DNA of 35,120 nucleotides from a virus: positions 1 to 35,120 of IMG/VR virus record IMGVR_UViG_3300009553_000054. One strand, written 5' to 3'. The translations under genes and the position numbers were made by a program. Below the pieces are notes generated by a model that saw only the letters and a program-made list of their open reading frames with translations, had not been told where the DNA came from and ran no database searches. Positions 1 to 35,120 of the stretch are shown here, piece after piece; the first letter of the stretch is position 1, and each line of letters starts with the position of its first letter.

Positions 1-36
1 GCCGCCGCCGATTCGCAAGAGGAGGGCGCACGATGA
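1..36 (+). CDS. C-terminal end of an upstream gene (partial)
   Basis: The first frame reads eleven codons (AAADSQEEGAR) and then TGA at 34-36. The next gene starts with ATG at 33, giving the ATGA stop-start overlap seen throughout this strand, which is why the stretch is taken as the end of a real gene. Too little remains to identify it. By position it would be a head gene, such as a capsid or head-assembly protein, but that is inference. Confidence 0.5.
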   Translation, partial: AAADSQEEGAR

Positions 37-137
37 TGTGTTGGCTGGGCTTCCACGCGTGGCGGCGCATCGAGGCGTTCATCGGCCGGGGGCTGCTCTA
101 CTGTGTGCGCTGCGGCCGCGTGAGCGCGGACGATTGA
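33..137 (+). CDS. 34-residue zinc-ribbon-like phage protein
   Basis: A short gene with a strong ribosome binding site (GAGGAGGG, about 18-25) just before ATG 33; a second ATG follows at 36. The product has an N-terminal CWLGFHAW and a C-terminal YCVRCGRV. This is the spacing of small phage proteins of the DUF1660 type, which carry C-x-x-x-GH-x-W followed by C-x-R-C-G. The three cysteines and the histidine could hold one zinc ion. It overlaps the gene before (ATGA) and the gene after (TGATG). Function is unknown. Family assignment is from pattern memory only. Similar tiny proteins recur in the minus-strand part of this window. Confidence 0.6.
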   Translation: MMCWLGFHAWRRIEAFIGRGLLYCVRCGRVSADD

Positions 138-955
138 TGCCCCGCCTCGCCGTCGAGATCCTCTGCTTCGAGCCGCACTCCGTTCGAGCGCGGGTGTTTT
201 TCAAGGCGCTGCGCGCGACGGCGGCGCTGGCCGCGCTGGCGGTCATCGAGACGACGCGGTATCAGGGCACCGCGGCGTGGTTGCTGCTCTGGGGACCAGG
301 CGCCCCGGACCGGTTCGACCCGATGCGGCGCCAAGTCGCGGCGGGTGGCCACGTGGCCGCGTTTGATCTTGCCTACTGGGGCCGCGACCGCAAGATCCGG
401 GTGTCGATCGATACGGCGCATCCGCAGGCGTGGGTGATGCGACACGACTGGCCCGCCGCGCGCTTCCTTGCCGATCACGTCCCAGTGAGTTCCACGTGGA
501 ACCCCGCCGGGCCGATCATTGTCGCGGGGATTGGTCGGAAAGCCCGCGCCCAATACGGCAGCCAAGTGGATACGTGGGAACGCACGATGATCGCCGCGTG
601 CCGCGCGCGCTGGCCGAAACACCGGCTGTACTACCGAGCGAAACAAGTCGATGCGCCGGTGCCGCAGCACGTCGTGATCATGAGCCCCGGCGCCGCGATT
701 GATCGCGCGCTCACCGGCGCGTCTCTGCTCATCACGTGGCATTCGAATGTCGCCATCGACGCGATCCGCATGGGCATTCCCGTCGTCTGTCGGGACGGCG
801 CGGCGGCGGCCGTGTGTCCGGCGGAGCTGCCCCCCGACCTTCAACCATTGGCGGCGCCACTCCGCGACCGGTTCCTCCGCAACTTAGCGTGGTTCCAGTG
901 GGACGCGAGCGAGGCGGCGGCGTGTTGGGCGTTCCTGCAACAGGTCATCACATGA
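137..955 (+). CDS. putative glycosyltransferase (GT-B-like)
   Basis: The product is 272 residues. ATG 137 is chosen because it overlaps the preceding stop (TGATG); the frame is open further up to a GTG at 38, but that would cover the small gene before it. The C-terminal half has LLITWHSNVAIDAIRMGIPV (about residues 200-219), which resembles the donor-side motif of capsule and surface-polysaccharide GT-B enzymes, where a serine or asparagine lies before 'AI-x-x-G-x-PV'. The N-terminal half has LLLWGPGAP and FDLAYWGRDRK, known to me from uncharacterised viral proteins. It is the first of six coupled sugar-modifying genes. The nucleotide-sugar donor and the acceptor cannot be inferred. Cytoplasmic; no signal peptide or membrane segment. 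Confidence 0.55.
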   Translation: MPRLAVEILCFEPHSVRARVFFKALRATAALAALAVIETTRYQGTAAWLLLWGPGAPDRFDPMRRQVAAGGHVAAFDLAYWGRDRKIRVSIDTAHPQAWVMRHDWPAARFLADHVPVSSTWNPAGPIIVAGIGRKARAQYGSQVDTWERTMIAACRARWPKHRLYYRAKQVDAPVPQHVVIMSPGAAIDRALTGASLLITWHSNVAIDAIRMGIPVVCRDGAAAAVCPAELPPDLQPLAAPLRDRFLRNLAWFQWDASEAAACWAFLQQVIT

Positions 956-1539
956 TCCCCAGCGTCATCGCCTATTGCCCGGAGCTCGGCCGGGACATCA
1001 GCCGGTTGCAGGCCGCCGTGCCGACGGCGCAGGTCTATCGGGCGACCCGCACCCCGCAGGGCACGGACGGCTGCCTGTTGGCACACCAAGGGATCGTGCG
1101 CTTGGCGCACGCCCAGCGGTGGCCCGCCGTCTTCGTCATGGAGGACGACTGCGAATTGACCGAGCACTTCAGCCCGGCGCGGTGGGAGGCGGATGTGGCG
1201 TGGGCGGCCGCCGCCGGCTACACCGTGCTCAGCGGCGGGTGTATTTCGGCCGCGCGGCCGCGCCTCGTGCGCGCGGGCCTCTTCGCGGTGGCGCGGTTCA
1301 AGTCGGCGCACTGTATCGTCTATCGGGCCGAGGCCTACGCGCTCGTGCTGCGCGCGACGCCGCCCTACTTGGACATCATGCTCGGCCGCCTCGGCGCCCG
1401 CTGCCTGCTGACCTATCCGTTCGTCGCGGTACAGCGGCCGGGGTTCTCGGGGATTCTGAATCGGTACGTGGATTACCGGCCGAAGTATCGGCGGTTTGAG
1501 CAACGATTAGGAGAGTTGGCGACCTCATGCGCATTGTGA
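952..1539 (+). CDS. GT25-like glycosyltransferase
   Basis: The product is 195 residues, starting at ATG 952 in an ATGA overlap. It shows the signature layout of family 25 (LPS/collagen-type) glycosyltransferases: GCLLAHQ at 40-46 (family form G-C-x-x-S-H), FVMEDDCEL at 61-69 with the acidic EDD that binds metal and nucleotide sugar, PYLDIML around 138-144, and VQRPGFSGI at 160-168 (family form Q-x-x-x-S-D-I). It is shorter than typical bacterial GT25 enzymes, so it may be a minimal catalytic domain. It would transfer a sugar, often galactose in this family, but the substrate here is not known. It lies inside the glycan cassette and overlaps the next gene by 13 bases. Confidence 0.7.
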   Translation: MIPSVIAYCPELGRDISRLQAAVPTAQVYRATRTPQGTDGCLLAHQGIVRLAHAQRWPAVFVMEDDCELTEHFSPARWEADVAWAAAAGYTVLSGGCISAARPRLVRAGLFAVARFKSAHCIVYRAEAYALVLRATPPYLDIMLGRLGARCLLTYPFVAVQRPGFSGILNRYVDYRPKYRRFEQRLGELATSCAL

Positions 1540-2267
1540 CGCCCTATCGGCCCTTCGTGGCGGAAGCCCACCCGGAAGCGCCGCCCTTCGATTGGCTCGA
1601 CGCGATTCGGATGCTGACCGTCAGCGCCGAGCGCGCGTGCGGCGTGCCGGTGACCGTCTTGACCGACGCCACCACGCCCATGCCGTTCCCGGTATTGCGG
1701 TATCCGACGACGACGACGCGGCTCCAGCCGTGGCTGACCGAGATTCGCCTCGCCTATCTGGAGTCGCCGGACTTCGACGACAACACCATCCTCGTCTCGC
1801 CGGACACGCTGCTGCTCGGCGACATCGGCACAGTGTTCGCCCAAGCCTTCGACCTCGCGCTACTGGTCCGCATGCACCCGAAGTTCGAGGGCCAGTGGAA
1901 AGCCATCCTCAATACGGTGCAATGGTGGCGGCACAATGCCAAGACGGCGTTGATTGCCTTCTATCGCGAGGCGCTCGCGATCGGCGTGGCCCTGCCGGAA
2001 GACCTCCAGGTCTGGGGCGGCGACACGGAAGCGTTGCGGCAACTCCTCGAGCCGATCATGTACGGGCCCGCCACCCGCGCCGGCTTGGCCGTCTACATGC
2101 TGTCCTCGCGCAGCGTCTTCCAGTCGCTCACGACCGAGATGATCGCGCAGTTGGACGCCGGGCAGCCGATGGGTCGGCCGCACGCGCCGATCTTCGACTT
2201 CAAGTATCGGCGCAAGGCGCACATGCGGCAGGCGTTCGAACAATTGTTCCCCGAGGTCGCGCCGTGA
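1527..2267 (+). CDS. putative GT-A fold glycosyltransferase-like protein
   Basis: The product is 246 residues, starting at ATG 1527 within the end of the previous gene; AGGAGA at about 1509-1514 is a plausible binding site. MRIVTPYRPF at the N-terminus and DDNTILVSPDTLLLGDI (84-100) resemble the nucleotide-binding strand and D-x-D region of GT8-like transferases, although the usual aspartate is replaced (VSPDT instead of DSDT). A later VWGGDTEALRQLLEP is a second conserved-looking block. Similar proteins of unknown function occur in uncultured phage genomes. Calling it a glycosyltransferase rests on the fold-like pattern and on its neighbours. The replaced acidic residue leaves catalysis open. 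Confidence 0.5.
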   Translation: MRIVTPYRPFVAEAHPEAPPFDWLDAIRMLTVSAERACGVPVTVLTDATTPMPFPVLRYPTTTTRLQPWLTEIRLAYLESPDFDDNTILVSPDTLLLGDIGTVFAQAFDLALLVRMHPKFEGQWKAILNTVQWWRHNAKTALIAFYREALAIGVALPEDLQVWGGDTEALRQLLEPIMYGPATRAGLAVYMLSSRSVFQSLTTEMIAQLDAGQPMGRPHAPIFDFKYRRKAHMRQAFEQLFPEVAP

Positions 2268-3019
2268 TCGAGTTCCTGGCGCGGCTCGCGGCGGACGGGC
2301 CCGTCGAGGACCGGCGCGTGGGCGTGGTCGTCGCGCACTACGACGACGAGACCCTCAGCGTGGCCGCCGTCTTACAGCGGTGCGCGCATGTCACGGTGAT
2401 CCACGCCACCGACGGCGGGCATCCTGATCCCCGCATGTGGATGCAGGCCGGCGCCCGGACGCTGAAGCAGTATCTCCGGGTCCGCGCGGCCGAAGTCGTG
2501 GCGGCGGCCGAGGCGGGCGGCTGGGCACACCACCGGCACATCGGCTACGGGTTGCCGGATCGCGCCGTCGTCCGTCACCTCCGGGCCACCGCCGCCCAGT
2601 TGCGCCGCGATCTCGCCGACGTGGACGTCGTGCTCACCCATCCCTACGAAGGCGGGCATCCCGACCACGATGCGCTGGCGTGGCTCATCCGTGAGCACGC
2701 GGCGGGACATTACGAATTCGCCTCGTATCACTTGGGGCCGCAGGGCAAGGTCGTCGGCCGGTTCTGGGACGATCCGGCCTGCCCGGCGCTCACCGTCCCG
2801 GTCGTCGGGGAGTCCTTGCAGCGGAAGCAGGCGGCGGCCGCCGCCTATGCCAGCCAGCACGGCGTGGTGGCGTGGTTCGATCTGACCCAGGAACGCTATC
2901 GCCGCGCGCCGACCTACGACTTCACGGCGGTGCCGCCGCCCGGCCGCTGCCTCTACGAACGGAAACGTTTCATGATGAGCGCCGACTGGCGGGCGCTCGT
3001 ACGCGAGCAAACCGCATGA
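2264..3019 (+). CDS. PIG-L family N-deacetylase
   Basis: The product is 251 residues. GTG 2264 is chosen because it overlaps the previous stop (GTGA) and gives the usual family length. Both zinc-binding signatures of the PIG-L/LmbE family are intact: AHYDDE at 24-29 (family AHPDDE, with Y in place of P) and EGGHPDHD at 129-136. These enzymes remove the acetyl group from N-acetylglucosamine-type sugars on lipids or small molecules. With glycosyltransferases on both sides and a methyltransferase behind it, a role in trimming an N-acetylhexosamine before or after transfer is reasonable. The substrate is not known. It has no signal peptide, so it acts in the cytoplasm. Confidence 0.88.
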   Translation: MIEFLARLAADGPVEDRRVGVVVAHYDDETLSVAAVLQRCAHVTVIHATDGGHPDPRMWMQAGARTLKQYLRVRAAEVVAAAEAGGWAHHRHIGYGLPDRAVVRHLRATAAQLRRDLADVDVVLTHPYEGGHPDHDALAWLIREHAAGHYEFASYHLGPQGKVVGRFWDDPACPALTVPVVGESLQRKQAAAAAYASQHGVVAWFDLTQERYRRAPTYDFTAVPPPGRCLYERKRFMMSADWRALVREQTA

Positions 3020-3678
3020 AGATCGCCAAAGGCTGGGCGTTCCCCGATGCCGACGAGCAGATGGTCGCGGAGTTGTCCGAGGACGGCCGCTACCAATCGA
3101 CCCACCTCGACGCGGCGATGCGCTACGTCAAGACGCACAGCGTGTGCATCGATGGCGGCGCGCATGTCGGCACCTGGTCGAAGCGGCTGAGCCCGCTCTT
3201 CAAGCGTGTGATTGCCGTCGAACCCAGCCCGGATACGTTCGAGGCGCTCGCCGCCAACATGCAGACGTTTGGCTGCGCCAACGTGGAACTCGTGCACGCG
3301 GCGCTCGGCGCCAAGAGCGGCGGCTTCGTCTCGATGGCGCTCGCCCCCGCTGCCGTGGCTCTCAAGAACACGGGGGCCCGCTACGCGGTGCCCACCGCCG
3401 ATGCCGCGATCCCGGTCATCCGCATTGACGATTGGAACTTGTCCTCGCTCGGGTTTCTCAAGCTCGATGTCGAAGGATCCGAGCCGATGGCCCTGGCGGG
3501 CGCCTCGCAGACGATCACGCGGTGCCGCCCGATCATCCTGTTCGAAAACAAGTGGCTCTGGGTGCGGCATTTCGGGGTGCCGAAACATGCCGTCGAGGTG
3601 CTGCTGACGCGGCACGGCTATCACAAGCTCCTCCAGATTAGCCACGACCAAATCTGGGGGCCGGTGGTGCAGCGGTGA
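3016..3678 (+). CDS. FkbM family methyltransferase
   Basis: The product is 220 residues, ATG 3016 in an ATGA overlap with the deacetylase. It has a class I SAM-dependent methyltransferase core: glycine-rich motif I DGGAHVGTW (46-54), acidic motif II VEPSPDTFEAL (68-78), and LKLDVEGSE (148-156), the diagnostic FkbM motif. Family members O-methylate sugars of glycans, glycolipids and glycosylated natural products. Here it would cap a sugar added by the neighbouring transferases. A 25-base gap separates it from the next gene, the largest break inside the cassette. Cytoplasmic. Confidence 0.9.
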   Translation: MKIAKGWAFPDADEQMVAELSEDGRYQSTHLDAAMRYVKTHSVCIDGGAHVGTWSKRLSPLFKRVIAVEPSPDTFEALAANMQTFGCANVELVHAALGAKSGGFVSMALAPAAVALKNTGARYAVPTADAAIPVIRIDDWNLSSLGFLKLDVEGSEPMALAGASQTITRCRPIILFENKWLWVRHFGVPKHAVEVLLTRHGYHKLLQISHDQIWGPVVQR

Positions 3679-3703
3679 CGGTAGGTACAATTCTCCTGCA
3701 CGC

Positions 3704-4561
3704 ATGAACATCCTGATTGTCGGCGCCGGACGGGGCAGTTGGCAGATGCGCGGCGTGCAGCTCGGCGCGGCACTCGGCGCACGCGTCACCTCCACGCCCA
3801 CCGACGCCGACTGGGAGTGGGCGGAACGCGTCGTCCTGGTCAAGCGCGCGGCGCTCCAATGGGCGAAGCGCGCCCACGTGCGGGGCGTGCCCATCGTCTG
3901 GGATGCCTTGGACTTCTGGCGGCAACCGCCGGACAACGGGCTGTCGGCCGGGGCGGCGCGCGCGCTCTTGGGCCAGATGCAGGATCGGATTGCCCCCACG
4001 CTGACCGTCGGCGCCACGCAGGCCATGGCGGCCGCCGCCGCCAACGGGCGGCGCAGCGCGTATCTGCCCCATCAGGGGCATCGGGACTTGGTGCCGACCG
4101 ACGCGCGCGAGGTCTGCCAGGTCGTCGGCTACGACGGCAACCCGGTCTATCTCGACCACTGGGCCGCGCCCCTGCGGGCGGCGTGTCGCGCCGTGGGCTG
4201 GACCTTCGTCGTCAATCCGCCGACGCTGGCGGCGGTCGATATTCTGGTCGCGCTGCGGGGCGGCATCTGGGATGGCTGGATGTGCCGCGAGTGGAAAAGC
4301 GGCGTCAAGGCGGTCAACGCCATCCTCGCCGGGCGCCCGCTCCTCACGCAACCCTCGGCCGCCGTGCGCGAATTGCAGCCGCTCGGATCGATCATCGAGA
4401 CGGTCGCGCAGGTGCCCCAGGCGCTTGAGACGTGGGCGCCTCACGCGCGCCGCCAACAGGTCGTCGACCTCGCCCGGACCCGGACGACTTCGTTCACCGT
4501 GGACACGCTGGCGGCGCAGTATGCGGCACTGCTCGCCGAGGTAAAGGACTGCCCATCATGA
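3704..4561 (+). CDS. putative glycosyltransferase (GT-B, group 1-like)
   Basis: The product is 285 residues from ATG 3704. The N-terminus MNILIVGAGRGSWQMRGVQ is a typical first strand and glycine loop of a GT-B enzyme. The C-terminal part has WKSGVKAVNAILAGRPLLT (about residues 204-222) followed by a 'SAAVRELQPLGS' stretch. That matches the donor-site layout of GT4-like proteins, where a lysine and a conserved 'N-A-x-x-x-G-R-P' loop hold the nucleotide sugar. It is small for a two-domain GT-B enzyme. It closes the cassette and overlaps the head-tail connector gene by ATGA, so glycan and virion genes are physically coupled. Confidence 0.6.
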   Translation: MNILIVGAGRGSWQMRGVQLGAALGARVTSTPTDADWEWAERVVLVKRAALQWAKRAHVRGVPIVWDALDFWRQPPDNGLSAGAARALLGQMQDRIAPTLTVGATQAMAAAAANGRRSAYLPHQGHRDLVPTDAREVCQVVGYDGNPVYLDHWAAPLRAACRAVGWTFVVNPPTLAAVDILVALRGGIWDGWMCREWKSGVKAVNAILAGRPLLTQPSAAVRELQPLGSIIETVAQVPQALETWAPHARRQQVVDLARTRTTSFTVDTLAAQYAALLAEVKDCPS

Positions 4562-5274
4562 TCATCACCACCACTGACCGGCCCGTCGCGTACACGCGCG
4601 TCAACAGTTCGCCGGCCGAACGGCTCGAACCGATCGACCTCACGTGGGGCAAGCAACAACTGCGCGTCGCGCCCACGGCGACCAGCGAAGACAATCTCAT
4701 CGCCGATGCGATTGCGGCGGCGCGCAGTTACTTCGAAGAGCAGACCGGCCGCCAGTGCCTCGATGCGGAGTGGGAGTACGCGCTGGACGGCGTGCCCGAT
4801 GAGGCCAGCATCGAGCTGCCGCGCGCGCCCCTGGCGCGGGTGGTCGCGGTAACCTACGACGATGCCGACGGCGTGGCGCAGGTCTTCGACGCCGCCAACT
4901 ACCGGGTCGTGTCGTCGGCCTTAACGGACACCGCCGCGTCGCCGAGCGATCCGTTGATCTTCGACGACCACTGCGCGCCGGGGCGCGTCGACTTGGTGGC
5001 GGGGGCGAGCTGGCCGAGCACGAGCGGGCTGACGGCGAGTCTCCGCATTCGGCGGGTGTGCGGCTATGGGCCGACCATCGCCGACATCCCGGCGTCGATT
5101 CGGGCGATTCTCGCGCTGCTGCTCGACTTCTACTACAGCCGGGGACTGAATCGCGAGAGCCTGCTGACGGCGAACAACCTGCTTTTGAGCTTCAAGTGGC
5201 GCGGGTTGCCGGTGCGGAAGCCGACGACATGGACGCCGAGCGTCATCGTGCCGCCATTAACTCTTACAAATTAA
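4558..5274 (+). CDS. head-tail connector (HK97 gp6-like)
   Basis: The product is 238 residues from ATG 4558 (ATGA overlap). Landmarks are an early helix DNLIADAIAAARSYFEEQTG followed by IELPRAPLARVVAVTY, and a late helix IPASIRAILALLLDFYY. These match gp6-like/phiE125 gp8-like connector proteins, which form a ring under the portal and bridge the filled head to the tail. It is somewhat longer than HK97 gp6, with an extra loop region around residues 120-165. The connector and closure genes that follow place the missing portal and capsid genes upstream of the glycan cassette. Confidence 0.8.
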   Translation: MIITTTDRPVAYTRVNSSPAERLEPIDLTWGKQQLRVAPTATSEDNLIADAIAAARSYFEEQTGRQCLDAEWEYALDGVPDEASIELPRAPLARVVAVTYDDADGVAQVFDAANYRVVSSALTDTAASPSDPLIFDDHCAPGRVDLVAGASWPSTSGLTASLRIRRVCGYGPTIADIPASIRAILALLLDFYYSRGLNRESLLTANNLLLSFKWRGLPVRKPTTWTPSVIVPPLTLTN

Positions 5275-5307
5275 ATCGCGAGTCGCGCCGGGCCGTAGGC
5301 TCGGGCG

Positions 5308-5775
5308 GTGCCGAATCCCTCCCGTCCGTACGATCCGGCGAAGCATCGCCGCAGTCGGCCGGACGCGAGTGAGACGCCGATCCAGCCGGGATTGCTCGAC
5401 CGCGAGATCATTTTGCAAGTGGCCGTCCTCGTCCAGTCGACCACCGGCGACCCGCAATACGACTGGGAGCACGCCACCAGTCACCACGTCTGGGCGCAAT
5501 GGCTCCCCGGCAGCACGCGCGAAGCGTGGGAAGCGCAGCAACGCCTCGCGAGCTTCGTGGACGGCGTCTACCGCATCTACTACCTCGACCCGGAGCCGAC
5601 GCCGGAAAACACACGCGTCATCGGCCACACCGGGCGCGTCTACGACCTCCGCCCGCCCATTGAAATCGGGCGGCGGCTCGGCCTCGATCTGCCCGTCGTG
5701 GCGCGCGGCGAAGTCGTCGACCTCACCGCCGGCGGCGCCGACACAGCGTGGACGCAGCCGGGGTGGATGCAGTGA
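5308..5775 (+). CDS. head closure / head-tail joining protein
   Basis: The product is 155 residues if GTG 5308 is the start; this is the first start after an in-frame stop at 5296-5298 and has no good ribosome binding site, so the N-terminus is uncertain. The core from LLDREIILQVAVLVQS onward, with VWAQWLPGSTREAWEAQQ and GHTGRVYDLRPPIEIG, follows the pattern of SPP1 gp16-type joining proteins, which plug the connector after DNA packaging. The preceding 33 bases carry no gene. Its position between connector and tail completion genes fits this role. Confidence 0.65.
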   Translation: MPNPSRPYDPAKHRRSRPDASETPIQPGLLDREIILQVAVLVQSTTGDPQYDWEHATSHHVWAQWLPGSTREAWEAQQRLASFVDGVYRIYYLDPEPTPENTRVIGHTGRVYDLRPPIEIGRRLGLDLPVVARGEVVDLTAGGADTAWTQPGWMQ

Positions 5776-6467
5776 GCGACGTCACCGTCCGCCCGGCCTT
5801 TCACTCGGCCTATCCCGATTCGGGGGACGCCACGAAGTTCGGCCCGACGGCGTGGAATGCGCCGCGCGTGTTCAGTGGCGGCACGGACGGACAAGTGGTG
5901 GCGCGCGACAGTGCGTCGCCGACCGGCGCGTCGTGGGCATCCCCCGTGGCGTCGATTCTCCATCAAGCCACGGTGACGCTGAACAACGACCAGATCAAGA
6001 CGTTGCCGTCCACCCCGGTGACGCTGTTGCCAGCACCCGCTGACGGTTACGGTTATCTCTGTCTCCTTGGGACGTTCCGCCTGAATATTGGAGTGGCCTA
6101 TGGCAACGTGGGTCATGCCGCCGACCCGCATGGCGTGACGGCCTTGTTTGTGCGCGGCCTCGGGTATATCCGCCAAGCGGCCCTCTCCCCGCTCTCAACC
6201 GGCGTCCCCGGCGGCGTCGTAATGATCGCCGCGAACCAAGTCGCAGCGCAGGCGGGCGACGCCGATGTCATTGCGAGCGTCGCAACGGCCGGTCAGGTAT
6301 ACGCGGACGGCGGAACGTTCGACGAGTCGCTGTACGTCGCAATCGACAACTACGACGCCGCCTACGAGGTCGAGTTGGGCGACTTCACCGGTGGTCATGC
6401 CGACAACACGCTCACGATGACGTTGGCCTATCTGCTGATCAATCTCACGACGGGCGTCTTCGTATGA
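5772..6467 (+). CDS. putative virion structural protein (fibre-like N-terminus)
   Basis: The product is 231 residues from GTG 5772, which overlaps the previous stop (GTGA); a GTG at 5748 is an alternative. The N-terminal part reads AWNAPRVFSGGTDGQVVARD then ASPTGASWASP. This is a short motif common near the start or in linkers of phage tail and fibre proteins that pair a sugar- or receptor-binding part with the virion. The remaining 170 residues look like beta-rich structural sequence with no family I recognise. A fibre-like gene between head closure and tail completion is unusual and may be a decoration protein. Function is inferred. Confidence 0.5.
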   Translation: MSDVTVRPAFHSAYPDSGDATKFGPTAWNAPRVFSGGTDGQVVARDSASPTGASWASPVASILHQATVTLNNDQIKTLPSTPVTLLPAPADGYGYLCLLGTFRLNIGVAYGNVGHAADPHGVTALFVRGLGYIRQAALSPLSTGVPGGVVMIAANQVAAQAGDADVIASVATAGQVYADGGTFDESLYVAIDNYDAAYEVELGDFTGGHADNTLTMTLAYLLINLTTGVFV

Positions 6468-6473
6468 GGCTGG

Positions 6474-6902
6474 ATGACCATCACCGAAGCCCTGCGCACG
6501 CACCTGCTCGGCGATGCCGCGATTGCGGCGCTCGTCGGGGCACGCATCTATCCGTTGCGCTTGCCCCAGAAAGTCACGATGCCGGCCATCGTGCTGAGCC
6601 TGATCTCCGACCCGCGTCCCGGGCATCTGCGCGGCGTCGCGGGCATGGCGCGCGCGCGCTACCAAGTCGACGCGTGGGCGCAGACCTACGACGGCGCGAC
6701 GCAGTTGGGCGGCCTCTGTCGCCAACGCCTCAACGGCTTTGCCGGCGAGTGGACCGATGGCGGCAGTCCGCCGGTGGTGGTCTACGCGAAGGTCTTTTAC
6801 GACACCGGGCAGGATCGCTTCGAAACCGAGATTCTCGGCGGCCTCGCGCGACACTCGGCCGATTACCTCATCTTTCACTCGACCGCCGGCGGCACGCTCT
6901 GA
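6474..6902 (+). CDS. tail completion protein (DUF3168-like)
   Basis: The product is 142 residues from ATG 6474, six bases after the previous stop. It begins MTITEALRTHLLGDAAIAAL and then VGARIYPLRLPQKVTMPAI, followed by RARYQVDAWAQTYDGATQL. This is the layout of DUF3168 / gp17-like tail completion proteins (about 120-145 residues), which cap the head-proximal end of the tail so that it can dock to the closed head. Length and position directly before the tail tube gene fit. A 47-base gap follows. Confidence 0.78.
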   Translation: MTITEALRTHLLGDAAIAALVGARIYPLRLPQKVTMPAIVLSLISDPRPGHLRGVAGMARARYQVDAWAQTYDGATQLGGLCRQRLNGFAGEWTDGGSPPVVVYAKVFYDTGQDRFETEILGGLARHSADYLIFHSTAGGTL

Positions 6903-6949
6903 CCACGTAAGGCACGTAACAGCACGGCACGACCACAGGAGCACGCACC

Positions 6950-7444
6950 ATGTCCAATGTCACCGACACCTTTTACGCGGGAGACGCCTTCATCGGCTAC
7001 GGCGCCCAGATCGAAGTGGGCCAGGGCGACAGCCCCGAAACGTTCGTGGCGATTCCCGACATCGAATCGATCACGTTCGGCGACATGACGACCGGCGTCG
7101 TCGATGTCACCCACCTGCGCTCGCCGGGGCGCCACCGCGAGAAGAAGGGCACCATCCGGGACAGCGGCCCGATCGCGCTGGCCGGCAACTATCGGCCCGA
7201 TCACGGCGCGCATCTCCAAACGGGCGGCGACGGCTTCGGAGCCGATCATTCGCTGTTGACCCTGTGGCGCAACGTGACCGAGACCAACTTCAAGATCGTG
7301 CTGCCGGCCGATGCCGGATCCACGGTGTTGCCGTTCCGCGGCGTGGTCACGAAGTACCAGATCGGCCAACTCGGACTCGACTCCAAGGTCGGGTTCATGT
7401 GCGAGATCACGCCGCTGTCTGATTACTCCGGCAGCCTGCCGTAA
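6950..7444 (+). CDS. major tail tube protein
   Basis: The product is 164 residues, ATG 6950 with a good ribosome binding site (CAGGAG, about 6936-6941). It opens with TFYAGDAFIGYGAQIEVG, contains IESITFGDMTTGVVDVTHL and RSPGRHREKKGTIRDSG, and ends with FRGVVTKYQIG then VGFMCEITPLSDY. This is the pattern of lambda V-like / TP901-type tail tube proteins, whose hexameric rings stack along the tape measure to form the non-contractile tail. Intact gene of usual length. It is followed by the chaperone genes, as in most siphophages. Confidence 0.8.
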   Translation: MSNVTDTFYAGDAFIGYGAQIEVGQGDSPETFVAIPDIESITFGDMTTGVVDVTHLRSPGRHREKKGTIRDSGPIALAGNYRPDHGAHLQTGGDGFGADHSLLTLWRNVTETNFKIVLPADAGSTVLPFRGVVTKYQIGQLGLDSKVGFMCEITPLSDYSGSLP

Positions 7445-7463
7445 GGCGGGCGGGCGGGGGTTC

Positions 7464-7874
7464 ATGGCGAATCAGGAACGCGGCGAGCTCACGCTCGTCG
7501 CGCCGGACGCGATCTATACGCTCGCGCTGACGGTGCAGACCGTGTGCGCCGTGGAGACGGCCGCCGGGCGGCCCTTCGCGGCGGTGTGCGCCGCGATGCA
7601 GCACCACGCCGTCCGCGATCTGCGGCTGTTCATCTGGGCCGCCCTGCAACCCTACCACGCGGCGATCGCGACGACCCTCGGCCAGGCGGGGGCGGTGATC
7701 GATGCCGCCGGCGGCTGGCGCGTGGTCACGCCCATCGCGTGCCGCTTGCTCCGCCTCAACGCTGACCCGCGCCCGCCGCCGCTGTTGGAGGGCGGGCGGC
7801 GCCCCGCGGACCCTCGTCGCGCCGCTCAGGGCCATGGCAACGCCTCTACGTGGATGCGCGACGCCTGGGCCTGA
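7464..7874 (+). CDS. tail assembly chaperone, GTA gp10-like
   Basis: The product is 136 residues from ATG 7464. RGELTLVAPDAIYTLALTVQ, CAVETAAGRPF and LRLFIWAALQP with AGAVIDAAGGW match the family named after gene transfer agent gp10, small proteins encoded between tail tube and tape measure that chaperone the tape measure. The first 100 residues look conserved. The last 35 (RRPADPRRAAQGHG and onward) look like filler and overlap the next gene in a different frame. The downstream gene at 8181 appears to be a paralogue. Loss of conservation in the C-terminus is compatible with a -1 frameshift product, as in lambda G-GT, but see the findings. Confidence 0.65.
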   Translation: MANQERGELTLVAPDAIYTLALTVQTVCAVETAAGRPFAAVCAAMQHHAVRDLRLFIWAALQPYHAAIATTLGQAGAVIDAAGGWRVVTPIACRLLRLNADPRPPPLLEGGRRPADPRRAAQGHGNASTWMRDAWA

Positions 7875-8143
7875 GCGGCGCGGAGTTCTGGCAACTCCGG
7901 CTGCGCGAGCTGTGGCTCGAGCTGGAAGCCGGGCAGCAACGCGAGCGCCGCGCCTACGAACGCGACGTGACGCACGCGTGGTTCGTCGAGTACATGGCGC
8001 GGCAGAAAGAACTGAGCGGCCAGACGCTGACCAAACTCCTGCGCCGCCCCGGCGAGCGCCAGACCTTGGACGAACAACGCGCCGTCGTCGAACAGATCCG
8101 CGCGCACTTCGGCTGGAAGTACGAATTTCGCCCGGCGGCCTGA
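7850..8143 (+). CDS. second tail assembly chaperone (GTA DUF2376-like)
   Basis: The product is 97 residues if started at GTG 7850, inside the previous gene. No ribosome binding site precedes this GTG. RRLGLSGAEFWQLRLRELWL resembles the short GTA-type proteins with 'LGL-S-x-x-E-F-W-x-L-T-x-x-E-L', encoded next to gp10. The rest is charged and helical. The matching part appears to begin a few residues earlier: the same frame reads PWQRLYVDARRLGLSG, back to a stop at 7763-7765. The true N-terminus may therefore come from an upstream TTG at 7784 or from a -1 frameshift out of the preceding gene. No clear slippery heptamer is visible. Confidence 0.6.
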   Translation: MDARRLGLSGAEFWQLRLRELWLELEAGQQRERRAYERDVTHAWFVEYMARQKELSGQTLTKLLRRPGERQTLDEQRAVVEQIRAHFGWKYEFRPAA

Positions 8144-8180
8144 CCGGCGGCCCGGCCCTTTCCCGTGGAGGACCCGATCC

Positions 8181-8573
8181 ATGACCCCGACCGTCGTGAC
8201 TGGCCACAGCGGCAGAGACTACCCGTTCTCGTTCGGCACCAACGCGATGTGCCGCGTCGAAAAACTCAGTGGCGCCCCCATCGGCGTCATCTTCGCTACC
8301 TTGAGCACCGGCGAACCGCCCATCGTGCTGCTGCGGCAGTTCGTGCAGGGCACGCTCGTGCTCACCCCGATGCCGTCCGAAGAGGAAGTCGGCGACATCA
8401 TCGACGACCTCGGGGGGATGTCGACCGCGCTGCTCCTGATCAGTGCCGCGATGAACAAGCTGGCCGCGCCGCCACCGGGAGCGGACCCTGACGGCGCGCC
8501 CGTCTCCGCGCCCGAGCCGCCGCCGCCGGGACTCGAGGAGACGCCCGGCCCCGTGCTGGTCGAGGCGCGCTGA
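8181..8573 (+). CDS. GTA gp10-like paralogue (tail assembly)
   Basis: The product is 130 residues, ATG 8181 behind GGAGG (about 8167-8171). RDYPFSFGTNAMCRVEKLSG, then VLLRQFVQGTLVLTPM and EVGDIIDDLGGMSTALLLIS, follow the same order of blocks as the protein at 7464: beta strands, a 'N-A-x-C-x-x-E-x-x-x-G' helix, and a 'D-x-x-G-G' turn. A proline-rich tail (about residues 95-125) ends it. Two copies of one chaperone family before a tape measure is unusual; one may have taken another role. Overlaps the next gene (TGATG). Confidence 0.55.
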   Translation: MTPTVVTGHSGRDYPFSFGTNAMCRVEKLSGAPIGVIFATLSTGEPPIVLLRQFVQGTLVLTPMPSEEEVGDIIDDLGGMSTALLLISAAMNKLAAPPPGADPDGAPVSAPEPPPPGLEETPGPVLVEAR

Positions 8574-9025
8574 TGGCCGACGCCGGCGTGACGGCGCCCG
8601 GGTTGGCGGCGTTGCGGGCGAAGGTGGACACCTTCCCCGCCGTCGTCACCGCGCAACTGCGATCCGTCGCCTGGCGCACCTCCCGCCGCGTCATGGAGCA
8701 GGCCAAGGCCAAGGTCCCAGTCGACACCGGCTACACCCAAGACAACATCTACGTCGCCGAAGAGCCGGACAAGAAGCTGTTCCGCGTTGAGGCCGGCACC
8801 GACCGGCCCCGCGTCCGCATCGTCACGCACGCGAAGCCCTCGGGCCGCGTGCACACCCAGAGCGTGACGCTCAACATGCTGCCGGTCTGGCTCGAATACG
8901 GCACCATCCACATGGCCGCGCGGCCCTTCCTGCGGCCGGCGGCCGACGCCGAAATCGACCGCTACAAAGCCGAGATGCTGGCCGCCGCCGAAGGCGTCGC
9001 CAAGCAGGAGTTGGCGGCGCCATGA
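8573..9025 (+). CDS. HK97 gp10-like minor tail / neck protein
   Basis: The product is 150 residues from ATG 8573 in a TGATG overlap. Two family landmarks are present: AKVPVDTGYTQDNI (46-59; family 'P-V-x-T-G-x-L') and WLEYGTIHMAARPFLRPA (106-123; family 'E-x-G-T ... P-F-x-R-P-A'). HK97 gp10-type proteins contribute to the head-tail neck or tail terminator. They are normally encoded before the tail tube gene; here the gene lies after the chaperones and directly before the tape measure. It overlaps the tape measure start by ATGA. Confidence 0.8.
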   Translation: MADAGVTAPGLAALRAKVDTFPAVVTAQLRSVAWRTSRRVMEQAKAKVPVDTGYTQDNIYVAEEPDKKLFRVEAGTDRPRVRIVTHAKPSGRVHTQSVTLNMLPVWLEYGTIHMAARPFLRPAADAEIDRYKAEMLAAAEGVAKQELAAP

Positions 9026-12000
9026 ACATCAATATTCGGTGGGCCGACAATACGGCGGACCTGCAAAAAAATCTCAAGCAGGGCCTCGATCAGATCGAAG
9101 CGACGAAGGCGGCGGCCGACAAGCTGGTGCGATCGCTCGGCGGCGACACGCTGATCGCGGCCGCCCACAAGTACGCGGCGGCGGTGGAGCAACTCGGCGG
9201 TGCCGCGAAGCTGACGGTCGCGAACCAGGAACGCGTCCACGAGGTGATGACCAAGGCGCTCGGCGTGCTGACGGCCGCCGGCAAGGGCACCTCCGATCTC
9301 GCCAAGCATTTCGCCGATCTCGCCGCCGCCACCGCGGCGGTCAAAGCCCCGCTCGATGCGGCGAAGGGCATGATCGCCGGGATGAGCGCGAGCTACAAAG
9401 AGTTCGCGAAAACGCAGACCGACTCAGCGCGCATGGTCGCCGGGATGGCCGCGAGTTACAAGGACTCCTTGGCGCGCGAAGCGGCCGCGACCAAGGAAGC
9501 GGCCGACGCCGCCGCCAAAGCCAAAGCGCCACTCGACGCCATGGCGGCCGGACTCTCGAAAGCCGGTCAAGCGGCGACCGACTCCGCCCGGATGATCAGC
9601 GGGATGAGCGCCAGCGGCAAGGCGGCGCTCGACAAGGAAACCGCGTCGATCAAGGCCCTGGCGGACGCGGCCGAGCGCGCGAAGGCGCCGCTCGACAAGA
9701 TGGCCGCGGGGATGAGCCGCGGCGGCAATGACGCGTTCGCCTCCGGCAAGATGATCGCCGGGATGGGCGCCATCGGGCGCACCACCTTCGTCGACCTCGA
9801 GAAGCAGGCGAAGGACAACGCCAACGCGTGGGGCACGCTCGGCCAACAGTGGAGCGCGCTCGGCACCGGCGCCAAGGCGCTCGGTGGCGTGCTCGTCGCG
9901 AGCCTGACCGTCCCCATCGTGGCGATGGGCGCGGCGGTCACCAAGGCCGCGATGGACTTCGACACCTCGTTCGCCGGGGTGCGCAAGACCGTCGATGGCG
10001 TCGTCGGCTACGGCGGCAAGCTGACGACGTTCGGCGTGCAACTCGGCCTCGATTTCCGGCAGCTCGCGAAAGAGATTCCGATCACGGTCGTCGAGCTCAA
10101 TCGGATTGGCGAAGCCGCCGGACAACTCGGCATTCGAGGCGAGGACATCCTCCAGTTCACCAAAACGATGGCGATGCTGGGCACGACGTCGAATCTGACG
10201 TCGGACGCCGCCGCTGCCGGGATCGCCAAGATTCAGAACATCTTTCAAGCCGCGGGCAAGGAGACCGACCGCTTCGGGTCGGCGCTGATCGCGTTGGGCA
10301 TTGATAGCGCCGCGACGGAAAGCACGATTCTCGAATTTGCGACTCGCATCGCGGGCATGGCCAAACTCGCCGGGATGACGCAAGCCGATGTGCTCGGCAT
10401 TGCGACGGCCATGGCCTCGGTGGGCATCGAAGCTGAAGCCGGCGGCACTGCCGTCCAGCGCGTCATTCAAAAGATGGTCACGGCCGTCACCAACGGCGGG
10501 TCCAGCCTGGAGGCGTTTGCCCGCCAAGCCGGGATGTCGGGGGCCGCGTTCCAGAAGGCGTTCGATGCCGATCCGGCCAAGGCCTTCAACGAGTGGGTCT
10601 TGGGGCTGTCGCGCGCCGGGCGCGGCGCCATCGCGATGCTCGACGAATTGGGGCTCACCAATCAGCGCCTCGTGCGCTCGTTCTTCTCGCTCGCCGGGGC
10701 GGGCGATTCCGTCAACCGCTATGTGGACGAGAGCCGCGAGGCGTGGGCGAAGAACACCGCGCTGGTGACCGCAGCCGCCGAAAAGTACCAAGCGTTCTCC
10801 GCGCAATTGCAGTTGTTCAAGAACCGCGTGAACGACGTCGGCATCACGCTCGGCGATGTCATGCTGCGGATCGGCCGCAACCTGCTCGACGTCGTGGACC
10901 CGCTCATTAAAAAAGTCGAGCACTTGGCGAAGACGTTCGCGGATCTGCCCGTGCCGGTGCAGAACAGCACGGTCGCCGTGGGCGGCATCCTCGCCACGAT
11001 TCCCTTGGCGGTCTTCGGGTTCGGAACGTTGGCCGGGGCCGCTGGCAATCTCGCCACCGCCATGCAAACACTCGGCATCGCCAGCAAGGCCGGGATGACG
11101 GCGTGGGCGGCCGGGGCCGTGCCGTGGGTGGCGATTCCGGCGGCCATTGCGGGGATTACGTGGTCGATCAAGCAGATGACCGGCGATTGGACGTCCGCCT
11201 TCGCCATCATGATGCCCCCGATCGCCGGGATCATGCGGGCGTGGCAAGACCTGCAGAAGAATATCGCCGCGCACCCGAAAGAGGTCGAGGCGGTCAAGTC
11301 GATCTACCAGTCGCTGAGCAGCCTCCTGCGCGACGAGGTCGCGATCTCCGTCGACGATCTCAAGAAGGCGTTCGAGGGGGTGAAGTCGGCGTTCAGCACG
11401 TTCACGCAAGGCGTGCGCGACACCCATCCGCTCCTTGACACCCTTGCCACGAAACTCGGCGGGATAAGCGGCAAAGACGGCGCGATCGCCAAACTCAAGC
11501 AAGCCTTCGCCGAAGCCTTCCCGCTGCTCAACCTCGTCGTCACCACGCTCGAACGGGCGGCGAACCTCGACTATGGGAAAATCGCGAAAGGGTTCGCGGA
11601 TGTCGCCGGCGGGGAGCGCCGCGAGGCCGATCAACGGCGCGGGTTCCTCTCCGGTACGCGCAATCCGATCCCCGCCCCGGCGCCTGGCACCAACGGCCCC
11701 ATCATTCCGGTGGCGCCGGGAGACAAGCCCCGTCCCCTGCCGACCAACGCCGAGGCGCGGAAGCTGCTCGACGACTTACGCGACTCGCAGGACAAACTCG
11801 CCTACAGCACGGAAAACCTGCAAGAGAAGGTCGACGCGCTGTCCGAGTCCGACAAGGCCAAGATCGTCACGCTGCGCCAGTCTGGCGAGGCGTTTTCCGA
11901 CATCGCCAAGGACGTCAAAAACGCGACCAACGTCGTCACGCTGTACTACAAGCAACAGGCCGGCGACCCCGCCGTCAAAGCCCGCCTGAAAAAGGACCAG

Positions 12001-14817
12001 AAAGATTTCAACGAGGCGTGGGCCGAACTCAACGCCTTGGAAGAGACCGAGGCCGACCTGACCGGCAGGGTGGACGCCGGGCTGCGCGGGCTGATCCTCC
12101 ACTACAAGGACTTGGGCGCCACCGTCGAGACGATGGTGAAGGCGCATGTCGCCGAAAAAGGCGTGATCGAGGGGGTGCTCAAAAGCAACGACAAACTCCT
12201 CGTGCAGAAAAAACGCCTGCTTGAGATCGAGAAGGACCACAAGATTGAGCCCGACGAGTTGCCGGGCTTCGTGCCGCAGGGCTACTTCGACAGCCTCCAG
12301 AAGGCACTCGCGGCGCAGAAGGAATTCCGCGAAAAACTGGCGGCGATGACCGACCTCGGGTTGAAAGGCGAACTAGAGGCGATCGAGCGGAAGCGGAAGC
12401 TCGAGATCGACGCCCTCGGCGCCCCGCCGAAAGTGATGTCGGCGGCGTATCGCGACGCGGTGATCGACATCAATCGGTATTTCGATGCCTTGCGCGCCGA
12501 CGCGATTGCCACCAGCGAGAGCATCGAGAGTGTGTTCGCCAAGGCGGCGGCGGGCGCGGACCGGGTGCCGCCCAAGATGAACAACCTGCTCCGCTCGACG
12601 GCGCTGCTCGTCGATGCCTTCAACGAGATGGGCAAAGCGGCGGGGGGCAGCTTCGGGATCGCGCTCGCCGGCGCCGGGCAACTGATGTCGCTGATCGTCG
12701 CCGCGCAACAGGCGTCGTGGGCGCTGAATAACGAGCCCGACAAAACCAAGACGCAGAAGGGCGGCGACCTCGCCAACCGCGCCGCCGCCACCAAAGCCGC
12801 CGCGATTTGGGCCGGTGTGGGGTATGCCTTCAATACGCTCGCCGACAACATCAACACCCAAGGCACCCCGTACACGAATACCGCCGTGAAAGCGGGCGGG
12901 TTGCCCGGCCACGGCTACCAGCCGGGATCGAACGTGGGCGCCTCCACCCCCAGCCTGGTCAACGCGGGCGCGGCGCGCGGCGCGGCGATTGGGGCCCCCT
13001 TCGCGCCCATGACGTTTGGCATTTCCATCGGCGTCGGCGCGGCCGTCGGCGCCGTCGTGGGGTGGGTGCAATCCGGCAAAGAGTGGCGCAAGGTCGTCAA
13101 CGACGTCGGTAAAGCCTTCGCCGGGCTGCACGTCCCGGAGGAATTCGCCAAGGCGATCGAGGACATCGAGGCGACCACCGGCCTCAAACGCGCCCAAGCC
13201 ATCGCCACCCAGCTCGATCAGTTGATCACGATGGTCGGCGGGTTGAACGACGCCAACTTCGATATGTTTACGGCGAAGCTCCGCGAGGTGTTTGACTTCG
13301 TGGCGCGCGGCGAAATGACCGTGGCCCAAGCCACCGAGGTACTCGACAAGAACTTCGCCAACTTTGTCGCGGCGGGCACCGACGCGTCGGGGTTTTTGGC
13401 CGACAGCCTCAAGGAGATCATCCGGCTCGACCAGCAGGCGTGGCTCAACCCGCAGACCGGCCCCAGCACGCGTTCGAAAGCCATCGCCGAGTATCTCAAG
13501 GGCCAGGGCGCGGTCGCCGTCAACGCCTCGAACGCCATCATCGGGTCGCTCGAGCCGCGCCTCACGGAATGGGCGGAGCGCGCGGCTCGGATCGCGAAGG
13601 CCCGCAAGGGCGGCGCCGACCAAGGGAAGTTTACCGAGGACGACGGCACCGTTCGCGACATGAGCAAGAAGGAGCGCGACGCCTTCATCGCCGACTTGGC
13701 GGCCCAGAAGGCGGCGGCCGCCGCGACCAGTCACGAGCTCGAAAACATGGGCATCATCGCCGTGGCCACGTTTGCGGCGGCGGTGGCGTCCGGGGCGACC
13801 TTCAACGAGGCGATGGCGGCCGCCGGGCCCGGCCTCGAGCAACTGCAATTGGCCTTCGAGTCCCTCGGGATCAGCACCGAGAACGTCGCGCTGAAGGCGC
13901 TGCTGATGCAAGCGACCCTGCGCAAGGACAATCCGGCGCTGATCACCGGGATCGCCGGCCTCGCGGCCGGGTTCGCCGCGCTCTCCAACATGGGGCTGCT
14001 CAACGTCGAGACGTTCAAGGCGATGACCGAGACCGGCGCCGAGATGTACAAGCGGCTGCTCGATGAAGCGCAGAAGCACGGCGGCGGCGCGCGCGACGCG
14101 CTCCTGCCGATGCAGGAGTATCTCCACAACGCGCAAAAGGCCGCCGAGGAACTGGGCATCCCGCTCGACGAGAACACGCTGCTCCTGATCGCGCAGTCCA
14201 AGGAACTCGGCATCTGGAAAGAGAAAGGCAAGAGCGCCACCGACAAGATGATCGACGCCATGGAGACGCTCGCGAAGAAAGTCGAGCGCCTGGTCAATGT
14301 CCTGCTCGGCATTCCCGATGTCGACTACGACGTGACGCAACACAATCACACGACCGACGATCCGCCGAAGGACAAGGACAAGGGCGGCGGGGGCGCGGGC
14401 GCTGGGCCTGGCGCAGGCCAAGGCGGTACGGGCGGCGGCGCCGACACGGGGCCCGGCGGGGACGACCGCCAAGGCTTTGCCACCGGCGTCGACGCGATCC
14501 CGGCGCCCTTCGGCACGACGGGCACCGACCTCATCCCCGCAATGCTGTCGCCGCGCGAGCTGGTCATCACTGAAGCGCAGACCGGCCGCTTGGGCGCGGC
14601 GCTGGCGCAAGGCAACCTCCTGCGGCTGGATATGGCCACGCCCACGCGGACCGAGTTCGATCAGCCCGCGGCGCACCACGGCCCGCTGGAGATCGTCATC
14701 GAGATCGACGGCCAACGCCTCGGCAAGACCGTCTTCGACCCGCGCAACTTGAGCGGCACGACGCGCCAACGCTTCCGCGCGGCGGTCCACGAAGTCGGCA
14801 GCGAGGTGGCCCGCTAA
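9022..14817 (+). CDS. tail tape measure protein
   Basis: The product is 1,931 residues from ATG 9022 (ATGA overlap), the longest gene here. Order of parts: an alanine- and lysine-rich helical N-terminus, a repeated segment at about 108-250, a TP901-type tape measure core at about 310-500 beginning AAMDFDTSFAGVRKTVDG, several hydrophobic stretches (for example around 285-305 and 655-700), long charged coiled-coil sequence (about 900-1200), a glycine-rich linker (about 1783-1815), and a C-terminal motif GTDLIPAMLSPRELVIT. The last resembles the 'P-A-x-L-x-P-G-E-x-V' end of many tape measures. It sets tail length and travels into the host envelope on DNA ejection. No lytic domain is recognised. 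Confidence 0.92.
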   Translation: MNINIRWADNTADLQKNLKQGLDQIEATKAAADKLVRSLGGDTLIAAAHKYAAAVEQLGGAAKLTVANQERVHEVMTKALGVLTAAGKGTSDLAKHFADLAAATAAVKAPLDAAKGMIAGMSASYKEFAKTQTDSARMVAGMAASYKDSLAREAAATKEAADAAAKAKAPLDAMAAGLSKAGQAATDSARMISGMSASGKAALDKETASIKALADAAERAKAPLDKMAAGMSRGGNDAFASGKMIAGMGAIGRTTFVDLEKQAKDNANAWGTLGQQWSALGTGAKALGGVLVASLTVPIVAMGAAVTKAAMDFDTSFAGVRKTVDGVVGYGGKLTTFGVQLGLDFRQLAKEIPITVVELNRIGEAAGQLGIRGEDILQFTKTMAMLGTTSNLTSDAAAAGIAKIQNIFQAAGKETDRFGSALIALGIDSAATESTILEFATRIAGMAKLAGMTQADVLGIATAMASVGIEAEAGGTAVQRVIQKMVTAVTNGGSSLEAFARQAGMSGAAFQKAFDADPAKAFNEWVLGLSRAGRGAIAMLDELGLTNQRLVRSFFSLAGAGDSVNRYVDESREAWAKNTALVTAAAEKYQAFSAQLQLFKNRVNDVGITLGDVMLRIGRNLLDVVDPLIKKVEHLAKTFADLPVPVQNSTVAVGGILATIPLAVFGFGTLAGAAGNLATAMQTLGIASKAGMTAWAAGAVPWVAIPAAIAGITWSIKQMTGDWTSAFAIMMPPIAGIMRAWQDLQKNIAAHPKEVEAVKSIYQSLSSLLRDEVAISVDDLKKAFEGVKSAFSTFTQGVRDTHPLLDTLATKLGGISGKDGAIAKLKQAFAEAFPLLNLVVTTLERAANLDYGKIAKGFADVAGGERREADQRRGFLSGTRNPIPAPAPGTNGPIIPVAPGDKPRPLPTNAEARKLLDDLRDSQDKLAYSTENLQEKVDALSESDKAKIVTLRQSGEAFSDIAKDVKNATNVVTLYYKQQAGDPAVKARLKKDQKDFNEAWAELNALEETEADLTGRVDAGLRGLILHYKDLGATVETMVKAHVAEKGVIEGVLKSNDKLLVQKKRLLEIEKDHKIEPDELPGFVPQGYFDSLQKALAAQKEFREKLAAMTDLGLKGELEAIERKRKLEIDALGAPPKVMSAAYRDAVIDINRYFDALRADAIATSESIESVFAKAAAGADRVPPKMNNLLRSTALLVDAFNEMGKAAGGSFGIALAGAGQLMSLIVAAQQASWALNNEPDKTKTQKGGDLANRAAATKAAAIWAGVGYAFNTLADNINTQGTPYTNTAVKAGGLPGHGYQPGSNVGASTPSLVNAGAARGAAIGAPFAPMTFGISIGVGAAVGAVVGWVQSGKEWRKVVNDVGKAFAGLHVPEEFAKAIEDIEATTGLKRAQAIATQLDQLITMVGGLNDANFDMFTAKLREVFDFVARGEMTVAQATEVLDKNFANFVAAGTDASGFLADSLKEIIRLDQQAWLNPQTGPSTRSKAIAEYLKGQGAVAVNASNAIIGSLEPRLTEWAERAARIAKARKGGADQGKFTEDDGTVRDMSKKERDAFIADLAAQKAAAAATSHELENMGIIAVATFAAAVASGATFNEAMAAAGPGLEQLQLAFESLGISTENVALKALLMQATLRKDNPALITGIAGLAAGFAALSNMGLLNVETFKAMTETGAEMYKRLLDEAQKHGGGARDALLPMQEYLHNAQKAAEELGIPLDENTLLLIAQSKELGIWKEKGKSATDKMIDAMETLAKKVERLVNVLLGIPDVDYDVTQHNHTTDDPPKDKDKGGGGAGAGPGAGQGGTGGGADTGPGGDDRQGFATGVDAIPAPFGTTGTDLIPAMLSPRELVITEAQTGRLGAALAQGNLLRLDMATPTRTEFDQPAAHHGPLEIVIEIDGQRLGKTVFDPRNLSGTTRQRFRAAVHEVGSEVAR
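9340..9771 (+). repeat. diverged internal repeats in the tape measure
   Basis: The encoded protein repeats two blocks in alternation. 'K-A-P-L-D' occurs at residues 108, 168 and 219. 'M-I/V-A/S-G-M-x-A' occurs at about 117, 138, 191 and 245, with 'D-S-A-R-M' before two of these. The units are about 50-60 residues long and made of predicted helix. In-frame gain or loss of such units would change tail length. Confidence 0.6.
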
Positions 14818-15578
14818 TGCCTGCCAGCAACACGATGTTTTACCTGCGGCCCGACGAGAATTGGGCCTACGGCGGCAGTGTGGCGGGCGTCGTCGCCGCA
14901 GACTATCTCCAAGACTGGCTGGTCGACGGCTTGCCTGGGCGCCCGGTCCGCAGTGTCGGCGGATCCCCGGGCGGCTTGGCGTTGACGATCACGAACGCGG
15001 CCGGGCCCGTCAGCCTGATTGTCGTCGGGCATCACAACCTGATTGTGCCGGTGACGATCGGCGGCGACATCACGGCGACGCTCACGCCCGCCGCGACGCG
15101 CACCCCACGCGGCCTCACGTTGAACCCGTTTGCGATCCTCGACACGCCGGTGACGACCGATACCCTCACCGTCACGGTCTCGGGGAACGACGTCCCCGAG
15201 GTCATCGGCGAACTGGCGGCGGGCGTGCTCCGCGAGATGACGCCGATCATGGTCGACGACGCCGCCTACGTCATCACCGACTTCGCGGACCCGGCGCGCG
15301 GCGTGGCGCTCTCGGTGCTCCCCTACGACCGCGGCCTCGAGCGCCGCACGCTGAGTGGCAAGCAGTATTACGACGGCGCCGACCTGGCGGATCTGATCGC
15401 GTGGTGGCAGGCGCAGCGCGCGAGCTCGCGGCCGTCGGTGCTGATTCCCGATCCCGATGTCAACGATGCGTGGTTCGTGAACTTCCAAGGCTTCTCGTAC
15501 AAGCCGATTGGGCCGAAGTCCCGCGACCTCTATCTGGTGCAGTTCACCTTCGCCGAATACCCACGCGGGCGCTGGTAA
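14817..15578 (+). CDS. putative distal tail / minor tail protein
   Basis: The product is 253 residues; ATG 14817 shares one base with the tape measure stop (TAATG). It is beta-rich throughout. LIVVGHHNLIVPV (about 62-74) resembles the 'N-H-N' strand of phage proteins that bind or display carbohydrate-type domains. The C-terminus FVNFQGFSYKPIG and LVQFTFAEYPRGRW resembles the end of distal tail proteins, which have a final strand 'v-x-l-x-f-x-E-x-x-r'. The position directly after the tape measure is that of Dit. No definite family; structural role is inferred. Confidence 0.5.
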   Translation: MPASNTMFYLRPDENWAYGGSVAGVVAADYLQDWLVDGLPGRPVRSVGGSPGGLALTITNAAGPVSLIVVGHHNLIVPVTIGGDITATLTPAATRTPRGLTLNPFAILDTPVTTDTLTVTVSGNDVPEVIGELAAGVLREMTPIMVDDAAYVITDFADPARGVALSVLPYDRGLERRTLSGKQYYDGADLADLIAWWQAQRASSRPSVLIPDPDVNDAWFVNFQGFSYKPIGPKSRDLYLVQFTFAEYPRGRW

Positions 15579-15581
15579 CAC

Positions 15582-16499
15582 GTGGCCGTCATTTACGAAG
15601 AAGACTTCTCGGCGGGGCCCAGCACGTGGACGTCGATGAACGTCTACCACACGCCGACGGGCGTGGACATCGGCACCGACCCGTACGACCCTCTCTATCC
15701 CTACATCGTCGACGCGGAGAGCATGAAGGTCGCCTCCGGTCAAGCCGATTGGAGCGGCACGTACGGCGACTACGCCACGAGCGGGTTCGTCCTGCGCGGG
15801 TTCCCCGCATTTGATGGCACCCGCGCCCGCGTGCAAGCGACCTATACGCCGAACGCCACATCGCTCAGCCTCGCGGCCTTCCACCTGCCGATGATCGTGG
15901 TGGCCAACGGCGATCTCGTGCTGCAAGTCTCGGTGGAGCTGATCGGCGCGGACTATGAACTGGCGCTCCGCGCGTACCGCTGGGGCGGCGTAATAACCGA
16001 GACGGTGAATTACCCGTTCGTCGGCGGCACCCCCTACACCTTCCGCCTCGACTGGCAATGCGGCAGCGTCGTCGGCGATTTCGACGATGTGTTCGCCGAC
16101 GGCTGGGTGCGGCTCTACATCAACGACGTCCTGGTGATCGAGCGCCTCGCCTTGGCGGTGTACATCGACTACACGAACGCCAACTTTGTCGATATGGTCT
16201 GGTTCGGGTACTACGGGTTGTTCGGCGCGGTCGACAACCTCCTGCTCGAGACGACCGTCGACGAGGACCCACCGGACGACCCGCCGGATTCGCCCACGCC
16301 GACGACGTTGCCGACGCCGATCGTCCCGACCTCGGAACCCTGTTGCGGCGCGACGCCCAATCCCACGCCCGGCGACGGGCCGATGCCCGCCGGGCCGGTG
16401 GTGGTCCCCATCTCGCCGGTGTGGGTGCGCAGTTGTGCGGGCGGGGGCGTGGTGCCGAGCGCCGTGGATCTGACCGATGCCGAATCGTGGGATTTCTAA
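15582..16499 (+). CDS. tail protein with N-terminal lectin-like (ConA-type) domain
   Basis: The product is 305 residues; GTG 15582 lies three bases after the previous stop. Residues 1-220 read as one jelly-roll domain: EEDFSAGPSTWTS at the start, GFVLRGFPAFDGTRARVQA, then TFRLDWQCG, WVRLYINDVLVIER and MVWFGYYGLFGAVDNLLLET. This is the usual strand order of laminin G / concanavalin-like domains. A proline-threonine linker (about 221-260, containing DPPDDPPDSPTPTTLPTP) joins it to a short C-terminal tail with two cysteine sites. It probably binds a surface glycan at the tail tip. No catalytic residues recognised. Confidence 0.55.
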   Translation: MAVIYEEDFSAGPSTWTSMNVYHTPTGVDIGTDPYDPLYPYIVDAESMKVASGQADWSGTYGDYATSGFVLRGFPAFDGTRARVQATYTPNATSLSLAAFHLPMIVVANGDLVLQVSVELIGADYELALRAYRWGGVITETVNYPFVGGTPYTFRLDWQCGSVVGDFDDVFADGWVRLYINDVLVIERLALAVYIDYTNANFVDMVWFGYYGLFGAVDNLLLETTVDEDPPDDPPDSPTPTTLPTPIVPTSEPCCGATPNPTPGDGPMPAGPVVVPISPVWVRSCAGGGVVPSAVDLTDAESWDF

Positions 16500-16513
16500 C
16501 CGTGAGGTGAGGT

Positions 16514-16963
16514 ATGGCCGCTATTGGGAAATGGAATACGCCGAGTTCGGTCGTCACGCTCCTGACCACCGAACTGAATTCGCTGGGGAACGGCTCGGCG
16601 TCCGCCGCGTCGTCGGCGGTGGCCAACCAGACCAACCTGGATGTCTACGCCGATTTCGAGCTGGTGCTCGCCTCGCTCTCGCCCGCCGCGCCCAACTACT
16701 GCACGCTCTATCTGCTGGAAGCGGTGGATGGCAGCAACTACCCGTCGGCCACCGGCAGCGTGTTGCGGAATCAGCCGTCGCACATTCTGTGTACGTTCCC
16801 GCTCGACACCACCGGCTCGACGGCGCAACGAGTGGTGGTGCGCAACGTCGTGATTCCGCCCGGCAGCTTCAAGGTGGTGCTCGATAACCAAGCGGGCGTC
16901 GCCTTGGGCGCAAGCGGCAACACCGTCAAGATGCTGCCCTACAACGTCAATCTGAACGGGTAG
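16514..16963 (+). CDS. conserved phage protein of unknown function, probably structural
   Basis: The product is 149 residues from ATG 16514, preceded by GAGGTGAGGT. It starts MAAIGKWNTPSSVVTLLTTE, with LNSLGNGSASAAS, FELVLASLSP, TLYLLEAVDGSNYP and VIPPGSFKVVLDNQAG. Proteins of this pattern and length are frequent beside tail fibre genes in uncultured phages. Predicted as beta sandwich; may be a small trimerising or accessory tail-tip protein. No function is established, and the structural call rests on position. Confidence 0.6.
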   Translation: MAAIGKWNTPSSVVTLLTTELNSLGNGSASAASSAVANQTNLDVYADFELVLASLSPAAPNYCTLYLLEAVDGSNYPSATGSVLRNQPSHILCTFPLDTTGSTAQRVVVRNVVIPPGSFKVVLDNQAGVALGASGNTVKMLPYNVNLNG

Positions 16964-16969
16964 CGGCGT

Positions 16970-18607
16970 ATGGCTCGATCTCGGATCTTGGTCCCGCGTC
17001 TGCCGACCCCGAAGCCAGGGGTCGGTGCGTCGATTGACTGGTCGCATCCACTCGCCGCACAACTCTGCTTTGCGGCCTTGCTGAACGAATGGGGGGCGAC
17101 GCAATGCCAGAACCTCGTGGGGCAGACGCGCGGCGACTTCTCCGGCAGCACCAAACCCTCGTGGATCGGCGGCCAGCGTGCGGGCCTGAATTTTCCGGGC
17201 GGCGCGAACACGGTGGGCTATCTGTCCTACGGGGCGGAGACCTGGGCCACGGACCTGGGGCGGAGCACCAGTAATCCGGCCACCTACGCCTTCCGCATCT
17301 ACCGTGCGGATAGCACCGACGGCGTCGTGATCGGCCGCAACGACGGCAACACCATCTCGCCGGGATGGCAAATCTCCGTGTTCGCAACTTCGATGCTATT
17401 CACTCATGAGCAGTCCACTTCGAATCGTCAGACATCCTGCGCCGGCCTCGTGAATAGTAGTTGGCAGACCGTCGTGATTGTCGATGACGGCAGTCTCGTT
17501 TCCGCAAATGTTCAAATCTATCTTGACGGCATCAAGGTCGCGCATTCTGTTGACCAAGATGGCATCGGGACCTCGGGCTCCGACGCGGCGGAGACCCTGT
17601 ATGTCGGCCGGGGCAACGCCAATTACGGCCTCGGGAATAACGGGTTTTTCGGCACGATTGATTGGGTCTACCTCTGGAAGCGGATGCTCACGCCGGGCGA
17701 AGTTCGCAGCCTCACACGGGATCCGTACCAACTGTTCCGCGATTCGGCGGCGCTGTTTACCGGGAGATTCGTCGAACCCGCCGCCACCCTGGCCGTCCTG
17801 AACGACCTCCAGCGTGCGGCCCCTGCCGCCGGGGCCAACGTCACGCTGACGCCGAGCGGCACCGCGTGGACGAGTTCGGCGTGGGTCGAGTTGATTGCCG
17901 CAGTGGGCGCCGACAGCATCCTGACCGGCTTGGTGGTGTCGACCGCGTGGGGGAATAGCTCCGTCGTCGATAACCACTGGGAAATCGACGTGGCGACTGG
18001 GGCGGCGGCGTCGGAAGTCGTGATCGCCACCTTCAAGGGCCGGATTCGCGGCATCTTTAGCGATGTCCAGGACAGCACGCAATGGATTCCCACCGTCCTC
18101 GGCATTGACGCGATCGCCAATGGGGCGCGGCTCTCGGCGCGCATTCGCACCGGCTCGACCGACACCACCGTCTGGACGTGCGCCGCGACCTATATCCACA
18201 AACCGTTGTCGGGGACCATCCTGACCACGGCTCAGCCCTTGATCGCGCTGCCCGCCGCCGCCGCCGCCGTGTCCGTCACGGCCAGCGGGACGCCGTGGGC
18301 GAACGGTGCGTGGGTGGAACTCCGGGCGGCCAGCGGCGCGGCCCTCGTCCTGACCGGCATCGTGTTGAGTGCGGACACGTCGGGTGAGTGTGAATTCGAT
18401 CTCGGCACCGGAGGCAGCGGATCCGAGACGGTGATCACGACGGTGCGGATCGTCGCCGAGGGGGCGTCCACGTATTTCGGCACGTACCCGCTCTCCGTCC
18501 CGCTGGACAACATCGCCGCGTCCACGCGCATCGCCGCCCGCCTCCGACACGCCACGGCGTCCGCCGGGGGGATGGTGGCGCTCATGGGCTTCGAGAAACC
18601 CCTATGA
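16970..18607 (+). CDS. LamG-like tail protein with two C-terminal repeat modules
   Basis: The product is 545 residues from ATG 16970. Residues about 60-265 form a laminin G-like domain: TYAFRIYR, VVIGRNDG, QTVVIVDDG, VQIYLDGIKVAH, TLYVGRGN, FFGTIDWVYLWKRMLTPGEV. The last block is the classical end of a LamG domain ('G-x-I-D-x-v-x-i-y-x-r-x-L-s-x-x-E-i'). Two modules of about 130-145 residues follow, each with 'a-W-t-n-s-a-W-V-E-L' near the start and ending in 'R-I-a-a-R-l-R'. The next gene begins with two more copies. Part of the LamG sequence (17401-17580) is clearly lower in GC than its surroundings. Likely receptor-binding. Confidence 0.6.
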   Translation: MARSRILVPRLPTPKPGVGASIDWSHPLAAQLCFAALLNEWGATQCQNLVGQTRGDFSGSTKPSWIGGQRAGLNFPGGANTVGYLSYGAETWATDLGRSTSNPATYAFRIYRADSTDGVVIGRNDGNTISPGWQISVFATSMLFTHEQSTSNRQTSCAGLVNSSWQTVVIVDDGSLVSANVQIYLDGIKVAHSVDQDGIGTSGSDAAETLYVGRGNANYGLGNNGFFGTIDWVYLWKRMLTPGEVRSLTRDPYQLFRDSAALFTGRFVEPAATLAVLNDLQRAAPAAGANVTLTPSGTAWTSSAWVELIAAVGADSILTGLVVSTAWGNSSVVDNHWEIDVATGAAASEVVIATFKGRIRGIFSDVQDSTQWIPTVLGIDAIANGARLSARIRTGSTDTTVWTCAATYIHKPLSGTILTTAQPLIALPAAAAAVSVTASGTPWANGAWVELRAASGAALVLTGIVLSADTSGECEFDLGTGGSGSETVITTVRIVAEGASTYFGTYPLSVPLDNIAASTRIAARLRHATASAGGMVALMGFEKPL

Positions 18608-19400
18608 GTATGCTGACGGCGACCCCCCTCCGATCCGCCCCGTCCGCGGCCGCCGCGCCGACGGTCGCCGACGCGGCGTCGGTGTGGGCCAATACCGCGT
18701 GGGTCGAACTGATTGCCTCGACGAGCGGCGTGACCGCGCTGGCGGGCATCACGCTGTACGTCGTGTCGGGCGGGAGTTTCTCGGGTCTCGATCTCGAAGT
18801 CGACGTGGGGGTCGGCGGCGTCGGCGCGGAGGTGCGCGCCGCCACCATCCGCTTACGCATGGAGAACAGCGGGACCGGGACCTACAAGGCGTTCCTGTTG
18901 CCGATCCCGGTGGGCGGCATCGCGGCGGCGTCCCGGATCGCCTTTCGGATTCGCAACAGTGCGGCGGTCGCGCGGGTGTGGAGTTGCGGCCTGCTCTATT
19001 ACCACGACCTCGCGTCGGACCAGCAGACCACCGAACCCCTGCTGTGCGTTCCGGCCGCCGCCACCGGGGTCACCCTGACGCCGAACGCCTCCGCCTGGAC
19101 GAATTCGAGTTGGGTCGAAGTGACCGCGGGGCTGGCCAGTCCGATTCATGTGGTCGGCGTGGTGATGAAGGCGGCGTGGGCGGTCGACTATGAGTTGGAC
19201 ATCGGCACGGGCGGCGCCGGTTCGGAGACGGTCATCACGACCCTCCGCGACACGTTCTTCATCGCATCCGCCGGGCGCCAGAACTGGCACCTACTGCCGG
19301 GCCCGTTTCCGCTCGCCACCTCGACGCGCATCGCCGTGCGGCTGCGCAAGGCGGGGACGTCGGTGACCACCGCGCCGGTGACGCTGCTCTACTACACGCG
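17815..19400 (+). repeat. four tandem protein modules across two genes
   Basis: Four copies of one beta-rich module start near 17815, 18244, 18625 and 19045. Their shared 'W-x-x-x-x-W-V-E-L/V' blocks read WTSSAWVEL, WANGAWVEL, WANTAWVEL and WTNSSWVEV. Three copies also share an 'E-x-D-x-x-t/v-G-x-x-x-S/A-E-v' block. Copies one and two end the gene at 16970, and copies three and four open the gene at 18604. Spacing is about 390-430 bases. Confidence 0.65.
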
Positions 19401-22110
19401 CGTCGCCGACCTCGATGTTGCGGGCGCGACCCTGTCCAGCGCGAGTGCCCTGTCTGCGCCGACCGTCCGCGACTACGAGAGCGTGACGGGCGCCTTCCGC
19501 AGCAGCGCCGCGGCCCTGACCGCCCCGACCGTCACGCCCGGCGCCGTCACGAACCTGGGCGCGACCATCGCCAGCGGTGCCGTCCTCCGGCCGCCCGTCG
19601 TCAATCGCGACGTCGTCCTCCTGGCCAATACGATCACGGCGACGATCAGTGCGGGGGCGGTGCTGCGTGCCCCGCGCCGCGTCTACGACCCGGCCGCGCC
19701 GACGCACCTGGCGCTCGACCCGGACATCTGGTGCGAGCTCCGCCTCGCGCAGTTCCCGGCCGACCTTGAGACGCTCGTCTATCGCTTTGCCTTCACCCCG
19801 CTCGCCGATACCACGTACAAGGAAGGCCGCCTGATCTCGGTCGGCCCGTGCAGCCGGACGATGAGTGACATCGACGGCAACTTTACGCCGGGCAAGACCA
19901 TCATCGTGCTCGATGACAGCGACGGCGCGCTCCGCAGCTTGCTGGCCCAAGACACCGGCACCGAATACTTCGTCAATCGCGAGGCGGTGATCTATCTCTT
20001 GTCCGCGGCCGGGCGCGCGGCCGGTCTCACGCCGCGCTCCCTCTTCCGCGGCTGGATCAGCGACGTGCAGGCGCTGAAGGGGCGGCGCGTGCAGATCGAG
20101 ATCACCGATGTCGTCGCCGCGCAATTCTCCGGCTTCAATCTCGACAAGACGTTCCCGTCGGTGACGCTCCAAGCCCTCTCGCCGATCACGCCGGACGCGC
20201 TCAAGAATCAGGTCCTGCCGATCTATGTCGGCGAGCACTCCGACAAAGGCGCGCGCGGGCCCGGCGAGCCCGATCCCCACCATGACACCAACGGCCTGTC
20301 CGCCGAGAAAGGCCTCGTGCCGGTCTTCGACCTCGGGGACTGGCCGCTCGACGGCTCCTCCAGCGTCAGCACCGTGCTGCGCGCGCCGACCAACCTGGTC
20401 GCGACGCGGATCGGGGATGTGCCGCCGGTCAAGACCTTGGCGACCGTCGTCGCCGAATTGCAGGCGTCCGTCACCGCGTTGACGACGGCGGCGGATTGGG
20501 GGTCCATCATCGGGTTCGCGGACGCGGACGCGCTTGAGGCGCTCGGCACCGTGCCGGACACCTATGTCGCGCTCGCGCAGGTCATCGGCTACGGCGACCT
20601 CGAGGCGCTGCTCGGCGGGTCCTCGCAGTACACCTACGCGGTCTCCGCGATTACCGCCACCGGCGAAACCCGGATCTGCGAGCCGGTGACCGTGGTCGGG
20701 CCGCGCGTCTTGGATTCCGCGCACTGCATCCGGCTCACGTGGACCCATGCCGATGCCGCCGCCGAAGCCGCCACCGTCGCGTTTCGCATCTGCGGGCGCG
20801 CGTACAAGCCGGAGGACGAACTGCCCACCACGTGGCTGACGGCCCTCAACAACCGCGGCACGTGGGTGGACCCGGAAACGACCTACGACGACGATGGCCG
20901 CGATGCCGAGAAGCCGGCACCCGGCGGCGCCTTCCACACCGCCAACGCCGATCCCAATATGTGGGGGCTGATGGCGATCTGCCTCGGCTACGGCTACGAC
21001 CTGATCGACATCTTCGCGTCGAATTTGTCGCAGTACCACGAGCCGAAACGGATCGCGTTGCCGTCCTCGGCGCACGGCACGGAAGTCGTGACGTGGACCG
21101 ATCCGCACTGGCCGCACCCGGACCCGTGGATCGAAATGAACGGCATTCGGTTCACCGGCTTCTATCTGCGCGGCCACCGCTTGGCGGCCCATCGGGACGG
21201 CACCGTGACGGTCGCGGTCAATCTCTGCGGCCCGCACGACACCGCCAGCCCGCCGCGCCTGATTGACCAGGCGTATCGCCAATTGCTCTTTGTCCTCAAC
21301 GAGCACGTCGCCAAGAATCACGGCACCGGGTATCGCGCCGGCGCCTACTGGCCGCTCGAGACCTACGACAACGGCGACGCCTTGTTCCAGACCTCGCAAT
21401 TCGAAGCCTGCCAGGCGACGACGGTCGGGTGGGTCGGCGGCCTCGGCCATCTCGGCGCGATTGCGATCACCGAGCCGACCACGGTGCGCGAATTCCTGCG
21501 ACGCTTCTGCCGGACGTTCGGCTGCCACCTCACGACCAATCATCACGGCCAAGTGTTCCCGTTGCTGATCGACCCCGGCGTCCTGCCGACGAGCGGCCGC
21601 GCCCTGCGGGAGCACATCGAGATCCTCGACATCAACGACGCCGTGTTGGCGCACACCGAAGTCCTCAATCGCATCGTCGCGCAATTTCACTGGGATAGCG
21701 ACGGGCAGAAGTTCCGCGTCGAGAACCAGCTCACCGAGGATCTCGTCTCGATTGCCGCGCACGCGCCGGGGGCCGTCGTCGGGAGCCTGGATCGGCGCGG
21801 GCTCCGCAAGGAGGAGCGCGAGCAGCACTACACCAACGATGCGACGACGGCGGCGGATGTGACCGCGAAGGTCCTGGCCCGCCGCTTCCGCCGCCCGCGC
21901 TACGTCACCGTCACCGTGAACCTGATGGGCCTCGACTACGACATCGGCAGCGTCGTCTTCCTGACGCACTCCGACGGGTTGGGCGTGGACGGCGATGTCG
22001 CCGTGCCGATGTTGGTGATCGAACAGACGGTCGATGCCACGCCGCCCGCCTCCGTGACGCTGCGGTTGCAAGACCTGCGCACGATGATTCAGCGCCTCGA
22101 AATCGAGTAA
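18604..22110 (+). CDS. baseplate/tail-tip hub protein
   Basis: The product is 1,168 residues; ATG 18604 overlaps the previous stop (ATGA). Residues 10-270 are two of the shared repeat modules, and 270-365 is an alanine/valine-rich connector. From about 372 the hub-like part begins: DPDIWCELRLAQFP, SVGPCSRTMSDIDG, SLFRGWISDVQALKGRRVQI and FTDVV-type strands, then VLPIYVGEHSD. A fibronectin III-like stretch lies around 675-740 (YTYAVSAITATGETRI). The end has ARRFRRPRYVTVTVNLMGLD and LVIEQTVD, as in tail hubs whose last domain rebuilds a phage T4 gp27-like ring. It would close the tail tip and carry the fibres. Confidence 0.65.
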   Translation: MSMLTATPLRSAPSAAAAPTVADAASVWANTAWVELIASTSGVTALAGITLYVVSGGSFSGLDLEVDVGVGGVGAEVRAATIRLRMENSGTGTYKAFLLPIPVGGIAAASRIAFRIRNSAAVARVWSCGLLYYHDLASDQQTTEPLLCVPAAATGVTLTPNASAWTNSSWVEVTAGLASPIHVVGVVMKAAWAVDYELDIGTGGAGSETVITTLRDTFFIASAGRQNWHLLPGPFPLATSTRIAVRLRKAGTSVTTAPVTLLYYTRVADLDVAGATLSSASALSAPTVRDYESVTGAFRSSAAALTAPTVTPGAVTNLGATIASGAVLRPPVVNRDVVLLANTITATISAGAVLRAPRRVYDPAAPTHLALDPDIWCELRLAQFPADLETLVYRFAFTPLADTTYKEGRLISVGPCSRTMSDIDGNFTPGKTIIVLDDSDGALRSLLAQDTGTEYFVNREAVIYLLSAAGRAAGLTPRSLFRGWISDVQALKGRRVQIEITDVVAAQFSGFNLDKTFPSVTLQALSPITPDALKNQVLPIYVGEHSDKGARGPGEPDPHHDTNGLSAEKGLVPVFDLGDWPLDGSSSVSTVLRAPTNLVATRIGDVPPVKTLATVVAELQASVTALTTAADWGSIIGFADADALEALGTVPDTYVALAQVIGYGDLEALLGGSSQYTYAVSAITATGETRICEPVTVVGPRVLDSAHCIRLTWTHADAAAEAATVAFRICGRAYKPEDELPTTWLTALNNRGTWVDPETTYDDDGRDAEKPAPGGAFHTANADPNMWGLMAICLGYGYDLIDIFASNLSQYHEPKRIALPSSAHGTEVVTWTDPHWPHPDPWIEMNGIRFTGFYLRGHRLAAHRDGTVTVAVNLCGPHDTASPPRLIDQAYRQLLFVLNEHVAKNHGTGYRAGAYWPLETYDNGDALFQTSQFEACQATTVGWVGGLGHLGAIAITEPTTVREFLRRFCRTFGCHLTTNHHGQVFPLLIDPGVLPTSGRALREHIEILDINDAVLAHTEVLNRIVAQFHWDSDGQKFRVENQLTEDLVSIAAHAPGAVVGSLDRRGLRKEEREQHYTNDATTAADVTAKVLARRFRRPRYVTVTVNLMGLDYDIGSVVFLTHSDGLGVDGDVAVPMLVIEQTVDATPPASVTLRLQDLRTMIQRLEIE

Positions 22111-22114
22111 ACCG

Positions 22115-22134
22115 GGTGTGCGAAACAGCACACC
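22115..22134 (+). terminator. hairpin after the tail-hub gene (weak terminator candidate)
   Basis: GGTGTGC at 22115-22121 pairs perfectly with GCACACC at 22128-22134 around a six-base loop (GAAACA), five bases after the hub stop codon. No T-run follows, so it is not a classical intrinsic terminator. It may mark an RNA processing or attenuation point before the next module. The rest of the 92-base gap shows only the ribosome binding site AAAGGAG of the next gene. Confidence 0.35.
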
Positions 22135-22202
22135 GTGGTGCCGCCGCAACCGACTAGGCTTATCGCAATTCGCCTACGCCTGCGCGAAAGGAGAACCCCC
22201 GC

Positions 22203-22841
22203 GTGCCGAGTGACGCCAGTTGGACGCAGATTCTCCTGTTCTTGACGACCGTGGCCGGCTTCGTCTACACGGCGTGGCGCGAGAGTCGCACCCGGCGCTG
22301 GGCGACCGAGGACCGGATCGCCAACACCTTGGAGATCGTCACCAAGGCGAAGGCGGAAGCGGAAGCCACGCGGATCAAGACCGAAGCGGTCGCCGAAGCC
22401 TTGCGCGTCGAGGGCGTGCGGGTCGCCGCGCAACTGCGCGAGGAGGCGCGGATTGCCGCCGAAGTGCTGCGCGTCCAGACCGCGACCAACGCCGCCGACA
22501 TCAAGCGACACGGCGTGATCGAAGCCGCCCGCATCCGAGAGACGCAGCAGCAGGCCGCCGACGCCATGATGCTCAAGATCGAGGAAACCAAGGACGCGGC
22601 CAACGAAGCCTACAAAGAGGCGAACCACGTCAACCGGAAGATCGAGAACCTGAATGACCGGCTCGTCGCCCAGAGCGAAAAACAGGACGGCCTGAGCGCC
22701 GAGGCCGCCACGACGATCGAGCACATCGACCAGCGCGGCGCGGCGCTCGCCTCGCAAGGCGCCGACACCAACATTCGCGTGCGCGCGATCGAGCAACAGA
22801 CCGGCGCGACGACCGCAGCGCCGCCGAAGCCCAAGAAGTAG
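22203..22841 (+). CDS. membrane-anchored coiled-coil protein
   Basis: The product is 212 residues from GTG 22203, preceded by AAAGGAG eight bases upstream. One hydrophobic segment (ILLFLTTVAGFVYTAW, about 9-24) is followed by an arginine-rich stretch and then about 150 residues of uninterrupted predicted coiled coil rich in A, E, K and R. The end is proline-lysine rich. The topology would put the coiled coil on one side of the inner membrane. Its place after the tail genes suggests a lysis accessory (spanin- or holin-like) or superinfection role. There is no sequence match I can name, so function is open. Confidence 0.55.
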   Translation: MPSDASWTQILLFLTTVAGFVYTAWRESRTRRWATEDRIANTLEIVTKAKAEAEATRIKTEAVAEALRVEGVRVAAQLREEARIAAEVLRVQTATNAADIKRHGVIEAARIRETQQQAADAMMLKIEETKDAANEAYKEANHVNRKIENLNDRLVAQSEKQDGLSAEAATTIEHIDQRGAALASQGADTNIRVRAIEQQTGATTAAPPKPKK

Positions 22842-22848
22842 GAGCCTC

Positions 22849-23349
22849 ATGAAAGTCGCCTTCCGCGATCACCGCGGCAAATACGGCACCACGTGGGACG
22901 GGCCGACACTCGTCTTCAACCGCGACGCCATCGGCCTCGGCGAAACCTTCGAGATGGTCGTGCTCGAGGGCGGGGGGGTCGTGGTGACGCCGCCCGGTCC
23001 GCCGACGCCGCCGCCCCCGGCACCCGGCCCCACGCCCGAGCCGTCCGCCCGCTACGTGGCCGCCGTGAAGGCCCAGCTCGAAGCCGAGGGCGTCAATTTG
23101 AGCGGGGCGTGCGGCGCCTTCGCGATCACCAAGCGCGTCGCGTGGGGGCTGCGGAGCTTCGGCGTGGGCCTGGTGGCGAAGCCGGGCGGCAACCAGTGCG
23201 AGGGATACAGCACCGACTACATCTGCTTCCAGAACGGCGATGGCGTTGATCTGCTCGGGGACGCGGGTGGCCAGAACACGCCGCAGTGGGCCGACAAGCC
23301 CGGCGAATTCACGGGCGAGAACCGCTGGCGCGCCCCGCTGCCGCAGTGA
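22849..23349 (+). CDS. conserved phage protein with proline-rich linker
   Basis: The product is 166 residues from ATG 22849. A small N-terminal domain (1-45) is joined by a proline linker (about 47-65) to a C-terminal domain with ACGAFAITKRVAWGLRSFGV, NQCEGYSTDYICF and DLLGDAGGQNTPQW. Proteins with this C-terminal pattern occur in many phages, sometimes fused to other tail or lysis domains, but I know of no established function. One cysteine and several aspartates are conserved-looking; a histidine for a cysteine-peptidase triad is not obvious. The domain layout suggests attachment of the C-terminal part to another protein or surface. Confidence 0.55.
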   Translation: MKVAFRDHRGKYGTTWDGPTLVFNRDAIGLGETFEMVVLEGGGVVVTPPGPPTPPPPAPGPTPEPSARYVAAVKAQLEAEGVNLSGACGAFAITKRVAWGLRSFGVGLVAKPGGNQCEGYSTDYICFQNGDGVDLLGDAGGQNTPQWADKPGEFTGENRWRAPLPQ

Positions 23350-23370
23350 CCACGCACCGGAGGAACGCTG

Positions 23371-23466
23371 ATGGATCTCCCCGTCCTGATCCGCACCGAT
23401 CGCGGCGTCCTGGCCTTCTGGCCCAACGGCTGTATCAGTTATCGCGACACCCCGAGGCCCGCATGA
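23371..23466 (+). CDS. 31-residue small protein
   Basis: ATG 23371 follows a good binding site (GGAGGAA, 23359-23365), and the stop overlaps the next start (ATGA at 23463-23466). Both signs support translation. The product has DLPVLIRTDRGVLAFWPNG near its start, a small beta-hairpin-like sequence with one cysteine. No family is recognised. Confidence 0.5.
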   Translation: MDLPVLIRTDRGVLAFWPNGCISYRDTPRPA

Positions 23467-23957
23467 GGGCCGCCCTCGTCGCCGTCGTGATCTGTATGGG
23501 GGCGATACCGATCAGCGCCCAGGAACCGGTGCGGCGCGTCCCGGATGCCGTCACCTGGCTGACGGCCTCGGCCAATCCGATCGTCGCCGTGATCCTCGCT
23601 GCGCGCTCCGACGCGCCGCGGTGCCGCCTGACGCAACTGGGGATCTCCGGCGGCATCACCACGACGGTCGGGCTGCTCGCGCAGCACTACGTCACGTCGC
23701 CACGGCCCTGCGTCGGGTCGCCCGGGTGCAGCGGCAATGGCGCGCCCTCGCTGCACACCGCGTGGGGCGTGCTCGGCATCTCGCGCGGCGTCCATTCCGG
23801 CTTGGGCATCACCTTCAGCGTCGCCATGGCGGTCGGCACCGCCGGCGGGCGCGTCGATGCGAGGCGCCACACGCCGCGGCAGGTGCTCGAGGGGCTGGTT
23901 CTCGGGAGCGCGGCGGAATGGGCGGGGCAGCGGCTGCTCCGGTGTGACACGCCATGA
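23463..23957 (+). CDS. secreted PAP2-like phosphatase homologue
   Basis: The product is 164 residues from ATG 23463 (ATGA overlap). The first 20 residues are a signal peptide ending AIPISAQE. The three motifs of type 2 phosphatidic acid phosphatases follow in order: RP at 81-82 (family K-x6-R-P, but residue 74 is Q, not K), PSLH at 95-98 (family P-S-G-H), and GRVDARRHTPRQ at 129-140 (family S-R-x5-H-x3-D, with G for S and Q for D). The catalytic histidines and arginines are kept while two or three supporting residues are changed. It may dephosphorylate a lipid such as undecaprenyl pyrophosphate, or may have lost activity. Such a gene is unexpected in a phage late region. Confidence 0.6.
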   Translation: MRAALVAVVICMGAIPISAQEPVRRVPDAVTWLTASANPIVAVILAARSDAPRCRLTQLGISGGITTTVGLLAQHYVTSPRPCVGSPGCSGNGAPSLHTAWGVLGISRGVHSGLGITFSVAMAVGTAGGRVDARRHTPRQVLEGLVLGSAAEWAGQRLLRCDTP

Positions 23958-25495
23958 CCTATAAACTGACGCTCGTCGCCCTGCTCCTCGTCGCCTCGCG
24001 CGTCTCGCCGGCCGCCAGCGGGCTCTGCGGGATGCAGCTCAATCAAGCCGCCGTCGTCTTCTGCGAGACCTTCGACACGCCGCAGCCAGACCGCACGTCG
24101 CGCACCGGCGACCTCGACGAGAACGTCTGGGGCGTCTCGCGCGCCGTCGGCCAGCAGAACGGCCCGAACCCGTGGCCGACGTCGAAGCACGGCGGCTGCG
24201 ACCTGATGACGACCGTCGTGCCGCCGAACGACGTCCGCATCTGCAACGGACGGCTCGTGAACGTCGTGAACGACGCGCACAACGTCATCGTGCTGGCCAT
24301 GTACCCGAAGCAGCCCTTCGATTGGGCGAACCGCACCGGCACGGTGAGCTTCGACGTGACCAACGATACGCAGGGGACGCACGGCGCGTGGCCCGAGTTC
24401 TGGATCACCGACCTGCCGATCCCCGCGCCGTTTGCGCACTTCGGCTCGTGGATCGCGAACCCGCGCCACGGGTTCGGCCTTCGCTTCGCGACCGCGGCGA
24501 AGCCCGGCGACGTCGGGTACTGCGACTACACGCCGCCGTTCGACTCGTGGCGGTTCACCGTCGACAGCGCGATCGTCATCCGCGATTACGTCTATGAGGA
24601 CACGGCGGCCGGGGACCTCGGCTCGACCGCGTCGACCCCGCCGCTCACGGTGACGCCGCTCGCGTGCGTCAAGCAGACCGCGACGCGGCAGGCGTGGGGC
24701 GACCCGCTCGGGCCGCTCAACCACATCGAGATCCGCATCGCGGCGAACCTGATCGAGGTCTGGGCGTCCGACGCCGGGTCGACCGTGCTGCGACACATCG
24801 CCGACGTCACCAACGCGCGGCTGCCGTTGACGCGGGGCCTGGTGTGGCTCGAAGACGCCCACTACAACGCGAGCAAGGGCATCTGTCCGCAGGAAGACGG
24901 CACGGGCGGCAACCTGCCCGCCTGTCAAGACGACCATGCCTTCGGCTGGGACAACCTCGCCTTTGACGGCCCGTTCGTGTATCGCGACTTCAGCTACGAC
25001 GCGCTGGATGCGGCAGGGGTCGGCCCGACGCTCGGCGACGGCAGCGCCTCGACGCTGCTCGGCCAAGACTCACCCGCCAACGGCGCCAGCGCGTGGAGTG
25101 TCTTGGCGATGCCGGCGAACCCGCAGGCCGCTGCGGTGCGCGTGCTGTTCAACGCGTTCGTCTCCACGGTGCCGTCGATCCTGACCGTCACGGTCAACGG
25201 GCACGCGCACGTGCAGGCGTGGCCGTATCCCAACACGCCGTCGGGCCCGTTCGCGGGGCCGCAGGGCGGCACGTGGCGCACCGACGCGCTCACGATCCCG
25301 ATCACCGACCTCGTTGCCGGGACGAACGTCGTCACCATCGGCGCCGATCAGGGGATCACGATCGCGAACGTCAACATCGTGCTCGTCGACGTGCCAGGCG
25401 GCGTGCCGGTGCTGCCGAACTCGAACGACGCGTACCCAGGCACCACGCCGCCGCCGATCGTGCGGCCGGCGACGAACGTGCGGATCGTCCCATGA
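23954..25495 (+). CDS. secreted ConA/LamG-like protein
   Basis: The product is 513 residues from ATG 23954 (ATGA overlap). MTYKLTLVALLLVASRVSPA is a signal peptide. Residues about 30-350 look like a concanavalin-like jelly roll: VVFCETFDTP, DENVWGVSR, GTVSFDVTND, AWPEFWITDLP, IEIRIAANLIEVWASDAG, RGLVWLEDAHYN, WDNLAFDGPF. A second beta domain occupies 360-490. The E-x-D-x-x-E catalytic motif of GH16 glucanases is not seen, so sugar binding is likelier than cleavage. Eight or more cysteines suit an extracytoplasmic protein. It may change the lysogen surface or serve in lysis. Confidence 0.5.
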   Translation: MTYKLTLVALLLVASRVSPAASGLCGMQLNQAAVVFCETFDTPQPDRTSRTGDLDENVWGVSRAVGQQNGPNPWPTSKHGGCDLMTTVVPPNDVRICNGRLVNVVNDAHNVIVLAMYPKQPFDWANRTGTVSFDVTNDTQGTHGAWPEFWITDLPIPAPFAHFGSWIANPRHGFGLRFATAAKPGDVGYCDYTPPFDSWRFTVDSAIVIRDYVYEDTAAGDLGSTASTPPLTVTPLACVKQTATRQAWGDPLGPLNHIEIRIAANLIEVWASDAGSTVLRHIADVTNARLPLTRGLVWLEDAHYNASKGICPQEDGTGGNLPACQDDHAFGWDNLAFDGPFVYRDFSYDALDAAGVGPTLGDGSASTLLGQDSPANGASAWSVLAMPANPQAAAVRVLFNAFVSTVPSILTVTVNGHAHVQAWPYPNTPSGPFAGPQGGTWRTDALTIPITDLVAGTNVVTIGADQGITIANVNIVLVDVPGGVPVLPNSNDAYPGTTPPPIVRPATNVRIVP

Positions 25496-25674
25496 ACGCC
25501 GAAAGCATGTGGACCTCGGCGGGCCTCGCCAGAGAGCTCGCCTTCATTCGGACGATTCTCGAATTACAGGTCAGCGTCGCGCAGCGCCTGGGCCGCTTCC
25601 CCTCGCCGGCCGAACTGCAACACGCCTATCATGAGGCGAACCCCGGCCCGGACCGGGGCGTGCCGCCGACATGA
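25492..25674 (+). CDS. 60-residue small helical protein
   Basis: ATG 25492 overlaps the previous stop (ATGA), and its own stop overlaps the next start. It contains LARELAFIRTILELQVSVAQ, a helix of heptad character, then RFPSPAELQHAYHEANPG. No family is recognised. Coupling on both sides supports expression. Confidence 0.5.
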   Translation: MNAESMWTSAGLARELAFIRTILELQVSVAQRLGRFPSPAELQHAYHEANPGPDRGVPPT

Positions 25675-25742
25675 GAGTCGTGCTGATTGTGTTCGTCGTC
25701 GTGGTCCTCTACTACCACTTCGTGTTTCGTGAAGACGAGTGA
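25671..25742 (+). CDS. 23-residue single-pass membrane peptide
   Basis: ATG 25671 overlaps the previous stop (ATGA). Almost the whole product is one hydrophobic helix (VVLIVFVVVVLYYHFVF) ending in the charged REDE. It is the last gene before attP. Small hydrophobic phage peptides at the end of late operons can be holin- or lysis-regulator-like, but size and sequence do not decide this. Confidence 0.45.
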   Translation: MRVVLIVFVVVVLYYHFVFREDE

Positions 25743-25750
25743 CGGCAGCC

Positions 25751-25780
25751 GGTATATGCCGGTATATGCCCGTATATCCC
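25751..25780. repeat. three tandem near-identical decamers
   Basis: GGTATATGCC at 25751-25760 is repeated exactly at 25761-25770 and in changed form (CGTATATCCC) at 25771-25780. Each unit is close to a palindrome, and the 10-base period puts the units on one face of the helix. It could bind an excisionase-like protein or a repressor; it begins nine bases after the last late gene. Confidence 0.6.
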
Positions 25781-25781
25781 C

Positions 25782-25886
25782 TTTGCCGTCTCACCCGTTG
25801 GGCGGGAGGCCTCAGCATCTTCCCGTGCGGCGGCCCTCATTCCGAGGGGCAGGGAGTTGACCGATACCCTGTGCGGAGACGGCAAA
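25782..25886 (+). ncRNA. candidate structured RNA (multi-hairpin, closed by an 11-bp stem)
   Basis: TTTGCCGTCTC at 25782-25792 is perfectly complementary to GAGACGGCAAA at 25876-25886. Inside lie three possible hairpins: CCCG/CGGG (25794-25797 with 25803-25806), CCCTC/GAGGG (25834-25838 with 25844-25848, loop ATTCC), and CAGGG/CCCTG (25850-25854 with 25867-25871). Together they form a multi-branched fold. No known RNA family is recognised, and the strand is not certain because the pairing holds on both. Possibly a non-coding RNA or protein-binding DNA dyad. Confidence 0.35.
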
Positions 25887-26069
25887 CCCACAACGCGCGG
25901 CCGGGACACGTTAAGACCCCCCCGCATTCCAGCACCCGGTTGGCTGGCGCTAAGGGATGCCCGCTTTTAGGCGGTCAAAGCCCCGCGCTGGCAAAGTCAT
26001 ACGGCGTGTCCCAGCACGCCCAACACATCAAGCGGGCCACGGTCCGCCTAACGCCCGAACCTTTCTATT

Positions 26070-26089
26070 CTGACCCCCATCTGACCCCC
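26070..26089 (+). repeat. left integrase arm-type sites
   Basis: CTGACCCCC occurs at 26070-26078 and again at 26081-26089, an 11-base spacing of about one helical turn. An identical pair with the same orientation and spacing lies on the other side of the core. This is the arrangement expected for binding of the integrase N-terminal domain. The role is inferred from position and symmetry. Confidence 0.6.
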
Positions 26090-26120
26090 AGCCCCGCGAG
26101 CGCGGACCGAGGGTGTGAAA

Positions 26121-26237
26121 TTGCTAAGGAATTTGGAGGCGCCGAACGGATTTGAACCGTTGATCGAGGTTTTGCAGCCCTATACCCGCACTTTTCGAGG
26201 TTCCGGTTCCGGCCTGTTTCGCGAATTTCCTAAGCAT
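26121..26237. repeat. imperfect inverted repeat flanking the attP core
   Basis: TTGCTAAGGAATTTG (26121-26135) and the reverse complement of 26223-26237 (ATGCTTAGGAAATTC) agree at 11 of 15 positions, including TGCT-x-AGGAA. They bracket the tRNA-derived core and could be further recombinase or accessory-protein sites. Confidence 0.4.
26134..26177 (-). other. attP: attP core: 3' part of a tRNA-Cys(GCA) gene
   Basis: Read on the minus strand, 44 bases begin in the anticodon loop (CTGCAAA, anticodon GCA), continue through a variable region and a perfect T-arm (AACGG, loop TTCAAAT, CCGTT), and end GGCGCC-T-CCA. The T discriminator is typical of tRNA-Cys. The anticodon 5' half-stem, D-arm and 5' acceptor strand are absent: the bases beyond 26177 do not pair. 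A phage that integrates into the 3' end of tRNA-Cys carries exactly such a fragment to restore the gene. Integrase lies next to it. With phage genes on both sides, this is attP rather than attL or attR. Confidence 0.8.
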
Positions 26238-26280
26238 TTTGCCGGGTTGACTTCTCGTTGGTTATCTGTATTCGTCGTTT

Positions 26281-26323
26281 TTGACCCCTGTTTATTTCTC
26301 ATTCTGACCCCCGCCTGACCCCC
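26281..26323 (+). repeat. right integrase arm-type sites
   Basis: CTGACCCCC at 26304-26312 and 26315-26323 repeats the left pair with the same 11-base spacing, and a diverged copy TTGACCCCT lies at 26281-26289. The two perfect copies fall inside the last codons of the minus-strand gene 26299-26538. Confidence 0.6.
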
Positions 26324-26538
26324 GACGACGTTCTGGGCACACCTTCCAGCCACCGTGTAAACTCGTCGAATTCTTCTCGTGTCAATCGGCAACCATAAGG
26401 CACTGCCCGCCCATCGTCCACGCGGGCAAACCGTCCGCAATAGCGGCACGGTCCCCAATCTTCGACTGGTGGTGGAGGAACCGGTGAATGCTTGCCGAAA
26501 CACAGAAACTCAGGTCGTCTCATGTCCGCCGCCCTCAT
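26299..26538 (-). CDS. 79-residue zinc-finger-like protein coupled to integrase
   Basis: ATG 26538 overlaps the integrase stop (ATGA), so the two are probably translated together. EFLCFGKHSP is followed by a proline run, then CRYCGRFARVDDGRAVPYGC and a helix TREEFDEFTRWLEG. The C-x-x-C plus a distant cysteine, and an earlier C/H pair, could bind zinc. The final residues are encoded by the integrase arm repeats, so the gene ends inside attP. Being co-expressed with the integrase it could be an accessory or directionality factor, but no excisionase family is recognised; function is not known. Confidence 0.6.
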   Translation of the reverse strand: MRAADMRRPEFLCFGKHSPVPPPPVEDWGPCRYCGRFARVDDGRAVPYGCRLTREEFDEFTRWLEGVPRTSSGVRRGSE

Positions 26539-27686
26539 GCCCCGAGGCCCGCCAGCTTCTGGGCGGCCTCGCGCAGGTCATCCGGCGAGACGATGTTGTA
26601 CCGCTGAAAGACCGCGAACGTCCGATGCCCGGTGAGCGCCATGGCGACCTTGGCGGGCACGCCCCGCCGGACCATGTTGCGGATCGCGGTGCGGCGAAAG
26701 TCATGGCCCAACTTGCCGGGCTGGCCGGCGGCCACGCACGCCGCGGCCCAGGCCTTATCGAATCGCTTGATGGGTTTCGCCCGTCGGGGCGAGTCCTTTG
26801 CCGCGCCCCCCCGCTTCGTCGCGTAGGTCCGAAAGAACAGCCACCGACAGATCACGCCGGTCGCGGCCAGTGCGTCGACCTTGTCGCGTTGCTCCCGGAG
26901 GACGCGCCGAAGTTCCGGCGTAAACGGGAATTCGCGCGCGTCCTCATTCTTGGTCGTGTGGGGATCGAGGGTGAGCGTCCCGGCATTGAAGTCGACTTGG
27001 CGCCACTCCAGCGTTAAGACCTCGCTCGGGATGCGCCACCCCGTGATGTAGGCGACCGTCACGACCGGCCGCAGCTCTGGCGGCAACTTCGCCCGGACGG
27101 CTTCAAAGGCGGCGGCCTCGAAGTAGCCAAGCCGGACATTGTGCTCGGCCAGATTGGCGATGTGGGGCGCCGCCGTGCTGAGCCGCTCGTGCTGCGTCGC
27201 GAGCGAGAACATGCGGCGCAGGAGGATGAGATCCTTATTGACGGTGGCCGCCTTGGCGCCCTCGTCCAATCGGTGTTGCGTGAACGCTTCGATGCGGTCC
27301 CGGCGAATCTGGTGCATCTTGGTCCCGCCGCCGAAGAACGGCTCGAGATGCAGCCGGAAGCGATACTCGTTCTCGCGCAGGGTCTTGCGATCATTGTTGC
27401 GGTAGTTGGCGACCACGGCTTGGTACGCCTCGGTCAGCGTGATCGTGTTGATGTCGGGACCGACGGCCACGCCCTTGTTGCGGTCCGCCATCAGCGCCGT
27501 CCACGCCCGCATCGCCAAGCGTTCGTCCGCCGTCTTCGTGCTGCGCTTCACGGGTCGGTTCGTCGCCGGGTCGTGATACCGCATCGTCCAGATCGTGCGG
27601 CCCTTGTTTCGAATGAGGCCGGTGCCCTCGATGGTCTGCGTGCCGTCGGGGCGTGTCTTGATCGTCAGATCGTGTCCGCGTGGCAC
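26535..27686 (-). CDS. int: tyrosine site-specific integrase
   Basis: The product is 383 residues from GTG 27686, preceded by AAGGGGG and coupled to the gene before it (TAGTG). N-terminal arm-binding and core-binding domains (about 1-70 and 75-180) precede the catalytic domain. All catalytic residues are visible: R218 in YITGWRIPSEVL, K246 in TTKNED, H328 and R331 in HDFRRTAIRNM, H354 in LTGHRTF, and Y363 in FQRYNI. It recombines attP with the host tRNA-Cys gene. The gene reads towards attP, whose arm repeats overlap the following small gene. Full length with no sign of damage. Confidence 0.95.
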   Translation of the reverse strand: MPRGHDLTIKTRPDGTQTIEGTGLIRNKGRTIWTMRYHDPATNRPVKRSTKTADERLAMRAWTALMADRNKGVAVGPDINTITLTEAYQAVVANYRNNDRKTLRENEYRFRLHLEPFFGGGTKMHQIRRDRIEAFTQHRLDEGAKAATVNKDLILLRRMFSLATQHERLSTAAPHIANLAEHNVRLGYFEAAAFEAVRAKLPPELRPVVTVAYITGWRIPSEVLTLEWRQVDFNAGTLTLDPHTTKNEDAREFPFTPELRRVLREQRDKVDALAATGVICRWLFFRTYATKRGGAAKDSPRRAKPIKRFDKAWAAACVAAGQPGKLGHDFRRTAIRNMVRRGVPAKVAMALTGHRTFAVFQRYNIVSPDDLREAAQKLAGLGA

Positions 27687-27838
27687 TACTGGCCCCCTTT
27701 CGTTGCCGCGTTTGCTTCGTCGTCGTCGACTGTCTCCAGCGGCTTCCCGGTGGCGACCCGGACGGCGTCTTGGGTCTTACCGCAATAGCCGCAGCGGGTT
27801 TGGTCGAGACGGCTCGTGTTCCGACAGAGCACACCCAT
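27686..27838 (-). CDS. 50-residue cysteine-containing protein before integrase
   Basis: ATG 27838, stop TAG at 27688-27686 sharing its last base with the integrase GTG. The product begins MGVLCRNTSRLDQTRCGYCG and ends with an acidic, then alanine/lysine tail. C16-x-x-C19 plus C5 may bind zinc. GGAGG lies 12 bases upstream, a long spacing; an ATG seven bases earlier is closer to it but gives only a 22-codon frame without the cysteine motif. Coupling suggests the order of this operon matters for integrase expression. Function unknown. Confidence 0.5.
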   Translation of the reverse strand: MGVLCRNTSRLDQTRCGYCGKTQDAVRVATGKPLETVDDDEANAATKGGQ

Positions 27839-27855
27839 ACGTCATGACTGCCTCC

Positions 27856-27996
27856 TCACTGCACATGCCCGCAGCGGCGACACCGCCGCCAGCACCAGCG
27901 CACGTCGTTGCCGCGGTCGAACACCTGCTCGACGTAGGCGTGCCTGAACCAGCACCGCCACCCGGCGCGCTTCCATTGGCCCCGCGTCCTTCTCAT
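27856..27996 (-). CDS. 46-residue zinc-ribbon protein (DUF1660-like)
   Basis: ATG 27996 overlaps the stop of the gene before (ATGA). The product is basic and tryptophan-rich, with WRCWFRHAYV and a terminal WCWRRCRRCGHVQ. C-x-x-x-H early and C-x-x-C-G near the end follow the same design as the 34-residue protein at 33-137. GGAGG for the next gene starts right after its stop. Possibly nucleic-acid-binding; function unknown. Confidence 0.6.
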   Translation of the reverse strand: MRRTRGQWKRAGWRCWFRHAYVEQVFDRGNDVRWCWRRCRRCGHVQ

Positions 27997-28301
27997 TGGT
28001 CGCCTTTCGGCGCATCCTCTTGCGCGGCGAGAGCTTCCTCGCGGGTGAGCAGGCGATTGAGCCGCACCCCGGGCGGGGGCGCGGGCAGCTCCTCCGAGAG
28101 CACTTGCCCGCCGGGGTTGCAACCCATCTCGTGGGCGCGGCGGATCGCGGCCAGCCCCCATTCCGCGCCCGGCATGGACTGCGGCAAGAGGTGCGCCCGC
28201 GCGGCCTCGGCGTCGTCGTCATCGACCTGGACGATTGCCACCCCGAGGAAGCCGCCGCGCTCCGCGTCGGCAAACGAGAGCCAAAACGTTTTCATCCCCA
28301 T
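27993..28301 (-). CDS. conserved phage protein (NPGG motif), first gene of the integrase operon
   Basis: The product is 102 residues from ATG 28301, or 96-100 if ATG 28295, which has AAGGG six bases before it. MKTFWLSFADAERGGFLGVA, then an acidic IVQVDDDDAEAA, EMGCNPGGQV and NRLLTREEA form a pattern I know from many uncharacterised phage proteins. No catalytic motif. It is the promoter-proximal gene of the minus-strand operon that continues through two small proteins into integrase; a 95-base divergent gap lies before it. Confidence 0.65.
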   Translation of the reverse strand: MGMKTFWLSFADAERGGFLGVAIVQVDDDDAEAARAHLLPQSMPGAEWGLAAIRRAHEMGCNPGGQVLSEELPAPPPGVRLNRLLTREEALAAQEDAPKGDQ

Positions 28302-28396
28302 CCCTTACGTCCCCCTTTTCCAGCGCGATCCTATACCGAGGCAGCCTTGGAAGGCTAGCATGGTAAGATAGGCAACTTTCCAGCGAGGGCCGCGCC
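28302..28396. promoter_or_regulatory. divergent control region
   Basis: This gap separates the minus-strand integrase operon from the plus-strand genes at 28397. It holds a dyad AGCCTT-GG-AAGGCT (28343-28356) midway, and a direct repeat TTTCCAGCG at 28317-28325 and 28377-28385, exactly 60 bases apart. Hexamers resembling sigma70 boxes are weak on both strands (TATAGG on the minus strand near 28332). The dyad may be an operator for both directions. No transcription data are available from sequence alone. Confidence 0.4.
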
Positions 28397-29206
28397 ATGA
28401 CCGACGAGAACCAGACCCGACGCCACGCCGCGATGTTCCAAGCGGCGGCCGAGAAATACGGCTTCCCACAACCCACCGTCGACGAACTCGCCGACGAGGC
28501 CCGCTCCACCGCCTACCTGCGGGCGCTGGTCGCCCACGTCCACAAACACGACTGGTCTGCCGCGCACGAACTCCGCGTCGGTCGCCCGCAAGCCGAGTGG
28601 ACCGCCGCCGACGTGGAGTCCTTCGACCGGCTGCTCCTCGGGAAGACGCGGCCGTCGCACGAGCTCGACCCCGGCGTGCACGTCTTTCACGGCGTGGATC
28701 TCGGCGATCAGTTCCCCGTCACCGAGGCGTGCCTGCGCGAGCTCGCGCACGACAGCCTCGAGCACCTGATGGACATGCGGCGGCGCGGCCCCGAGAAGCC
28801 GCTGCCGATTCTCGCCGTCGTGCTGCTGACGACGGGCCAGGCGAAGCTGGTCATGCCGCCGAGTGATGACCGGATCGGGATGTTGAAGGCGCTCGCCCGG
28901 ACCCAGCCGGTGTTCGGGTTCGCGCTGACGTTCGACGGCTGGCAGCACCACATCGAGCGCGCCGACGCCACCGGCAAGCCGGCCAAGGCCGGGAAGGTCG
29001 ACGCGATCTTCCAGCACGTGATGACGCGGGAGCTGCGCTTGGTCAAGCGCCGGACCTATCGACTGGAGGGCGCACGGCGCAAGCGCGTGGTGTTCGACGA
29101 CCCGCCGCCGCCCGACATGAACCCGCGCGATCCGACCAGCCCGACGCTCGACGATCCCTACGCCGAGATATTCGTCACCGTGCCGCCGGTGCGCGGCCCG
29201 CAGTAA
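28397..29206 (+). CDS. hypothetical phage protein, 269 residues
   Basis: ATG 28397 with GAGGG upstream (28384-28388). No domain is recognised. The product has a helical N-terminus (TRRHAAMFQAAAEKYGFPQP), a central stretch LPILAVVLLTTGQAKLVMPP with FALTFDGWQHHIERAD, and a proline- and arginine-rich C-terminus. The middle looks like a compact alpha/beta domain. First of four plus-strand genes between the divergent region and the convergent stop at 30400. Confidence 0.6.
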   Translation: MTDENQTRRHAAMFQAAAEKYGFPQPTVDELADEARSTAYLRALVAHVHKHDWSAAHELRVGRPQAEWTAADVESFDRLLLGKTRPSHELDPGVHVFHGVDLGDQFPVTEACLRELAHDSLEHLMDMRRRGPEKPLPILAVVLLTTGQAKLVMPPSDDRIGMLKALARTQPVFGFALTFDGWQHHIERADATGKPAKAGKVDAIFQHVMTRELRLVKRRTYRLEGARRKRVVFDDPPPPDMNPRDPTSPTLDDPYAEIFVTVPPVRGPQ

Positions 29207-29220
29207 CAGGAGAGGACCCG

Positions 29221-29676
29221 ATGGACCTTGACCGCCTCTACGACATTCTCCGCGCCACGACCGTGCAATTGCGCAAGGGTGCCGAGATTGAGCGCGAGCG
29301 CGTCGGCCATCTCGACGTGACGCACGTCTGGGCGATGCCGCACGAGAGCGAGGCGCAGCCGCACGTCGAGAAAGTGGATTGCGAACTGCTCGTGATCGGC
29401 GTGGACCGGGCGCGCGCCGAGCCGCTCAAGGCGGAACTCCAGACGATCTTGGATGACTACCCGGCGCCCGAGCGGCTCGCCGGCGGGCCGTCCTACATCG
29501 AACTCGGCGCGGCGATCGGCGACCAAGGCGCGGCGTTTCAGCTCTTCGCGCTCGGCCAAGTGCTCGGCCTCTGGAAAGTGATCACGCCGACGATGTTCGG
29601 GATCACGGGCGCGGAGGCGAAGACCCTTGCCGGCCAAGGCTTCGTGATGGTCTCGGGCTACCGGCGCAAGCCGTAA
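29221..29676 (+). CDS. hypothetical phage protein, 151 residues
   Basis: ATG 29221 follows AGGAGAGGA. MDLDRLYDILRATTVQLRKG is a helical start; the rest is alpha/beta with VDCELLVIGVDRARAEPLKA, GPSYIELGAAIGDQ and an ending GFVMVSGYRRKP. No family is recognised. Same strand and close spacing with the genes on both sides point to one transcript. Confidence 0.6.
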   Translation: MDLDRLYDILRATTVQLRKGAEIERERVGHLDVTHVWAMPHESEAQPHVEKVDCELLVIGVDRARAEPLKAELQTILDDYPAPERLAGGPSYIELGAAIGDQGAAFQLFALGQVLGLWKVITPTMFGITGAEAKTLAGQGFVMVSGYRRKP

Positions 29677-29687
29677 AGGAGCTGGTT

Positions 29688-29969
29688 ATGGACGACGCCA
29701 TCCTGCGGGAATTGACCCTGCTCCGACACGGCCTCTGTCCCGCCTGCCTGCACCCGCTCCCGGCCCAGCGCCCGCGCACCTACACGTGCTCCGAGGCGTG
29801 TCACGCGGCGTGGATCGCGCAGATCATCGCGCGCCACGGCGAGACGCGGCCGATCACGTCGAGCGCCACCGGCAAAACGTACTTGGTGCCGACGCGCGTC
29901 ATTCTCGAGCAGGGCATTACCGGCGCGGATCTCCCGCGCTTTCCCGAAGCCCCCCCGACGAAGCCGTAA
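29688..29969 (+). CDS. 93-residue zinc-ribbon protein
   Basis: ATG 29688 after AAAGGAG. The N-terminal half has CPACLHPL and YTCSEACHAAW, a C-x-x-C ... C-x-x-x-C zinc-binding arrangement, with a helix following. The C-terminal half (KTYLVPTRVILEQGITG) resembles a small beta domain. Possibly a regulator or nucleic-acid-binding protein; no family name is supported. Overlaps the next start by one base (TAATG). Confidence 0.6.
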   Translation: MDDAILRELTLLRHGLCPACLHPLPAQRPRTYTCSEACHAAWIAQIIARHGETRPITSSATGKTYLVPTRVILEQGITGADLPRFPEAPPTKP

Positions 29970-30400
29970 TGCTCCTGCATTGGATTCTCGACGAGGACGG
30001 CGACCCCCAAGCGGTCGACCTGTTCACGTGGGCGGCGTGGATAGAGGACCGCCCCGCCGAGCGGGTCATCCTGCAGGATCGCCCCACGCCCGGCTGCATG
30101 GTCTCGACGGTGTTCCTCGGCCTCGATCACAGCTTCCGCTTGGAACCTGGGCCGCCGGTGCTGTGGGAGACGATGATTTTCGGCGGGCCGTTCGATGGGT
30201 TCCACGATCGCTACACCAGCCGCCTCACCGCGCTGCGCGGCCACGCGCGGGCGCTCGCCTTGGTCGAGGCGTACTACCGCGTGCCGCGCAAAACCAAACA
30301 GGCGATGCAGAAGTTTTTCTGCGGGGACCAGCGGCGCGTGCAGCCGTCCGAGGCCCGACGGCTGCGGCGCGCACTGCTGCGCCTCCAGTGGGCCGCCTAA
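29969..30400 (+). CDS. conserved phage protein, 143 residues
   Basis: ATG 29969 shares a base with the preceding stop. CMVSTVFLGLDHSF, LWETMIFGGPFDGF, DRYTSRLTALRGHARAL is a pattern found in many phage hypothetical proteins ('V-S-T-V-F-L-G-x-D-H-x-F ... E-T-M-x-F-G-G ... R-Y ... A-x-x-G-H'). Function is unknown. Its TAA (30398-30400) overlaps the TAG of the oppositely oriented next gene, so transcription converges with no spacer. Confidence 0.65.
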   Translation: MLLHWILDEDGDPQAVDLFTWAAWIEDRPAERVILQDRPTPGCMVSTVFLGLDHSFRLEPGPPVLWETMIFGGPFDGFHDRYTSRLTALRGHARALALVEAYYRVPRKTKQAMQKFFCGDQRRVQPSEARRLRRALLRLQWAA

Positions 30401-30999
30401 ATCACCAGGCCATTGATCGACAGGGGTCGGTCCTCATAGGCGTCCGCCATCGTTTTGAGGAGGACGCGCACCGTGGTGCCGCCCGTGATCCCCGCCGTCG
30501 AAATCCCTTGGTCGTCGGCCGTGTCGGCCAGCGCCGTCCGCACCGCGAGGGGCAGCGATCCAAACGTTGAATCGAGGGTCACGCCTCCACTGAAGAGGGA
30601 GGGCGGCGGACTGCCCGTCGCCGCCGCGTAGATCGCGCCAAACCGCTGGACGAAGCTGAACACGCCGAGCACCGTGCGCACGACGGCCGCCCACGTCAAC
30701 GCGGTCGTCACCCACCCCGCCGGGAGGTTGGCCGCTTCCAAGAACGCCTTCGTGGCCGTCACTTGTCCGCCGGTCAGCGTCGCCGTCAGATCCAGCGGCA
30801 ACGCCTGCACATCCACTTGGCTCGCCAACAGTGCATGGTCGCTCGCGGAGAGATCCGCCCCCACGACCATCCACGGTTCCACGCCGTAATCCATGGCCCC
30901 ATACGCGCCGGCAATGACATCCCGGAAGTATTTCGGCCGACGCCGATCCGCGTCGGTCCCCGCCCCAACCACCGGCACGACGTAGAGGCGATTCGCCAT
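30397..30999 (-). CDS. conserved phage protein, 200 residues
   Basis: ATG 30999 behind AAGGAGG. MANRLYVVPVVGAGTDADRR, PKYF, GAMDYGVEPWMVVGADLSA and a helical middle (GWVTTALTWAAVVRTVLGVF) match a group of uncharacterised proteins I associate with uncultured siphoviruses. They are often encoded near tail or moron genes and might be structural. Last gene of the minus-strand block, ending tail to tail with the plus-strand operon. Confidence 0.6.
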   Translation of the reverse strand: MANRLYVVPVVGAGTDADRRRPKYFRDVIAGAYGAMDYGVEPWMVVGADLSASDHALLASQVDVQALPLDLTATLTGGQVTATKAFLEAANLPAGWVTTALTWAAVVRTVLGVFSFVQRFGAIYAAATGSPPPSLFSGGVTLDSTFGSLPLAVRTALADTADDQGISTAGITGGTTVRVLLKTMADAYEDRPLSINGLVI

Positions 31000-31005
31000 C
31001 CCTCC

Positions 31006-31272
31006 TTACCTCTCGGCCTCGATGATCCGCTCGGCGCAGTGCGTGCAAATCCGCTGGACCCCGGCGTTGGTCGGACTCAGCCCGCTCACCCGATAGACAA
31101 TCGCCGCCCCGCAGTGACGGCACGCGCCGGTGAATTGGTTGGTCATCACCTTCCACGTCCACGGTTCGTCGACGCGGAAGCAGACCCACCACTCGACCGG
31201 CGCGTGGGCGTCGAGATACTCGACCACGCCGTGTTCATCGAACGACGCGCGCCGTCCAATCGGCCAATCCAT
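31006..31272 (-). CDS. 88-residue zinc-ribbon protein
   Basis: ATG 31272 is chosen because it is the third unit of a tandem repeat whose first two units are closed mini-frames; a TTG at 31287 would extend it by five residues. CRHCGAAIV and ICTHCAERI provide two C-x-x-C pairs about 30 residues apart, a treble-clef or rubredoxin-like zinc site. The N-terminal half (EHGVVEYLDAHAPVEWWVCF) is not recognised. Its TAA lies inside the binding site of the next gene. Confidence 0.65.
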   Translation of the reverse strand: MDWPIGRRASFDEHGVVEYLDAHAPVEWWVCFRVDEPWTWKVMTNQFTGACRHCGAAIVYRVSGLSPTNAGVQRICTHCAERIIEAER

Positions 31273-31273
31273 G

Positions 31274-31292
31274 TCAATGCATGTCAATACAT
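31274..31292 (-). promoter_or_regulatory. two dipeptide mini-frames before a start codon
   Basis: On the minus strand, AAGGTGA (31301-31295) leads to ATG TAT TGA (31292-31284), then ATG CAT TGA (31282-31274), then the true start ATG GAT TGG at 31272. The three starts lie in a 10-base tandem repeat, so each is in another frame. The binding site is best spaced for the first ATG. Such mini-frames can hold ribosomes or drop peptidyl-tRNA and lower translation of the following gene. Confidence 0.45.
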
Positions 31293-31301
31293 ATTCACCT
31301 T

Positions 31302-31559
31302 TCAGCGGCTCCCCGGATCGCTATCCGGCTCCGGCGCTGAAGGCGTTTGCGACCACGGTTTGGATGGCGCGGGATCGAGCGCCTCGAACAGGGCGAGGTC
31401 CGGGCGCACGTCTGCGGGCCTTTCAAACATATCGAGGAAGGTCGCCGTGGGACAGATCAACGCCGGCGATCCGACCAGCGGCCCGTCCGCGAAGTTCACC
31501 AGCCGGTGTTCCACTTTGGTGGTGCCGCAGCGCCCGCAGCGAATCATCGCGTCCTTCAT
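31302..31559 (-). CDS. 85-residue zinc-ribbon-like protein
   Basis: ATG 31559 after AAAGG. MKDAMIRCGRCGTTKVEHRL, then LICPTATF, gives C-x-x-C, a histidine and a further cysteine. The C-terminus (DPAPSKPWSQTPSAPEPDSD) is low-complexity and probably disordered. No family. Precedes the mini-frame leader. Confidence 0.55.
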   Translation of the reverse strand: MKDAMIRCGRCGTTKVEHRLVNFADGPLVGSPALICPTATFLDMFERPADVRPDLALFEALDPAPSKPWSQTPSAPEPDSDPGSR

Positions 31560-31598
31560 GGGGTGCCTTTCAGGGGCAGTTTGCGGACGGGCTGCAAT

Positions 31599-31677
31599 CT
31601 AGGCACTCCTGTCATACCTAGTTCCCAGCCCCGTTGAACAGGTGATGCCCTGAATCGCTGCCTGCGTTCAATCAGGG
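31599..31677 (-). promoter_or_regulatory. candidate promoter/operator region
   Basis: In the 146-base gap before the gene at 31559, the minus strand has TTCAAC (31638-31633) and TATGAC (31616-31611) separated by 16 bases, a weak sigma70-like pair. CTAGG-N13-CCTAG (31599-31621) spans the -10 element. TTGAAC/GTTCAA (31634-31639 and 31666-31671) and CCCTGA/TCAGGG (31648-31653 and 31672-31677) interleave. Confidence 0.3.
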
Positions 31678-31705
31678 TACTGTTGCCCGCAAGACCTTCA
31701 CACCT

Positions 31706-32185
31706 TCACAGAAACTCTTGCGCGAACCGCTCGAGGCGTTGGCGCCGGGACACCGTGTCGGCTTCCAAGGCCGCCAGGACCTCGCCCGCCGCCTGCACCT
31801 CGGCCGCCAACTTGGCGAGCGTCGCGCGCGCCTCGGCGAGCCGCCGCACGAACTCCTCCCCGCGCACGATGTCCTGCACCCCGCCGCCGCCGCCGTGGCC
31901 TGGCGCCTGTTCCCGCCACTCTCGTTCAAACTCATGCTCCGGTTGTGCCGTCGCGCTACTGGTGTGCCCGTTCCCCCCGTGGCCGCCGTTCCCGCCGTTG
32001 CCATGCGCTCGCTCCACCGCGAGGGCGCGATACGTCCGCACGGCTTGCCGCAACGAGTTGACCGTGGGTTTCAAGCCCGCCTTGCGCGCGAGCGGCATCA
32101 GGCGGTCGGCTTCGGCGTGCACCACGGGCGCGGTCGGGTTCACGTGCGCGATGACGAACTCTTTCAGCGATCCTTTTTCCAACAT
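31706..32185 (-). CDS. 159-residue helical protein with glycine-rich hinge
   Basis: ATG 32185 is chosen over an upstream frame start at 32224 because AAGGAG lies just before it and the upstream part covers the previous stop. The N-terminal domain (LKEFVIAHVNPTAPVVHAEA ... TVNSLRQAVRTYRALAVER) is all helix. HGNGGNGGHGGNGH forms a hinge, and the C-terminal part is coiled coil (EEFVRRLAEARATLAKLAAE). No family is recognised. The bipartite layout suits an oligomeric DNA- or protein-binding factor. Confidence 0.6.
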   Translation of the reverse strand: MLEKGSLKEFVIAHVNPTAPVVHAEADRLMPLARKAGLKPTVNSLRQAVRTYRALAVERAHGNGGNGGHGGNGHTSSATAQPEHEFEREWREQAPGHGGGGGVQDIVRGEEFVRRLAEARATLAKLAAEVQAAGEVLAALEADTVSRRQRLERFAQEFL

Positions 32186-32201
32186 GCGTGGCTCCTTGGG
32201 G

Positions 32202-32645
32202 TTACGGGTTGACGGTCGGCACATGGTCGGCGATGAAGCGCACGAGCGCGGTGAGGATCACCGCCGGCGGGATCGGGCCGAACCGGGGTTGCGAGAACAA
32301 CTCGCGGAAGGCCGCGCCGAGCGACGCGCGGGAGGCGTCCGCCTGTTCGCTAATGAACGGCGCGAGCTCGACCAAGGCGGGGGACGTGATCATCACGTCC
32401 CGCTGCGCCGCCAGGAGCGCCCGGATCATTTCCCGGTCTTCCATGATGTTTTGGGCGTTCGCGCGCCAGATGTCGGGGTACAAGGCCGGGCCGACCGTCT
32501 CGGCGTTCGCCACGTAGCGGTCTAAGGACTCGAGCGGCAGTTCGATGAGCAGGCCCGCCACAATCCAACAGCGCGCCACGAGGCGCTTGAAGACGCGCAC
32601 GTCCTCGGCCGTCACGCCGTCCGGGAATTTATCGGGCTGAGTCAT
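32202..32645 (-). CDS. hypothetical protein, 147 residues
   Basis: ATG 32645, overlapping the gene before by 17 bases. All helical; TAEDVRVFKRLVARCWIVAG and FGPIPPAVILTALVRFIADH are the most distinctive parts. No family or motif recognised. Confidence 0.55.
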   Translation of the reverse strand: MTQPDKFPDGVTAEDVRVFKRLVARCWIVAGLLIELPLESLDRYVANAETVGPALYPDIWRANAQNIMEDREMIRALLAAQRDVMITSPALVELAPFISEQADASRASLGAAFRELFSQPRFGPIPPAVILTALVRFIADHVPTVNP

Positions 32646-32871
32646 CGGTCTTTACGGCGGCGAATACGTTCCTGACTTCTGTCTCCAGCCGGTCGGCGCA
32701 CCGTTTGTGGCAGAACGAGGTAAAGATGACGTCCTCCTCACCCCAGCCGATGTCGGCGTCGTCCCGATTCTTGCCGCAGCGATACGCTTTCACTCGAACC
32801 GGATGCTCCGGCGCGGTGATTTCGAGCGAACAGATGTCGCAGAACCACTTGATCATGTCGTCAGGCCTCAT
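32629..32871 (-). CDS. 80-residue zinc-finger-like protein
   Basis: ATG 32871 (or ATG 32856, five residues in), overlapping the gene before by 11 bases. WFCDICSLEIT and SFCHKRCADRL give C-x-x-C and C-x-x-x-C with a histidine, likely one zinc site; YRCGKNRDDAD lies between. The C-terminus is helical and acidic. One of several such proteins in this block. Function unknown. Confidence 0.6.
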   Translation of the reverse strand: MRPDDMIKWFCDICSLEITAPEHPVRVKAYRCGKNRDDADIGWGEEDVIFTSFCHKRCADRLETEVRNVFAAVKTDDSAR

Positions 32872-33157
32872 GCGCGGCGAGCCAGCCGTCGAGATCGAAG
32901 GGCACCACGAAGTCGCTTTGCGGCAGGTGTTGAATCCAGTCGGCTTTCAACCGCTGATGCAGGCGCACGGCGCGCTCATCGGGCACGCCGACGTGGAGCA
33001 GGACCGCGAGCGCGAGTTGGGCCGGGCCGCTGCCCGCGTAGCCCCAATTGAAACCGTCTGGGCTGTGATTCCACAGGCGTTGCGACGGCGCCGGGTCCAA
33101 GAGGCGGCCGTCGACCAGGACGGTGCGCGTGTCCATAAAGCCGCTCATGATAATCAT
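32861..33157 (-). CDS. DUF6166-like protein
   Basis: The product is 98 residues from ATG 33157 (ATGA overlap with the gene before); ATG 33136 is an alternative. NHSPDGFNWGYAGSGPAQLA and LAVLLHVGVPDERAVRLHQ, with a final LDGWLAAHEA, match my memory of the DUF6166 pattern, found in phages and mobile elements. No activity has been assigned to that family to my knowledge. Confidence 0.6.
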   Translation of the reverse strand: MIIMSGFMDTRTVLVDGRLLDPAPSQRLWNHSPDGFNWGYAGSGPAQLALAVLLHVGVPDERAVRLHQRLKADWIQHLPQSDFVVPFDLDGWLAAHEA

Positions 33158-33624
33158 TTCTGTACCGCCGCTTCAACAATCGCGCGGGCCGCAACGAGCC
33201 GGTCGCGCAACTGGAGAATTGCGCCGCTGGCCACGCCTTTCACGTAGGCCCACTCGTGCGACTCCCACCCCTCGGGCACGTGCCGATCATTCGCGAGCCG
33301 CTCGGCCAAGCATTCGAGGCCGTCGGCGATCTGTTGGCGTGTCATGTCCGGCGTCCTCCGGCGGTAGGCATTGGGGATTTGGAATTGGGGATTGCGGGCG
33401 ATCTTGGCGGCCGTCTGTTCGTCGAAGGCGGCATCGTCCTCGATGAGGATGTCGCCCGAGAGATCCCAATCCATCTCGTGCTCCGCCTGCCGCAGCAACG
33501 GGCCGAGCACGCGAAACACTGCCGCGGTCTGCGGCCACCGACGCCGGACCGCTTCATCCTGACCGATGACTTGCATCAACTCATCGATCAGGTTCCCGGC
33601 GCGATCCCAATGCCCGCCGCTCAT
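33154..33624 (-). CDS. hypothetical phage protein, 156 residues
   Basis: ATG 33624 is preferred to an upstream start because it overlaps the preceding stop (ATGA). It has LIDELMQVIGQDEAVRRRWP, an acidic middle (DWDLSGDILIEDDAAFDE) and RQQIADGLECLAERLANDRH. All-helical, acidic; no family recognised. Confidence 0.6.
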   Translation of the reverse strand: MSGGHWDRAGNLIDELMQVIGQDEAVRRRWPQTAAVFRVLGPLLRQAEHEMDWDLSGDILIEDDAAFDEQTAAKIARNPQFQIPNAYRRRTPDMTRQQIADGLECLAERLANDRHVPEGWESHEWAYVKGVASGAILQLRDRLVAARAIVEAAVQK

Positions 33625-34193
33625 GCGTTCTCCTCCAGCAACTCCGCGACGGTGGCGAGCCGCGCCGAGACCAGCGGCCACTCTGCGATCGAGAACGTCA
33701 ACTGGCCGGCAGAACGACCGCCCGGTCCGGTCGGCACAAACGCGAGGGTGCTCGATGCGGTAAACAGGCGGCAGTGAACGTGACTGCCAAGCACGCGGTA
33801 GCGCAGGCGCATCGCGAGCGGGCGATCACAGAGTTGGCAACTGCCGCTCGCGGACCATTCGCTGCACTCGTGCCCGCTGCCACTCACCACATCGGCGCGC
33901 AAGGTGGCGATTTCCTCGGGCGTGATGCGGCTCGGCACGTCGAAGACCGGATCGTCGCCGCGCCGCAGCACCTCGAAGATGGTCGGCGCGTCGCGGAAGT
34001 ACTGGCGGACGTGCTCGATGAACGTGAGCGCCACGCCCCGCACGGCCCCGGCCGTGCCGGGATGGCGCAACGCCAGTTGCAGCAGACTCGCCAACTGGAA
34101 CGCCGACGTCGGCCGGAGCACCATCGTGATCGGCGCTTCGTGGGCGGCCATTTCGGCGACCAGCATCTCCAGGGTCTCGTCGTCGGTCGTCAT
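33621..34193 (-). CDS. hypothetical phage protein with cysteine cluster, 190 residues
   Basis: ATG 34193 with AAAGGAT upstream, inside the end of the gene before. The N-terminal helix region TMVLRPTSAFQLASLLQLAL with VRQYFRDAPTIFEVLRRGDD resembles small phage proteins of unknown function. A cysteine cluster (HECSEWSASGSCQLCDRPL and HVHCRLF) is added after residue 105 and could bind zinc. The two parts may be a fusion. Confidence 0.6.
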   Translation of the reverse strand: MTTDDETLEMLVAEMAAHEAPITMVLRPTSAFQLASLLQLALRHPGTAGAVRGVALTFIEHVRQYFRDAPTIFEVLRRGDDPVFDVPSRITPEEIATLRADVVSGSGHECSEWSASGSCQLCDRPLAMRLRYRVLGSHVHCRLFTASSTLAFVPTGPGGRSAGQLTFSIAEWPLVSARLATVAELLEENA

Positions 34194-34199
34194 GGGCGT

Positions 34200-34799
34200 C
34201 TATCCTTTCCGCATGGCGCGCGTGATCGCCTCGACCACGTCGCGGACATCGCGCGTCCAGTCGGGCGCCGTACGCCAGTCGTCAATGGGGTGGTCGGCGG
34301 GCCACGGCCAATAGCAGCACGCCCCGCCGCGTCGGAAGTCCGTCCCGACACGTTCCTCGCCATGCCACGGCAGGACCACGGCCGCCGGGGGGACGATCCC
34401 GTGCGTCGGCCGGGCGAATTGTTGCGCGTCCAAGTCGATCAGGAGATCGCGCAGGCGCAGCACCAGGTGGCCGTCCCATGGGGACGCGACCGGCGGCCCT
34501 TGGCGCGGCAACCCGTCCCCGCCCGCCCGACGCTTGAGCGGATCGTTGCTGACGAGCCACGCGCCGCGCGCGAGCTGCCCGACGTCGCCGCCCGGGGCGC
34601 CGTCTTCCACCCATTGCAGGTACGCGGCGTTCGCGGCTTCGCAGACGACCAGCCGCGGCTCGGCGTCCAGCCCGAAGCGCGCCAACACGTCGAGGCCGAT
34701 GCGCGTCGCCAGGACGCAGCGCGGGCCCGGCTTGGCGCGCGCCTGCAACGCCGGGGGGGCGTAGCGCACCAGCCGCGTGAGGATCTTCGTGACCGTCAT
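34200..34799 (-). CDS. putative papain/transglutaminase-fold protein
   Basis: The product is 199 residues; ATG 34799 is chosen since the frame is open upstream only across the neighbouring gene. RCVLATRIGLDVLARFG (27-43) has C28 at the start of a helix, PWDGHLVLRL (107-116) has H111 in a strand, and LLIDLDAQQFARP (119-131) has D122 or D124 soon after. This C-helix, then H-strand, then D order is that of transglutaminase-like or papain-type enzymes. The actual reaction (peptidase, amidase or transferase) cannot be read from sequence. Cytoplasmic. Confidence 0.5.
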   Translation of the reverse strand: MTVTKILTRLVRYAPPALQARAKPGPRCVLATRIGLDVLARFGLDAEPRLVVCEAANAAYLQWVEDGAPGGDVGQLARGAWLVSNDPLKRRAGGDGLPRQGPPVASPWDGHLVLRLRDLLIDLDAQQFARPTHGIVPPAAVVLPWHGEERVGTDFRRGGACCYWPWPADHPIDDWRTAPDWTRDVRDVVEAITRAMRKG

Positions 34800-34809
34800 G
34801 GCTACCGGG

Positions 34810-35120
34810 TCACGGGAGCACCCACACTTCGCGGATGGCGATCCCCGGCACCGCGCCGAAGATCGTGCGGCCCGATCCGCAGCACGCGAGATACTGCGGC
34901 TTCCACGGGCCGTAGGAGCGCGTGCGCCGATTCGCGCGCGCCGCTTGGCGCACGGTGTAGTGCGTGGTCTCCTCAATCTGCCGCGCCGCATAATACTCGA
35001 CCTGCGCGACGCGGTAGTAGACGCGGCGCCCCTCAAGCAAGGCGGCGTCCCAGCAGTACTCGGCCTCCTCGCACCACGCGTGCGCGTACACGGTGCCGAC
35101 GGCGTCGTGCGCGCGCGCGA
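34810..35120 (-). CDS. hypothetical protein, N-terminus outside the window
   Basis: Ends at TGA 34812-34810. The frame stays open from there to base 35120, through a GTG at 35091, so the real start is probably beyond the window. YYRVAQVEYYAARQIEETTH and KPQYLACCGSGRTIFG are the clearest parts. Tyrosine- and arginine-rich, with paired cysteines. No family recognised. Confidence 0.55.
   Translation of the reverse strand, partial: ARAHDAVGTVYAHAWCEEAEYCWDAALLEGRRVYYRVAQVEYYAARQIEETTHYTVRQAARANRRTRSYGPWKPQYLACCGSGRTIFGAVPGIAIREVWVLP

Follow-up and report, generated by a model that had tools for sequence, protein, structure and literature searches.

A conserved, modular glycan-modification cassette coupled to the head-tail connector gene in uncultured phages

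The window, that is, the whole stretch of DNA analysed here, is an IMG/VR contig taken in full: linear, 35,120 bp long and possibly incomplete, with a left end that truncates the locus under study. Six genes on the plus strand, A (137–955), B (952–1539), C (1527–2267), D (2264–3019, GTG start), E (3016–3678) and F (3704–4561), lead into the head-tail connector gene (4558–5274, +; phrog_442, PHROG 442, 2.1e-16). From A through the connector, five of the six junctions overlap, by either 4 or 13 bp, whereas 25 bp separate gene E from the start of F at position 3704; an ATGA overlap links gene F to the connector. Abutting or overlapping the start of gene A is a 34-aa reading frame (MMCWLGFHAW...; 33–136, +), which recurs at positions 1565–1669 of the sibling contig L003 described below. 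Downstream of the connector the order is head closure, tail terminator, major tail, chaperone-like, neck and tape measure genes; by PHROGs, the remainder of the connector and tail-start module spans 5308–9025 (+), with Hc1 at 5308–5775 (+), the tail terminator at 6474–6902 (+), the major tail protein at 6950–7444 (+), the tail chaperone-like gene at 8181–8573 (+) and the neck gene at 8573–9025 (+). A scan of positions 1–6000 found no sigma-70-like promoter, which is weak evidence, as the scan covers that type only. A preliminary description had presented 137–4561 as a coupled six-gene set joined by ATGA to the connector and lying between capsid and connector genes. The reading frames and overlaps bear this out, although a gap precedes gene F and six is not the full count, as a sibling contig adds genes upstream. 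The placement next to a capsid gene does not hold: no capsid gene was found in the 35,120-bp window, and most relatives have a portal or collagen-like gene upstream.

The tail region and the sequence beyond it contain further features. An imperfect palindrome of about 65 bp (7818–7882) is 79% self-complementary, and a 545-aa tail-region protein (16970–18607, +) has a Laminin_G_3/concanavalin-like domain (1.8e-9), making it a candidate host-binding protein. Downstream of the tail genes, a reading frame with a weak PAP2 phosphatase match (23460–23957, +; E 9e-4) adjoins a secreted-looking 513-aa reading frame without a Pfam family (23954–25495).

Two of the six genes belong to recognised families. 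Judged by its matches, gene D is clearly a member of the PIG-L/LmbE family and a predicted N-deacetylase: it scores 55.3 bits against Pfam PIG-L (PF02585; 1.3e-14), above the curated cut-off of 28.2, and profile matches among solved structures include 2ixd, BshB, DacPh and MshB. Its metal-binding and catalytic motifs AHxDDE and GHxDH (H25, D27, D28, E29, H132, D134, H135) are invariant in five homologues, confirming the intact deacetylase signature reported earlier. Gene E likewise has a clear predicted place in the FkbM methyltransferase family, as had been proposed, exceeding the cut-offs of both Pfam FkbM (PF05050; 3.5e-16, 60.3 bits against 22.7) and NCBIfam TIGR01444 (7.5e-23, 81.6 bits against 37.7), with a further match to PHROG 8156 (2.9e-25).

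Genes C and F have no family match in sequence libraries, and their assignment comes from predicted structures. The AlphaFold2 model of C (pLDDT 94, pTM 0.91) has a GT-A glycosyltransferase fold, with a best Foldseek match of 2.4e-7 and VIA-align Z scores of 13–14 over about 200 residues to Skp1 GalT, the glycosyltransferase domain of LH3, glycogenin, UGGT and mimivirus R699. In its DxD motif, the second Asp (D93) is invariant in 24 sequences; the first position is Asp in 11, Ser in 11 (SPD in the window) and Cys in two. The model of F (pLDDT 95, pTM 0.90) has a GT-B glycosyltransferase fold, matching SenB in Foldseek (4e-9) and BshA (269 residues), PimA, SenB and MshA at a VIA-align Z of 21. 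Since W197 and N205, both invariant in 16 sequences, replace the two glutamates of the GT4 E-x7-E motif in an alignment made by eye, we describe F as a GT-B-fold protein and do not file it as GT4. The structure prediction that had been suggested as a check thus returned confident glycosyltransferase folds for both proteins on which it was run.

Genes A and B are less distinct. The window's gene A protein falls below the cut-off of the Pfam family DUF6716, 'putative glycosyltransferase' (PF20471; E 0.036, 13.5 bits against 27), and 7 of its 22 homologues match that family, the best at E 1.3e-6; the protein carries a conserved motif, TWHSNVAxDAIRxGxPVVCRDG. Gene B carries an EDD motif (MEDD) and has weak matches to Pfam Glyco_transf_25 (PF01755; E 0.098, 39 residues aligned, 12.9 bits and hence below the curated cut-off of 24) and to a PHROG glucosyltransferase family (PHROG 2835; E 0.02), so that it is a GT25-like candidate and the intact GT25 signature once ascribed to it is not borne out. 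Sequence searches of solved structures with A, B and the DUF115 and GT8 genes introduced below returned nothing usable. Of the four glycosyltransferase-like genes originally named, C and F are therefore well founded by their folds, A moderately through its homologues, and B by a weak, short match. Overall, support for a role in glycan modification extends to each of the six genes; it is strong for four and weak for A and B.

A sibling contig, IMGVR_UViG_3300025935_000020 (L003), is 98.7% identical to the window across the cassette and 88–92% across the tail region. The higher identity spans window positions 1–5982 (cassette and connector), and a recombination boundary may lie near 5982. The sibling extends 1.5 kb further upstream, where it encodes a GT8-like protein (Pfam 7e-4), which shares 47% identity with a glycosyltransferase from a Pelagibacter phage, and a DUF115/MptE-like protein that PHROGs call an alpha-2,3-sialyltransferase (7e-28). 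With these two genes counted, the cassette comprises at least eight predicted enzymes. Between window and sibling, pN/pS is 0.11 across the cassette, connector and Hc1; substitutions are strongly synonymous, a sign of purifying selection, and the cassette genes are therefore working. The same ratio, together with conservation across relatives, led us to reject chance reading frames as an explanation.

We retrieved relatives from IMG/VR with profiles of GT8, F and A, setting near-identical contigs aside by eye. Sixteen further lineages carry the order DUF115-GT8-A-C-[optional genes]-FkbM-F-connector. When the window's DUF115 and GT8 genes are taken from its sibling, DUF115, GT8, A, C and FkbM follow one another in this order in all 17 lineages, gene A thus belonging to the core throughout, and F comes next in 16, the seventeenth stopping at a contig edge. 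Between C and F lie optional members, namely an MT2 methyltransferase (8 of the 17 lineages), a glycosyltransferase-like gene X with a TOD1/MUCI70 match (6), PIG-L (5), an MT1 methyltransferase (3) and, in some relatives, second copies of C. Gene B, between A and C, occurs in one of the 17; its homologue was seen solely in the window and its sibling and was not found in the cassettes of relatives. The core is not inviolable, because the small contig L102 carries a reduced set (DUF115, F, DUF115). Core genes share about 46–55% mean identity across lineages, and Mantel comparisons gave 0.64 for A and C, 0.66 for A and FkbM and 0.74 for A and the connector; the core genes have partly shared histories. 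The search for the same six-gene order elsewhere thus recovered the core order but not the exact six, and a set that transfers, deacetylates and methylates sugars describes the cassette incompletely: methylation belongs to the core, while deacetylation is an optional rather than a defining step. The six-gene order is a single variant of a cassette that is both modular and conserved.

In all of these lineages the cassette lies within the head-tail module. Longer relatives show the order terminase, protease-capsid fusion, portal, collagen-like gene, cassette, connector, and in 17 of 18 judgeable lineages the portal-adjacent collagen-like gene sits directly upstream of the cassette. The exception, L111, has no collagen-like gene, its cassette lying almost directly 3' of a different capsid gene. 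The collagen-like protein combines an N-terminus that is coiled-coil-like by eye, Gly-X-Y repeats and, at the C-terminus, a domain that weakly matches CBM_5_12; the L021 protein matches Pfam Collagen at 9e-32. In the latter (L021:8198-9136), the C-terminal domain also matches the ends of the PHROG 'portal protein' families 1289 and 2271, which suggests portal-collagen fusions or clustering errors. Between portal and connector, four cassette-free phages whose portal is similar (EBPR siphovirus 3, RHph_X2_26, SOVA965 and PAJU2) encode a protein that shares the C-terminal domain of the collagen-like protein, and in three of them Gly-X-Y repeats are few or absent. The simplest reading is therefore that the collagen-like gene belongs to an older head module into which the cassette was inserted afterwards. 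The median Gly-X-Y stretch is 121.5 residues with the cassette and 21 without (n = 14 and 33; Mann-Whitney p 4e-5), but carriers fall mostly in one portal clade, and the association does not represent many independent events. We accordingly toned down the simple statistical claim that a cassette means a longer collagen.

The same slot holds other glycosyltransferases (Glyco_trans_1_2, GT2 and GT92-like) in L129 and L131, two relatives that share the head layout, and glycan genes lie immediately 3' of the connector in L173, L067 and Tetraselmis viridis virus S20. The slot behaves as a cassette insertion site where phages appear to swap glycan chemistry. The alternative cassette of L131 also contains a 952-aa reading frame (L131:16077-18932), B12-binding/radical-SAM-like, whose cysteine motif is split by what looks by eye like an intein-like insert.

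No match was found among GenBank phages at the DNA level with the first 6.5 kb of the window or by tblastn of C, D and F. Profiles of A and F against GTDB representative genomes, in a search seeded by exact patterns, gave pattern matches and no confirmed relative. On this basis, and given a phage-specific gene order, we rejected acquisition of an entire host LPS operon. Virion glycosylation itself is of a known kind. According to PMC12363180, which cites Freeman et al. 2023, the mycobacteriophage glycosyltransferases Che8 gp110 and Corndog gp38 yield the kind of product proposed here, a glycan on virion proteins; as portrayed there, those systems have experimental support and rely on single key glycosyltransferases, in contrast to the at least eight predicted enzymes here, PIG-L and FkbM among them. 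The orf7 of Pseudomonas phage D3 (PmgO, 'alpha-2,3-sialyltransferase', phrog_4603) is 31% identical to the sibling's DUF115 gene and lies at nearly the same site, flanked by the capsid and connector genes, but as one gene with no neighbouring glycan enzymes. Tetraselmis viridis virus S20 / SI1 has several glycosyltransferases, two DUF115 genes, FkbM and another methyltransferase within the head-tail module; unlike in our lineages, this block lies mostly between connector and Hc1, its glycosyltransferases differ (GT2-like by eye), A, C and F are not detectable, and no PIG-L was recognised. More distantly, PBCV-1 and mimivirus, giant viruses of eukaryotes, use virus-encoded glycosyltransferases and methyltransferases to decorate capsid or collagen-like proteins with methylated glycans (PMC4691112); the folds that resemble protein C include PBCV-1 A064R and mimivirus R699, a likeness of structure. 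The view that a glycan set at this site is unusual survives for the conserved multi-enzyme form, whereas single glycosyltransferase-like genes and multi-gene blocks at the site (D3 orf7, S20) were already in public records. We found no description of such a cassette in the open-licence literature. What is new is the recognition of a multi-enzyme cassette that 17 uncultured lineages share, with FkbM in its core and PIG-L as an option, together with the constancy of its slot and fold assignments for two glycosyltransferase families unnamed by sequence libraries.

We consider it probable that the cassette glycosylates a virion protein of the phage itself, late and in the host cytosol, with a methylated and sometimes deacetylated glycan. 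Along the route that we infer, for catalytic activity, step order, late expression and virion acceptor alike, the GT-A and GT-B enzymes would add sugars from nucleotide-sugar donors, PIG-L, in lineages having it, would strip an N-acetyl group, and FkbM, with further SAM methyltransferases in relatives, would O-methylate the glycan; expression would coincide with that of the virion genes, and glycosylation would take place in the host cytosol. Hydropathy revealed no clear transmembrane helix in the cassette enzymes; DUF115 and C show borderline stretches, that of C not forming a long helix in the predicted model. The lack of a clear membrane segment, the coupling to virion genes and the unconfirmed status of A and F in GTDB favour a cytosolic acceptor produced late, and hence a virion protein. 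There are precedents: mycobacteriophages attach sugars to capsid and tail tube by means of glycosyltransferases that they encode (PMC12363180, citing Freeman 2023), and both PMC12363180 and PMC12691614 report glycosylation of mycobacteriophage virions by phage-encoded enzymes. Gene order alone falls short of proving late expression. Moreover, a tyrosine integrase (26535–27686, −; Pfam 2e-17) makes a temperate phage probable, so that the cassette could be expressed in a lysogen, which counts against late action on the virion.

The integrase also counts in favour of the next explanation, that the cassette alters a host surface polysaccharide (LPS or capsule) and thereby blocks superinfection or prevents lysed debris from capturing progeny. 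Phage glycosyltransferases modify the host surface in serotype conversion, and cytosolic glycosyltransferases also produce LPS core and O-chain precursors, because of which missing membrane proteins are not decisive. The abundant GT8 genes of pelagimyophages were interpreted by their authors as O-chain modifiers (PMC7029224). Nevertheless, we regard action on the host surface as possible but unlikely: the cassette genes lack the membrane components known from gtr-type serotype conversion, with neither a gtrA/gtrB-like nor any other membrane glycan-export gene among them; the cassette sits in, and couples to, the virion operon in all lineages; and A and F are unmatched in bacterial genomes by the pattern-seeded GTDB search.

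Returning to a virion acceptor, the collagen-like protein with its CBM-like C-terminus is an attractive candidate for the acceptor or for a fibre that displays the glycan, and a capsid or tail-tube protein is equally possible as acceptor. The sharper proposal that this protein is the specific acceptor, giving a glycosylated collagen fibre on the head and a counterpart among bacterial viruses to the glycosylated collagen of mimivirus, draws on its position next to the cassette, on its longer Gly-X-Y repeats in carriers, and on the structural proximity of protein C to the collagen glucosyltransferases LH3 and mimivirus R699. Collagen-like proteins such as SPP1 gp12 can decorate phage capsids (PMC6316719), and mimivirus collagen is glucosylated by the virus (PMC4691112). 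We hold the proposal to be doubtful because carriers represent mostly a single portal clade and C fits collagen glycosyltransferases no better than glycogenin or UGGT. In addition, the collagen-like gene also occurs in cassette-free phages, L111 has a cassette without it, no cassette gene was recognised as a lysyl hydroxylase, and the collagen-like gene is known from relatives, the window's own contig starting within the cassette. As for glycosylation of phage DNA bases, a T4-like hypermodification for which phage glycosyltransferases are known, it is very improbable here, given placement in a virion operon, no base hydroxylase or hydroxymethyltransferase among the genes examined in the window (part of a genome), and a deacetylase and several different glycosyltransferase folds that suit an oligosaccharide better.

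Should the virion prove to be the target, the cassette would amount to a particle-glycosylation system that is elaborate and modular, has been maintained in evolution and keeps to one place in the genome. Its position between the portal or collagen-like gene and the connector would mark phages with decorated particles, and its genes would form a defined set for reconstitution. The C and F types represent glycosyltransferase families without a name in sequence libraries, and a slot where phages appear to exchange sugar chemistries fits particle glycans under changing selection. It is a tentative and rather unlikely extension that a siphophage family assembles an oligosaccharide, methylated and in some lineages also N-deacetylated, on the collagen-like fibre encoded next to the portal, through exchangeable cassettes between the fibre gene and the connector; if true, it would mean glycosylated virion collagen in bacterial viruses.
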